Source: Gadus chalcogrammus
Lineage: Eukaryota; Chordata; Actinopteri; Gadiformes; Gadidae
Assembly (NCBI RefSeq): GCF_026213295.1
Contig: NC_079416.1
Location: 1,012,083 to 1,076,082, forward strand
DNA length: 64,000 nucleotides
Direction: 5' to 3'
Shown: positions 1-64,000 of the stretch, one piece after another
Numbering within the stretch: position 1 is the first letter of the stretch
How the letters are laid out: every line of letters begins with the position of its first letter
Translations under genes and position numbers: made by a program
The notes under the pieces: model-generated
Seen by the model: the letters and a program-made list of their open reading frames with translations, nothing else
Told to the model about the DNA's origin: nothing
Database searches by the model: none

Positions 1-600
1 CAACTAACTGTCAGTTAACTATTAGTTGCATTATTAGTAGATGGTTAGTTGATATTCAACAAAGCTTTCAACAGATAAGAAACAAGCATTCAACTAACTG
101 TAAGTTAACTACACGTTGCGCTATTAGCTGATGTTTAGTTGATATTCAACAGTGAGTTAGTTGATACTCTACAGAGCTTGTCAACAAATATGTAACATGC
201 ATTCAACTAAGTGTTAGTTAACTATAGGTTTTTTTTATTTTGTTAATTTATTTTTACAAAAACTGTCTGCAACAGACATTGTGCTTTTTACTACATGTTC
301 TTTACAATTATTCATCAGTTGAGTGTCAACTTCTAGTAAGTTGACTATCAACTGCTATATGTATATATATATATCTGCTATTGCAATAATGCAACTAATA
401 GTTAACTGACAGTTAGTTGAATGCATGCTACGTGTACAAAACAACATCTACTAATAGTGCAACTTATAGTTAACTTACAGTTAGTTGAATACATGTTACA
501 TATCTGTTGATATAGTTCAGTTGATTGTCAACTCAATTAACTGTTGACATGCAACTGAGTATCTACTGATGGCTTGTTGAGTGTTAACAGTGGACTATCA
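1..600. repeat. AT-rich inverted and tandem repeat, MITE-like
   Basis: A short unit starting CAACTAACTGTCAGTTAACT occurs in direct orientation near 1, 91 and 204. It occurs in inverted orientation from 385 to about 520. Bases 1-35 are the exact reverse complement of 385-419. The block is therefore a foldback array about 0.6 kb long and may be the end of an element that begins outside the window. No coding capacity is seen. Confidence 0.75.
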
Positions 601-779
601 AACTAAAGTGTTATTATAACAAATATATTATTATTATTATAACTTTATTCAAGACACAGGAAGGTCCACATAGACAGCACACTACATATATATACACATA
701 TACACATCTATATATACGCATATAAATACACACACACACACCGGCTGTAGCTGTGATAGAGGCCCGGCTGTAGCTGTGA

Positions 780-1262
<483 letters not shown>

Positions 1263-1288
1263 TAACTAATATCTCATGACTTTTACAG

Positions 1289-4068
1289 ATGACAAAACCG
1301 AAGGCAATGGGAGAATGTCCCATTTGTCGGAAAGCACTGACATTCGTGGCAAAGCATCTGAGGGAGATCCATTGCCTCCAGAACATCCGGGAGAGGGGCA
1401 TCCTAAACAACCTGGCCACAGGCAGGACATTGATCCCCGCCGGACCCTGCCCCCTTCCCGGATGTTCGCCCCATGTCCTCTCCGTGGAGAAACATCTTAG
1501 AACTCATAATGAGCTTCGCAAGGGAAACCTGGATTGGGAGATCAAGGCCCTCAAGCACTCTACGGCTGTCAACCAGCTGGCGGCCTTGAGGGCCACTCAT
1601 CCACATCCTCCCATGGTGAGCACGCTTGACCAGACGGAGGACCAGGCGCAGCAGGTTGACCCGGAGGCGGGAGTACGCATGTGCCAGAAGCGCACTTGCG
1701 TCAACGCCCGCCTCCGGGTCCGTGAGCAAGATAGGGATCTGGCAGACCTCCGTACTGTGAGTGAAAGAAAAATACATGGCAATTATGCTTTCCATGATCA
1801 ATTTATTTCAATAAATCAATAATTACAGTGTCATTAATTTGCTGTCCTGTTTTCTCTTGCTATTTGTTTTTTCTTTGTGCAGAGGTTGGTCCAGCTCCAG
1901 GCCAAGCGCCGACCTCGACGTGAGTGAATGAAAAATACATAGCACATGTACATTCTTTCCATGATCTATTTATTTCAATAAATTACAGTACAGTGTCATT
2001 AATTTGCTGTCCTTTTTTCTCTCGCTGTTTGTTTTTTCTCGCTGCAGAGGCAGCCCCAGCCCCGGCCCCAATACTGTTCCCGGAGGAGGAGGAGGAGGAG
2101 CCTTGGTCCCTGGAGGAGGAGGAGCCTTCGTCCCCGGAGGAGGAAGCCCCGGCCCCGGCCCCTGCCACAGCCACGGCCACGGGGGAGGAGGAAGCCCTGG
2201 CCCCGGCCCCTGCCACAGCCACGGCCACGGGGGAGGAGGAAGCCCCGGCCCCTGCCACAGCCACGGCCACGGGGGAGGAGGAAGCCCTGGCCCCGGCCCC
2301 TGCCACAGCCACGGCCACGGGGGAGGAGGAAGCCCCGGCCCCTGCCACAGCCACGGCCACGGGGGAGGAGGAAGCCCTGGCCCCGGCCCCTGCCACAGCC
2401 ACGGCCACAGGGGAGGAGGAAGCCCCGGCCCCGGCCACAGCCACAGCCACGGCCACGGCCAAGTGCCCTAAGCGCAAACTCCCGTTTGGCACTCTTGGGG
2501 TGAGAAGATAATTGATTAGTGTAATACATAATCATTTTGCCCAAGGCCAAAGTATGTAACTTAATCATGTCTTGTTATTGTTTTTCTCTCTACCCAGAAA
2601 AAAGGCAAGCAGCAAAAGAAATATGCTGCTGCTCAGGAGGAGGAGGAGGAGGAGGAAGAGAGGGAGAAGGATGGAGGAGGAGGAGGCACCAGGGATGTGG
2701 TGAGTGGGATGGATTAGTTCATCAATAATTTTACAAATCTTTACCAAGTGTATAACCAATGAGGAAATGCGGTCATGCAAAAGTGGTGTTAATTATGTTT
2801 GTTTTTCGCGCAGTCGGCCTCACGGGTGTTGCTGTCCCTGCTCAAAGGGAAGAGCAGGGGCTCAACACTGAGGAAGTTAAGGTTTGGGACCTCCATGGGT
2901 AAGAAATAACACATTGCGTATTTGTGCAGGTGTGTCAAGTGTTTTCACGCTACATTCCTCATCATGTGTTGCATCTTTACAGACACTTACCTTGAGGAGT
3001 ATGCACAACACCTATCCTGCCCGGAAGGGACAAATAAAATGAAGGAGAACAGCGTGTCGAAGGCCAGCCGAGCAAAGGTTTTCCTAAAATTCTTGACGCT
3101 CGGCTGGCCTTCCATAAAATATTGGACTTGGCAATTCCTTTTTAATGTCCCCCTAATAAAGACGTAAGTAGTGAATTTTTGATGATGATAATGATGAAGT
3201 AGTACTCAAAACATATGACTGAGACTAACTACAGCCTGGTCTTTCTACAGCTACCCTGCTACGCTGAGAGCGGCTGGCCTGGCCCCGACCACAATCGTTT
3301 TGTATGTGGGACAGGCAATCTCCTTCATGGATTATTTCAGAGATAACCCGGCTAAATACTCCCGGGTGACCAACGGCCAGCTGGTCATGGTCACCCGGGA
3401 GTTGAGAAAGCTGATGAAAGACCTGAACAGGAACGTCCTTGGCCACCAGTCCCTGGTGAAACAGGGCAAACAATTGAGACTGGTGGTCAAGGAGGACCTG
3501 GCCAAGTGCCAGCTCCTGGCCAAGGAAAAGATCCCCTCTCTACTCGGTGAGTCTGCTCTCTCTCTCTCTCTTTCTCTCTCTCTCTTTTCTGTGCCATAAA
3601 AGCTTCTCATTGTCCTTTCCTATTTTTAACTCATTACAGCGGACATGAAAGCGGTGGACCCCAGGGACCCAAAGACCCGCTGCAGATTCTTTGGGTTCCT
3701 GGTGGCCTACCTCTCTTCTATTTACGGGCACAGGTCGGGGGTGCTGACCCAAATGAGGGTGAAGGAGGTCCAGGACGCCATCGGGGACAATGAGAAGGGC
3801 TACCTCATCAATGTAAGTATCCTTTTACTCACCTTGGGTCCTTTTCTACAGGCCCCAAGTTGAGGGGGGGGGGGGTGGCTCTGTTGCACACTTACGAATT
3901 GGCTGACATCTCTGCCTCCTATCTTTGTCTTCTGCAGGTCATGGAGCACAAGACCGTACGGAAATTTGGGGTGGCCCAGGTCTATCTGGACGCAGACGAG
4001 TACGGGTGGTACAGGGAGTGGCTCCGCCTGCGGCTGCGCTCCCTGCCCAAGAACTCGTACTTTTTCAG
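1289..4068 (+). CDS. Nine-exon C2H2-like zinc-finger / tyrosine-recombinase-like protein, 3' end missing
   Basis: Nine exons with GT/AG borders join without a stop into about 641 codons: 1289-1756, 1883-1919, 2048-2499, 2598-2699, 2814-2898, 2983-3163, 3251-3546, 3640-3812 and 3938-4068. Exon phases agree at every junction. Exon 1 has two Cys/His pairs, CPICRKALTFVAKHLREIH and CPLPGCSPHVLSVEKHLRTH. Exon 3 is a repeated Ala/Pro/Thr segment with Glu blocks; exon 4 is Lys then Glu rich. Exons 6-7 are helical and resemble the core-binding domain of tyrosine recombinases. Exon 8 holds HRSGVLTQMRVKEV, which fits the box around the first catalytic arginine. Exon 9 fits the following strands (EHKTVRKFGVAQVYLD). 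The H-x-x-R box and catalytic tyrosine would lie further 3' and are not found; an L2 follows at about 4.5 kb. A Crypton-like domesticated gene is the likeliest reading. The start codon lies immediately after an acceptor, so an upstream exon is possible. Confidence 0.65.
2138..2460 (+). repeat. Coding minisatellite with 90-bp higher-order unit
   Basis: Within exon 3 of the zinc-finger/recombinase-like gene, 16-residue units (EEEALAPAPATATATG type) alternate with 14-residue units (EEEAPAPATATATG type), about seven in all. The repeat is GC rich and leaves other frames and the reverse strand open, which creates large shadow reading frames. Confidence 0.85.
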
Positions 4069-4504
4069 GTGTTCGTTTTTTTGTTACACAGGAGGTGCTG
4101 CTGGGTCTGGTGGACCCACTGCTTTTTAGGCCTTTTAATTCAACATAATCTAACTTTTTTTTTAAATACTCACCAAATGGTTACTTCAACCCAATTGCAA
4201 GTAATATAAACAACACATTTGTTAAATTTGTTCCCTTTACCTTTGTTAAATCACATTTATGAATAGAGGTGCCACTCGTTTTTTTTATTTTCGTATTAGC
4301 ATGTAATAAAATAAGGAAATGCATCATAAAACAGGCATAACTGGGAAATTATCAACATCATTAGAAATAAGTCAAGGGGCACTTACGAGTCAATGGGCAC
4401 TTGCTAAAAAGCGCCCCTAAGCTTGAAAGTATCCCGCCCGCACTTCGGGGCACCCGAAGCGCCACCCTGTGGAAGTTTAGGGAATAAGTTTCCCGAAAAA
4501 TTCG
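4069..4504. other. Stretch between the recombinase-like gene and the L2
   Basis: After the last exon donor, the reading frame could run on to a TAG at 4127-4129 if intron 9 were retained. The remainder is AT rich, then becomes GC rich near 4430-4500. No gene or clear repeat border was recognised. Confidence 0.5.
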
Positions 4505-6735
4505 GCCGAGCCGATATCCCTATCTATCCTGGCCCCCCTGAAAACCCGCTCAGTCTCATTCACCCACACTGCTCCCTGGTTCACTCCTCATCTGCGCCAG
4601 CTCAAAGCCACTGGTCGTCGACTGGAGCGACTCTACAATAAGACTCAACTCACTGTACACCGCCAAATGTATTCGGACCACCTCCATCACTACAAGAATG
4701 CCCTCACCACTGCCAAAACCTCATACTACTCCAACCTCATCAACACTGGTACAGGCAACAGCAGAGTCCTCTTCTCAACAGTCAGCCACTTACTTCAGCC
4801 TCCTAAATCCCTCCCTCCAGACATTTCCACCACCCAATGCACTGCGTTCCTGGACTTCTTCAGCTCTAAAATCAACACCATTCACCAACAACTGGCCTCA
4901 TCTCGCACCCCCTCTGATGACCCACCCTGGATGATCACCTCTGGCCAACCTCTCATCAGCTCCCTCTCTGACTTCACCCCAGTAACAGAACAGACCGTTT
5001 CAGAACTCATCCGCAAAGCCAAAACCACCACCTGTCAGCTCGATCCTCTTCCCACCTCCCTTGTCAAAGCATGTCTTCCGTCCATCTCCCCCATGATCAC
5101 CAACATAATTAACTCCTCCCTCACTACTGGTACTGTACCCCCCACTCTCAAGCTGGCTGCCATCACTCCCATCCTGAAAAAACCTGGTGCTGACCCAACT
5201 GACCTTAACCATTACCGGCCCATCTCCAATCTCCCTTTCATCTCCAAAACACTTGAAAGGGTGGTTGCCGCACAACTACAGTCCCACCTCGACAAAAAAA
5301 CAATCTCCACGAACCGTTCCAATCTGGCTTCCGTCCAAAACACAGCACTGAAACAGCCCTAGTCAAAATCACCAACGACCTCCTCCTTGCAGCCGACTCT
5401 GGATTACTCACCATTCTCATCCTCCTCGATCTCAGCGCAGCATTCAACACCATCTCCCACCCTCTGCTCCTGGACCGCCTGGCTGGCATTGGGATCACTG
5501 GTGCTGCACTCTCCTGGTTTACATCCTACCTCACCGGCCGTCAACAATTTGTTCAACTAAGCAACCACAAGTCTGGGTGTTCAGGTGTCTCACTGGGTGT
5601 CCCCCAGGGGTCAGTCTTGGGTCCACTCCTGTTCACCACTTACCTCCTCCCGCTGGGCACACTCCTCCGTCACCATGGGGTCCATTTTAACTGCTACGCT
5701 GACGACACACAGGTCTACATCTCCACCAAACCCACCGCTGCCATCCCCCCCACCTCCCTCATCACGTGCCTGGAAGAGATCCGGAGCTGGTTGAGCAGGA
5801 ACTTCCTGAAACTCAATGGAAACAAGACCGAGGCCCTGCTCATCGGATCCAAATCCACCCTCACTAAATCACAACACACCCCAGCTCCACTCATAATCAT
5901 CGATGGATTCCCAGTACCCTTCTCCTCCAAAGTCAAGAGCCTCGGCGTCATCCTGGACAACACCCTCTCATTCGCACCCCATATTCACAACATCACCCGG
6001 ACTGCATTCTTCCACCTCCGCAACATCGCCAGACTCCGCCCATCACTGACCCAATCCAGCACTGAAATCCTAGTTCACTCATTTGTCACATCACGCATAG
6101 ACTACTGCAACGCCCTCCTCACCGGACTCCCCACCAAACTCATCAACAGACTGCAGATCATTCAGAACTCGGATCATCACCCGCACCAAATCATCTGACC
6201 ACATCACCCCTGTCCTCATCCAACTTCACTGGCTCCCAGTACACTACTGCATCCAATACAAAACCCTACTCCTCACCTACAAAACTCTCCACAACCTAGC
6301 CCCCAGTTACCTCTGCGACCTCCTCCAAGAATACACTCCCTCGCTCTCCCTCCGCTCAACCTCTGCTGGACTACCATGTATCCCCACATCACGACTCACT
6401 ACAATGGGTGCCCGGTCATTCAGCTGTTCAGCACCCAGGCTCTGGAACTCCCTCCCCCCACACATAAAACAGTCAGACACCATTACAACCTTCAAGTCAC
6501 AACTCAAAACTCACCTGTTCAAACTCGCACACAACGTCTAACTGATCACTGTTTTGATTGTTTGTTTGTTTTGTTTTGTCTTGTTTTTGTTTTAATTATT
6601 TTTTGTTTATTATGTTTATTCATTTATTTTTTCCACAATGTCTTGTTTTTTTAAACGATTTATGATGACTAAATGCTCTGTAAGGTGACCTTGGGTGTCT
6701 TGAAAGGCGCCTCTAAATTAAATGTATTATTATTA
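4505..6735 (+). mobile_element. 5'-truncated L2-clade LINE with (ATT)n tail
   Basis: The body encodes the linker and reverse transcriptase of a CR1/L2-clade non-LTR retrotransposon. It ends with the fish L2 type 3' end (CTTGAAAGGCGCCTCTAAAT followed by ATTATTATTA). The endonuclease half is absent, as expected for 5' truncation during target-primed reverse transcription. The target site duplication could not be defined. Confidence 0.85.
4520..6540 (+). pseudogene. L2 ORF2 reverse transcriptase remnant
   Basis: Conserved RT blocks run in order: [20 protein letters not shown] in the frame of 4667-5362, then GFRPKHSTETAL, ILLDLSAAF, GVPQGSVLGPLLF and the catalytic CYADDTQ near 5692-5712. The blocks sit in more than one frame, with a shift near 5335-5345. 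A small deletion after IIQNS near 6170 loses the frame again. The C-terminal blocks (LHWLPV, RLWNSLPPHI) are still recognisable to about 6540. The copy is therefore dead. The blocks place it with the L2 clade rather than RTE, which has FADD and a different C-terminus. Confidence 0.85.
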
Positions 6736-7309
6736 GATACTGCATGTAATGGCTGTGCGGTATTCCCAATGTTGAAGCACGATGCTTCATTTAAAGACAA
6801 CGTGGCCAGCACTGGTCAAACGTCGGCCGCCTCGCTGGCCGACCCTACGACCGGGCCAAAAGAAACATTAACTCAGACGACCACATCACTCAAGGAAACA
6901 AACCTACAGGTACAACAGAGGAGCTTTGAACCTTTATGAGGACATATGGGATCACATTCCAAATCAGCACGCTTGAGCCTCCGTTTGTTCAGAGGCGTGC
7001 AGAACCCCTAGTGCTCGTTTGACACCAAACGCAAGTTTTACCCACTGGGGGACCATAGGCAGGCTAGGGGAACTCATTAATGTTAGAAAACCTTGAAGTG
7101 AGATTTTCATGCCATGGGACCTTTGACATTGTGTTGATTCTTGGACTCTGATACCTCAGATTCAGAAATTGTGATCACATCCAGGAGCAGTTCAATTAAA
7201 TGGGGCTGACACTGTGGTATGTTCATTTTTTTACTTTTTTTTTTTTTTTGGGGCTTTTTTGATTTATTTATTTCTTGATTAAGTCATTGGATATCTATTT
7301 GAGCATTTA
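6736..7309 (+). other. Unassigned stretch with one possible decayed exon
   Basis: Bases about 6745-6920 are open, compositionally coding-like, and end at a CAG/GTACAA donor-like site. Because HECT-domain exons follow at 11-12.2 kb on the same strand, this may be an upstream low-complexity exon of that gene; this is only an inference. The remainder, including a poly-T tract near 7236-7260, shows nothing recognisable. Confidence 0.3.
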
Positions 7310-7321
7310 AGCATTAAATTC

Positions 7322-10300
7322 CTCTCCTGGAACAGTCACCTTATCGTGGTGGAGAGGTTTGCGTGTCCCTGTGAACCTGAGGGCTGTGTTGTCTGGAGCC
7401 TTGTGCTCCTGGTAGGGTCTCTCATGGCAGAGTGGTCTCAGGTGAGGGGCCAGACTAAGAATGGTTCAAAAATCCTCAATGAATAACGTAAGAAGAGGAG
7501 ATGTGACCCGGCCCGGAGGAAGCCCGGGGCCCCCGTCTGGAGCCAGGCCCAGACGGAGGGCTCGATGGCGAGCGCCTGGTGGCCGGGTTTGCCACGGAGC
7601 CCGGTCGGGCACAGCCCGAACAAACTACGTGGCACCCCCCCTCTCTTCATCCCATGGGCCCACCACCTGTGGGAAGACCCGTTGGGGTCGGGTGCGCAGC
7701 CACATGGGCGGCAGCGAAGGTCAGGAGTCTCGACGAACCAGACCGTGGCGGCAGAAGCTGGCTCTGGGGACGTGGAACGTCACCTCGCTGTGGGGAAAGG
7801 AACCGGAGCTTGTGAGGGAGGTGGAGCGCTATCAGTTAGATCTGGTGGGGCTTACCTCCACGCACAGTCTCAGCTCTGGTACCGTACTCCTGGATAAGGG
7901 TTGGACTCTATTCTTCTCCGGAGTTGCCGAGGGCGTGAGGCGCCGGGCAGGTGTGGGGATACTCATAAATCTCCGGCTGAGCGCCGCGGTGTTGGAGTTT
8001 ACCCCGGTAGACGAGAGGGTCGCCTCCCTGCGCCTAAGGGTTGTAGGGGGGAAAACTCTGACTGTTGTTTGTGCGCATGCACCAAACAGCAGCTCAGAGT
8101 ACTCGGCCTTCTTGGAGACCCTGAATGGAGTCCTGTATGGGGCTCCAGTAGGGGACTCCGTAGTTCTGCTGGGTGACTTCAACGCCCACGTGGGCAACAA
8201 TGGAGACACCTGGAGAGGCGTGGTGGGGAGGAACAGCCTCCCTGATCTAAACCCGAGCGGTCGTTTGTTATTGGACTTCTGTGCTAGTCATGGATTATCC
8301 ATAACAAACACCATGTTCGAACATAAGGGTGCTCATAAGTGTACCTGGTACCAGAGTACCCTAGGCCGAAGATCAATGATCGATTTTGTGATTGTGTCAT
8401 CTGATCTGAGGCCGCATGTTTTGGACACTCGGGTAAAGAGAGGGGCGGAACTGTCAACCGACCACCATCTGGTTGTGAGTTGGATCAGGGAATGCGGGAA
8501 ATTTCCGGATAGACCTGGTAAGCCCAAACGAGTAGTGCGGGTGAACTGGGAACGTCTGGAGGAGGCCCCCGTCCTAGGTATCTTCAACTCACACCTCCGG
8601 CAGAGTTTTTCTGGCATTCCTGTGGAGGTTTGGGGCATTGAGCCGGAGTGGGCGGTGTTCAAAGCCTCCATTGCTGAAGCTGCGGTGGCTAGCTGTGGCC
8701 TCAGGGTCTTAGGCTCCTCAAGGGGCGGTAACCCTCGGACACCGTGGTGGACACCGGTGGTCAGGGAAGCCGTCCGATTGAAGAAGGAGGCCTTCCGGGA
8801 TATGATATCCTGGAGGACTCCTGACTCGGTTGCAGGGCACCGACAGGCCCGAAGGGCTGCAGCTGCTGCCGTGTCGGAGGCTAAGCAGCGGGTGTGGGAG
8901 AAGTTCGGAGAGTACATGGAGAAGGACTTTCAGTCTGCACCAAAGTGTTTCTGGAAGACTATCCGGCACCTCAGGAGGGGGAAACGGGGAACCATCCAAG
9001 CTGTGTACAGTAAGGATGGGACTCTGTTGACCTCAACTGAGGAGGTCGTCGGACGTTGGAAGGAACACTTTGAGGAACTCCTGAATCCGAATAACACGCC
9101 CTCTATGTTGGAGGCAGAGCTCGAGGTTGATGGTGTTTCGTCGTCAATTTCCCTGGTGGAGGTCACTGAGGTAGTCAAACATCTCCGCAGTGGCAAAGCC
9201 CCAGGGATTGATGAGATCCAGCCAGAAATGCTAAAGGCTCTGGGTGTTGAGGGGCTGTCATGGTTGACACGCCTATTCAACATCGCGTGGGAGTCGGGTA
9301 CAGTGCCAAAGGAGTGGCAAACCGGGGTGGTGGTTCCCCTGTTCAAAAAGGGGGACCAGAGAGTGTGTGCCAATTACCGGGGTATCACACTTCTCAGCCT
9401 CCCTGGTAAAGTCTACTCCAAGGTGCTGGAAAGGAGGGTTCGGCCGATCGTCGAACCTCCGATTGAAGAGGAACAATGCGGTTTTCGCCCCGGACGTGGA
9501 ACTACGGACCAGCTCTTCACTCTCGCAAGGATCCTGGAGGGGGCCTGGGAGTATGCCCATCCGGTCTACATGTGTTTTGTGGATCTGGAGAAGGCGTATG
9601 ACCGGGTCCCCCGGGAGAAACTGTGGGAGGTGCTGCGGGAGTATGGGGTAAGGGGGTCTATCCTCAGGGCCATCCAATCCCTGTACTCCCAAAGCGAGAG
9701 CTGTGTTCGCGTCCTCGGCAGCCAGTCAGTTTCGTTCTCAGTGGGTGCTGGTCTCCGCCAGGGCTGCGCCTTGTCACCAATCCTGTTTGTGATATACATG
9801 GACAGGATATCGAGGCGTAGTCGTGGTGGGGAGGGGTTGCAGTTCGGTGGTCTGAGGATCTCGTCACTGCTTTTTGCAGATGATGTGGTCCTCATTGGAT
9901 CATCGGCCTGTGACCTTCAGCACTCACTGGATCGGCTGGCGGCCGAGTGTGAAGCGGCTGGGATGAGGATCAGCACCGCTAAATCTGAGGCCATGACTCT
10001 TAGCAGGAAACCGATGGATTGCTTACTCCGGGTAGGAAATGAGTCCTTAGCCCAAGTGAAGGAGTTCAAGTACCTCGGGGTCTTGTTCGCGAGTGAGGGT
10101 ACTATGGAGCGTGAGATTGGCCGGAGAATCGGAGCAGCGGGGGCGGTATTGCGTTTGCTTTACCGCACCGTTGTAACGAAAAGAGAGCTGAGCCGCAAGG
10201 CAAAGCTCTCGATCTACCGGTCGATCTTCGTTCCTATCCTCACCTATGGTCATGAGGGCTGGGTGATGACCGAACGGACGAGATCGCGGGTACAAGCGGC

Positions 10301-10682
10301 CGAGATGAGTTTTCTCAGAAGGGTGGCTGGCGTCTCCCTTAGGGATAGGGTGAGAAGCTCAGCCATCCGTGAGGAACTCGGATTAGAGCCGCTGCTCCTT
10401 TACTTAGAAAGGAGTCAGCTGAGGTGGTTCGGGCATCTGGTAAGGATGCCCACTGGGCGCCTTCCTTGGGAGGTGTTTCAGGCACGTCCAGTGGGGAGGA
10501 GACCTCGGGGAAGACCCAGGACTAGGTGGAGAGATTATATCTCAACACTGGCCTGGGAACGCCTCGGGATCCCCCCGTCAGAGTTGGTCAATGTGGCCCG
10601 GGAAAGGGAAGTCTGGGGCCCCCTGCTTGAGCTGCTCCCCCCGCGACCCGACCCCGGATAAGCGGACGAAAATGAGATGATG
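7322..10682 (+). mobile_element. Full-length RTE-clade (Rex3/Expander-like) LINE with target site duplication
   Basis: The element begins CTCTCCTGGAACAGTCACC, contains one long ORF, and ends GATAAGCGGACGAAAATGAG followed by a short GATGAG-type tail. The 12-bp direct repeat AGCATTAAATTC flanks it at 7310-7321 and 10683-10694, consistent with a target site duplication. The 5' UTR is about 140 bp. An unbroken ORF and exact flanking duplication point to a recent insertion. The clade name is from family knowledge; the short 3' repeat tail is typical of RTE/Rex3. Confidence 0.88.
7461..10661 (+). CDS. RTE-type endonuclease/reverse transcriptase polyprotein, 1066 aa, intact
   Basis: A single uninterrupted ORF. 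Residues about 100-340 form an apurinic-like (EEP) endonuclease with GTWNVTSL (N106), [10 protein letters not shown] (D239, N241), [15 protein letters not shown] and STDHHLVV. The reverse transcriptase follows: [73 protein letters not shown] and the catalytic FADD near residue 805. A conserved C-terminal region ends in [13 protein letters not shown] and LLPPRPDPG. The usual endonuclease glutamate position reads LTSTH; this appears normal for this fish family but is recalled, not checked. It would copy its own RNA at nicked chromosomal targets. The first ATG is used; a shorter start nearer the endonuclease is possible. Confidence 0.92.
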
Positions 10683-10694
10683 AGCATTAAATTC

Positions 10695-11050
10695 ATGTTC
10701 TGGTCAATATTTTAGAAGAACCAAGGTTTGTTTTGATTATTTGTAAGTTAGCATTACAGCAACACTCACAATCTTTCACCATTGATATACTGTATGTGGT
10801 AAGGGAACAATGGAAGCTATTTAAAATTGTTGATAATTGTATGCTTTCCCTCAGTTGTTTGAACAAAAAAATAAAAGTACACTCAAACGCATAATTTTTA
10901 CCAAATAAGTAATTATCTATAGGTTGTGTGTGATGTATTTGGCTGTGAGCATTTGCTCTGGTGAACATGAAGTAGAAAGTATCATCCCCTACCTCTGAAT
11001 TTTCTCTAAACTCCATATATACATGAAGGTAATAATTGTATTGTTTTCAG
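10695..11050. other. Unassigned AT-rich stretch
   Basis: No ORF or repeat of note; by position it would be an intron of the decayed HECT gene. Confidence 0.4.
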
Positions 11051-12200
11051 AGACGCTCCTGGGAATTCAAGAACAATTCAATCTAGACAGGTATCAAGGC
11101 AGACTGTGACAGCCTGTTTCCAGCTATGTTTCTTGCTCTCAATGTGTTGTTTTAGACATTTTAATTGGTTTTTCTGATAATAATATCTGATGGTGAGGAT
11201 CTGGGGCCACGTGAAACTAATCCAGTCATGACTGCTACAGGTAAATACTTTTTTTTTGGTTAATTTTAATTAATTGATTACATAGAAAAGAAAAAAATAT
11301 TATGTCAAGAGGTTTTAACATGCAAATGTTAATTGTTCAGCAGTAAATACACAGACCTGTATAAACCATGTGTTGAGGAAGAGGATGACGAGTTGGTTGC
11401 AGTTGAAGAGTTTACAACACACACCAACTAACCAACACACTAACTGAGCTTGCCTGTGGCATTCCAGTTTTTCCTCTGTACAATATTTCTCGTGTTTAAA
11501 TAATTTTTGTAAAAGTAGCAAATTGATGTCCGTCTCTCCTTTCCCTGTCTTGTGCCTGTCTAAAAGTGCTCAAGCCACCCTGCCCTCTGCGTCATTCCAG
11601 TCTTGCTATGTGCAAAGCAAGACATGGGATTCTTTAGATCAACACAAAAAAAAAATCAAATTTATATTTGTTTAGGTGGATGGTAATTTTAGAGAATATT
11701 TAATAGTTTTCTTTAGGTAATTTAAATGTGATTGTCACTACACCAAAATGAACCAATGTTTGTGCTCACTCTTTAGATTCAGAGTTGGTCTTTCAGCCCT
11801 TCAGTTGTTCAGTGCATCCTCACCCTGCTTTGTTGTCCCCGTCCTGACCCACTTTGAAAAGGGGCGGACTGCTCTGGAACCTGAGAGACTCTTCAAACCT
11901 GACCTCAGTCCACCACGGAGCAACAGGAGACTTAAATAAAGTAACACTTTGAGCTACTGGGCGGACTAACTCCTTGACTGTGAAGGTTTGTAAATCACTC
12001 ATATTTTTCATAACTAGTTGAGAAAACACATTACCATGGTGCTGAACATTTTTTCTTTGCAGAAGGTGAGGCTGCCGTGTCTGTGGAGGAAGTTTTGATG
12101 TTCGCAGCTGGACTGAATTCACTTCCCCCATCTGGATTGGAACCATCACCAAGAATAGAGTTCCTGGATGACTCTCCATTCCCAATGGCAAATACATGTT
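11051..12200 (+). pseudogene. Decayed HECT-domain (G2E3-like) gene, C-terminal exons
   Basis: Two exons at about 11777-11985 and 12063-12200 join in frame at a GT/AG intron. They give a HECT C-lobe segment with DLSPPRSNRR, then EEGEAAVSVEEVLMFAAGL, LPPSGLEP and FPMANTC, then a GTGAGT donor. This resembles the multicopy fish 'G2/M phase-specific E3 ubiquitin ligase-like' proteins. The first of these exons contains two in-frame TAA codons (11937-11939 and 11967-11969), so the copy is not translatable as it stands. Small exon-like blocks at 11051-11090 and near 11195-11240 may be upstream exons. The RTE and L2 insertions lie upstream in what would be the same transcription unit. The catalytic cysteine region of HECT would lie just downstream of NTC and is not found. 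Confidence 0.7.
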
Positions 12201-12201
12201 G

Positions 12202-12607
12202 TGAGTAGTGATGTTACGTTTTGCGTCGAGGCATCGGGGCGTGTGTCGAGTATGTCGGCTCCTCCCCCAGCGAAGCTCTGCTTCGAGTAGGATTCACGTT
12301 GGCGAAATGACGTAGGGTGTGACGTTCGAGGCTTCGCCTCGGGCTACTGCTTCGAAATATGGGTTCAGTATTGGCGGGAGATTTCGACTGTAAAGATGTC
12401 CCGTATACGATCACAACCTTGTGGTATATTCAATATACCACTAGTCTGTGATCGTAGTAGTTTGAGCATTGCATTTTCTGTAGTATCAATCGAAATATCA
12501 TGTTCATTATTCATCATGGAGTTTGCCAAAAAGAGAATTCAATAACCACTGTCCAGAACACTTTAATGGCTATTCAATTAATTACTCCTTCTCAGTTATC
12601 ATGCAGG
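12202..12607. other. CpG-rich repeat fragment and a hairpin
   Basis: Bases 12215-12370 are rich in TTCGA and CGAGG words, like the end of a DNA transposon, but no inverted terminus was found. At about 12409-12459 a nested hairpin is visible: CGATCACA pairs with TGTGATCG and GTGGTATATT with AATATACCAC. Confidence 0.4.
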
Positions 12608-12810
12608 GTGGTTCGGCTTAGCTCAGGAGGTAGAGCAGTTGACTTGTAACCGGTAGGTTGCTAGTTCAATCCCCAGCTCCTCCTAGCTCAGTGTTGTTGT
12701 GTCCCGTCTCTTTGCTCCTGACAGCTGACTGTCGCCTTGCATGGTTGACTCTGCCGTCAATGTGTGTATTTACCGATGTAAGTCGCTTTGGATAAAAGCG
12801 TCTGCTAAGA
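12608..12810 (+). mobile_element. tRNA-derived SINE
   Basis: The head is tRNA-like, with an A box (TAGCTCAGGAGG), a B box (GCTAGTTCAATCC) and the expected spacing. The tail GTCGCTTTGGATAAAAGCG TCTGCTAA is the conserved 3' domain common in fish SINEs. The element is about 200 bp. It is a polymerase III type retroelement mobilised in trans by LINE machinery. Confidence 0.85.
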
Positions 12811-13571
12811 CACACTTTCGCCAAATGATTTATTTTCTAGCATGAGCTCTCTGCCATTTTATGAATGGCACACTCACACACATGTATTAATGAAGTGACT
12901 TCAATTCTCAAATGATTTAATGTTGTATCGGCACACAAAGCAAAAATCACATTTTGGGTTGGGTTGTCATAATTTCATTCACTACTAGATGTCCCTAGCG
13001 TACTCATTTGAAGCTTCAAGCATGAACCACTTTGGAGGTTCATCTGGCTGAGAGGCTTTGACATTTCATGTGGCATCATCTCGGCACCACTAGTTGTGAG
13101 GGACCGGCGTGGTCGCCCCACGTATCTGGGATACGGCCAACCAGATTCAGAGAGTGTGGGCAAAACGAGAGCAATTGTCTCAGGACAAGAAAAGTTAAGC
13201 TTTATTTTCTCTCTTGTACTGGCCTCCCATCAAGCCAGCACCACCTTCAGGCCCGAAGCACCAAATGAGGCAGCCCTTAAATAGGGAAATGGAGTGGACC
13301 AATCCAGGCCAGACCACTAGTTGGGGGAACATTCTTTAGCTCGAGCTACCAATCCTACATAACTGAACAGAAAGTGCATTGTGTGAATACAAAATAAACA
13401 TGACACTAAATAAACAATCACCAAATACATATATACCCACACCTTGTGCACAACCTATAGATATTTACAAAACAGCTGTTTTTATCAACACCCCCTGGGC
13501 TATTCCCTGATCCTGAGCTTCCCTTACCACACTGCCCCCTACCGTGGCGGAAGTCCATTTTCCCACATCCC

Positions 13572-13575
<4 letters not shown>
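12811..13575. other. Unclassified stretch, possible old LTR-like segment
   Basis: A segment from about 13095 (TGTGAGGG) to 13567 (CCCACA) has TG...CA ends and internal AATAAA words. No matching target duplication or second copy is visible, so it is not called an LTR. Confidence 0.3.

Positions 13576-13644
<69 letters not shown>
13576..13644. repeat. (TA)n microsatellite
   Basis: Pure TA tract. The MITE that follows is inserted in it, and TA continues on its far side (13862-13944). Confidence 0.95.
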
Positions 13645-13649
<5 letters not shown>

Positions 13650-13861
13650 GCTGTCAAGCGATTAAAATATTTAATCGTGATTAATCGCATTAATGTCATA
13701 GTTAACTCACGATTAATCGCAAATTCTTTTTCTATGCTAAATATCCCTTGATTTTTTTGTCCCATAATTCTTCTCATTTTAATTCTCTTATCAACATGGT
13801 GAAGTGCATCGGCTTGGTTTGCGTTAACGCCGTTAATAACGCGTTTAACTGACAGCTCTAA
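13645..13861. mobile_element. Short MITE with TTAGAGCTGTCA termini
   Basis: A 217-bp element with ends TTAGAGCTGTCA and TGACAGCTCTAA. ATTAATCG-type motifs lie under the left end and GTTAACG-type motifs under the right. It lies within a TA repeat, consistent with a TA target. A longer relative lies at 55442-55857 in the opposite orientation; this copy lacks its middle. Confidence 0.8.
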
Positions 13862-13871
13862 TATATATATA

Positions 13872-13944
<73 letters not shown>
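13862..13944. repeat. (TA)n microsatellite
   Basis: Continuation of the TA tract on the right side of the MITE. Confidence 0.95.
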
Positions 13945-13948
<4 letters not shown>

Positions 13949-14290
13949 CTCCAATGCAAGACTGAGAAGGGAGAGGATTTCACCTTCTCACACATGTTCA
14001 AACACATTGAAATTACCACTCCTAGACATGTACACTGTGTTTAAGACAAAAAAAAAATGGACATTGGACTTCAAAATTCTCCAGGATTTGGATGTTTTTA
14101 AGCCATGAGATGACCCCTAGGGACGCTGAAAAGGTTGTTCGTTGTTGTTATTAAAGGTTAAGAATCTTTATAATGTAAAGATATGAGTGTTTTTCTCTCA
14201 CAGTTAACATTTTAGCCATTCTATTTCAGACAAAATAAACAATGTCAAGAAGTTTTGTTTTAATACTTAAAAAAATGTCTTATTTGATTA
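13945..14290. other. Unassigned stretch
   Basis: No ORF, repeat border or RNA gene recognised. Confidence 0.4.
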
Positions 14291-14396
14291 ATTTAATTCA
14301 CCAAAACACTGGGTGCTCCTCTTCCTCACTACTCAGTTCTTCTTATCACCAGCCCCGCATACACCCCTACACGAATCGCAAAGCCACTATGTGGTC

Positions 14397-14706
14397 ACTC
14401 CCGATTAGAAAATCCATTATCATCATGGGCGATTCGAAATTAGCCCGTACCCCAAAAGTAAAACTGGACTAGATATAATGTGTCCCAGGAGCTACGCTCA
14501 GACACATGACAGCCGTCCTACTTAGACACACGTCTCCCAGACCGGACACCAAACTCATTATTTTATCGGTTGGTATAAACAACTGCCTTAGGGAGCAAAC
14601 GGCACTTACAATAACTAAAGACACCCGACGGCTAATTAGGACAGCCAGAAGTAAATTCCCCCAGGCTCGCATCGCCATTCCCCTTTTAACCGTGTCTATT
14701 AAATGA
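14397..14706 (+). pseudogene. SGNH-hydrolase module A, locus 1
   Basis: Two frames together give an SGNH/GDSL-like fold: IIIMGDSKLARTPKV (block I with the Ser nucleophile context GDS), then LIILSVGINNCLREQ (block III-like GxNN) and ARIAIPLLTV. A stop follows KLD, and a frame change is needed to continue into the second half. This is the decayed equivalent of the module at 41420-41980. SGNH hydrolases of this kind occur as accessory ORFs of fish retroelements; the parent element is not identified. Confidence 0.55.
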
Positions 14707-14904
14707 TCCGCCGGCCAACTCAGTTGCGTTAAGGCCTTTAACACCTTCGTTAGGGATAACATTGAAGACGTCGACTCCCGTTCCGGCTACCTTAATCAAC
14801 TGTCGTTACTTAAATTCCGGGTCCTCAATACGGTCACACACTGACTGCGCAGCCCGTTGTCCTCACAGCGTTCGCCCACCACCATCCCAGCGACAGCACC
14901 ATCG

Positions 14905-14950
14905 GCACCTGCACACTCATACATTAACACACATAATCTCAGCCACATAG
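14905..14950 (+). repeat. Single copy of the 59-bp minisatellite unit
   Basis: ACATTAACACACATAATCTC followed by AGCCACATAG matches the unit repeated 11 times at 42084-42720, here present once and at the same place between two SGNH modules. Confidence 0.65.
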
Positions 14951-15090
14951 TGACCTTAGCCTCCCCCTTAATATAATTAGATCCATCCCCCACTCACTCT
15001 GTTCCTCCTCCCCCTTCTGTAGATTCCACCCTGCAGCGGCCCAGACCACAGAACCGGACTGGTATAGGTACAGCGGAGAGACTCAACGAG

Positions 15091-15756
15091 GTGGCTGAAC
15101 AGAACACTGTGATGATGGGCCAAAGCAAAGCGAGATGTCCCAAAAAGCAATCCCAATCTGAAGCCACCTCAAATAACACAGAGTCTCCTCCGCTGTCCGT
15201 CCAGTCCGCGAGCACACCTTCACAGCGCACTGTGCAGCTTAGACTACACCACACCCTTAATTCGGCCACGTTAAGTCCCCGCATCATCACTCCCGAGAGC
15301 AAACGGCCGAGTGTAACTACCGACCCCAAGCCTCGACCGAACAAGACGATATTCGAAATGACCAGACATGATCCTACGGGGCATAAAGTTAGGGATTGGT
15401 CTATTCATTCCATCAAGCCCGTAGTGATCATCGGTGACTCAAACCTGAGTCGGATCCCTTCCCACACACACATAGACGTCCAAATTAACAGCTACCCCAG
15501 TGCCAAATACCAACACATCACACGGATCTTAGATAGAAATCCCCCCAATTAACACACAAAGGTTGTGGTGCTATCTCTGGGCATCAACCATAGGGAGAAC
15601 CTGTTTGAGTCGACAACGGGCTTTCTCCAGGCACTGCACCGTAAAACAGTAGAAAAATACCCGCAGGCCACAATCTATGTCCCCCTCATTCATTTCTCAC
15701 AGAATTTATCTGCACCACATCAGACCCCATTAACACGCCTTAATTCATCACTATAA
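15091..15756 (+). pseudogene. SGNH-hydrolase module B, locus 1
   Basis: An ORF with a Ser/Thr/Pro-rich leader is followed by HKVRDWSIHSIKPVVIIGDS, INSYPSAKYQHITRIL, a TAA at 15550-15552, and in the same frame VVVLSLGINHREN and YPQATIYVPLIHFS. Removing that one stop in thought would give a continuous fold with block I (GDSN) and block III (GINH). The C-terminal Asp-x-x-His of true SGNH hydrolases is not visible. The leader plus hydrolase arrangement matches 42760-43130 at the nucleotide level. Function is unknown; a retroelement ORF1-like role (nucleic acid binding plus esterase-like fold) is an inference. Confidence 0.6.
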
Positions 15757-16524
15757 AATACACACTTTTCGAAATACACCACTCTAAATTTCACACAACT
15801 CATAACGACACACATCAGACAGCAGACACTGCATCCAACCCGGTATCACGCGATTGCGTGCTCCTGCGCACGAATGTTAATCTATTGAAGCGTGTTCCCG
15901 AGCACGATAGTCCGACTTTTTGCGTGTTACACAAAACGAAATGTAAACCAATGCATTCTGAATGGGAGTGTTCTAAGACAATTAACGTGCTCCACAAAAC
16001 GCTACGAGAGAGAGAGAAAGAGAGAGCGGGAGGGACAGAGAGAGAGAGAGAGAGCGAGAGAGAGGCTTCAGAAAGGGTGTGCGCAGATAGTACAGTGCAC
16101 CCTAGTTATGTTTATGCCAAAACCTACATAATTAGGCTGTGGAAATTGCAATAAGTTAAGAACACAACTTCGCACGTTGAGCACACAGCCGTGTGACTCG
16201 TTTATTTTGTAAAAAAGAAAACCGGAAAACAAAGCGTGCTGAAGGTAAACAAATCCAGCATGGTCTGTGACGTCATGAGACGCACGTAATCCTTAGGGAC
16301 CGCGATCCCTGAACCACCAAGAACGTAAATGACATGCAGTAAACAACAACACAATTGAAAGAACAACACATAACGAAATACTGTAGGTGAATTATGTCAC
16401 GGTCACTACAAGGCTATAATTATATTATTTAGCGTGTAATGAGACAATCTATAGCCAAATTGTCGAAGATGCCCGAGAATCTTCAGGGATATCAGCATGG
16501 GAAATCGGCGAATCAGACCCATGA

Positions 16525-16626
16525 AGGGGGGGGGGGGGGGGGGACACGTTAGTTGAAGGGGGGGGGGGGGGGGGGGACGGACACGTTTGTTGAGGGGGGG
16601 GGAGACACGTTTGTAGAGGGGGGGCA
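16525..16626 (+). repeat. G-tract minisatellite, quadruplex-capable
   Basis: Four G runs of roughly 8 to 20 bases are separated by GACACGTTWGTTGA-type spacers; the mirror C-rich version lies at about 19809-19910. Such runs can form G-quadruplexes. Confidence 0.85.
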
Positions 16627-16925
16627 TGCTCGACAACGAGAGTTGGTTTTTATTGAACGCTCGACAACGAGAGTTGGTTTTTATTGAACGAGACTTCAAC
16701 ACGGAACAGCTGCACGAAACGATGGTCACGTCATTCTCGGTGACGCTGTCGACAATAATGAACACACGAACAATGTTAATAGAACAACACACAACCACAT
16801 AACATCCCGAACCCATTAACCCCACTTAATCCTAACAACAAAACAAGTTAACAAAAGCCCCATTTGTCAACTGAGAACCCCAATTCCCAGAATCCCCCGC
16901 GGCTCCGGAACACGGCGTAGCTTAT

Positions 16926-17335
16926 ATTAATCTTTATTATCTGAATGGGAAATGCAATATTTTAGGACAGATACACCATTAAACGCGTTTCTAATGACAT
17001 TTCTAGCGAGAAATTTACATTTTCCTTACATAATCTTCAGTCAGTGAATGTGTATGATCTTTATTAATCTTTATTATCTGAATGGGAAATGCAATATTTT
17101 AGGACAGATACACCATTAAACGCGTTTCTAATGACTTTTCTAGCGAGAAATGTACATTTTCCTTACATAATCTTCAGTCAGTGAATGTGTATGATCTTTA
17201 TTAATCTTTATTATCTGAATGGGAAATGCAATATTTTAGGACCGATTCACCGTTAAACGTGTTTCTAATAACATTTCTAGCGAGAAATATACTTTTTACT
17301 TGCATAATCTTCAGTCAGTGATTGTGTCTGATCTT
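16926..17335 (+). repeat. 137-bp tandem repeat, three copies
   Basis: The word CTGAATGGGAAATGC recurs at 16941, 17078 and 17215, a period of exactly 137 bp. The third copy is more diverged. The mirror array occupies about 19100-19510. Confidence 0.9.
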
Positions 17336-18326
17336 TAGTTTTATAGTTATTAGAATTTGATCGGCTCGCTCGCATGTTTCAACGACGTCAGGTTGCTTTC
17401 GCTAAACTAGCAGCTCACGTGCTTCCTGCGTTTGTGTTATTAAACTGTTACTTTATGTAACTTTTAATGATATCATCTTGTTAGAAACACGTATATCTGA
17501 GAGCCAACCCAGTCGCCAAAAGCATACGTTGACAGTGTACTTTTCGTGAACACTGGATTACGTCGCATTTCAACATAAAATAGCGTGTTATACACACACA
17601 CACACGCACAGACACACGCACACAAGCACACACACGCACGCACAGACACACAGACACAGACACACACACACACACACACACACACACCCACACACGCACA
17701 AGGTGCATTTCGCTGCTAAAACAACAACAAAAAAATATTCCCTCAAATATTATTACTTTCAAAACGTTGGCCAAAATGGCCAATAATATCATTTTTTATT
17801 TGGGATGCTTCTAGGACATTTTGGGTGGATTTTGAACGGTATGTGGGGGGCACGTTTTTTGCAGGACCTGGCAACCCTGCGCTCTTGCCCGAGATCTGGA
17901 TCCACCCCGGCGTGGTGCCGTCTCCTTTTGACCTTTTGACCCCAGACTTCTGGGGGAATAGCTGAATCAATTCATTAGTCAATCAGAAGCATGTGAATAT
18001 CTTCCCGGTGGCGTAAGAGGACGAACAAGGTGTCCTTCAACATCTACGCTTCCAGGAGATTGCAACGGTGCCACACATGAGCATATTCGAACATGTTTAA
18101 TGGTAGTAATTAGCTGTCGAAATTGGAGGCCTTAATCAATACTGAGCAGCTATTGATTTGCTTCCCGATAAAGATTTGTCACAAATGACATGTTATTTAG
18201 CATCTACACGTTGAGCTGAGTCCAATGACACCAAGAACGACACTCTAGCTAATGGTAACATGTGTTTTACATGGTACACCTAGGTCTAGGACATGATCTC
18301 GGTGTAGCAAGAGGCCGAGCTTGATC

Positions 18327-20371
18327 TCATTGGACTCAGCTTAACGTGTAGATGCTAATTAACATGTAATTTGTCAAAAATCTCATCGGGAAGCAAATCT
18401 ATAGCTGGTCATTATTGATAAAGGCCTCCAAAATCGACAGCTAATTACTACCCCGAAACATATTCAAATATGATCATGTGTGGCACTGTTGCAATCGTCT
18501 CGAAACGTAGATGTCAAAGGACACCTTGTTTGCTCTGTTGCACCACCGGGAAGATATTTTCATACTTCTAATGGATTGATTCATATTTTAAGGTTCTCGG
18601 AGTGAGACTTTAAGTGGCTGCAGCAGAAGTGTTGAGACGAAAGATGATATCAAGAGATTTATAGAATATTCCCATTCACATTATGATTCTTCGTCGTAAC
18701 ATCCGACCAAACATCCTTTACATTCACAGAGCGAAGATTATGATAGTCCAGGCTCAGCAAGTGCTCCATCTCGTTGAGAAAAAAAGTTTTCCCAAACGCA
18801 CACACGCACGCCTGTGCGTGTGCGTGCGTGTGTGTGTGTGTGTATAACACGCTATTTTATGTTGAAATGCGACGTAATCCAGTGTTCACGAAAAGTACAC
18901 TGTCAACGTATGCTTTTGGCGACTGGGTTGGCTCTCAGATATACGTGTTTCTAACAAGATGATATCATTAAAAGTTACATAAAGTAACAGTTTAATAACA
19001 CAAACGCAGGAAGCACGTGAGCTGCTAGTTTAGCGAAAGCAACCTGACGTCGTTGAAACATGCGAGCGAGCCGATCAAATCCTAATAACTATCAAACTAA
19101 AGATCAGACACAATCACTGACTGAAGATTATGCAAGTAAAAAGTATATTTCTCGCTAGAAATGTTATTAGAAACACGTTTAACGGTGAATCGGTCCTAAA
19201 ATATTGCATTTCCCATTCAGATAATAAAGATTTATAAAGATCATACACATTCACTGACTGAAGATTATGTAAGGAAAATGTACATTTCTCGCTAGAAAAG
19301 TCATTAGAAACGCGTTTAATGGTGTATCTGTCCTAAAATATTGCATTTCCCATTCAGATAATAAAGATTAATAAAGATCATACACATTCACTGACTGAAG
19401 ATTATGTAAGGAAAATGTACATTTCTCGCTAGAAATGTCATTAGAAACGCGTTTAATGGTGTATCTGTCCTAAAATATTGCATTTCCCATTCAGATAATA
19501 AAGATTAATATAAGCTACGCCGTGTTCCGGAGCCGCGGGGGATTCTGGGAATTGGGGTTCTCAGTTGACAAATGGGGCTTTTGTTAACTTGTTTTGTTGT
19601 TAGGATTAAGTGGGGTTAATGGGTTCGGGATGTTATGTGGTTGTGTGTTGTTCTATTAACATTGTTCGTGTGTTCATTATTGTCGACACCGTCACCGAGA
19701 GTGACGTGACCATCGTTTCGTGCAGCTGTTCCGTGTTGAAGTCTCGTTCAATAAAAACCAACTCTCGTTGTCGAGCGTTCAATAAAAACCAACTCTCGTT
19801 GTCGAGCGTGCCCCCCCCCCTACAAACGTGTCTCCCCCCCCCTCAACAAACGTGTCCCCCCCCCCCCCCCCCCCTTCAACTAACTTGTCCCCCCCCCCCC
19901 CCCCCCTTCATGGGTCTGATTCGCCGATTTCCCATGCTGATATCCCCGAAGATTCTCGGGCATCTTCGACAATTTGGCTATAGATTGTCTCATTACACGC
20001 TAAATAATATAATTATAGCCTTGTAGTGACCGTAACATAATTCACCTACAGTATTTTGTTATGTGTTTTTCTTTCAATTGTGTTGTTGTTTACTGCATGT
20101 CATTTACGTTCTTGGTGGTTCAGGGATCGCGGTCCCTAAGGATTACGTGCGTCTCATGACGTCACAGACCATGCTGGATTTGTTTACCTTCAGCACGCTT
20201 TGTTTTCCGGTTTTCTTTTTTACAAAATAAACGAGTCACACGGCTGTGTGCTCAACGTGCGAAGTTGTGTTCTTAACTTATTGCAATTTCCACAGCCTAA
20301 TTATATATATAGGTTTTGGCATAAACATAACTAGGGTGCACTGTACTATCTGCGCACACCCTTTCTGAAGC

Positions 20372-20416
<45 letters not shown>

Positions 20417-20614
20417 CCTCCCGCTCTCTCTTTCTCTCTCTCTCGTAGTGTTTTGTGGAGCACGTTAATTGTCTTAGAACACTCCCAATCAGAATGCATT
20501 GGTTTACATTTCGTTTTGTGTAACACGCAAAAAGTCGGACTATCGTGCTCGGGAACACGCTTCAATAGATTAACGTTTGTGCGCAGGAGCACGCAATCGC
20601 GTGATACCGGGTTG
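18327..20614 (-). repeat. Right arm of giant palindrome
   Basis: Carries the same ordered blocks as the left arm in reverse complement: CA/GT tract (18798-18842), three 137-bp repeats (about 19100-19510), C-run minisatellite (about 19809-19910) and TC tract (20372-20446). A few substitutions and repeat-length differences separate it from the left arm. Confidence 0.85.
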
Positions 20615-21325
20615 CTGCATCACACACACTTCAACATTGTCTGTGTGAAAAAGAGTTTCCTTGACGCACATGGTTGTTGTTAAAAAGCATATTTTTACTT
20701 AAAACACATAGCACAACCGTCGACTCACTTGCTCAACTCAAGCCTCCCTCCAGTCTAAAACTCTGGCCCTCTTAGGCCCCGTTTACACGAAGGGAAAACG
20801 CAGATATTTCCACGCGGTTTAGCCTCTCATTTACACGAAAACGCTGTTTTTATCACAGAAAACGATCATTTCTAAAAACTCCGGCCGAAGTGGAGATTTC
20901 TGAAAACGCTGGTTATGTGTTTCCGTGTCAACGGGGAGAAACGTGGTTTTAGGTTCTGAAGCGTCACATTATGCGCCAGGAAATGCTTAATGTCATATGA
21001 GCGCCCTATGTTTACAGTTTGTTTGTTACAGGAAGACCCTCGTGTTATTCGTTGTTGTTGATTCTGAGGATTGAGGGGAAAAACGGTCTGTCTAGCTACT
21101 GGACCAGATGAAATGAGACGGAGAGGTAATAAAGTCTGTCGGCACGAGGACCTTGGATTTATTAAGTAAAGTGGCAACGGTTATACAGAGTCATAAAGCG
21201 TGAGAAATCGAATATGTCTAAGTCCCTAATCAGCGCTGATGGTTCGTCCAGAGCTTCGCCTCCGTGGAAGGTCTGCTTCAGAAGAAGGTGAAGAGTCCCT
21301 GTGTGATACCGTCTTATGCTGTATC

Positions 21326-21821
21326 TGTGGTAGAAATTAATGATTATATTCTATGGTAAACTATGATTATAATTAGGCCTGTATATCTAATGGTAGAAAA
21401 CATGTAAAGCGTCTTGGATTTTGATCCAGGGCTGGTCACGAGGCCTGGGAGTCTTGGGTCAGAGCAGGGGTTGGGGCGCAACCCCCCAGGAGCAGGAAGC
21501 TACTGACACAATGCATGCTGACTCCACTTCCTGGGTCCTAGACTATCTCGGTGACCATCTGTTTAGAAGTATTTGTGTTTTATTATGTGTGGACACCTAG
21601 AAAAACAAGAAACTGCTGAGGACTGTGCTTTTGTGTGTTTAAGAAGAGGCTCGAATCTGTTGGCAAGGCAGTGACTCTGCAGACTCACTCAGGCTGTTGT
21701 CGTTGTTGTTTTTCTGCACGATAAAGTCTTTTGTCAATTCTTGCTCCGGACCCCTCGATTTCTTTTACACTCTCTCTCTTAAATTAGTCTAAGTGTTTTG
21801 AATCTCGATTAATCTTCGACA
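21326..21821 (+). repeat. 5' LTR of endogenous retrovirus
   Basis: Begins TGTGGTAGAAATTAATG and ends AATCTTCGACA. A polyadenylation-type word ATAAAG lies near 21722. Confidence 0.92.
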
Positions 21822-22259
21822 TAATTGGCGTCACGACCAGGAGGAAATAGGGACTCGTCAGCTGCCGGGCCAGAGGACGGGACGCGAACGGATCATACGA
21901 CCAGAGCTCAAGGGTAAGTTGTCTTGCCATATATAGGATAGAGTCGTTTGATCTGTTCTTGCCCCGTCTGAACGCCGAGCAGCAGGTAAAGTGTCTCTTC
22001 GATCAAACGAACCAAAATTATAGATAAATGAGCGAGTCTGTTGTTCTAAATGACCAAGACGCTTTGTGGCTCCCTATTTTTGATACGAGTTGTTGTTATT
22101 TTGAGTTTTGAGGTTTTGGTCAAATAGACCTATTATAAAGTCCTGTGGCTGTATTCTAGAGGATCGAATTAGTGGGAAAGTTCCAATAGGACAGTAACAG
22201 GTCCGCAGGTCGATTGAAGTGCCTGTTGGATGTTTGAGAGTATCACAGAGAGTTGAGTT

Positions 22260-22621
22260 GGAATTCATTGCCGTTGATGAATTCATTTTTATTTTAGAGG
22301 TTTGCTTGGGATGTCGACTGGTGAATTTCTAGTTCCGATGTTGGCATTTTTGAGAAAGCAGATTCTCGCACTTTTGAATATATAAGGTTCTTGGTTGGGG
22401 TACCGTTTGAGTTGGTATTTTGAGAAGTTCCTTGTCTGTTGGAATTCATTGCCGTTGATGAATTCATTTTTATTTTAGAGGTTTGCTTGGGATGTCGACT
22501 GGTGAATTTCTAGTTCCGATGTTGGCATTTTTGAGAAAGCAGATTCTCGCACTTTTGAATAGATAAGTTTCTTGATTGGAGTACCGTTTGAGTTGGTATT
22601 TTGAGGAGTCTCTTGTTTGTT
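22260..22621 (+). repeat. 181-bp tandem duplication in the retroviral leader
   Basis: GAATTCATTGCCGTTGATGA recurs at 22261 and 22442. The two copies differ at few positions. Confidence 0.85.
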
Positions 22622-23220
22622 CGTGATCTGGTCGAGTGTTTATGTATTCAGCCATTGTTTTGGAAGAATAGGCTTGTTGTTTGGAGTGCCATCCGACCGT
22701 TCATATTTTAATCAAAAGGCCAGTTTCTACACTCGATCAACTTTTTAGTTGTAATTAATTACAAACAATTCGGACTTTTTTTTTTTTACGACCCGGTTCA
22801 TTTTTTTTGTTGTTGATTCTGTCATAAATAAATTAGGCGGACAGAGAATAGTTAATTTGTTTAAAGTAGTTGATAATCATAAATAAATTAGACGGATAGA
22901 GAATAGTTAATTTGTTGAAGTACTGAATAAATGTGTAAATCTTCTTTGACTTAAACATCTCGCTGACTCTAACTGCACGTGCACGAGCAAACACACAGGG
23001 GACGAGCAGGAGCCTGCAGGCCGGGGTTAAAGATAACTGTGAAGGGTGGGGGCCACATTCCAACCTTCGGGAGGGAGACGAGCGCTTGGGAAGAGTTCAC
23101 ATTTGTAGCTTAGAGATAGTAAAGTATAGAAAATAACTAGTAGAATAAACTTAAATAAATTTTATTAATAAATAGTGTACTTTAGAATAGATAAATAAAG
23201 TAATAAAGTAATAATTAAAA
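22622..23220. other. Rest of the retroviral leader
   Basis: Non-coding. A shorter AT-rich duplication (AGAGAATAGTTAATTTGTT) is present near 22844 and 22900. Confidence 0.6.
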
Positions 23221-24774
23221 ATGGCACCAACAGCGGTAGAGATTTTGAGTAGAGACCGTCTATTGCTCAAAGGTGAGATGAAAAAGATCTCTGAGAATTG
23301 GGAAGAAAGGACAGAAGCAGCAGGTACTATATGGCCCATGGGAGGGACTTTTGATCCAATAATGTATCGGGACATGGAGGTAGTGATAAGGAACTACATA
23401 GATAACAGAAGTGTTATCTATGTAGGCCTTAGCGAAGAAGGACAGGGAAAGGTTAGTGCTAGCTTTGTTCGAAGAGGAGGGAGAGAGGTGGCGCTCATTA
23501 CAACGAGTGGCCAGAAAAATAATCACAAAGGAAGAGTGTAACAATGCTGACATTTGTTGTAGTGAGGGTGAAAACGAGAATGAAGGAGAGGAGGAGGATG
23601 ACATTGAGCATGTTGGTGAAGGGTCATCACAACCATGTGTAAAACACATTACTAAGAATGCTAAAAGGAAATTAAAGAAGCGGAACAAAAGAAAGGAGGA
23701 GTGGTCTGGGACACAAGGGGCAGAGGAGCCTGGCTGCAGTACAGCAGTACTAAGCCCCACACCACTCGAGTTAGATGAGAAACTAAGGAACTCACAAAGG
23801 GGGAAAAGGGCACCCGAAACTTCCCCGGGAAATTATCCTATTCTAGTCAAAGGACAACAGGTCCATTTTCAACCGTGGGGTTCACAGGACTTAGAGGGGG
23901 TCATTTCTAGACTCCCTAACATAATTAACGGGGCGTCTAAATGGATTAGAACATTTGAGGAGCTCACAGTGGGAAAGCTAATTGAAGTGGGGGACCTGAA
24001 AGCTCTGTTGGCAAGAGTATTGGGGTTATCCAAGATGGAGTTTGTACTGAGGAATGGAAAGTATGATGAGATTACACTTGATCATTACAGAGGGGCGTTG
24101 TGGGCCACACTCAGGAGGGAGTTCCCGGTCCGCATGGATCCTAAAAACATGAGAGTTCCCCCATTGGTGACACAGAGAACCCTGCATCCTACCTGCAGGC
24201 CCAAGTAGACAGATGGCGCATGGAGACGGATGAGGATCCTGAGATCCATCCGGTGTTCTCTGTCATGTTTAGAAACTCTGTGATAGAGACACTTCCCAGC
24301 CAAATCAAAGCCAAGCTAGAGGATGTGGTTGGACTGTCTACAACAGGATCTCATAGAAATTGTAATGACCATTTAGTTCATGCAGTGGATGAATATCGTC
24401 AGAATAAACAAAGAACACAGGAACAAAGCAAAGAGGTCCAGAGGAAGCTATATCAGCTTCAGCTGGAAGATCTCACAAGGAAGGAAAGAGATAAGAGACA
24501 GGCAGGTGTTTTAGAACCAGCTGCAGTAAATTCGCAAGCCGCCCAGCAGGGCGCACTTCAAAACCAATATCCACGATTGGCATTTTCTCTCCCGGTACAA
24601 CAGCCTCAGAGCCAACTGTCACCTACTCCACCTGTTACACATGTACACATCCATAATTATGGGAACCCCACAAATAAAAATAGACAGAATCAGCAACAGG
24701 GGTCCCAAGGACAGAATAGAAATAATCAACAGCAAGGATTCCAAGGACAACGCAGAGGTCCTTTAATATGTTAA
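23221..24774 (+). pseudogene. Retroviral gag remnant
   Basis: Three overlapping frames (23221-23541, 23456-24208, 24220-24774) together cover a gag-like protein. It has an N-terminal matrix-like part, a Glu/Lys-rich middle, a capsid-like helical part (LVKGQQVHFQPWGSQDLEGV), and a Gln/Asn-rich end. At least two frame changes break it, near 23470 and 24205. No CCHC zinc knuckle was found at the end, which stops in a Gln-rich tail. The order and the capsid block fit gamma/epsilon-type fish retroviruses; this is a family-level judgement. Confidence 0.6.
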
Positions 24775-26225
24775 TATTAAAGGACGTTTAATAACCCTAA
24801 CCCTAACCCTAACCCTAATTTAGGTTATCCACAATGACAAATGTCATTTAAAATAAATAAGTAAAATAAAATGAGAAAGGGTGTGTGTGAGCCTGTTCTC
24901 GTGTGTGTGTCAGGGCTGCCGAGGTAGGGGAGAATCCTCTCCTACTCCAAGTGACTGAGTACACAAGGGGATACCCAAGCACACTTCAGATAAAACAATA
25001 TGGTTAATTAGTAAATAGAAACAATGTATCAATTCAGTGTTGAATAAACTAGTTAAGATCAACATAGAGGGTTTGGGTTTGGTATAGTAGTGAATCAAAA
25101 TGTGGAAAACACTAAATGCAAGCAATAGGTAGAATAAAAGGTTTAATTAGGTCGTCCAATTTAAATAGATAGTGAAAGGCAATCGGGTAGGATTATGAAG
25201 AGAATTGTGATTTTAAGTAACGATTAAGACAGAAGAGAGTCGCCCAATATTGAAAATGCAAGTTTTAATATTGTGATTTTTGTTTTCTTTCACATCTCCC
25301 TAGTAAAGGACAATAGGTGAATTGACGCCACATCTGCTGGGAAGGAGTCATACATGCTATGTTGTCAAATTGGATTCGGAAGTAGTGGGTTTACCTTCAA
25401 ATGCCACTAATACTGCTGCAACACTTTAATAATTTTAACTCTGATAAATTATCTTTTGTTTTATAGTCGCCCTGATGTGTATTCATGACGCACACATATG
25501 GCTGCATAAGGCAGATGCGGCTGAAGACTCTGTCTCCATCCCTCCACTTTGCGATCTATACCACCATATAGGTGGGGATTGATCGTATCCCAGGTACGGC
25601 ATCCTGCAATAAGCCAGTATGGAAGGCTGGTTAGCCAACGACGGGTAAGATCCCACCTTGAAGCCCGGGACAACCTAAAGCAGGCACAGTCACGATTACT
25701 TGGCAGAGTCACTGTGAGCACACTTGATCATGGAGTGACGGACTGCAACCATCATAGGAAAAGCCGGCTGATGAAAGGTGGAGGGGGAACAGGAGTCAGA
25801 TATGTCAGCTCTGGCAGCAGAGGTCGTCTTGAAACGGGGCATGTCGCGTTTTATTTCATTTTATTTTACCTTTGTGGCATAGAAGGCCACTAATGCATGT
25901 ATGTTTTTTCGGTTTAGTGCATGACTTCGGAACAGCGTGGTTTCGGGCGGCTGATGGTAAACCCACCCATATTGGGCTTAGGATTTGGACATACTGGTTT
26001 CGATTTCCCTTCCCAAAAGATTGGTTTCAGTTTGCTGATGCTTAGGTTAGACGTTTCGACGTTGGGTGCACCAACGGCGTTATTAGATTTGTTTATCATT
26101 TAATGCGCATGGGTTTGACCATTGCGCAAGGGGGGAGGTATTGAGGAGAATTAGGACATTTTTTGAAAACAAGGTTTTTCTTCACCATACTTGCAAATAA
26201 TGATTGACATCCAGCTAAATGAGTG
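24775..26225. other. Region replacing most of pol
   Basis: Contains four telomere-type CCCTAA units at 24795-24818, a GT-rich patch (24880-24912), an AT-rich segment (24913-25300) and an unclassified stretch (25300-26150) with a purine tract near 26128. No protease or RT motif was seen. It looks like foreign filler or a secondary insertion. Confidence 0.5.
24795..24818 (-). repeat. Interstitial telomere-type repeat, four units
   Basis: Four uninterrupted CCCTAA units, i.e. TTAGGG on the minus strand, a few bases after the gag stop. Confidence 0.95.
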
Positions 26226-27149
26226 TGAAATATTTGAAAAAACAGTGTTCAACAGATGGGTAGAAGCAGTCCCATCAGAAGACCAAAGTGCGGCTACGGT
26301 AATCAAGGTTCTGACTAGAGAAGTCATGCCAAGGTTTGGAATTCCGTCACAAATTAGCTCAGGCAATAGGGCAGCGTTTATTCGGAAAACACTCAAACAA
26401 GTGATTTAACATCTGCATGTCAAACAAAGATTAGGCTGTGTCTACATTCCTCAAACCACAAGGTATGGTGCAGAGAGGAATCGGACACTTAAGACAAAGA
26501 TTAACAAAGTTAAATTAGAGTACTAAATTAAAGGACTAATGCACTACGACTGACACTAATGAGTTATCGCATGAAAACTAACAGAACGACGCATCTAACC
26601 CCGCATGAAATGCTTACGGGTCGACCCATGCCTTCACCTGTCATTCGAGGGCCTCATAAAGGACCTCCATTAGAACAATTGGAAACTGAATTAAGACGTT
26701 ATATGGGACAACTAACTGGCATACACAGGCTTATTTTTCAACAAGAGAAAGACAGAGTTCCAGAGTTGGAGAAGGAGCCACCAAGGGGGGTGGAGCCGGG
26801 TGACCAAGTGTGCCTCAGGATGTTCAGGAGAAATTCGAACGAGCCCAGGAGAGAAGGACCATACAAAGTCACCAACGCAACACCAACAGCCATCCAAGTG
26901 GAAGGAAGTGCCACGTGGTATCATCTCAACCACTGCACAAAAGCTGCTCAACCCAAAGCCAGAGACGACCGTGAGGAGGAGGAGCCAGACGCAGACACAC
27001 GTGGGGCTGACCAGCTGCCCCAGGACCAGATCCAGTCGAGCCAAGAGATACAGCAGCATGATGATGCTGAAAACAGGGAGCCTGTTCCTGATCCTTTACG
27101 GGTTGTGCCAGATTCCGCTGGCACAAGGACAGACCCCGAGGAAGGATGA
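26226..27149 (+). pseudogene. Retroviral integrase remnant (end of pol)
   Basis: The first part (26226-26409) matches the integrase core around FNRWVEAVPSEDQSA and the block preceding the catalytic Asn/Asp region; the normally conserved SDNG-type motif is altered here to SSGNR. A stop follows at 26407. The second part (26559-27149) matches the end of the core (MSYRMKTNRTTHLTPHEML) and the SH3-like C-terminal domain of gamma/epsilon integrases (PGDQVCLR, GPYKV, WYHLNHC). The intervening stretch is frame-shifted. Not functional. Confidence 0.75.
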
Positions 27150-27459
27150 AACCACGGAGACAACACAGACCTGGAAGAGCCAGGAATCAGGGGCTGGTAC
27201 TGAAGGAAGCCAGAGAGAATATATACTTCTTAAAGCTGTGGCTTGGCAGAACAGACAGGCCTTAGATTGGCTTTTAGCAGAAAAGGGGGGAGTTTGTGCT
27301 CTTATAGGTGAAATGGGTTGCACCTTCATTCCAAATAACACCGCCCCAGATGGATCATTCACACTTGCGATGAACAACCTAGAGGAGTCGGGTGACTGGG
27401 AGAGGATGCTCTATGGGGAGATAGATTGGAGTGAATCTAGAGAGGAGACCGGACTGTGA
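27060..27459 (+). pseudogene. Retroviral env remnant, surface subunit deleted
   Basis: An open segment starts with a hydrophobic signal-peptide-like stretch. It jumps almost directly to the transmembrane-subunit region around QNRQALDWLLAEKGG, the conserved segment before the disulfide motif. The following cysteine motif lacks the first Cys of the usual CX6CC pair. No fusion peptide, surface subunit or membrane anchor is visible, so no envelope could be made. Confidence 0.65.
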
Positions 27460-28135
27460 GAATCGGACATCAGAAGGAGGTCCTATTTTCTTAACTGGTG
27501 ACCTCTCCATGTGAACCACAACCATTTCAGACAGTTTGAACAAATGGACATTGGACTAATGGGTTTCAGGGCTGGTGGCTGCAAACAGAAGCAACAACCA
27601 CGATGCCCAAACCCCCCACGTTATATAGTATACCGGTACATGACGATAATCAGAGCTATTCAAATCCATGCAAGCTTGTTGACAATCTTAGTTTTTAATT
27701 TTTATTATGTTTCACATTATTGAATGTATGTTATGTCAATTTTTAATGTATAATATGGTGTCACATATTTTTGAAATGCCAATTTTCAATGCATGCTGAA
27801 TGATTATTGATTATTATGCTGTTTATGATTATTATGTAGGTATTCTAGATACACATTTGATATAGTTGCATGATGAATATAGAATATTGTGTTATTATGA
27901 TTAGAAAGGTTTTATGATTACATATGAAACAACTTGTAGGGATTAGAGTGTTAATAATACACTGCATTTGGTAAATCTTTTTGGCCTAAAATCAGGTTGA
28001 AATCCCTGTCAAAGCTCTGAGGTTTTTACCGATGACCAGATGTGGTGTCAATTTGGCAAGGGCTTAGTAGCATATAGGCTTAGCAATAATTCAAGTAATT
28101 TGTTGGAACCTTATTGGCCCCAACAAGGGGGGATG
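27460..28135. other. Retroviral 3' non-coding part and polypurine tract
   Basis: AT-rich, without motifs, ending in the purine-rich AAGGGGGGA just before the 3' LTR. Confidence 0.6.
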
Positions 28136-28631
28136 TGTGGTAGAAATTAATGATTATATTCTATGGTAAACTATGATTATAATTAGGCCTGTATATCTAA
28201 TGGTAGAAAACATGTAAAGCGTCTTGGATTTTGATCCAGGGCTGGTCACGAGGCCTGGGAGTCTTGGGTCAGAGCAGGGGTTGGGGCGCAACCCCCCAGG
28301 AGCAGGAAGCTACTAACACAATGCATGCTGACTCCACTTCCTGGGTCCTAGACTATCTCGGTGACCATCTGTTTAGAAGTATTTGTGTTTTATTATGTGT
28401 GGACACCTAGAAAAACAAGAAACTGCTGAGGACTGTGCTTTTGTGTGTTTAAGAAGAGGCTCGAATCTGTTGGCAAGGCAGTGACTCTGCAGACTTACTC
28501 AGGCTGTTGTCGTTGTTGTTTTTCAGCACGATAAAGTCTTTTGTCAATTCTTGCTCCGGACCCCTCGATTTCTTTTACACTCTCTCTCTTAAATTAGTCT
28601 AAGTGTTTTGAATCTCGATTAATCTTCGACA
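28136..28631 (+). repeat. 3' LTR of endogenous retrovirus
   Basis: Same length (496 bp) as the 5' LTR. Differences noted by eye: CTGACACA/CTAACACA, GACTCACT/GACTTACT and TTTCTGCACG/TTTCAGCACG. Confidence 0.92.
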
Positions 28632-29567
28632 TATCCTCCTCTCGATGAGGTGTGTGCGTTTGAGGTGTGTGTGGTTCTGTGTGTTTTTGCTTGACCTTGG
28701 CTCCCAGGCCCTGGTCTATGCCTCCTAACGGGGGAGAGCTCCTCGTGTCTCCGGTGTGATAAATTAAAACGGGGGAGTGCCCCCCCGAAGTGTCTCGTGT
28801 GTGATAATTTAATGTGGCTCTCAGGCCCCTGGTATGGGCAGGTGTTTCTCTTGGTTCCTTCTAACGGGGGAGAGCTTCAAAGTGTCTCCTGTGTGATAAA
28901 TTAATGTGGCTCTCCCGTTCTTGAGGATGACTGGTGCATTGTCTGAGTGTCAACCATTTGCCTGGGAAATGGGGCCTTCGGCTCTGGCCTTGACCTGACT
29001 ATATTATCATGTTTTTGTTATGTGTTCGTTGGGTTAGTTAGCTGTATTTGTAATGTACATGTGATGTACTCAGCAGGTTATTTTTCCCAACAGGATTCTG
29101 ATTGGCTTTCATGGCTTTATCCTTCTCCCTACACTGCCGCCCATAGGTTTGGCATAGTTATAATGTCCCAACGGCGTATTTATCCGTTTTGATGTAAACG
29201 ACAACTTTTTTGAAAACGATGTTGTGTGCACAATGTTATTTTGGAAAACGGAGGGGGGGAAATATTCGTTTCCATAAATACCCTGCTACGTATAAACGTG
29301 GCCTTAAGGAACACCAGAATGGGTGTGGCTCAATTAATGAGCCACAGCTGCAGACTATTACGGCTAACAGCCAGACAGGAATATGTGCATCTTTTAAAAC
29401 ATGGTTTAAAACAGTGAAGGTACCATTCACATCTTCACAGGCTGGATCAGTTAAGCTTCGGGCGGGGGCTAAGTCCCAACAGGGACAACCCCGTCCCCAG
29501 GAATCTAACATTCTGAACCTATCCACCATCTTCCATCTGTCAGAAACGGAAACTCAAGGCTCGATTC

Positions 29568-30180
29568 CACCGGAGGCGTACGCGCCGCGGGACGGCTGCG
29601 CCGCGGTCACCGCTGCTGATCGCTGCCACTCTAATCAATGAGACCATTTCCACCGGGCGCGCCCGCGGAACGTTTCAGCAGCGTCCCAGGAGCGGCGTGC
29701 CGCGCCGCGGCGCTATCTTTCCAACGCACTTCTATTTTTGCCGCAAGCCGCTGCTAAACCGCGTCAATTTGAACAGAGCAGATCGAGCAGGGCAGGAAGT
29801 GAAAAAGTAAAAGCCATAGAGCATCCGGTCAACTTCCAAAATAAAACACAATACTCATGTAACTTCACATCAACATTATTACGTCATGACCGGTGGCACC
29901 AGGTCAGCAGTCAATCAATCAAAGGGTCTCAGAGGGTCGGCAACATGGACGACGAGAGACTCATTGTCGAAGTTCAGCAACATGAAGTCATTTATGTACC
30001 AAATCATCCTTTTTATAAGGAAAATGTCAGAAAGGACAAAGCGTGGCATTTAATTTAATCGCGTGAATACGGCTGGCTCGCAAGGCAGCGCTGCGCTGCC
30101 GTTACACGCCCGGTAGGAATGGACGCAGGGCAGAGGACGCAGCCGTTCCGCGGCGCGTACGCGTCCGGTGGAAGACGTCC
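29568..30180. mobile_element. GC-rich MITE with about 40-bp inverted termini
   Basis: Left end GGCTCGATTCCACCGGAGGC and the reverse complement of the right end GGACGTCTTCCACCGGACGC continue matching through GTACGCGCCGCGG and GACGGCTGCG. The element is 613 bp, without coding capacity. The target duplication was not resolved. Confidence 0.75.
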
Positions 30181-30589
30181 ATAAATATAACCGGTCCCTC
30201 AAACTTATGGAACATTTCCATGGCCGTCCCGGTGGGCCCAGTCTTGTCGGGGAACCTCACCGCACTCCTCCACAACTATACACATAGCCATTGTGGTAAC
30301 CCAGCACGGTGAGCGAACCACTACCTCCCGAAACAGGACACATCTCTTGCTGGGCAAAAGCCAAAAAAGCATGTTTAATCCCGTCACCCACGAGGACCGG
30401 TCTCTCCGTACAGGAGCCACATGGCTGGGAGAGCCCTGAATGAGTGGAGAAGCAGGCTATTTAAGCCCTGCTTCTCCACCTGGTCCTCTGCATGTCCTTA
30501 TTGGCCCGGGCCGGGTTGCCACACCATACATAACCACTCAACCAACATTTTAGAAAAACCCAACATTACTGAACAAAAATATACGGCAC
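30181..30589. other. Unclassified stretch
   Basis: Moderately GC rich, with no ORF or recognised border. A local inverted pair (GGAGAAGCAGG at 30450 and CCTGCTTCTCC at 30468) makes a strong hairpin. Confidence 0.4.
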
Positions 30590-30592
30590 TTA

Positions 30593-31134
30593 GGCCCCGT
30601 TTACACGAGGACGCTTGCGGGTGAAAACGACAAAATATTTTATCGGAAGTGCCTTTCGTTTAGACGGTGACGGCGTTTTTGGGGCATGAAAACGCATAAA
30701 TCTGAAACCACCCTCCAGAGTGGAAAAGTTGAAAACGCTCCGCCGTAGCGTTTCCGTCTAAACTGCCAAGACGCAAAACACTGCTCAGATCTGCTCACGT
30801 CGCGTACGCGTTTACGTCACATACATGTGCCAGTACAAGGAAATGTCAGATTATTTCCATGCGTCGGACCTTCAAGCTGCTCTGGCAGCTCTAACAAGCA
30901 TACAGGAGTATTTCCACGAAATGTACAGGATATTTACAGATAGTATTACTGAACAGAGAAGGATCTTTTTGGTTTTTGCGGCACGGATAAGATTCTACGC
31001 ATGCGCTCAGACATGGCGGTGTTGTGTGATAGTCTATCACAGCACCACCTAGCAGCCTGGCATGCATACCAAAAGTGAAGACGCAACGCCACTTTTGCGT
31101 CTTCTGTTCAGACCGTCATCGTGTAAACGTAGCC
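30593..31134. mobile_element. Harbinger-type MITE with TTA target duplication
   Basis: TTA (30590-30592) precedes GGCCCCGTTTACACGAGG; the far end, reverse complement GGCTACGTTTACACGATG, is followed by TTA (31135-31137). 542 bp, no transposase. Same terminus family as 20775-29303. Confidence 0.85.
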
Positions 31135-31424
31135 TTAGACACCTGCGTCATTAAACCCGCTGACAAAGGGTCCAAAATAGTCATCTTAGATACACAACAA
31201 TACCTCTTAGAAGCACACAGACAGTTAGGGAACACAATACATTACAGACCCATACTGGATTCACTCCAATTGGCCACGCAACATCAAATTCGCAATATAT
31301 TTACTGATCTCCATAAACGTAAATACATCACACATAGACAGAAAATATATTTAGACGGTCCAGACACTCCACGCAAACGCCTGTTTTATCTTCTACCAAA
31401 GATCAACAAGGCGCCCGAGTCCTG

Positions 31425-33387
31425 GGCCCCGTTTCCCGAAAGCGTCGTTAGCTTCAGTGGATCGTGAAGAGCGTCGAAAGGGCATCGTAGAGTTTTCACT
31501 GCGTTTCCCGAAAGCATCGTTGGTAACGAACGTCGTGAAAACGCTCGGAACTAACGAGTACTCCAGGGGTACTCGTGGGTACTTGTAGGACGCTAAGAGC
31601 ATCGTTAGCTATAGCCTCAGTGGCGACACCATCGGACATTCCGTGTATTGGATGCGTTTTATTACATTTTATTGTTTTATTGTTTAGTGACATGGGGAGG
31701 GGGGTTAAAGCTGCGATCACTCTTCGGCGTGATTCCAAACCAAATTCCAAAGAATGGATCTTTCTCGTCCTCGTCCGGTTCACCCAACGCCACCCCAGCC
31801 TTGGCTGCAATGTTGTGCAACATTGCTGTCACGCAGATCACAGCGCACGACTTGGCTGGCGCAAACTGGAGCCCTCCGCCGGACTTGTGGAGGCATCGGA
31901 AGCGCAACTTCCACCTGCCGATCGTGCGCTCGACAATGCACCGGGCCAGACGGTGGGCTTCGTTGTACTGTTCCTCGTGGACGTCGCCCGGGTTAGCCAC
32001 TGGGGTGAACAGGTGAGGCCTAAGCGGATAGCCACTGTCTCCGAGGAGCCGCCACTCTCCCCTGGAGGCTGCAGCCAGCCGTCCGATGGAGGACTCGCGG
32101 AACACGAAGGAGTCGTGAGTGCTTCCAGGCCATCTCGCTACGACATCCAGGATGATGCCCTGATGGTCGCACACCACCTGGCAGTTGACAGCGGCATATC
32201 CCTTCCGACAGATGTAGACGTGGCCATCAACGTGGGGCGTGAGAATTGGAATCAAAGTTCCATCCACGACTCCGGCCACTTGTGGGATGCGGAACGACCG
32301 AAAAAAGTTCTCTTGGGTCGCACCCATCTCGTCTCTGCTGTGGAAACGGACGTGTCGCGGTACGAGACGAAGGAGGCTGTATGTCACTGCCTGGAACGAT
32401 CTGCACACTGACGCCTTGCACAGGCCCTGGCCATCTCCTGCCACCTGCAGGAAGCTCCCTGTGGCGTAGAATCGGAGGGCGGCCAAGAGCTGCAATTGCG
32501 GTGTGAGCGCAAAGCTCCTCCTTGTAGCTCGTCTGAGGTCTTGCCTGATCGCCCCAAGCAGCTGTCTGATGGCCTCCCTGGGCAGCCTGTAGCGCTGTAT
32601 GACTGCCGCGTCAGTGTAGACCTCGAGGGGGTCAAAGTTGTCCCGGATTCGGCCATTGATCGAAACAAGGCGACTCCGGGGACGCCTCGGCCTCTCTCTC
32701 TCGCTCGCTCGCTCTCGCACGCGCGCGTGCGTGCACGGAGCGCTAGCACACGCTGTCTCCCAGCCATTATTTGCACTGACGTACTGCATTGTCCCTTGCA
32801 CTATATATGCCTATGTTCAGAGACTAATTAATCAAACCTGTCAACGATTGTTAATTTGATGCGTCATGCCTACAACACTACACTATCAACACATGATTAA
32901 CAATCAATCAGACACTCGGTAATGTTAAACAGCTAATTTGTTAAGGGTAGGCCTATATCAAACATCATTGCCTATTTTAATTTTTTTGTCATATGGAATT
33001 ATTTCAGGGGGGAAAATGCCATGAAACGCACAGTGCATTCAGGATTAGGACTGATATGTCGGCTTAAGCCTAATCAATTGTGATTTAATGTCTTTAGCAT
33101 TCATATAATTGCAGTCTATTTTTTTCGTAGGCTACTCTGCTGTTATATTTTAACCCTTTTTAACACAATTTTCCTGCGACATTCCTGCGTCTCCCCCTCC
33201 TACGGAGCCCATTTCAGCACCGTGTCAGTAGACAGTTACAATCCTACGACGTCGGGAGTGCAGTGAATGCGCGTTCACGTTAGGAGGAGTTTCGGGAAAC
33301 GCGACAAAGAAATTATCGATGATTCGAAAGATCCATCGGGAGAATGATCTTACGAGCGAAGATCCATCGTTATCGGGAAACGGGGCC
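31425..33387 (-). mobile_element. PIF/Harbinger transposon, CTG target duplication
   Basis: Termini GGCCCCGTTTCCCGAAAGCG (left) and the reverse complement of the right end GGCCCCGTTTCCCGATAACG are flanked by the direct repeat CTG (31422-31424 and 33388-33390). The 3-bp target size is that of the superfamily. The element is 1963 bp with one ORF; the Myb/SANT-like partner gene of autonomous Harbingers is not present. Confidence 0.9.
31677..32801 (-). CDS. HARBI1-like PIF/Harbinger transposase, 374 aa, intact
   Basis: A full-length DDE transposase of the HARBI1 family. Residues about 60-150 are helical with a putative helix-turn-helix. The catalytic region contains VAGVVDGTLIPI (D180), WPGSTHDSFVF (D230), LLGDSGYPL (D255) and CIVERTIGRWKLRFRCL (E291), followed by MLHNIAAKAG. 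The first Asp, the Asp in GDSGY and the Glu in VERTIG form the expected triad. Length matches the family (about 350 aa). The N-terminal 40 residues (Arg/Glu rich, from a CTCGCTCG repeat) may be spurious; a later start is possible. It would excise and integrate Harbinger elements in the nucleus, normally with a Myb-like partner that is missing here. Confidence 0.9.
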   Translation of the reverse strand: MQGTMQYVSANNGWETACASAPCTHARVRERASERERPRRPRSRLVSINGRIRDNFDPLEVYTDAAVIQRYRLPREAIRQLLGAIRQDLRRATRRSFALTPQLQLLAALRFYATGSFLQVAGDGQGLCKASVCRSFQAVTYSLLRLVPRHVRFHSRDEMGATQENFFRSFRIPQVAGVVDGTLIPILTPHVDGHVYICRKGYAAVNCQVVCDHQGIILDVVARWPGSTHDSFVFRESSIGRLAAASRGEWRLLGDSGYPLRPHLFTPVANPGDVHEEQYNEAHRLARCIVERTIGRWKLRFRCLHKSGGGLQFAPAKSCAVICVTAMLHNIAAKAGVALGEPDEDEKDPFFGIWFGITPKSDRSFNPPPHVTKQ

Positions 33388-33972
33388 CTGGACGGTCCCT
33401 TTCTTAGTGCCGCCGGGTCGGCCCATCATCTCCGACTGTGGGAGCGAGTCCTCTGCAGCAGCTGAGTTTATAGAGTACCACCTCAACCCCATCTCCCGGA
33501 AACACCCAAGATACCTACCACTTCATCCAAACACTAAATAAGACACCGCTTTCAACACAAGTGTTTTTATTTACAATTGATATACTCATTATACACCAAC
33601 ATCGACATAGATTCTGGCCTGCGGGTGTTGTGGCAAATTACAACCATGATATAAAACACTTCGACTAACTTAACCCATTCAGACCGGATCACGCATGTGT
33701 GCGTGTTTACCTTTAAGACCGGATCACGCATCAATGCGTATTTACCATTAATGCCGGCAAACGCGTCTGTGTCATTTGGAGCGGTGTCGTCTTTTCCGAG
33801 ACACGTGGCCAATAATATGTACTGTGATTGGCTGAAATACTCTTTGGATGAGTGACAGAGATGATTAGGGATTTTTAACTGACTAATAAAATGCTCTGAA
33901 ATTGGTCGAAATTAGCATACACGTGGAGAATGTTTTGGTTTGAAAATGTAAACACTGTGCGAGCGATCCGTC

Positions 33973-36106
33973 ATGGCTGACTCAAGTGAAGGAAGCGATA
34001 TTGACGAAGTCATCAATTCGGATCTTAATGAAATTAGGCAGGATGATTTTAATGAATTAAATGATATCCCAGATGATGTAGATGTACCAGCCGATCGCGT
34101 AGTTAGAGAGCAGTGGATCCAAGCGATGTTTCGAGAGGAAGAGGGGGAAATGCGCGAGTTCGTTGGCTTCCAAGAAGAATGGAAAACAAACAACTTCCAC
34201 TCACGTGAGAAGATCCCGTATAATCGCAAACCAGGTGCCAAGATAGAAATTCCAGATGTTGTTACACCAATACAGGTATTCTCCCGTATTTTCACGGAAG
34301 AGTTGTGGATGCGACTTGTAACGGAAACAAATCTGTATGCGGATCAAACACGGAGCGCAACTCCATCAAACAGCAAGTGGGTACCCGTCACAGTTAAAGA
34401 AATGAAGACCTTCGTAGGACTGTGTCTTGCCATGGGCATCCTAAGACTGCCATCACGTAGAGATTTCTGGCGTCAGAAAAAGTGGCTTTTTCGAACGACC
34501 ATCCCCCAAGCCATTTCAAGAGACAGATTCGACATCATCTGGAGGTAGGCTCGTAAATTGATATCAATGACAAGAATATTTTTTTTTATACTGATTGTGG
34601 AGATGACTAGCCAACTAGCTTTTTGTAATGATGATGGGAATGTCACATGATATGATTGCAACGATGATTGCAACGGTAATAATGATTTGTTGCTGATACT
34701 AATGCCAATAAATAAATGTCTAAAGGTGATGATTGATAATTGATGATTATGGATAGCAACAATAAAAATGTAATATAATGCAATAGACAATGCTAGCTTA
34801 TGATGGATGACATTAATAATTATGTCTGATGATAGATAATAATACATAAAACATACATAAATACAAATGAAAATAATACCTCATGATGGATGACCGTAAT
34901 AATTATGATGTTTGAACTGATAAAGTGTAATTATACAAACACATGACAATGAAAGCTCATGATGATAATAATGTGTAATTCACTGTCCTACTTGCTATGT
35001 GTATTTTCAGGTATCTCCACTTGCAAGACAACAAAAGCAATGATGTGAAGCAGTCCGACAAGCTTTGGAAAGTCAGATGGTACCTCGACTACCTGAAAGA
35101 TCGATTCCAGGAATTGTATGAGGTGGATGGGTTCGTGAGTGTCGACGAAAGCATGGTGAAATTCAAGGGGAGACTCGCTTTCCGACAATATCTTCCTCTG
35201 AAACCTACCAAGTGGGGCATCAAGGTGTGGGTGATGGCTGAGAGCTCCACTGGGTATGTTTCAAACTTCCAAGTCTACACCGGACGTGAGGGAGGGAGTA
35301 GTGAAAAGGGCCTTGCACACCGCATAGTAATGGATCTGGCTGGACCATACTTCGGGTCCCAACTCTCCATTTTTATGGATAACTTTTACTCTGGGGTGCC
35401 GCTTTTTGAAGAGTTGAAGGCTCATGGTCTGAATGCGTGTGGCACTGTTCGATCCAACAGAAAGGGAATCCCCCCAAAACCGCCTGCCATGGAGAAGCAT
35501 CGGTACCAAGTGTATCAGAAGGATGACCTGACCTTCTGTGCTTGGCAGGACACAAAGGTTGTTTTGGTCCTGTCAAACTACCATGAGCCCATGGCAGAAG
35601 GGTCTGTCAGGAGAAGACGGGGAGAAGACATCCAGAGAGAGGTCAGAGTGCCAGCGTGCGTCTCTGATTATCAGAAGCACATGAAGGGGGTCGATCTACT
35701 GGATCAGATGGTAAGCTACTATCAGTTCCAGCACCGGTCCAAGAAATGGTGGCGGAGGCTTTTTTTCTTTTTCCTATCAGTCAGCTGCTACAATTATTTT
35801 ATTGCTGCAAGGAGTGCTGGAGCCTACAAGGGTTGCTACAAAGAGTGGCAGGAGGACCTTGCACAGGAACTTGTCACCCCTGTGACAGCAAAGAGTGCTC
35901 CTCAGTGCGCTGCAGCACCTGTGACAGCCTCAGCCGAGCACGACTGTGAAAAGATCTTTGAGAAGAGGAAGATCTGCAGGGAATGTTCACTGTCTAAGAG
36001 TGGCACTGAGGCCCGTCCTGGTGCAACAGTGTATGGCTGCAGACAGTGCAATGTGCCACTGCACATTGAGTGCTTTGGAAAGCATTGCCGCAGCACTCGA
36101 AAGTAA
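33973..36106 (+). CDS. piggyBac transposase with one intron, 555 aa after splicing
   Basis: Exon 1 (33973-34544) ends TGGAG before GTAGGC; exon 2 (35011-36106) begins after GTATTTTCAG and restores the frame across Arg191. The joined protein is 555 aa without stops. The N-terminus is acidic. The catalytic Asp triad is present: VSVDESMVKFKGR (D236), IFMDNFYSG (D314) and KGVDLLDQM (D419). The C-terminus is a cysteine-rich zinc module, CRECSLSKSG, GCRQCNVPLHIECFGKHC, used for terminal repeat binding. Without splicing the protein would stop at a TAG directly after codon 191. It cuts and pastes DNA at TTAA in the nucleus. An alternative reading as a domesticated PGBD gene is unlikely because terminal repeats and TTAA duplications are still present. 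Confidence 0.92.
34545..35010 (+). other. Intron of the piggyBac transposase gene
   Basis: 466 bp, rich in GATGAT and AT words, GT donor and pyrimidine-rich AG acceptor, phase 2. Confidence 0.85.
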
Positions 36107-36611
36107 ATGTATGAGTTGTGTTTAGACTTGACTGTACCGTTCTGTTCATCTGTACACTCACGAAGTTCTGATTATATGGTTTCTGAAATGATTAGGTAAA
36201 GATTCAAGAAGAAGTAACCCTCTGTTTTGTTTTGTTCCATGTTCTGTGTTTCAGTGTCTATCACTTGTCACTTTGGTTCCTTAAAAGGATTAAATAAAAT
36301 CTGATCTGTATTGATTTTCAAAATGTTTTTGATGTTTATTGATTTTTTAAAAATATGCAGTTGAAGTTTATGGCCAAGCAAGTCATTCAAGCTGACAGCC
36401 AAAGAATTAATCTCTCAATTGCCTTTTACCTCATGTTTTTATCTGCTATAGAGCCTGAGAAATTAAGGTTTTAGTAGGCGTTGACAAATTTTGAATATTG
36501 TTCTGAAAACCCTCAGGTTTTGAGAGGGGGTTTACAGAAAAGTTCTTAGGCATAAAAAGGCCTTTTTTAGCAGGCGTTTTAGGCTTAAATGGTTAAGAGA
36601 GAGGAAAATAA

Positions 36612-36843
36612 ATCGAGGGGTCCAGAGCAAGTATTGACAGAGACTTTATTGCTACCCACAAGTAAGCATCAATAGAGCCGAGTGATGTTTGCAAAGACAC
36701 TCCCGGATTAACAGATTCCAGCGTCTTCTTATTCACACACTACAGCACAGCACTCAGCAGTTTCTTGTTTTAGGTGTCCGCTCATAATCAATCACAAGTT
36801 CCCCTAACCAAATGGTCAACGAGATAATTTAGGACACCAGGGG
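36612..36843 (-). repeat. Diverged LTR fragment related to the retrovirus at 21.3-28.6 kb
   Basis: On the minus strand it reads through the LTR landmarks in order: clamp-like GTCCTAAATTATCTCGTTGA, GACACCTAAAACAAGAAACT, an AATAAAGTCTCTGTC polyadenylation segment, then CTCTGGACCCCTCGATTT. Similarity is clear but with many substitutions; the 5' part of the LTR is missing. Confidence 0.75.
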
Positions 36844-37142
36844 CCTGTACCACGAAGCTCGCTTAGAGGGTTAGCGAGGTATGTTGAGCTCAAAGCCTGG
36901 GCTAGTTGTACCACGAAAGTCGATCTCTTTTAGCGTCGCTGTATCACCATGGTGACTTATGCTCGCAACCAAACCTGGTCGGGAGCAGTTTTTCGGCTTA
37001 GTCTAGCCGGAGATCGGCTACTTAAATCGGCGGGCGCAGCTTGTATTGCAATATTATATTATATATATATTGCAAATATAATTCCATAAGCTTTAGTGAA
37101 TAAGTATTCCACATGCATGAGAAGCTTCACATAAATCCGCGT

Positions 37143-37222
37143 CACTTGGGAGTCGAACCCCCCGCGCAGAAATTCAAGACTGACGTGCTACCTCCACTCT
37201 AGCACTCTGTCACGGAGACACA
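37143..37222 (-). other. tRNA-like sequence (tRNA-derived SINE head or pseudo-tRNA)
   Basis: On the minus strand an A-box-like GTGCTAGAGTGG, GTAGCACGTCAGTCT and a perfect B box GGTTCGACTCC occur in order. The acceptor stem does not pair, so it is not called a functional tRNA gene. Confidence 0.4.
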
Positions 37223-38052
37223 ATGCGCAACAGTAAGCATTGTCTACATAAGGTCCAACAAGGACGATCAAATAACGAACAGCCTCTGATGAGAATCTGT
37301 ATCTCTCATGAAGAACCCCAATTTCGTTGTTTGCACAATGACAATAAAGTCTGAAATCTGAATCGTCTGGCTGTGGAATGTTCCTCCGCTTGCAGAGGTT
37401 GTGTAGCATGGCACATACAGTGATGACTGTGCTTGCCCTCTCTGGGGTGAGGCGTATTTCGCCGTGGAGGACATGAAACCGACGTTTCATCTGCCCAATT
37501 CCTCTCTCCACAACATTTCGTGTATGTTTGTGTGCTCTAGCATACATGGAGGAAAACAGTAAACAATAATAAATATGGATTCAACAAATAAAAGGCGTCA
37601 AAGAGCCAATACGATGTGTTGTACGCATAGGACTAAGCGTAATCTGCGTAATCACTTACATGTTATACTTTAACTGTGCTCCCGGTTGTGGATTGAGGTA
37701 GGGTGTCAAGAGCCACGTCTTGCAGGGATAGCCACTGTCACCCAGCAAGTGACACCCAACTGGTACATCTCAAAAAGCTGGCTCAGACCGCTCTCCATTA
37801 AAATGCGCGAATCATGGGTAGCTGAGGCTCCAGGCCACTTTGCAACAACATCCAGTAGGCTATGTTAAAATTTCCATCAAAAACAACCTGCGTGTTGATG
37901 GAATGCCCTTTCTTCCTATTGACGAACACGTCCTCGTCTTTTGATGGCGCAATTATTTTTATGTGCGTCCCGTCAATAGCACCGACCACACCGGGCATAC
38001 CTGCAATTGCCATGAAGTTGGCTTTGATCCTGTGTAATTGTTGAATGTCCAA
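37188..38052 (-). pseudogene. HARBI1-like transposase remnant
   Basis: The upstream part (37798-38052) contains GMPGVVGAIDGTHIKI with the first catalytic Asp and a following VFVNRKKGHSINTQ. The downstream part (37188-37547) contains NVVERGIGQMKRRFHVL with the catalytic Glu and AMLHNLCKRRN. The middle, with the GDSGY-type Asp, is present only as frame-shifted traces near 37700-37760. The two halves are in different frames and no complete protein can be made. It is a different subfamily from the intact transposase at 31677-32801. Confidence 0.8.
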
Positions 38053-38170
38053 AGGAAAGTTTATGGCACGACTGACTGATTAAAAAAATCGTCGGCATTG
38101 CAAAGTTGCATTTCCCCTGTTGCTAAATAACGTAGTGTGGCCAAACATTTTATTTCGGGACTAATCTGAG

Positions 38171-39029
38171 GGGTATTCCACAAAGCCGGTTTTATCACAT
38201 AACCGGGTAAGTTAACCCAGGGTTTGCGGTAACCCTAGGTTTTCCGTTCCAAAAGGATCACGGTATGTTAGTTGCTATAGAAACATATGCTCTGAATCAA
38301 ACCTGGTCGGAGCAGGTTTTGCGCAGGTTAAGTTTGAAACATAACCCGGTTTTGGTTTAATATTTGCTTTAATATATTTAAATAGCCTTACATAGCCAAC
38401 ACTACCAATCGAGGACCTGGCCTCAGTTCACTCCAGACTATTTGCGTAGCCCTCCGTTTTTTGCAAATGGTAGTTTTATCTAGGCTATAATGTTGGAGAT
38501 GCTGAGCACATCTCAGTCGTTTCAGATGACCCATCCAAGATTTGTATCGACCTCCTATCATACAAAGAGCAATATTGTCTGAGTACTATGCCGAGAGGCA
38601 TTTACAACATAAAGTATAAAATAGTCCTAACAGACTTGCATCCACTGGAGAATGTTTGATCGTAGCCGGCGGCTTCATTACAAGCACTGATCCATCTTGA
38701 TCTGTGAAGTTGATGAATTGTCACTTTTAGGTTTTCTACCCAGTTACCAAAAAAAGAAACATTTGGAATAGTATGCGCTGTGGAACGCACACGGTTTGCA
38801 TGTGTTACTTCGAAGGCAAAAAAAATCTAAAATACAAGAAAACACAAAAACCTACATTCAACCAGTGGGGTATGGCCCATGACTCTCTGAGGTGGTAGGT
38901 ACCTCCAGGTAGGCTACCCCCTCCATGCCAGGGCGCCCTGAATTTATGTTTATTAACAGCTCCTCCACCGGGGTCAAGACAATTTGAGGGCCAGATCCAG
39001 TCTGCCGACTGTCGGCCTTTTCACGATTG
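38171..39029. other. Harbinger-like end fragment, then unassigned sequence
   Basis: About 38171-38370 has repeated CCGG/AACCGGG words typical of a Harbinger-like terminus; no second terminus was found. From 38370 to 39029 nothing is recognised. Confidence 0.4.
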
Positions 39030-39147
39030 CGTTGATGGATGGATCCATCCATCAACGCTGGATGGATGGATCCATCCATCCATCCATCCATCCATCAATT
39101 AGGCATCAGCGACGCCGGGTGTGTGTTAGATGGTGAAGGCAGACCAG

Positions 39148-39213
<66 letters not shown>

Positions 39214-39215
39214 TC
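39030..39215. repeat. (GGAT)n/(ATCC)n palindromic tract and (GT)n microsatellite
   Basis: GGATGGATGGATCCATCC arrangements at 39034-39100 form alternating inverted tetranucleotide runs; a GT tract of about 60 bases follows at 39150-39212. Confidence 0.9.
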
Positions 39216-39830
39216 TCTCTTGTTTTGCCCTCTACCCCCAGCGCCTTGCCAGGGTTGACAGATGGTATAAACTCCTCTCCATCAAACCACGCAGACGAAA
39301 AGTTGCAGTTCACTCTTTATGGTGAGGTGAAGTAGGGTAAAACTGAGGAAGGGAAGTACAGCATTTCAGTATGAGAATAACAGAATGCTGTAAAATTAGC
39401 TTAGCTACTAAGTTAGCTTGCTAACGTAAGAATATCCATCCATCTAATTTGTTTACAAAGTTTCCTTAATCTCATTATACATCAAACCCCCTTAACATAT
39501 CAATACAGATAACGTACCAACGATGCTTACAAAGGCCAACTTGAAACCAGAGGAGACGCAATTATGAAGACGAGTGTGAGTACCATGCTTTCCGATCAAG
39601 TGAATGTAGTGTAATGGTCTGGAATGCAAGGCATGCATATCAGAACGTATTCCAGAAAAATACCAAAGTTCGCCAGTAGATGGCATCACGGGACCATCAA
39701 TAAACATAAAAGACTGAATTACACAGGAGAAAACATACATGTAACAGAACACATATGTTACCACCACCGTCACCGTCAGCAGGTCAGAGCCCCCTCACAG
39801 CTTCACCCTTTTGAAATAGATCTATATTTT
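39216..39830. other. Unassigned stretch
   Basis: No exon or repeat border recognised. It leads into the strongly G-poor region that starts near 39830. Confidence 0.4.
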
Positions 39831-39835
39831 TTAAA

Positions 39836-40267
39836 ATGTCTACCTACACCAATCGCACCAACACCACACAGCCACACTACCACGCACACAACAGACGCAC
39901 GCTACCTCCCACACCTACATCCTGTTATATAGAACCCCCAGCCTTCTGTATAGACCCCCAAACACCCACCATCACCACAATAGACCCACACACACATATC
40001 AAACCACAGAACACACCAGACCCACACCAACACACCTACACACACAACCACTCAGACCACCTCCACCATCCACCCGTCCACTCCTCCCACCACCACCAAC
40101 ACACACCCAGTACATTGCACCGGATGGCCCAACCCGTGGAAAAGACAAAGTATATTTTAAAGTATATTATTTTAATACTCCAGGCCCTGCACCACAGGGA
40201 CACAGCGGACAGAGCGGTGTCCTCCCGGGAACTCCCCAGGGGGATGTCACGACAGGTCCACAAATGA
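39836..40267 (+). CDS. His/Pro/Thr-rich ORF of the SGNH element, 143 aa
   Basis: Low-complexity sequence rich in His, Pro and Thr (for example HHPPVHSSHHHQHTPS), reflecting CA-rich DNA. No known domain. It may be the 5' part of a longer broken ORF1-like protein; as a protein-coding gene it is doubtful. Confidence 0.25.
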   Translation: MSTYTNRTNTTQPHYHAHNRRTLPPTPTSCYIEPPAFCIDPQTPTITTIDPHTHIKPQNTPDPHQHTYTHNHSDHLHHPPVHSSHHHQHTPSTLHRMAQPVEKTKYILKYIILILQALHHRDTADRAVSSRELPRGMSRQVHK

Positions 40268-40337
40268 TCACACTTCATCAAACCCATCACCCACAGACAC
40301 CACATCACAAAGAAAGAATGACAACACCAACACCTGG

Positions 40338-40724
40338 ATGCACAATGACATGTTGATCCTAAAAGAACACTACACACACACAATAGACCAACTCACACAA
40401 ACACCCCAGCCCACCAACACACTCTCACTTAAGATCGCGACCAACTGGGCGCACAAGAGATTGGGCCACAGACTATTACCCACCACCTTACATCAACTAG
40501 AACACACACTACTCCATACACCGTCTGGCCCTCACTCACCACTCATTACCAACCCACACCCCCTCAACCTACTCCCCCCCCTCCCCCATACCGACCAGTC
40601 CCCATACCACCCCACCTCGAGCCTGGACCTTCCCCTCACCGACACCTCCACAGCCCACACTAAGCCACACAGATCCCCCCCCTCCCCCCTCTGCCTCCCC
40701 AACCAGCACCCACGCACACCCTAG
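40338..40724 (+). CDS. Hypothetical ORF of the SGNH element, 128 aa
   Basis: The first half is less biased and helical (MHNDMLILKEHYTHTIDQL, IATNWAHKRLGHRLLPTTLH) and looks like a real conserved segment; the second half is Pro/Ser/Thr rich. No family recognised. It precedes SGNH module A on the same strand and may be the N-terminal domain of the same protein, separated by decay. Confidence 0.35.
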   Translation: MHNDMLILKEHYTHTIDQLTQTPQPTNTLSLKIATNWAHKRLGHRLLPTTLHQLEHTLLHTPSGPHSPLITNPHPLNLLPPLPHTDQSPYHPTSSLDLPLTDTSTAHTKPHRSPPSPLCLPNQHPRTP

Positions 40725-41419
40725 ATCACTCTATTCAGGCCCACGCCCCACACTGACGGAGCTCACAACTATACACGCAACCAGAAACACAACAGACCCC
40801 CCCTCACACAACCGGCCCTCCCCCTCCCCCCTCCCTCAAGGATAAGGGGTAGGGGTAGGGCCCCCACCTTCCCTACCTGCAGCAGGAGCCAGGACACGAA
40901 CAGAGTCGCACCACACACCCTCCACACCACCTCAGATCAATTACCCCCCCCCCCCAACTCAACCAACCCCCCACCCACCCATCCCCACCCTCTCCCCCGC
41001 TCCCCCCAGTCAGAAATCCTCTCGTCAGAAGAACCTCCATCTCAGAGGACCGAGCAACAACCAACACACCACCATACACCACCCTCTCTCCAGAGTTCCC
41101 CCTCACTCCATCCACACACTTGCATCCAACCTCTCCCTCTCCCAACCCCCGCAAGGAGACAATCCTCCACATAGACGCACAGGTCATTCATACCCATAAC
41201 TCCCCACCAGATTCCACCACACCCCACACACCAACACCCAGCAGACCCCTCCTTAGATCACACACACGCACCAACCTCATTGTGGACCTTGTTGACTCAA
41301 TCTCACTAAAATCCTCCCCCCCCCCCCCCCCCCCCCCTCTCCCCCATAGGTGTCACCAGTGGCCTGGCGAAAAATCTAAGAGCAATGATGAAGGGGCCTA
41401 CTAAGGTCAACACGACCAC

Positions 41420-41980
41420 ATGAACCCAACTGACCAAATCTCTCCCCCCTCCCCCCACAACCTTCTTGCCAGGTCACTGTTGACACCAACCCTCCGGCCC
41501 CCACTGCCCCCCCCTACACTACCCCCTCCAGATATCAAACCACAGTCCATCCCCTCCCCGACCAATCCTGCAGTGTTAAAATACTATCGACCCACCTACC
41601 ATAAGGTTAGGGGGGGCCACAAGCTGCAGGATTGGTCGTACCTAGGACACACACCCACACTCATCATCGGCGACTCCAATCTCGATAGAATTCCCCCACA
41701 AACACACGCACACATACAAATAGACAGTTATCCCGGGGCCACCATAGGACATATCTTACACATCCTACAGAAAACACCAACACACACTCACACACAAACA
41801 GTCATCCTTTCAGTTGGCATAAACAACATGAATCACAACCTCGAACTTACATCCATCAAACAAATATCGGCCCTTAATAAACAGGCACTAACCACATTCC
41901 CCAACGCCACCATCCACTTCCCAGTCATCAACCACTCACCGAAACAACAGCAGAACCTACGCCACTCAACAGCTACATAG
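41420..41980 (+). CDS. SGNH-hydrolase module A, locus 2, 186 aa
   Basis: A Pro-rich leader is followed by HKVRGGHKLQDWSYLGHTP, then TLIIGDSNLDRIP (block I, GDS), IQIDSYPGATIGHILHILQ, TVILSVGINNMNHN (block III-like) and TIHFPVINHSP. The fold is that of the SGNH/GDSL hydrolases seen in accessory ORFs of fish retroelements. A C-terminal Asp-x-x-His is not visible, so the catalytic triad is incomplete or lies beyond the stop. This is the least damaged of the four modules seen at the two loci. Confidence 0.6.
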   Translation: MNPTDQISPPSPHNLLARSLLTPTLRPPLPPPTLPPPDIKPQSIPSPTNPAVLKYYRPTYHKVRGGHKLQDWSYLGHTPTLIIGDSNLDRIPPQTHAHIQIDSYPGATIGHILHILQKTPTHTHTQTVILSVGINNMNHNLELTSIKQISALNKQALTTFPNATIHFPVINHSPKQQQNLRHSTAT

Positions 41981-42083
41981 TCACTGATCTCAGTCCCCTA
42001 CTAGACACTCCCCACGACACCTTCACCACTCAACCGACAACATCCCAACCGGTACTTCCCTCAGCCCCCACCTTAGACCCCCC

Positions 42084-42720
42084 ATATATACACCTCCACA
42101 CACACATTAACACACATCAGCTCAGCCACAATATATTAATTAATATATACACCTCCACACACACATTAACACACATCAGCTCAGCCACAATATATTAATT
42201 AATATATACACCTCCACACACACATTAACACACAACAGCTCAGCCACAATATATTAATTAATATATACACCTCCACACACACATTAACACACATCAGCTC
42301 AGCCACAATATATTAATTAATATATACACCTCCACACACACATTAACACACATCAGCTCAGCCACAATATATGAATTAATATATACACCTCCACACACAT
42401 TAACACACATCAGCTCAGCCACAATATATTAATTAATACATACACCTCCACACACACATTAACACACATCAGCTCACCCACAATATATTAATTAATATAT
42501 ACACCTCCACACACACACATTAACACACATCAGCTCAGCCACAATATATTAATTAATGCATACACATCCACACACACATTAACACACATCAGCTCAGCCA
42601 CAACATATTAATTAATATATACACCCCCACACACACATTAACACACATCAGCTCAGCCACAATATATTAATTAATATATACACCTCCACACACACATTAA
42701 CACACATCAGCTCAGCCACA
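42084..42720 (+). repeat. 59-bp minisatellite, 11 copies
   Basis: The unit contains TACACCTCCACACACACATT, AACACACATCAGCTCAGCC and ACAATATATTAATTAATA. Eleven CAGCTCA words are spaced about 59 bp apart, with sporadic substitutions and CA-length changes. Confidence 0.95.
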
Positions 42721-42759
42721 TAGATACCCTGGTATCCTGGTCAATCTGATGCCACCTCT

Positions 42760-43130
42760 AATTAATTTAATTCGGCCTCGTTAAGTCACCTCACCGTCAC
42801 TCCCGAGCGCCGACGGCCGAGTGGAACCACCGACCCGAAGCCTCGACCGAACAAGACGATGTTCAAAAGGACCAGTCACGATCCCACGGGGCATAAAGTT
42901 AGGGATTGGACTATTAGATCCATCCAGCCCGTAGTGATCATCGGTGACTCAACTCTGAGTCGGGTCCCTCCCCACACACACACAGACATCCACATGGAGA
43001 GTTATCCCGGTGCCAAATAGCAATACGTCACACAGGTCTGAGATACACATCCAAGATTGCGGTGCTCTCTCTTGGCCTCAACCACAGGGACAGCCTGTTG
43101 GAGTCGGCCCACCAGGACCCCCACAACAAC
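42760..43130 (+). pseudogene. SGNH-hydrolase module B, locus 2
   Basis: Nucleotide match to locus 1 module B from TTAATTCGGCCTCGTTAAGT through the GATCATCGGTGACTCAA segment (GDS motif). It breaks at a TAG near 43018 and by frame change, and is cut off after GTGCTCTCTCTTGG, the remains of block III. Not translatable. Confidence 0.6.
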
Positions 43131-43149
43131 CTCACCGGCCCCCGCGGGG

Positions 43150-43245
43150 CCCTGTTTATAGCATGATAAACCATGAAAATACTTTTCAGATATCCCATAG
43201 TTAGATAAGCACATTTATTATTTGAAATGTACATATAATACCTAT
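43150..43245 (-). repeat. Copy of the 50.5-kb repeat, inverted
   Basis: GATATCCCATAGTTAGATAA and surrounding bases are the reverse complement of 50550-50642, and a third copy in the 50.5-kb orientation precedes the gap at about 51360-51418. Confidence 0.85.
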
Positions 43246-43287
43246 TGATGCTAACACTGGAGGTGAGGGCCCCACTCTCTCAGGCCT

Positions 43288-43339
<52 letters not shown>

Positions 43340-44005
43340 CTGCTATATTCAGTGTGTCTTCAATAATCCCCTAGAACTTCTCAATATGTTATATATATAT
43401 GGTTGGAGGTCCTCCACATCCCCGCTGAGAAGTGGGAGACCCCCCCCCACCCATCTACGAGGCTAGACACACACACACACACACATGAACTAACATGCAC
43501 AAACAAACAAACACACACACACACACACGTACTTACATAAACACACACACACAATAACACACACGTACACAAACACAGTCTTAGCGTGTCAAGATGTAAC
43601 CACCGTCATGGCCCCCCCAGCGTCTAACATAGTGCTGTTTGACTCAACATGGCCGCTCTGACGGCTGCAGACTCAAACGCTTCACTCTGTTCCTACTGGT
43701 TGAAGCTGAATTATTTAACAAATCAGCATCGTTCATTTTTGTTATTCAACACGCACACACACAAACACACAGTTCTGGGAAGTCAAATTCAGTCACTGTG
43801 GTGAAAGGATAAATTAGGTTGTACTAACATACCTTGAAGGAAACTTTTATTACGTGTTCATTTAGTGGGGTTGGGTTGATGTTGGGTAATCCAAAACTGG
43901 AGGGAGAGAGGAAGACAGGGGGGAGAGGGAGACCGGGGGGGGAAGGGGGGGGGAGGAGAGAGAACGAGAGACAGAGAGAGTGTAAAGCATTATTCTCTAA
44001 TAAAA
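43246..44005. other. Microsatellite-rich stretch
   Basis: (TC)n at 43292-43337, CA-rich tracts at 43467-43567, and a purine-rich GGGAGA tract at 43905-43980. The end (GCATTATTCTCTAATAAAACG) is the start of a repeat interrupted by the two LINEs that follow and continued at 50161. Confidence 0.7.
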
Positions 44006-44009
44006 CGAG

Positions 44010-44730
44010 AAACAACTTTCTCCTGGCTGCAGGAGTTGATGCTCTACTTTGTCGGTGGATCTTAAACTTCCTGTCCAGTAGGAAACAGTGTGTTAAAATG
44101 GGCACAAGAATAATGTGCCCATTTTTATCGTGCAGCCATTGAAAAGCGTGCTCACCTTCTCCCTCCTGGTCTGGTATGGTAGTGCTACCAGCCAGGGCAA
44201 ACAACAGCTTGAGAGGGTAGTACGCAGGGCCTCTGAAATCATTGGCTGTAGTCTGCCTACCATAGGCTCGCACTATGACACCATAATTTCAAGGAAAACT
44301 AGGAAGATCATCTCTGACCCCTCTCATCCAGCACACCACTTATTCACACTCTTACCATCAGGGAGGAGGTACAGAAGCATCACAAGTAAAACATCACGCT
44401 TTAGGGATAGTACCTATCTACAAGCTATACGCCACTTGAACAAATACTAAGCACTTTAAGGTCTTTAAGATCATCATGGTCTACCTCACTTGCAGTTTTT
44501 GCACCACTGTACTGTACTTTACTGCTGTCATTCCCCGCGAACCATGCATTGTGTGTTTTTCATGTGTGTTAAGTGTTGTGCTCCTTGTTATTTATGTGCC
44601 GTTTTGGCTTTCTGCCTTGTAATGTTGTGTTGTTATGTTGCTGTGTAATACATGTGAGCACACCAAAACAAATTCCTGTCAACTGTATTTTATATACTGT
44701 TGAAATGGCTATAATAAACTTGAACTTGAG
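44010..44730 (+). mobile_element. 5'-truncated Rex1-like LINE 3' end
   Basis: Begins with an RT fragment (LLCRWILNFLSSRKQCVKMG), then after a deletion the conserved C-terminal part of ORF2: FSLLVWYGSATSQGK, RRASEIIGCSLPTI, SDPSHPAHHLFTLLPSGRRY and RFRDSTYLQAIRHLN (ORF about 44115-44450). A 3' UTR follows, ending TATAATAAACTTGAACTTGA. GAGAAA flanks both sides and may be the target duplication. Naming as Rex1-like is from family memory. Confidence 0.7.
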
Positions 44731-45204
44731 AAATCATCGGCTGAAAACACGAGAACATTTAGGCAAGGCAAGGCAACTTTATTTATATAGCACTTTTCAT
44801 ACACAAGGCAGACTCAAAGTGCTTCACATATAAACATTGTTATACAATAAAATAAAATAATAGATAAGTAAAAGAAAACATATGCAAAGAAATGAGTAAA
44901 ATAGAAAGTGCAATGTATTTAAGATCAGATCAACAGTCTCTCTGGTATCCGCGTCGGGACTCCAACCCGACCTAAAAGGAACTTGGTACTTTCTCTGGGA
45001 CTCCAACCCGGATTCTAGTAACCCTTATCCTTTCTCTCTGGTATCAGATCATGTATCTTTCTGGTAAGAATAGAAAATTTAATTGAAAGTTAAAAAGGCT
45101 TTTTAGTAAGTAAAATTGAAAGTGCAATGTATTTTAGAAAGTGAGAAAATTAAATTGAAAGTTAAAAAGGCATTTTAGTAAAATAAAGGTAAAGTATTTA
45201 AGAT

Positions 45205-48162
45205 TTAGCAGAAAGCTAAAGCAAACATAAAAGTCTTCAATCTTGTTTTGAAGGTGCTCAGAGTTGGGGCAAGTCTTAAATCCTCAGGGAGTTTATTCCA
45301 GCTATTTGTTGCATAGTAACTAAATCCTGCTTTCCCATGTTTCGTGTTTACTCTGGGGATAATTAACAGATTGGTCTCAGAAGATCTTAGTGTTCTAGAA
45401 GGCTTATGTAGTGGAAGCATATCAGTTAAATATTTTGGGCCTAAACCATGTAGGGATTTATAGGTTAGCAACATGATTTTAAAATAAATTCTCTGACCTA
45501 CAGGAAGCCAATGTAACGATTTAAGAATTGGTGTAATATGTTCAAATTTTTTGGTCTTTGTTAAAACTCTAGCAGCAGCATTCTGAACAAGCTGAAGCTT
45601 CCTTAGAGTTTGTTTTGGGAGACCTGTAAGGAGACCATTGCAGTAATCAAGCTTACTAGTGATAAAGGCATGTACAAGTTTTTGTAAGTCTTCGGTGGAC
45701 ATGAGCCCTCTAAGTCTTGCTACATTTTTAAGGTGATAATATGCAGATTTTGTAACTGATTTGATGTGACTTTCGAAATGTAAATCAGAATCCATGATAA
45801 CCCCTAGATTTCTGGCTTTGATTGAGGTTTTCAGGGACAGAGAGTGAAGGTGTTGGGTTACTTTAAGCCTTTCCGTTTTAGCACCAAATACAATTATCTC
45901 TGTTTTATCCTCATTTAGCTGAAGGAAATTTCGGCACATCCAGTCTTTCACTTGCTCAATGCACTGGCACAGCAGATCTATGGGCCGATAGTCATTTGGT
46001 GATAGCGATACATAGATTTGCGTGTCATCAGCATAGCAATGATGGTCAATATTGTTATTATGCATGATTTGCCCTAGTGGGAGCATGTAGATGTTGAATA
46101 AAGAGGGTCCTAAGATTGAACCTTGTGGGACTCCACACATCACGTTGGTTGATTCTGATACAAAGTCGCCGATGGAAACAAAGTAGTTCCTATTTTGTAG
46201 GTAGGATCTGAACCAATTTAAGACTGTGCCTGAAAGCCCCACCCAGTTTTCTAACCTGTCCAAAAGTATTGTATGGTCTACAGTGTCGAATGCAGCACTG
46301 AGGTCTAGTAGCATTAGTATTGAGGTTTTGCCAGAGTCTGTGTTAAGACGGATATCGTTTACAACGTTAATGAGGGCGGTCTCAGTGCTGTGCAGGGGTC
46401 GAAATCCTGATTGGAAGGTGTCATAACAACCAGTTGATGCCAGGAAGTGATTAAGTTGCTGGAGGACAACTTTCTCAATGATTTTACTTATGAAGGGCAG
46501 ATTTGATATTGGTCTGTAGTTGTTAATAGTAGAGGTATCTAGGCTCCGCTTTTTTAAAAGGGGTTTCATAACTGCAGTTTTCAGGGCTTTTGGGAAGTTG
46601 CCTGACTGGAGAGAGTTGTTAACTATCTGCAATATGTCTATTGCTAGGCAGTCAAAAACATTCTTAAAGAGGTTGGTAGGTAAAGAATCAAGGCAACAGG
46701 TGGATGGCTTTAGTTGTGTAACAGTTTCCACAAGAGTTTTAGGATCAATAACATTAAAGCATGCCATCCCTGCCACGTTACTTTTGCCTGAACAGGGTGG
46801 TAGTCCAACATTTTTGTTTGAAGTGGAGATATTGATGGTGCGTCTGATGCCTTCAATTTTATCAGTATAAAAAGCTGCAAACTCATTGCATTTCTGCGTG
46901 GAATGGAGATCAGGTGGAATTTGTGTTGGGGGGTTGGTCAGTCTGTCAACAGTTGCAAATAGGGTTTTTGCATTATTATTATTGGATTTAATGATATTGG
47001 AGAAAAATGTTTCTCTAGCACTTTTAAAGTCTGAATTGTAGGCACGGAGGCTCTCTTTGTAGATATCATGGTGAATATGAAGTTTTGTTTTACGCCAGAT
47101 GCGTTCAACCTTCCTGCATTCTTTTTTCTGTGCTGTTACAGAAGCAGCTTTTCTCCAGGGTGCCTTTTGCTTTCCAGAAATCGTTTTAACCTTATAAGGT
47201 GCAATGACATCCATGACTTTCAAAATGTTCAAATTAAAGTTTTCTACAAGATCATCAGCAGAACATGGGTTGAGAGGTGGTAGTAAGGAGATGGCCTTTC
47301 TAAAAAGTACATACGATTCTTCATTGATATACCGTTTTTTGACAGTATTTGATTTTGTCTGTATGTCGGGAATAAAAGATATATTAAAGAAAACACAAAA
47401 GTGGTCAGACAAGGAAGGATCAGTCACAGAGAGATCAGAAACATTGAGGCCCTTTGTGATAACCAGGTCTAGAGTGTGGCCCTTACAATGAGTAGTCTCT
47501 TTCACATGTTGGGACAGTTCAAATGTGTCCAAAATGGTAAAAAGTTTTTTTGCACACTTGTCATTCAAATCATCAGTATGAAAATTGAAGTCACCAGTTA
47601 TAACTAGACAGTCAAAGTCTGTGGAGATGCTAGACAATAATTCTGTGAATTCATCGAAAAAATTTGCAGAGTATGTGGGTGGCCTGTAAATAATTAATAG
47701 GAGAACTCTGGGGGAGCATTTCAATACAGCACAAAGGTATTCGAATGATGGAAAATCACCAAATAACATCTGTTTCCCCTGAAAATCATTTTTAAATATA
47801 ACAGCAACCCCTCCACCTCTTTTTCCAGATCTACATGCATCAAAAAAGTTATAGTTGGGAGGAGCTGTCTCTATCAGAACGGTTGCACTGTTATTTTGTT
47901 CCAGCCATGTTTCAGTTAAAAACATAAAATCCAGATTAGAGGTGGTAATAAAATCATTAACTAAAAATGATTTGTTATTAAGAGACCTAACATTAAGTAG
48001 ACCCATCCTGATGGTATTGTTGATAGGCTTTAAGGTTGTTTTTGGTTTGGAGGAAATATGTATGAGATTTGTGGGGTTAGCAGTGTGTCTAAGTTTCCCT
48101 TTGTTTACTCTCTTAGTGGTTACAGCAGGAATGCAAAAGTTGCCATGTTTTGACATAGGCAA
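45205..48162 (-). CDS. L2 ORF2: endonuclease and reverse transcriptase, 985 aa, intact
   Basis: The EEP endonuclease spans about residues 52-260: LLNVRSLNNK (N57), FLTETWL (E84), VITGDFNFH (D191, N193), GHTLDLVIT and SLSDHF (D253, H254). Reverse transcriptase blocks follow: KPLLKKRSLDTSTINNYRPI, GFRPLHSTETAL, LMLLDLSAAFDTVDH, GVPQGSILGPSLF and YADD at residues 710-713. The C-terminus has the usual L2 blocks LKSLHWLPVGQRI and NSWNKLPEDLR. No stop or frameshift. It nicks target DNA and copies the LINE RNA. Upstream ORF1 lies 66 bp away on the same strand. Confidence 0.93.
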   Translation of the reverse strand: MPMSKHGNFCIPAVTTKRVNKGKLRHTANPTNLIHISSKPKTTLKPINNTIRMGLLNVRSLNNKSFLVNDFITTSNLDFMFLTETWLEQNNSATVLIETAPPNYNFFDACRSGKRGGGVAVIFKNDFQGKQMLFGDFPSFEYLCAVLKCSPRVLLLIIYRPPTYSANFFDEFTELLSSISTDFDCLVITGDFNFHTDDLNDKCAKKLFTILDTFELSQHVKETTHCKGHTLDLVITKGLNVSDLSVTDPSLSDHFCVFFNISFIPDIQTKSNTVKKRYINEESYVLFRKAISLLPPLNPCSADDLVENFNLNILKVMDVIAPYKVKTISGKQKAPWRKAASVTAQKKECRKVERIWRKTKLHIHHDIYKESLRAYNSDFKSARETFFSNIIKSNNNNAKTLFATVDRLTNPPTQIPPDLHSTQKCNEFAAFYTDKIEGIRRTINISTSNKNVGLPPCSGKSNVAGMACFNVIDPKTLVETVTQLKPSTCCLDSLPTNLFKNVFDCLAIDILQIVNNSLQSGNFPKALKTAVMKPLLKKRSLDTSTINNYRPISNLPFISKIIEKVVLQQLNHFLASTGCYDTFQSGFRPLHSTETALINVVNDIRLNTDSGKTSILMLLDLSAAFDTVDHTILLDRLENWVGLSGTVLNWFRSYLQNRNYFVSIGDFVSESTNVMCGVPQGSILGPSLFNIYMLPLGQIMHNNNIDHHCYADDTQIYVSLSPNDYRPIDLLCQCIEQVKDWMCRNFLQLNEDKTEIIVFGAKTERLKVTQHLHSLSLKTSIKARNLGVIMDSDLHFESHIKSVTKSAYYHLKNVARLRGLMSTEDLQKLVHAFITSKLDYCNGLLTGLPKQTLRKLQLVQNAAARVLTKTKKFEHITPILKSLHWLPVGQRIYFKIMLLTYKSLHGLGPKYLTDMLPLHKPSRTLRSSETNLLIIPRVNTKHGKAGFSYYATNSWNKLPEDLRLAPTLSTFKTRLKTFMFALAFC

Positions 48163-48228
48163 CCTTGGGTTCAGCAGATTATGCGAAACGTCCTTTATAC
48201 TTTGTCTACGGCTGAACCCTTTTTTGTC

Positions 48229-49374
48229 TCAGTAATACTCAGGACTACTATCAGTACAGGGGGCGGGGGGCTGGGGTGCCCTCCGCTTTGGTGTTATCAG
48301 CCTGTGGGAATGACCTGGCGATGCTATCATTGACACAGATGCAAGATTGATGCCAACAGATTCCTGTTTCTTAAATTCAGCTGGAAAATCGCAAAGGGAG
48401 GAGACAGTGGAGCTGGAGTTGTTGTGGCTATGGGAGAGATGAGGCGGGGGGTGGCCGTTCCTCGCCAAGCCAGCATCAGCGATGGGGGAGGGCACGGTAT
48501 CCATGGTGTCGGGCAGGCTGTTGTCTCTCTTCAAGGTCTTTGGTCTGTAATGCAGAGGAGGGGGGGGGGGGTGGCCGTTCCTCGTCAAGCCAGCATCAGC
48601 GATTGGGGAAGGCACAGTGTTGATGGCGTCGGGCGGGCTGTTGTCTCTCTTCAAGGTCTGTGGGCTGTCTGCTATCTGTGTGTCAGATAGTGGCAGAGTA
48701 GATGTGTGGGGGAGGCTGTAGTCTCTCTTCTTCTCAACCTGTGCTCTGATTGTGGCCTGTGCGTCAGACCATGGCAAGATTGTGGCCTGTGCGTAAAGCG
48801 AGAAGAGAAGATTGTCCCTCAACAGTTCTGAGCCTAACCTGTTTGGGTGTAGGCCATCTGCTCTGAAAATATATTTGCGCCCCCAGAATAAGTTGAAATT
48901 GTCAATAAAGCCCCTTCCTCTTTCATTGCAGACTCTGGAAAGCCATGTATTCAGTGCAAGTAGACGACTGAATCTGTTTATTCCCCTGTCAACTGCTGGT
49001 ATGGGTCCACTGATGAATGAGTTGATGTGTATTTTGTCCAGTGTATCCAATATGTAATCCCTCTTCAGAAGTTCTGACTGTTCTCTTTGAATACCATTAG
49101 ATCCTGCATGCACAATAATCTGTGAGATTTTGGGGTTTTCCAATATGATTTTGGCTAGTTTATGGTTGATATCACTAACCATTCCATATGGGAAGTTGCA
49201 TGTTTTGATCTTCTTACCGGTTATATCCTTGATGGTTGAGTCTCCTATAATCAGAGTGTCTGGTTCATCTGCTTCCTCTGAGATGGGCCCTTGTTGGACG
49301 GTGGCAGACACATGCGCAGCCCGCCTCCGTGGCGACTGTTGTTCCATGTCTGTCCGTACCGTCTGTCCGGACAC
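48229..49374 (-). CDS. L2 ORF1, C-terminal SGNH-hydrolase part, 381 aa
   Basis: Contains a complete SGNH/GDSL esterase fold: LIIGDSTIKDI (Ser in GDS), IIVHAGSNGIQ (block III), and FRADGLHPNRLG with the catalytic Asp-x-x-His. Such an esterase is known in ORF1 of L2/CR1-clade LINEs. The C-terminal third is Ser/Pro rich and carries an internal duplication (two TLKRDNSLPDTMDT-like units and two ARNGHPPPP-like units). The ATG lies inside a duplicated segment shared with the upstream frame (49251-50030), so the true protein probably began upstream and was split by a frameshift. Confidence 0.8.
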   Translation of the reverse strand: MSGQTVRTDMEQQSPRRRAAHVSATVQQGPISEEADEPDTLIIGDSTIKDITGKKIKTCNFPYGMVSDINHKLAKIILENPKISQIIVHAGSNGIQREQSELLKRDYILDTLDKIHINSFISGPIPAVDRGINRFSRLLALNTWLSRVCNERGRGFIDNFNLFWGRKYIFRADGLHPNRLGSELLRDNLLFSLYAQATILPWSDAQATIRAQVEKKRDYSLPHTSTLPLSDTQIADSPQTLKRDNSPPDAINTVPSPIADAGLTRNGHPPPPPLHYRPKTLKRDNSLPDTMDTVPSPIADAGLARNGHPPPHLSHSHNNSSSTVSSLCDFPAEFKKQESVGINLASVSMIASPGHSHRLITPKRRAPQPPAPCTDSSPEYY

Positions 49375-50030
49375 ATTTCAGGGGTCAGGGGTGCACAGGT
49401 GGCCGAGGCATGCGCAGCTCGCCTCCATGGCGACTGGTTCATGTTCTGTCTCTGTCCGCACTGTCCATCCGGACGCATCTCGGGGCTCAGGGGTGCATGG
49501 GTGGCAGGCTCGTTCGTGGACTCTTGAAGTGGCAGGAACCGGTTCTTCAGTGGCAGGGTTGATTTCAGTGACGGGCTAATCCGGCTGATAACTTTAGCTT
49601 TGGGTAGTTTAGCATTTGGTGTTGAGTGAACTTGTTGATTCACTTTGGTATGTTGTTTTGGCTTAGCGCCGACTCTGTGCCAGTGAAACGCAGCTGGAAC
49701 TGTCTCTCTCTTGTCCAGCTTCGGGAAGGATACAGTGTAGCTTTGATCATCTTGCTGTATCTGAGTGAGCTCAGCAAACTCACCCATCGGCACTGTATCC
49801 TGTAGGGGTCCTTTGCATTTTTCTAATGCTGCTAGTCTCGTTTCAATTAAAGCCACCGTCTGTTGCAGTTTGGTGCAGTCTGTGCATTTCCCAGTCTCCG
49901 TGCCTGAGATATCCGAGTACAGAGGCATGTTGGCGATAGGAAAGTCCAAGGCTTTTTCTGCGGTCTGATCCGGGAGTAAAAAGTGCCAAAAAGTATTGTT
50001 GAATCGAGCGATGGAGGACGACGAAAACAA
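49251..50030 (-). CDS. L2 ORF1, N-terminal coiled-coil part, 259 aa, frameshifted from the esterase
   Basis: Contains CTDCTKLQQTVALIETRLAA, a short Cys pair plus coiled coil typical of ORF1 oligomerisation, then a basic Ser/Pro-rich region. Near its end a unit PEM(R/C)PD...RRAAHASAT occurs twice. The second unit is 4 bp shorter in DNA, which moves the rest of the protein out of the frame of the esterase part. The remaining 40 residues of this ORF are the wrong frame of the esterase start. In an undamaged copy both would be one ORF1; a programmed shift is less likely. Confidence 0.65.
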   Translation of the reverse strand: MFSSSSIARFNNTFWHFLLPDQTAEKALDFPIANMPLYSDISGTETGKCTDCTKLQQTVALIETRLAALEKCKGPLQDTVPMGEFAELTQIQQDDQSYTVSFPKLDKRETVPAAFHWHRVGAKPKQHTKVNQQVHSTPNAKLPKAKVISRISPSLKSTLPLKNRFLPLQESTNEPATHAPLSPEMRPDGQCGQRQNMNQSPWRRAAHASATCAPLTPEMCPDRRYGQTWNNSRHGGGLRMCLPPSNKGPSQRKQMNQTL

Positions 50031-50160
50031 ACTATATACTGTTAGGTATTATGATCATGAAATAAAATAAGATAAAGTAGATCTGAACGATAAATTAAGT
50101 AGTTTTTTCCAATGCCTAGCGGAGCTTCAGGAAACATGACCTCTCTGCTGCTGATAAAGG

Positions 50161-50642
50161 CATTTAGTTGGATCCACTGAGTTGTTTATTGCAATTATGC
50201 TTCATTAACAAATGAGACAGAAAAATAGTCCCTTACATGTACACGATAAACATGAGGACTAAAACAATAGAAGCAGCAGACTTTACAAATCATCAACAGG
50301 TGTGCACATATCTTTAATAACTGAACATGTTCTGCGGCCGCTTGGTTCCCAACAGAAAACAAAAAATCAAGATTCAGTTTAAAGTAATTTACAACATGCA
50401 ACATTATCCCATAGACATCTTGGTTATTATGGATAAAACATAACATCTGCTTTAAATCAGGTTGCAAATCAGAATTATGACAAAAATGATGATATAAGAG
50501 GCATTAAGACTTATACTGGTGAAGTCTGAAAATATATAAAGATTTACCATCAATAGGTATTATATGTACATTTCAATAATAAATTGCTTATCTAACTATG
50601 GGATATCTGAAAAGTATTTTCATGGTTTATCATGCTATACTT
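50161..50642. repeat. Repeat unit copy A (right part)
   Basis: Direct repeat of 50985-51418, starting GTTGGATCCA and ending with the GGTATTATATGTACATTTCA / AACTATGGGATATC segment. It is probably the 3' part of an unclassified element, interrupted on its left by the L2 and Rex1-like insertions. No coding capacity. Confidence 0.8.
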
Positions 50643-50645
50643 TAA

Positions 50646-50771
<126 letters not shown>

Positions 50772-50935
50772 TGTGTGTATCCCGGGCGTCTGTCTGTGGT
50801 TTCTTTCTACAACCGACACAGAAACACTGAGGCAACAGACCCCCCCCCCCAACCAAAACCCAGGAGGAGGGTCCAAGAATAATTTCGGAAAAACATTTGT
50901 TGTTCTATTAATAATTTTTCTGAAGGCACTTATGG

Positions 50936-51418
50936 AAGCATTATTCACTAATAAAACGAGAAATCATCGGCTAAACACACAAGAACATTCAGTTGGATCC
51001 ATTGAGTTGTTTATTGCAATTATGCTTCATAAACAAATAAGACAGATAAATAGTCCCTTACATGTACACAATTAACACGAGGACTAAAACAATAGAAGCA
51101 GAAGACTTTACAAATCATCAACAGGTGAGCACGTATCATTAATAACTGAACATGTTCTGCGACCGCTTGGTTCCCAACAGAGCACAAAAAAAATCAAGAT
51201 TCAGTCTTAAGTAATTTACAACATTATCCCATCTTCGTTATTATGAATAAAATATAAAATCTGCTTTAAATCAGGTCATAAATCAGGATTATGACAAAAA
51301 TGATGATATCAGAGCCCTTAAGACCAAAACTGGTGAAGTCTAAAAATATACAAACATATAGGTATTTTATATACATTTCAAATAATAAATGTGCTTATCT
51401 AACTATGGGAGATCTTAA
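50936..51418. repeat. Repeat unit copy B, running into the gap
   Basis: Uninterrupted version of the sequence GCATTATTCACTAATAAAAC to GTTGGATCCATTGAG and onward, collinear with 43985-44005 + 44735-44763 + 50161-50642. It ends at the N run. Confidence 0.85.
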
Positions 51419-51518
51419 NNNNNNNNNNNNNNNNNNNNNNNNNNNNNNNNNNNNNNNNNNNNNNNNNNNNNNNNNNNNNNNNNNNNNNNNNNNNNNNNNN
51501 NNNNNNNNNNNNNNNNNN
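51419..51518. other. Assembly gap (100 N)
   Basis: A run of exactly 100 N, the conventional placeholder for a gap of unknown size. It lies at the end of a local duplication, so sequence may be missing or collapsed here. Confidence 0.99.
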
Positions 51519-52062
51519 TGTTGGCTTGGACCCCTAAAGAAAAACGTTTTTTTTTTTTATCAAATAAAATTTGCGCGGGACATATACGCGCGGTAGCGCA
51601 TGCGCTGTCAACAGCAGTTGAAAGCCGTCAACAGTAGTTACGCACTCCTAAACGTTGGCATGGCGGAGGGGAAACGAGCTAAGACCAGCGACGGCGCTAC
51701 ACCGGGGCTAAGGGGTGCTATAGCCCCGGCAAAAAAATGTAGCCCCAGTTAAGCCCCTCTAGCATTTTAGCACTGTTTTGCAAATGTCGAGGATTTTGAG
51801 AAATGTACCAAAGCGACTGAGAAAAACTGTAAAGGTTCATATGTATGCATTCTGTTCCAAATCCACGCTTGCGTGTTTGTACTGCGCCCGTACCCCGTTT
51901 ACCCTATGCTGCGCCTGCGTGTGTGTGAGAGAGAGAGGGGACAAGAGGGGGGGGGCGGGGGGAGTCTTTTGTTTATATCACCTATTTGTTTATATACTCG
52001 CGCGTTAAATAAAGGTTAATAAGGTTAGCTGCAAATGGATGTTTAAATAAGGCTAGCTGAAA
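51519..52062. other. Upstream part of the hAT element
   Basis: About 51690-51770 contains repeated GGGGCTA / TAGCCCC words that can fold (CCGGGGCTAAGGGGTGCTAT against ATAGCCCCGG). The true terminus is not resolved and may lie in the gap. Confidence 0.4.
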
Positions 52063-54424
52063 ATGAATCGTTGGTTGATCAAGAAAAGAGTGCAGGTAGA
52101 AAATGAAGAACCAATGAATGAAGTCTCCCAGACGGCCAACGAAGAAGAGGGAGATTCGAAAAATGAATCTGAGAGAGGAACTCCTGAGCCAGGACCAGAA
52201 GGAGCACCAGGGCAGTCCATCGCTGCTATCAGCTCTACATCCCCCGTTAGCTGCACTGCTGACACAGACACCAGCCCCTCTGATTTAAGCCAGTCACCTG
52301 CTAATGAACCGAGACGGCCTCTTCTTCAGCGTTATCCGGCCACCAAAGTTGGACAGCAGGATCGCTATTTTAATCGTAGATGGTATGAGGATTACAAATG
52401 GCTTGAATATTCCATTTCAAAGGACCGTGTTTTCTGCTTTGCATGCCGCCACTTTCAACGTCCAGGAAATCATGGCGAGAAGGCAGCATTTACCCACAAC
52501 GGCTACCAGAACTGGAAGAAGGCGACAAGTTCTTTCAAGACACACAATGTTAGTGTGGAGCATAAATATGCTATGGCAGTGTGGAATGAGTGGACTATTC
52601 AGAAAGAGTCTGGCTCAACAATTTGCAATGCTCTGAGTGATGGACATGCAAAAATAGTAAACGAGAACAGAGAGTATATGAGAGCAGTTGTGGAGTCATT
52701 GCTTTTCACCGCATACCAGGGACTTTCACAGAGAGGAGACACAGAGAATGACACGGCTGTCAACCAGGGAAACTTTCTTGAACTTTTACAGATGATAGGC
52801 AAATTTGACAAAACAGTTGCACAGAAAATATCTGACAATCCAAGAAATGCGAAGTCACACATCATGACATACAGAACGAAATACTGGACATTATGGCAAA
52901 TATGATAAGGGATCAGATAAGTAGTGAAGTACAAGATGCTGAAATGTTTGCTTTGATGGTAGATGAGAGTAAAGACCTGAGTAAAACGGAACAAGTGTCT
53001 GTTGTGTTGCGCTACGTGAAAAATGATAAAGCTGTGGAAGAATTTCTCCATTTCACGCCAGCTGACGGTTTGGATGCAGAGTCACTTTTCGCTACAATCA
53101 AAGACACTCTGAGCAAATGTAACATTGATCACACTGCCTGTATTGCTCAGTGTTATGATGGCGCTGCAGTGATGTCCGGTGTTCACAACGGGGTCCAAGA
53201 GAAATTCCGAGAAGAGGTCCCTCAGGCAATCTACATCCATTGCCATGCACACCGCCTCAATCTAGTTTTGGTGGACTGTGTGAGAAACGTGAAGCCAGCG
53301 GGGGATTTTTTTGTTATTGTGCAAGACATGTACAAGTTTTTCTCAGGCTCATTTGTCCATGTCCATTTCGTTAAGAAGCAACGGGAACTTGAGCCCTCTC
53401 AGCAGCCCATTGAACTCAAGAAACTGTCCGATACGCGCTGGTCCTGCCAGTATCACTCGCTATGGGCAGTGCAAAAAACCCTACCCGCCATCATTGCATC
53501 GTTAAATGACATTAAGGCGCAACCAAATCCACGCAGATCCACTGATGCTCGGTCATTACTCGCACTCATTGATGCTGAATTCATCCTCCACCTTGTTCTG
53601 TTTGAGGATCTTTTTCGTACAGCAAAGTTCATGTCTGACACTCTACAGTCCCCCGAACTTTTGCTGGAGACTGCCACCGACCTCGGGCACTCAGTCATCA
53701 CGGGCCTAAAAGAAAAGCGCACAGAGGACTCTTGGAGAGCCATATGGAGCAAGGCAGAGGCGCTCTGCACCAAAGTCGGTGTCGCAAAACCACCGCAACT
53801 CCCACAACAGAAGAGGCAATCTCAACAACCTCACCATCTGCAGGACTATGTAGTTGAAGCTCCAGTTCAAACAGAGCATCCATGCATGTCCTCTCTGGAT
53901 AAACTCCGAACATCCTCATTCTACCCTGTCATTGACCGACTAGTGAATTAAATGACACGACGGTTTTCAACAGAAGCAGGTGCCGTTCTCATGGGCACGT
54001 CAGCCCTCAACCCCGAAAATGCCACATTCCTTGAAAAGGAGAGCCTTGAGCCCATGGCGCAGTTGTATGGGATCAAAAAGGATGACCTGCTGGCCGAGGT
54101 GCACCAGATGCGCCGGCTCTTGGAAAGAAAAAAAGAACAAGGTGAAACACTCAGCAGCACACTGGAATTTCTGTCCATGCTTAAACCTTACAAAGACTCC
54201 TTTGAGGACATCTATAAACTTTTGCGAATTGCTGTTACACTGCCTGTAACCTCCGCTTCATGCGGCGCGTAAAAACCTACTTGAGGAACAGAATGGCAAA
54301 CCCTCGACTCAGCAACCTTGCCTGCCTGTCCATACACGCAGAAAGAACCAAGGCCCTGGATGTCCAGAAAATTATAGACTCATTTGCACTCAACCACAGC
54401 AATAGACGCATCGTCCTTCTGTGA
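52063..54424 (+). pseudogene. hAT-superfamily (ZMYM/TTF-type) transposase, dead
   Basis: The first ORF (52063-52905) has an acidic N-terminus and a TTF-type zinc finger region around DRYFNRRWYEDYKWLEYS and CFACRHFQ. The second (52893-53951, other frame) has the RNase-H-like core: FALMVDESKDLS (first Asp), CIAQCYDGAAVMSG (second Asp), HCHAHRLNLVLVD and LSDTRWSCQ. A TAA at 53949-53951 interrupts it, the same frame continuing at 53952. Near 54255 a deletion removes the conserved CERxFS block with the catalytic Glu, leaving LPVTSASC followed by a stop. The remaining C-terminus (54260-54424) matches the hAT dimerisation region in another frame. At least three inactivating lesions are present. Confidence 0.88.
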
Positions 54425-54457
54425 GTTTTTTTTATCATTCAAACAAGCTGTTCGCAC

Positions 54458-54836
54458 TTCTCCTTGCGGCTGCACTTTGTAGCCTATGTTATGAGTTTTA
54501 CTTTTAATATAATGTAAGTTATGATGTTGTCAATGCATAGTTGTTTGTTTTCATTTAATACTTGTTGCAATTTGGATGTTTTGTCTGGTTATGGGCAGGC
54601 GCATGGTCGCTGTCCGGATCTGAATGTCACCTTCTCGTTGCGGCTGCACTTTGTAGTTATGAGTTTTACTATTAATGTAATGTAGCCCAAGTTATTATGT
54701 TGTGATCCGAGACAATATTGTCAATGCATAGTTGTTTGTTTTAATTTATTATGCATATGAAATAAATACTTGTTGCATTATGGATGTATTGTCTGTTTAT
54801 GGGCAGGCGCATGGTCGCTGTCCGGAGCTGAATGTC
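54458..54836 (+). repeat. Tandem duplication in the hAT 3' region
   Basis: TGCGGCTGCACTTTGTAG recurs at 54464 and 54638, and GGGCAGGCGCATGGTCGCTG at 54593 and 54800. The two units are about 175-205 bp, the second with a small insertion. Confidence 0.85.
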
Positions 54837-55218
54837 ACCTTTGCACGCACGTGAAACATTTCCGCCATTGCCCCTTGTATTACATTCTCGTGCTGTGTAT
54901 CATAGCTTCTTTTATTGAAGAAAAAAACCAAGAACCTCTTTATAAAGTAAGTGACGTCATGAAAATCAATTATTTTCTTAGCTACCCCACGTATCGGTCA
55001 AGCCGGGAGAGAAAAAATCCTGCCGCCGTGCATGGCTAAGACCTACCATTTTCACCCTGAGTGGGAGGAAGATTATTGAATATTGTTGAGAAGGTGCCGT
55101 GCGCAGACGGAATGAAACCCCCACTGAAGTCCGTAGGTTCACGATACAACCCCCCCCCCCCCCCCCTTTCTTGTTAGTTAGCCTCTTAGTTTTGTAAAGC
55201 TCCATTATGCTATCTTTG
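54837..55218. other. Unassigned stretch before the DIRS element
   Basis: Contains a C homopolymer near 55147-55168. No feature recognised. Confidence 0.4.
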
Positions 55219-55403
55219 GTTCTATTTCATGTAGGCTACGCCGTCTAGGCTTCGCCTTATGGGCTTGTCCCGTGCGCGCATCTGCGCGCGCTGAAAATTC
55301 AAACTATGCACCTATCAGCGTGGGCACCGCCCACATTTCCCACGGTATCGTGTCTATATAACGCGGTGTATACCGTCGCTCATCCTCCCTTTTCTTTCAG
55401 CAC
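55219..55403 (+). repeat. Left inverted terminal repeat of DIRS
   Basis: Begins GTTCTATTTCATGTAGGCTA and ends near TTTTCTTTCAGCA; the reverse complement is found at the right end. It includes a TATATAA-like word in TGTCTATATAACGCGG, a possible promoter. Confidence 0.88.
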
Positions 55404-55441
55404 TTGTGCTTATCAGCGAGAAATTGAGAACTACTATTAAG

Positions 55442-55857
55442 TAGAGCTGTCAGTTAAACGCGTTATTAACGGCGTTAACGCAAACCAATTTTAACGGCGT
55501 TCAATTTTTTATTTTATTTTTGGCTCAAAACAAAGAAGCAGTAGCCTGACTGCTATGTTCAAATGACGTTTGTTCAAAGCAGTCGTTTAATTGCACTATA
55601 GGCTCTTTTTTTGTATCGTCCTGTTTTGATCAGTATATGCCAATGTTGTTATCAATAAAAAATCATTTGCACAAGGCAGGCCGATGCACTTCATCATGTT
55701 GATAAGAAAATTAAAATGAGAAGAATTATGGGACAAAAAAATCAAGGGATATTTAACATAGAAAAATAATTTGTGATTAATTGCGATTAATCGTGAGTTA
55801 ACTATGACATTAATGCGATTAATCACGATTAAATATTTTAATCGCTTGACAGCTCTA
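55442..55857 (-). mobile_element. MITE, longer relative of 13645-13861
   Basis: 416 bp with TAGAGCTGTCA ends. In reverse complement it aligns with the 217-bp copy at both ends and across AATTCTTCTCATTTTAATT, and has an additional middle block. Inserted in the DIRS leader. Confidence 0.85.
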
Positions 55858-55867
55858 ATATTAAGAA

Positions 55868-57003
55868 ATGAGAACTTCAACACGGATCTCCCAAGCCGGT
55901 GGCAGCGGCTCGGGCGAGGCCGCGGACAAACGGCCCTTTTCAGGGCCACCTGAGAGCGCTCCTGGAGCTAGGTCCTTTTCAGGACTCCTATGCGCCTCCT
56001 GTCCCGCCTCCCTGGCACCGGGTGACGGGCACTTGGCGTGCTTTCGGTGCCTCGGCGCCGGCCGCGGCTGCTATGGCGGCCCCCGTCTCCTGTGTCGCCT
56101 GCCGGGAGCTGCCTGAAGAGGGGATCCTCTCCAGGCATCTCTTCTTTTCCCCTGCGGTGGAACTTCGACCTGTTCAGGGCCGGCCCTTGCCTCCCTGGAC
56201 GACGTCTTCGGCGACTCGGCGTCCGGTTTTTCCCGCTCTCGGGTTACAACCGCCACCGTCATACAACACGAGGGTCCGCGCCGGATGACCGATCTCTTCC
56301 GGGAGATCATGGGTGAGGCGGCGGCCATCAAAGGGATTCCCATGCCGGCCCCGCCTCTTGCCCCCGTATCTGACGATATGCAGGGCGAGTGCTTTCGCAC
56401 CCCACCTTGTTCCCGCCTTTGCAGCACTTGTTTATTGCTGCAGGTGAGGACCCGTCGACCCTGAAGGCTCCGGTAAGATCCTACACGGATTTCACCAACG
56501 TGGAGGGGTGGGCCGATACTCAGGCGAGGGGGATCCCTCGCCTGGAGCCTCCCCTGGCAGCGCTTCTCTGTCCGGGCGCCGGATGGCTCCCTAACGAAAA
56601 GCCGCTGCCCCCCGACCGCCTCCAGAAGCAGATTGTCGGCCTAACGGACAGGGTGTTCGTTTGTGCCTCTCAATCCGCGGCGGCGGTCAACAACATCGCC
56701 CTGCTTTCCTCTGCCATGGTCTCCTTGTCGGCTGACAGGGAGGCCTACGGCCCGGAGGAAGCCGCGAGATGGCTGGCGGTTTCCCACTTTTCCAGCGCCA
56801 TCCTCGAGCTATGCCAGCCGATAGCCGTTTCGGCCGGCCGGCATATGGCATGGGCTACCATGATTCAAAGGGTCATGCTGGCTCTCCCACACTGCGGTGC
56901 CGGAACGAGAGCGGGCCAGCCTCGTCCAGGGTCCACTAGTGCCGGATGGCCTATTTGGTCCCAGGTTCTCCGAGGTGCTCGCGCACCAGCAGTCAGTCCG
57001 TGA
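55868..57003 (+). pseudogene. DIRS gag-like protein remnant
   Basis: The longest open part (56389-57003, 204 aa) includes RSYTDFTNVEGWADTQ, AALLCPGAGWL, LTDRVFVCASQSAAAVNNIA and WLAVSHFSSAILEL, resembling the gag-like ORF1 of fish DIRS elements. The upstream part (55868-56290) is Pro/Ala rich in other frames, so the ORF is probably broken once or twice. It lies directly before the polymerase region, as in complete DIRS elements. Confidence 0.6.
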
Positions 57004-57508
57004 GAATCGTTCCCGGTTCGGGGCGATTCTCACGGGCTCCTCCCGCCAGCAGGCTGGGAGGAAGCAGGGTCTAGGCCGGTCCCAGCGTTCCAGGGGGCCG
57101 CCTCCGACTCCAGCCCCGGTGCAGCAGCAGCAGCCGCAGCCGCCGCGCACGGGGAGAGCAGCAGCGCCACGGACCACGAAGTTCCGGATGCTTGCTCCTA
57201 CTTTTTCTTTCCCTATTAAAGAAAAAAGTAAAGACCGTTCGGCCGAACGGCAGTACATGGTACCTAGAGAGCGATATTCCTCAGGCCACCTGCATCCTAC
57301 GCTTGTGGTGCGCTCCTCCATGTTGCCTCTTTCCCCCCTCAGCCCGGTGGCTGTAGGGTGGCGGTCGGACGGCGTGTTCACATGGCCTCTGGTTCACCTG
57401 CTTCTAAGAAGCGGCGTCCCTTGGAGCCTCGTGGACGGATCAGAGACTCGTTGCACGAGCCCGTGGATACGGCCGCTTGTACCGGTCTCCTGGTTCCCCA
57501 CATTATAG

Positions 57509-58859
57509 GTGAGGAGACTGGTCCGCGCGCTGTGGCTACAGCCTGCGGACGGCGCATGCGCACAGGTGCTGCGGCCGGACGGCTCGCTCCCTGTTCAGCG
57601 GGCACGAGCGCGACGTCTAGACAGCTCGTTGTTTTTACAGCGGCTAGTTCTGTTACGTCTCCTACGCTCGCTGAGCCTCCTCCCTTTCATGGGAAGCCCC
57701 CCTTGGTTCACACGCAGTGTGGAGGCGGTAGGGGCAGAGGAATACGGGTTATTCCTGGACGGTCTTCCTCAGCTGTCGGCTCGCCCTCTCTCCGACCGCT
57801 ATGCGTGTTGGCAAGAGCGGTGCGTTCTGCCATCGTGGTTGGACACCACGTTGAGATGGGGCCATCCCATACAGTTCAAGCGTCGTCCCCCACCCTTTAT
57901 GGGGTTGGTGGAGACCACGCTACGGGACCCGGCTGCGAGCACGGCTCTAGCAGCAGAGGTGGCACGTCTCTTGGTAAAGGGGGCCATCACTGTCGTTCCC
58001 CCCTACGAGTCTCACCTAGGGTTTTATTCCCGCTACTTCCTAGTTTCCAAGAAGTCAGGGGAAAAGAGACCTATTCTGGATCTTCGCGTGTTCAACAGAT
58101 TCGTTGCCACGAGGAAGTTCAGAATGCTCACGGAGCGTTGTTCCGGTGTGTGAGAGAGGGCGATTGGTTCACATCCCTGGATCTCAAGGATGCTTACTTC
58201 CCCTCCCTGTTCGGCAGGCGCACAGGAAGTTTCTCCGCTTTGCCTTTATGGGGATGGCGTACGAGTACCAGTGTCTGCCGTTCGGCTATTCCCTGGCTCC
58301 GCGCACCTTCTCGAAGTGTGTGGAGACGGCGTTGGAACCGCTCAGGCGTCAGGGAAAGAGGATTCTCTTCTACCTAGACGACCTGCTTATTCTGAGCAAC
58401 TTAGAAGAGACCGCGAGAAGGGACACCATGTTGGTGATAAACCATCTCTCCTTCCTGGGTTTTGCCATCAACTGGGAGAAGAGCTCACCGCTCCCCAGCC
58501 GGCAGACAGTCTACTTGGGGCTTTGCCTAGACTCAGCCACCATGACTGCGATGCTTTCGCCTCCTTGGCGAGACGCCATCCTGTCGGCGCTCTCCCATTT
58601 TCACGTAAGCAGAAACGTGACCGCACTGTCCACCATGCGCCTGTTAGGGCTGTTGGCAGCTGCCCACCCCTTGGTCCCCCTGGGTCTGCTTTTTATGCAC
58701 AGACTCCAGCGGTGGTTTGCTCGCCAACGGTTGGACCCCAGGCGACACAAGCTCAGGGTGCTCCTCGTTCCCCGTTCGGTGTCGCCAGACCTGGAATATT
58801 GGAAAGGACCCTCCGCCCTTCTCAGGGTGTTCCCCTGGGCAGGGTGGCGTCCTACGTAG
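57509..58859 (+). pseudogene. DIRS reverse transcriptase, frameshifted
   Basis: The N-terminal part (frame of 57509-58153) has GAITVVPPYESHLGFYSRYF and LVSKKSGEKRPILDLRVFNR. A shift near 58125 moves the next block (FRCVREGDWFTSLDLKDAYF) to a second frame, and another near 58200 moves to the frame of 58104-58859 with FLRFAFMGMAYEYQCLPFGY, SLAPRTFSKC and the catalytic YLDD at 58371-58382. The order of blocks is complete. Two frameshifts make this copy unable to supply full RT unless they are assembly errors. Confidence 0.85.
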
Positions 58860-59425
58860 TGGTCTTCACGGACGCCTCGTTGACGGGTTGGGGAGGAACG
58901 TGCCTCTCTCACTCGGTCGGAGACGAGTGGCGCACGCCCCCTACAGCACACATAAATGTGTTGGAGCTCGACGCTGTGAGGAAAGTGCTGTTGCATTTCT
59001 TTCACCTGGTGCGCGGCCGCCACGTTCTGATCAGGACAGACAGTGTGTCGGCGGTGGCGTACATCAACAGACAGGGGGGAGTCCGCTCCCCTGCTCTCCA
59101 CCGAAAGGCGGTGGAGCTCTGGCTTTGGGCTCATCAGTATCTCCTCAGTCTGAGAGCCCTGCATATCGCGGGCTCCCAGAACTTTGGGGCGGACCTCATG
59201 TCTCGAGGCGGTCCCCGCCGAGACGAGTGGCGGTTACATCCCGACATTGTCAGACTGATCTGGCAGAGGTTCGGGACAGCGCAGGTGGACCTCTTCGCGT
59301 CCAGGGAGAACACGCACTGCAGGTGGTGGTTCTCCCTCAGCCCTCGGGATCTTCCCCCATTGGGGGTAGATGCATTGGCACACACACCTTGGCTCTCTTG
59401 TATGCGTTTCCCCCGCTCCAGCTGA
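58850..59425 (+). CDS. DIRS RNase H domain
   Basis: In the frame of 58190-59425: YVVVFTDASLTGWGGTC (first Asp), HINVLELDAVRKVL (Glu), VLIRTDSVSAVAYINRQGG (Asp) and HIAGSQNFGADLMSRGG (final His and Asp region). All four acidic positions of a DIRS-type RNase H appear present. It follows RT in a shifted frame, so it would normally be part of one polyprotein. It removes RNA from the RNA-DNA hybrid during copying. Confidence 0.8.
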   Translation, partial: SYVVVFTDASLTGWGGTCLSHSVGDEWRTPPTAHINVLELDAVRKVLLHFFHLVRGRHVLIRTDSVSAVAYINRQGGVRSPALHRKAVELWLWAHQYLLSLRALHIAGSQNFGADLMSRGGPRRDEWRLHPDIVRLIWQRFGTAQVDLFASRENTHCRWWFSLSPRDLPPLGVDALAHTPWLSCMRFPRSS

Positions 59426-60632
59426 TCCTTCCTCTTCTGGAACAGGTCAGACAGGAGAGACTGTCCCTGATATTAGTGGCCCCGGAGAACCGTTCAGCTC
59501 TGTGGTTTCCAGAGCTTGCCGCGCTCCCGCGGTCGGCGCCTTGGCCAGTACCGTTCAGGCCGGATGCGCTTTCACAGGCCCACGGGACGGTGCACCACCC
59601 GCCCGATGTCTCGGGACGGCTGTTGGTTTGGCTCCTGAGAGGTTGATCCTGCAGGGCAAAGGTTTGCCTGAGACGGTTATCAACACTATTCAGAGTGCTC
59701 GTGCGCCTTCTACTTCTTCCCTCTATGCGGCGAAGTGGTGCGCCTTCTCTAATTGGTGTGAGACGAACCACGCTGTCCCATCTCAATGCGAGGTGGGAAG
59801 CGTGCTTTCGTTTCTGCAAAACTTATTGGAAAAAGGTTTGGCCTTCTCCACTATCAAGGTCTATGCGGCAGCCGTTTCGGCTGGCCATGCAGGCTGTGAT
59901 GGTGGACCGATCTTCAGCCATCCACTGGTCAAGAGATTCTTGCGTGGGGCTAGACGGGTTAGGCCTGTTTCACGCGTGCTTACACCACGCTGGGATCTCC
60001 CCACCGTGTTGCGCGGATTGTCCAGGGATCCTTTCGAGCCTCTTCCTCAGGCCCCTTTGGATGCCCTGTCATTTAAGACGGCGCTCTTGTTGGCCTTGGT
60101 TTCTGCCAAGCGGACCGGTGAGCTAACCGCTCTGTCTGTCAGCCCGAGTTGCTTGTTGCTAAACGAGGACAGCTCCTTCGCGTTGCTCAGACCTAATCCT
60201 GCGTTCCTCCCGAAGAACATTAATAGTTATTTTCGGTCGAGGGATATTGTGCTTAAGGCTTTTCACCCCCCGCCTCATTCTAGTGAGGCGGAGGCGGAGT
60301 TGCATCTCCTGTGCCCGGTTCGGGCGTTGGCTATGTACGTGAATCGCTCGGCCGCGTTCCGCTCCACACAACAGTTGTTTGTGTGTTATAGCGACGCTAG
60401 CAGGGGCCGCGCTCTCTCTAAGCAGCGGTTTTCTCGCTTGGTATGTGAGGGTGTTTGCTTAGCGTACTCTCGGCAGGGCTTGGCGCCACCGTTGGGCGTT
60501 AAAGCTCACTCCACACGGAGCGTGGCCGCTTCAACGGCTCTACTCAAGGGCGTTTCGGTGGAAGACATTTGCGCGGCTGCGTCATGGTCTTCCCCCGGCC
60601 CCTTTGTCCGTTTTTACATGTCCAGGGGCTGA
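59370..60632 (+). CDS. DIRS tyrosine recombinase, 420 aa frame, apparently intact
   Basis: The recombinase proper starts around residue 100 (INTIQSARAPSTSSLYAAKW). A SAM-like core-binding domain runs to about residue 190. The catalytic domain has SAKRTGELTAL (R248), HSTRSVAASTALLKG (H380, R383) and GPFVRFYMSRG (Y416). All four recognisable catalytic positions are present. The first 80 or so residues overlap RNase H in another frame and are probably not part of the mature protein. It would integrate a circular DNA intermediate in place of a DDE integrase. No methyltransferase domain was seen downstream, unlike some DIRS elements. Confidence 0.9.
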   Translation: MHWHTHLGSLVCVSPAPADPSSSGTGQTGETVPDISGPGEPFSSVVSRACRAPAVGALASTVQAGCAFTGPRDGAPPARCLGTAVGLAPERLILQGKGLPETVINTIQSARAPSTSSLYAAKWCAFSNWCETNHAVPSQCEVGSVLSFLQNLLEKGLAFSTIKVYAAAVSAGHAGCDGGPIFSHPLVKRFLRGARRVRPVSRVLTPRWDLPTVLRGLSRDPFEPLPQAPLDALSFKTALLLALVSAKRTGELTALSVSPSCLLLNEDSSFALLRPNPAFLPKNINSYFRSRDIVLKAFHPPPHSSEAEAELHLLCPVRALAMYVNRSAAFRSTQQLFVCYSDASRGRALSKQRFSRLVCEGVCLAYSRQGLAPPLGVKAHSTRSVAASTALLKGVSVEDICAAASWSSPGPFVRFYMSRG

Positions 60633-61203
60633 CTCGGCAACTCTGTGCTGGAGTCCGGGACCCCTTTTTACGGCTTAAGAATATAGACATGTTCTTTAAA
60701 GCGGCATGGTTGGATTTCCTCTCGCCGGCTGGCGAGATGGACTTGATTACCAGTCTTACTCTTCCACCTTTTTTCAAATGAAAAACAGGCTAGGGGGTTT
60801 TCTATTGGCTCGCCAATTGTCTGGTGGTTTTGTTTACCAGTGTGGCACTCCCGCCGTTTTCTTCAAATAAGAAACGGCCGAGAGAGTCCCATTATTGGAG
60901 AGCCGGATTCCGTAGCTCCGCCCCCGGTGGTAGCGGACCTAATGGAAACCGTGTTGCTCTGGTTTTTCTTTTCCTTTTCATGGGTTCCATGAAGCACGGA
61001 TTAGAGCCGGAGTCTTTACAGACTCACTTTTTTCTCCCTTGATCATTGCCTTGCTTGATCTAGGAGGAATTCGTTTTTATCAAGCTGTTGTGTTTTACAC
61101 TTCCTTGGCTTTTTGAGTCTTAATGTGCTCTGGTGACTTAGGTCGTTTTGACCGGGGTCCAGCAGGAGTACATTGATCGGGCTCCGCTCGCAGCTTCACC
61201 TTA
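60633..61203 (+). other. DIRS 3' non-coding region
   Basis: No ORF of interest. Two similar blocks (TTACCAGTCTTACTCTTCCA and TTACCAGTGTGGCACTCCC, each followed by TTTTCAAAT or TTCTTCAAAT) suggest an internal duplication of about 90 bp. Confidence 0.5.
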
Positions 61204-61302
61204 GCCCATAAGGCGAAGCCTAGACGGCGTAGCCTACATGAAATAGAACGATAGTTATGTTATTATAACTCTAGTTCTATGATTGTAGGCGTAGCCGTCT
61301 AG
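61204..61302. repeat. Internal complementary region of DIRS
   Basis: 61204-61249 is the complement of the extreme left terminus; 61250-61302 is the complement of the extreme right terminus. This is the template that joins the two ends when DIRS elements form circles. Confidence 0.9.
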
Positions 61303-61327
61303 TTTCCCAACTGCTGTACCCTCCAAA

Positions 61328-61526
61328 TGCTGAAAGAAAAGCGTGGAGGATGAGCGACGGTATACACCGCGTTATATAGACACGATACCGTGGGAAATGT
61401 GGGCGGTGCCCACGCTGATAGGTGCATAGTTTGAATTTTCAGCGCGCGCGGGACAAGCCCATAAGGCAAAGCCTAGACGGCTACGCCTACAATCATAGAA
61501 CTAGAGTTATAATAACATAACTATCG
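61328..61526 (-). repeat. Right inverted terminal repeat of DIRS
   Basis: Reverse complement of the left terminus, extended outward by about 25 bases (ATAACATAACTATCG) that have no counterpart at the left end but are complemented in the internal region. Confidence 0.88.
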
Positions 61527-62240
61527 TTATGAGTGTTGCCACAGCATTGTGAATACTGGAGTGGAAACAGTCAATTATGAACTTTGGCTGTTGAATCAGA
61601 GCTTTGTGTGCCAATCTTAAGATGGTAGCTCGTAATTTGTCTTGAGAGGGCAGGAAGTGTGAGCCCATTCTTGAGAAGATCTCAAGTAAGTCCTCAACAG
61701 TTTCATCAATGTTACCCTGTAGTGCTTTTTCAAGCGATGCACGCTCATTCCCTGAAAGAAATCTGGCAAATGACATAATCAAAAGTTCTTCATCCACCGA
61801 ATTAATTCCTTGACAACAGGCAAGAACAAAAGCTGGTGACAGTCTGATTGGCATAATGTTGTGGTCTAGGTGTACTTTCAACCACACTCTTCCAAGAGCT
61901 TGCCATTTCTTCAGAATAGCCTGGTTGTAGTCTGGGTACTCGTTCATCTTCCCCCTCACGCTGTTCCAAGAAATGTTCCCAGAACGCGGAGTATGCCTCT
62001 CTTGATACACCTTTACCGTCCAAAGCTTTCTCATTCGTAAACTGATCAGCTTTCAGTATTTTGGTTCCATGAAGACATTAAGGACATCATCAACTATGTT
62101 TACTCTCCTTACTTTCACAAGGAGAAATTCTTTTTCGAATGGATCTGGTGAAGTGTGAAGACTGCTTGATGATTCAGGTATGTCAATCGGTGAGTGCTGT
62201 AAGATTTTAAAAAGGTAATTAGGTATTATTATTGATTGAT
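61527..62240 (-). pseudogene. HECT-domain (G2E3-like) gene remnant
   Basis: On the minus strand: VRRVNIVDDVLNVFMEP, then KALDGKGVSREAYSAFWEHF and GEDERVP in one frame, then after a shift near 61935-61945 DYNQAILKKWQALGRVWLKV, MPIRLSPAFVLACCQGI, FLSGNERASLEKALQGN, and MGSHFLPSQDKL with LRLAHKALIQQPKFIIDCF. This is the HECT N-lobe as found in multicopy fish G2E3-like genes. A frameshift interrupts it, and a stop separates VFMEPKY from the next block unless an intron lies there. The DIRS right end abuts it at 61526. It belongs to the same gene family as 11051-12200 but lies on the opposite strand and covers an earlier part of the domain. Confidence 0.75.
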
Positions 62241-62302
62241 TATTCAAATAGTAAATATAAAATTAATAAACAACTTTGACAATCAATATATATTAGCATG
62301 AA

Positions 62303-64000
62303 AAGGCAAGGCAAGGCAACTTTATTTATGTAGCACTTTTAATACACAAGGCAGACTCAAAGTGCTACACATATAAACATTGTCATACAATAAAATAAAA
62401 TAATAGATTAGTAAAAGAAAACATATGCAAATAAATGAGTAAAATAGAAAGTGCAATGTATTTAAGATCAGATCAACAGTCTCTCTGGTATCCGCGTCGG
62501 GACTCCAACCCGACCTCAAAGGAACTTGGTACTTCCTCTGGGACTCCAACCCGGATTCTAGTAACCCTTATCCTTTCTCTCTGGTATCAGATCATGTATC
62601 TTTCTGGTAAAAATAGAAAATTAAATTGAAAGTTAAAAAGGCTTTTTAGTAAGTAAAATTGAAAGTGCAATGTATTTAAGATCAGATCAAAAGTCTCTCT
62701 GGAACCCAAGTCGGGACTCCAACCCGACCTAAAGGAACTTGGTCCTTTCTCTGGGACTCCATTCCAGATTCTAGGACTCTAACCCAGACAGAACTTGGAA
62801 ACGTCTCCCACGGAGCTCGGTATGCCAACACCAGATGATGGCTCACTTTTTTTCCTCTCAGATTCAACACAACCAATATCTGTGATTCCACGGCGGGAAT
62901 CAAAACAACATAACTCTAACCACGAACCAAAGGAACCCACGTCGGGACTCCAACCCGACCTAAAGGAACTTGGTCCTTTCTCTGGGACTCCAGCCCGACC
63001 TAAAGGAACTTGGTCCTTTCTCTGGGACTCCAACTCGACCTATGGAACTTGGTCCTTTCTCTGGGACTCCAACCCAGATTCTAGGACTCTAACCCAGACA
63101 GAACTTGGGTCTCAAACCCTTATCCTTTCTCTCTGGTATCAGATCATGTATCTTTTTGGTTAAAATAGAAAATAAAGGGAAAGTTAAAAAGGCCTTTTAG
63201 TAAAATAAAGGCAAAGTATTTAAGATTTAGCAGAAAGCTAAAGCAAACATAAAAGCCTTCAATCTTGTTTTAAAGGTGCTCAGAGTTGGGGCAAGTCTTA
63301 AATCCTCAGGGAGTTTATTCCAGCTATTTGTTGCATAGTAACTAAATCCTTCTTTCCCATGTTTCGTGTTTACTCTGGGGATAATTAATAGATTGGTCTC
63401 AGAAGATCTTAGTGTTCTAGAAGGCTTATGTAGTGGAAGCATATCAGTTAAATATTTTGGGCCTAAACCATGTAGGGATTTATAGGTTAGCAACATGATT
63501 TTAAAATAAATTCTCTGACCTACAGGAAGCCAATGTAACGATTTAAGAATTGGTGTAATATGTTCAAATTTTTTGGTCTTTGTTAAAACTCTAGCAGCAG
63601 CATTCTGAACAAGCTGAAGCTTCCTTAGAGTTTGTTTTGGGAGACCTGTAAGGAGACCATTGCAGTAATCAAGCTTACTAGTGATAAAGGCATGTACAAG
63701 TTTTTGTAAGTCTTCGGTGGACATGAGCCCTCTAAGTCTTGCTAAATTTTTAAGGTGATAATATGCAGATTTTGTAACTGATTTGATGTGACTGTCGAAA
63801 TGTAAATCAGAATCCATGATATCCCCTAGATTTCTGGCTTTGATTGAGGTTTTCAGGGACAGAGAGTGAAGGTGTTGGGTTACTTTAAGCCTTTCCGTTT
63901 TAGCACCAAATACAATTATCTCTGTTTTATCCTCATTTAGCTGAAGGAAATTTCGGCACATCCAGTCTTTCACTTACTCAATGCACTGGCACAGCAGATT
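62303..64000 (-). mobile_element. Second L2 copy, 3' part, running off the window
   Basis: Same family and strand as 44764-50160, starting with the (GGCAA)n tail at 62303. The 3' UTR is longer because an internal ACTCCAACCCGACCTAAAGG unit is repeated (62490-63100). The RT C-terminal coding part (63227-63973) differs from the first copy at about five of 248 residues. In it a CAA codon is changed to TAA (63974-63976), so this copy cannot make a full ORF2. Confidence 0.93.
62490..63110 (-). repeat. About 40-bp minisatellite in the L2 3' UTR
   Basis: The unit GGGACTCCAACCCGACCTAA with AGGAACTTGGTCCTTTCTCT recurs at least six times, some degenerate. The first L2 copy has only about two units (44955-45045). 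Confidence 0.85.

What the first reader, a model, noticed from the sequence alone, without database searches (positions are those of the whole stretch)
15836..20614. A 4.8-kb near-perfect palindrome with a 7-bp direct repeat at its borders
The two arms (2394 and 2288 bp) are mirror images down to abrupt, identical ends starting CAACCCGGTATCACGCG. CTGCATC directly follows each outer end in direct orientation (15829-15835, 20615-20621), the signature of insertion with target duplication. Chance agreement of 7 bases at exact borders is about 1 in 16,000. No transposase is encoded. A foldback element with arms this long and a 7-bp target does not match a fish element I can name, so it may be an undescribed non-autonomous element.
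Basis: partly seen in the sequence, partly recalled or inferred. Interest (0 to 1): 0.88.

Follow-up and report, generated by a model that had tools for sequence, protein, structure and literature searches.

The report
High-copy giant-palindrome DNA transposon family
The 4.8-kb palindrome is a real, shortened copy of a recently active mobile DNA family in this genome whose full-size copies are about 7-kb palindromes; insertion typically duplicates 7 bases of the target, and the enzyme that moves it was not found.

Summary
At 15836-20614 two outer arms (1,787 and 1,802 bp, 97.5% identical, inverted) end abruptly in CAACCCGGTATCACGCG and are flanked by the direct repeat CTGCATC. The middle is not a continuation of the arms: it is left-arm sequence with its own 600-bp hairpin. 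Against full copies (7,023 and 7,033 bp, 99% covered by inverted self-matches) the window copy lacks about 2.4 kb.

The genome has 483 matches to the 31-bp end with at most one mismatch (0 for the reversed control). On contigs C1-C12, 51 neighbouring pairs of listed ends face inward within 20 kb; no outward-facing neighbours do. Of 21 distinct sites readable at both ends, 18 have a perfect 7-bp duplication. One copy sits inside a related copy, and uninterrupted versions of that site exist.

So it is a non-autonomous foldback-type transposon family, not an artefact. Its superfamily is unproven. Galileo (P superfamily, 7-bp duplications, long repetitive inverted repeats) is closest in form. The genome has P-type genes, but none of 26 domain matches on C1-C12 lies near a listed end, and one apparent sequence link traced to an LTR-like repeat.

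The parts
15829..15835 (+). left 7-bp target-site duplication CTGCATC
15836..17622 (+). left outer arm (long terminal inverted repeat), begins CAACCCGGTATCACGCG
   Evidence: self-comparison, 97.5% to right arm
17623..18776 (+). inner part of the left arm only, no counterpart kept in the right arm of this copy; element positions 1-2941 match L021 1-2949 in one alignment, 97.8%
17979..18575 (.). older ~600-bp palindromic module, 80.7% self-complementary, present in each arm of copies L021, L022 and L009
18777..18811 (.). junction of an internal deletion of about 2.4 kb relative to L021 (L021 2950-5381 missing)
18812..20614 (-). right outer arm (inverted copy of left outer arm)
20615..20621 (+). 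right 7-bp target-site duplication CTGCATC
16006..16064 (+). GA microsatellite in left arm (mirror at 20372-20444)
16628..16690 (+). two tandem 31-bp units in left arm (mirror at 19745-19809)
16925..17337 (+). three tandem 137-bp units in left arm (mirror at 19098-19510)
19506..19830 (+). LTR-like segment in the right arm (mirror about 16606-16929); part of it resembles a repeat found elsewhere in the genome
   Evidence: inferred

Best explanation
A non-autonomous, foldback-type DNA transposon family. Full-length copies are about 7 kb and almost wholly palindromic (arms about 3.4 kb plus a central hairpin), without a transposase. A DDE-type transposase supplied from elsewhere recognises the conserved terminal sequence CAACCCGGTATCACGCG..., excises the element and inserts it into a cut with a 7-base stagger, whose repair gives the 7-bp duplications. 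Internal deletions and arm-to-arm exchange then diversify copies; the window copy is one such deletion product. Shown: the family, its ends, the duplications, the pairing of ends, a nested insertion with uninterrupted counterparts, high similarity of the copies read. Inferred: the cut-and-paste chemistry, the trans-acting transposase, and that the source belongs to the P superfamily (Galileo-like; about 0.4). The confidence below is for the family and its transposition, not for the P assignment.
For: 483 ends with at most 1 mismatch over 31 bp against 0 for the reversed control. Among 182 listed ends on C1-C12, 51 inward-facing neighbouring pairs within 20 kb and 0 outward-facing ones, median span 6.3 kb, many at 7.0-7.4 kb. 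Perfect 7-bp duplication at 18 of 21 distinct two-ended sites, different target sequences, no match of any other length from 4 to 12 at those sites. A 5,843-bp copy lies inside another family member; with it and one TATATGT removed, the joined flanks align through the junction with 11 arm ends of 7 other elements, two of which are duplicates of one insertion. L021 and L022 are 99% covered by inverted self-matches. In 9 elements the outer 620 bp differ on average by 1.2% between copies and 0.8% between arms of one copy; 0 of 5,000 random pairings were as close (L011, L020, L015 and L022 left out). With L011 and L020 kept (11 elements), arms of one copy average 97.4% identity against 94.1-94.7% between copies. 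No Pfam domain over its cut-off in 6 reading frames of the palindrome.
Against: Three of 21 two-ended sites lack the duplication: C2:7466074 and C135:5306 have unrelated flanks; at C103 the flanks are inverted copies of each other. No transposase-bearing copy with these ends was found. Joined flanks of all 18 sites were compared with the letters held, and only the nested one gave a clear uninterrupted site; it lies in a TA-rich tract of varying length. The window's own empty site could not be searched. L011's two arms are only 84.9% alike. The copies read in full came from the best-scoring hits, so the apparent youth is biased. Reads were not available.
Confidence: 0.92

Rival explanations
1. 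The family is moved by a transposase of the P superfamily, i.e. it is a counterpart of Galileo in this genome.
For: Galileo makes 7-bp duplications, has long internally repetitive inverted repeats and many transposase-less copies (passages of PMC2775673, PMC3573991, PMC4168063). This genome has 55 matches to the P-type RNase H domain PF21787, including a set of 12 closely similar gene copies. Ends start with CA, as does zebrafish Pdre2 quoted in PMC10983969.
Against: The 7 copies of that set on C4, C6 and C13 have no exact or position-17-variant family end within 10 kb; 0 of 26 PF21787 matches on C1-C12 do. Ends of other sequence variants were not listed. Pdre2 makes 8-bp duplications and its end differs. 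The Galileo target motif is not seen. The one sequence link between P genes and the arms is an LTR-like repeat.
Confidence: 0.4
2. The source transposase belongs to another or an undescribed superfamily that makes 7-bp duplications.
For: No partner found among P or MULE (0 of 7 matches near a listed end). Duplication length alone is a weak classifier.
Against: Dada (6-7 bp) lacks terminal inverted repeats, stated in PMC3706591 in its Dada-U6 section; hAT, MULE and others make other lengths (recalled). hAT, KDZ and other families were not searched for near the ends (PF18758 unanswered).
Confidence: 0.5
3. Assembly artefact: a read folded back on itself.
For: Contig C103 (158,602 bases; L015) shows a palindrome running through the element's ends into the flank at 99%, as such an artefact would.
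Against: In the window the flanks differ and carry the 7-bp duplication, the arms differ by 2.5% with indels, one side lacks 2.4 kb, and hundreds of ends exist at different loci.
Confidence: 0.02
4. A host inverted duplication not caused by transposition.
For: Repeated or inverted flank next to an element end occurs at C15:8068400/8070201, C16:2436629/2440345, C3:3141922/3145129 and C103.
Against: Same ends at hundreds of places, 7-bp duplications at 18 of 21 sites, nested insertion with uninterrupted counterparts.
Confidence: 0.02

Closest known systems
Galileo (P superfamily, Drosophila)
   Same: 7-bp duplications; long, internally repetitive inverted repeats with tandem units; transposase-less and chimeric copies; the longest D. 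willistoni copy is 9,021 bp with 4,246/4,680-bp arms and no gene (passages)
   Different: Target preference differs (Galileo GTANTAC; here only a weak CT[G/C]...[G/C]AG tendency in 18 sites); here 7-kb palindromes look like the full-length form rather than an exception; no transposase-bearing copy seen. The end sequences were not compared, as Galileo's was not in the passages seen
Drosophila Foldback (FB), Tetris and other foldback elements
   Same: Long repetitive inverted arms with little between them
   Different: Known here from recall and a search listing only; not compared by sequence
Zebrafish P element Pdre2
   Same: CA end, cut-and-paste (passages of PMC10983969)
   Different: 13-bp inverted repeats, 8-bp duplications, different end sequence
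Dada (fish)
   Same: 6-7 bp duplications
   Different: no terminal inverted repeats (stated in the Dada-U6 section), inserts in small RNA genes; no tRNA or Rfam match in the window

Membership tests
Foldback-type non-autonomous DNA transposon | long inverted arms making up most of the element, multi-copy, target duplications | tested here: met
   of 13 elements read, 8 have 85% or more covered by inverted self-matches, 4 have 37-79%, and L015 (100%) is set aside
Foldback-type non-autonomous DNA transposon | no transposase in the copy | tested here: met
   Window copy: no Pfam domain over cut-off in 6 frames. In the other 12 elements the only frames of 150 aa or more that touch an element run from the flank into an outer arm (L011, L012, L013, L020), not searched in Pfam
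P superfamily / Galileo | 7-bp (Galileo) target duplications | tested here: met
   18 of 21 sites
P superfamily / Galileo | shares ends with a copy encoding a P-type transposase | tested here: inconclusive
   0 of 26 PF21787 matches on C1-C12 within 10 kb of a listed end; only two classes of end listed; P copies' own ends not read
P superfamily / Galileo | palindromic target motif GTANTAC | tested here: not met
   18 sites, weak preference only
P superfamily (zebrafish Pdre2) | 8-bp duplications and end CATACCTGTCAAC | tested here: not met
Dada | no terminal inverted repeat, insertion in small RNA genes | tested here: not met
   (RNA genes looked for in the window only)
MULE/Mutator | MULE transposase linked to the ends; 8-10 bp duplications (recalled) | tested here: not met
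   0 of 7 MULE-domain matches within 10 kb of a listed end; duplications are 7 bp
hAT | 8-bp duplications (recalled) | tested here: not met
   no 8-bp match at any of the 18 sites; hAT genes near ends were not searched for

The most novel reading that the evidence does not exclude
A so far undescribed vertebrate transposon lineage (Galileo-like P or a new transposase group) whose normal mobile form is a complete 7-kb palindrome, kept palindromic by arm-to-arm exchange and amplified to hundreds of copies very recently despite the usual instability of such palindromes.
Probability: 0.4. Interest if true: 0.72.

Novelty: new variant of a known kind. Interest (0 to 1): 0.6.

Why it matters
Long perfect palindromes are expected to be unstable and to break chromosomes (general knowledge). 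A genome with hundreds of ends of such a family, and multi-kilobase palindromic copies about 1% apart among those read, is a natural test of how they survive and what rearrangements they cause; repeated or inverted flanks already show beside element ends at four places. If the source is P-type and the host a fish, it would extend the Galileo form to vertebrates.

Tried and rejected
P link through sequence: the region just after the stop codon of a P gene copy matched the arms (85% over 53 bp, 53.6 bits against at most 27.4 in 200 shuffles). Genome-wide, that stretch (40 scored of 245 candidates) hits the 12 P copies and 28 other places; among these, eight pairs lie in the same orientation 1.49-1.58 kb apart, and the second members start at query base 5, which is TGTGGCG. 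I read this as an LTR-like repeat and rejected the link; no LTR element was read out to prove it. The P copy at C17:17335493 has a family end 5.8 kb further on; for 12 P copies I estimated by hand that such a coincidence has a chance of about 0.02, and it did not recur at the 7 copies on C4, C6 and C13.

Dada: rejected, no inverted repeats. MULE: none near listed ends. L019 middle: the insert is flanked by an 8-bp repeat CCCTAGAA, so a later insertion of another element, not the family's gene (no Pfam match for its 265-aa frame). Three stretches of the end sequence occur in no relevant paper (one hit, a crop AP2/ERF paper by its title), and a 23-bp exact end not in viral contigs. Literature searches for fish foldback or palindromic elements: none; five listed, none on this by title or abstract start except the Dada paper; one review on satellite DNA, seen as a listing; none. 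Subscription papers and repeat databases were not searchable. L015 (C103) was read but treated as an inverted duplication or assembly product and kept out of the arm comparisons.

Full report
Observation. Self-comparison of the window confirms inverted arms 15836-17622 and 18813-20614 (97.5%, 22 mismatches, 4 gap openings) with abrupt ends, and CTGCATC directly outside both. The arms hold mirrored GA tracts, G/C runs, two 31-bp units and three 137-bp units. Between the arms lies 17623-18812, in which 17979-18575 is palindromic with itself at 80.7%. No tRNA or Rfam family in the window and no protein domain over its cut-off in six frames of the palindrome tested (one sub-threshold Atrophin-1 match, E 0.024).

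Other copies. The window's genome is held as G000 (630 Mb, 168 contigs). The outer 125 bp gave 40 scored matches of 918 candidates, 98-100% identical. The outer 31 bp with at most one mismatch occurs 245 + 238 times, against 0 + 0 for the reversed control. Exact ends number 104 + 52; a further pattern with another base at position 17, over 25 bp, gives 99 + 101. I had 252 of these 356 places listed (100 of 104, 52 of 52, 100 of 200), complete for C1-C12. There, 182 ends give 51 neighbouring inward-facing pairs under 20 kb and no outward-facing ones; spans run from 432 bp to 17.8 kb, median 6.3 kb. Neighbours in the same orientation also occur.

Anatomy of the family. Thirteen two-ended elements were read in full, the window included. 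L021 and L022 (7,023 and 7,033 bp, same flanks, so duplicates of one insertion) are 99% covered by inverted self-matches: arms about 3.4 kb, a 600-bp hairpin module in each, and a 290-bp hairpin in the centre. L009 and L013 are at 96% and 95%. The remaining eight, the window among them, have 37-93% (L015, 100%, is treated apart). The window copy matches L021 1-2949 and then resumes at L021 5382: it lacks about 2.4 kb holding the inner right arm. Its central palindrome is thus the left arm's module. A further 1,438-bp two-ended copy keeps only short outer parts of the arms.

Target duplications. Sixty-five ends could be read with flanks, 32 left and 33 right. Of 32 left ends, 6 had no right end within 25 kb in the fetched letters; right ends without a left end were not counted. 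I merged four duplicate pairs of left ends (C1:20538756/20666917, C15:8068400/8070201, C16:2436629/2440345, C16:29185646/29294301) and dropped C1:3178173, whose own right end is unknown. That leaves 21 distinct sites, of which 18 have a perfect 7-bp direct repeat and none a repeat of another length from 4 to 12. Exceptions: C2:7466074 and C135:5306 (unrelated flanks), C103:145371 (flanks are inverted copies). Around the 18 duplications there is only a weak symmetric preference: T just outside, C or G next to it, and G or C at the first base.

Empty site. The 5,843-bp copy at C1:3178467-3184309 lies inside another family member. Its flanks, joined with one TATATGT, align through the junction with 11 arm ends belonging to 7 other elements, two of them duplicates. 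The site is TA-rich and varies in TA number, so this shows clean insertion but does not by itself fix the 7 bp. For the other 17 sites no clear uninterrupted counterpart was among the letters held.

Age and arm exchange. In nine elements (L011 and L020 left out as a divergent group, L015 as inverted-duplicated, L022 as a duplicate) the outer 620 bp differ by 1.2% between copies and 0.8% between the two arms of a copy; 0 of 5,000 random pairings were as close. In 3 of the 9 (L009, L013, L021) the two arms are each other's nearest neighbours or tied; in the window they are not. With L011 and L020 included, arms of one copy average 97.4% identity, arms of different copies 94.1-94.7%, and L011's own arms only 84.9%. 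This fits recent spread plus some arm-to-arm exchange and some mixing between subfamilies. These copies were picked by a best-match search, so older ones are under-represented.

Search for the enzyme. P-type domains: PF21787 55, PF21788 49 and PF21789 32 matches, including a set of 12 closely similar gene copies (the 1-kb 3' pieces of two read are 99.6% identical) whose C-terminal piece scores as THAP9_C. Of the 26 PF21787 matches on C1-C12 none is within 10 kb of a listed end; of all 55, one is (C17, 5.8 kb), the listing being incomplete after C12. A short match between arm and P gene flank proved to be a repeat that also lies elsewhere and looks like an LTR. MULE: 7 matches, none near. Other transposase families were not searched for successfully.

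Verdict. A real, high-copy foldback-type DNA transposon family with 7-bp duplications and recent activity, of which the window holds a deleted copy. Form and duplication length match Galileo best; passages of PMC4168063 describe one 9,021-bp Galileo copy with 4.2/4.7-kb arms. P membership is not shown and Galileo's target motif is not seen, so I file it as a new variant of foldback elements and keep P as a 0.4 hypothesis. Papers were seen as passages (PMC2775673, PMC3573991, PMC4168063, PMC3706591, PMC10983969) and, for PMC8869645, as the first of five parts of the text.

Noticed in passing
L048/L049 (C3:3141922, 3145129, 3146149), L025 (C15:8068400, 8070201), L023 (C16:2436629, 2440345), L015 (C103): Flank repeated in tandem or inverted beside family ends (12 flank bases compared at the first three, long stretch at C103), suggesting that the palindromes provoke local rearrangements.
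   Followed up: partly
G000 C4, C6, C13, C15, C16, C17, C20, C74: A P-type transposase gene in 12 closely similar copies, with an LTR-like repeat just after the stop codon in the two read and at a similar distance from the RNase H match in the others.
   Followed up: partly
G000 C9:19030078-19060196: Four P-type reading frames of 870-890 aa without stops in a 30-kb stretch.
   Followed up: no
window 31680-32810 (-) and 34979-36103 (+): Transposase frames matching DDE_Tnp_4 (Harbinger-like, recalled) and DDE_Tnp_1_7 (piggyBac-like, recalled).
   Followed up: no
window 52057-52902 (+): Frame with weak zf-C17orf113 and DUF4371 matches just under the Pfam cut-offs, perhaps a hAT-type transposase (name recalled).
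   Followed up: no
G000 C17:11550186-11553480, C6:23986850-23997312, C7:24111138: Family copies or ends that hold, or lie within 4 kb of, the LTR-like repeat found beside the P genes (4 of its 28 non-P places).
   Followed up: partly
L019 about 5645-7418: Another element inserted in the central hairpin of a family copy, with an 8-bp duplication CCCTAGAA.
   Followed up: partly
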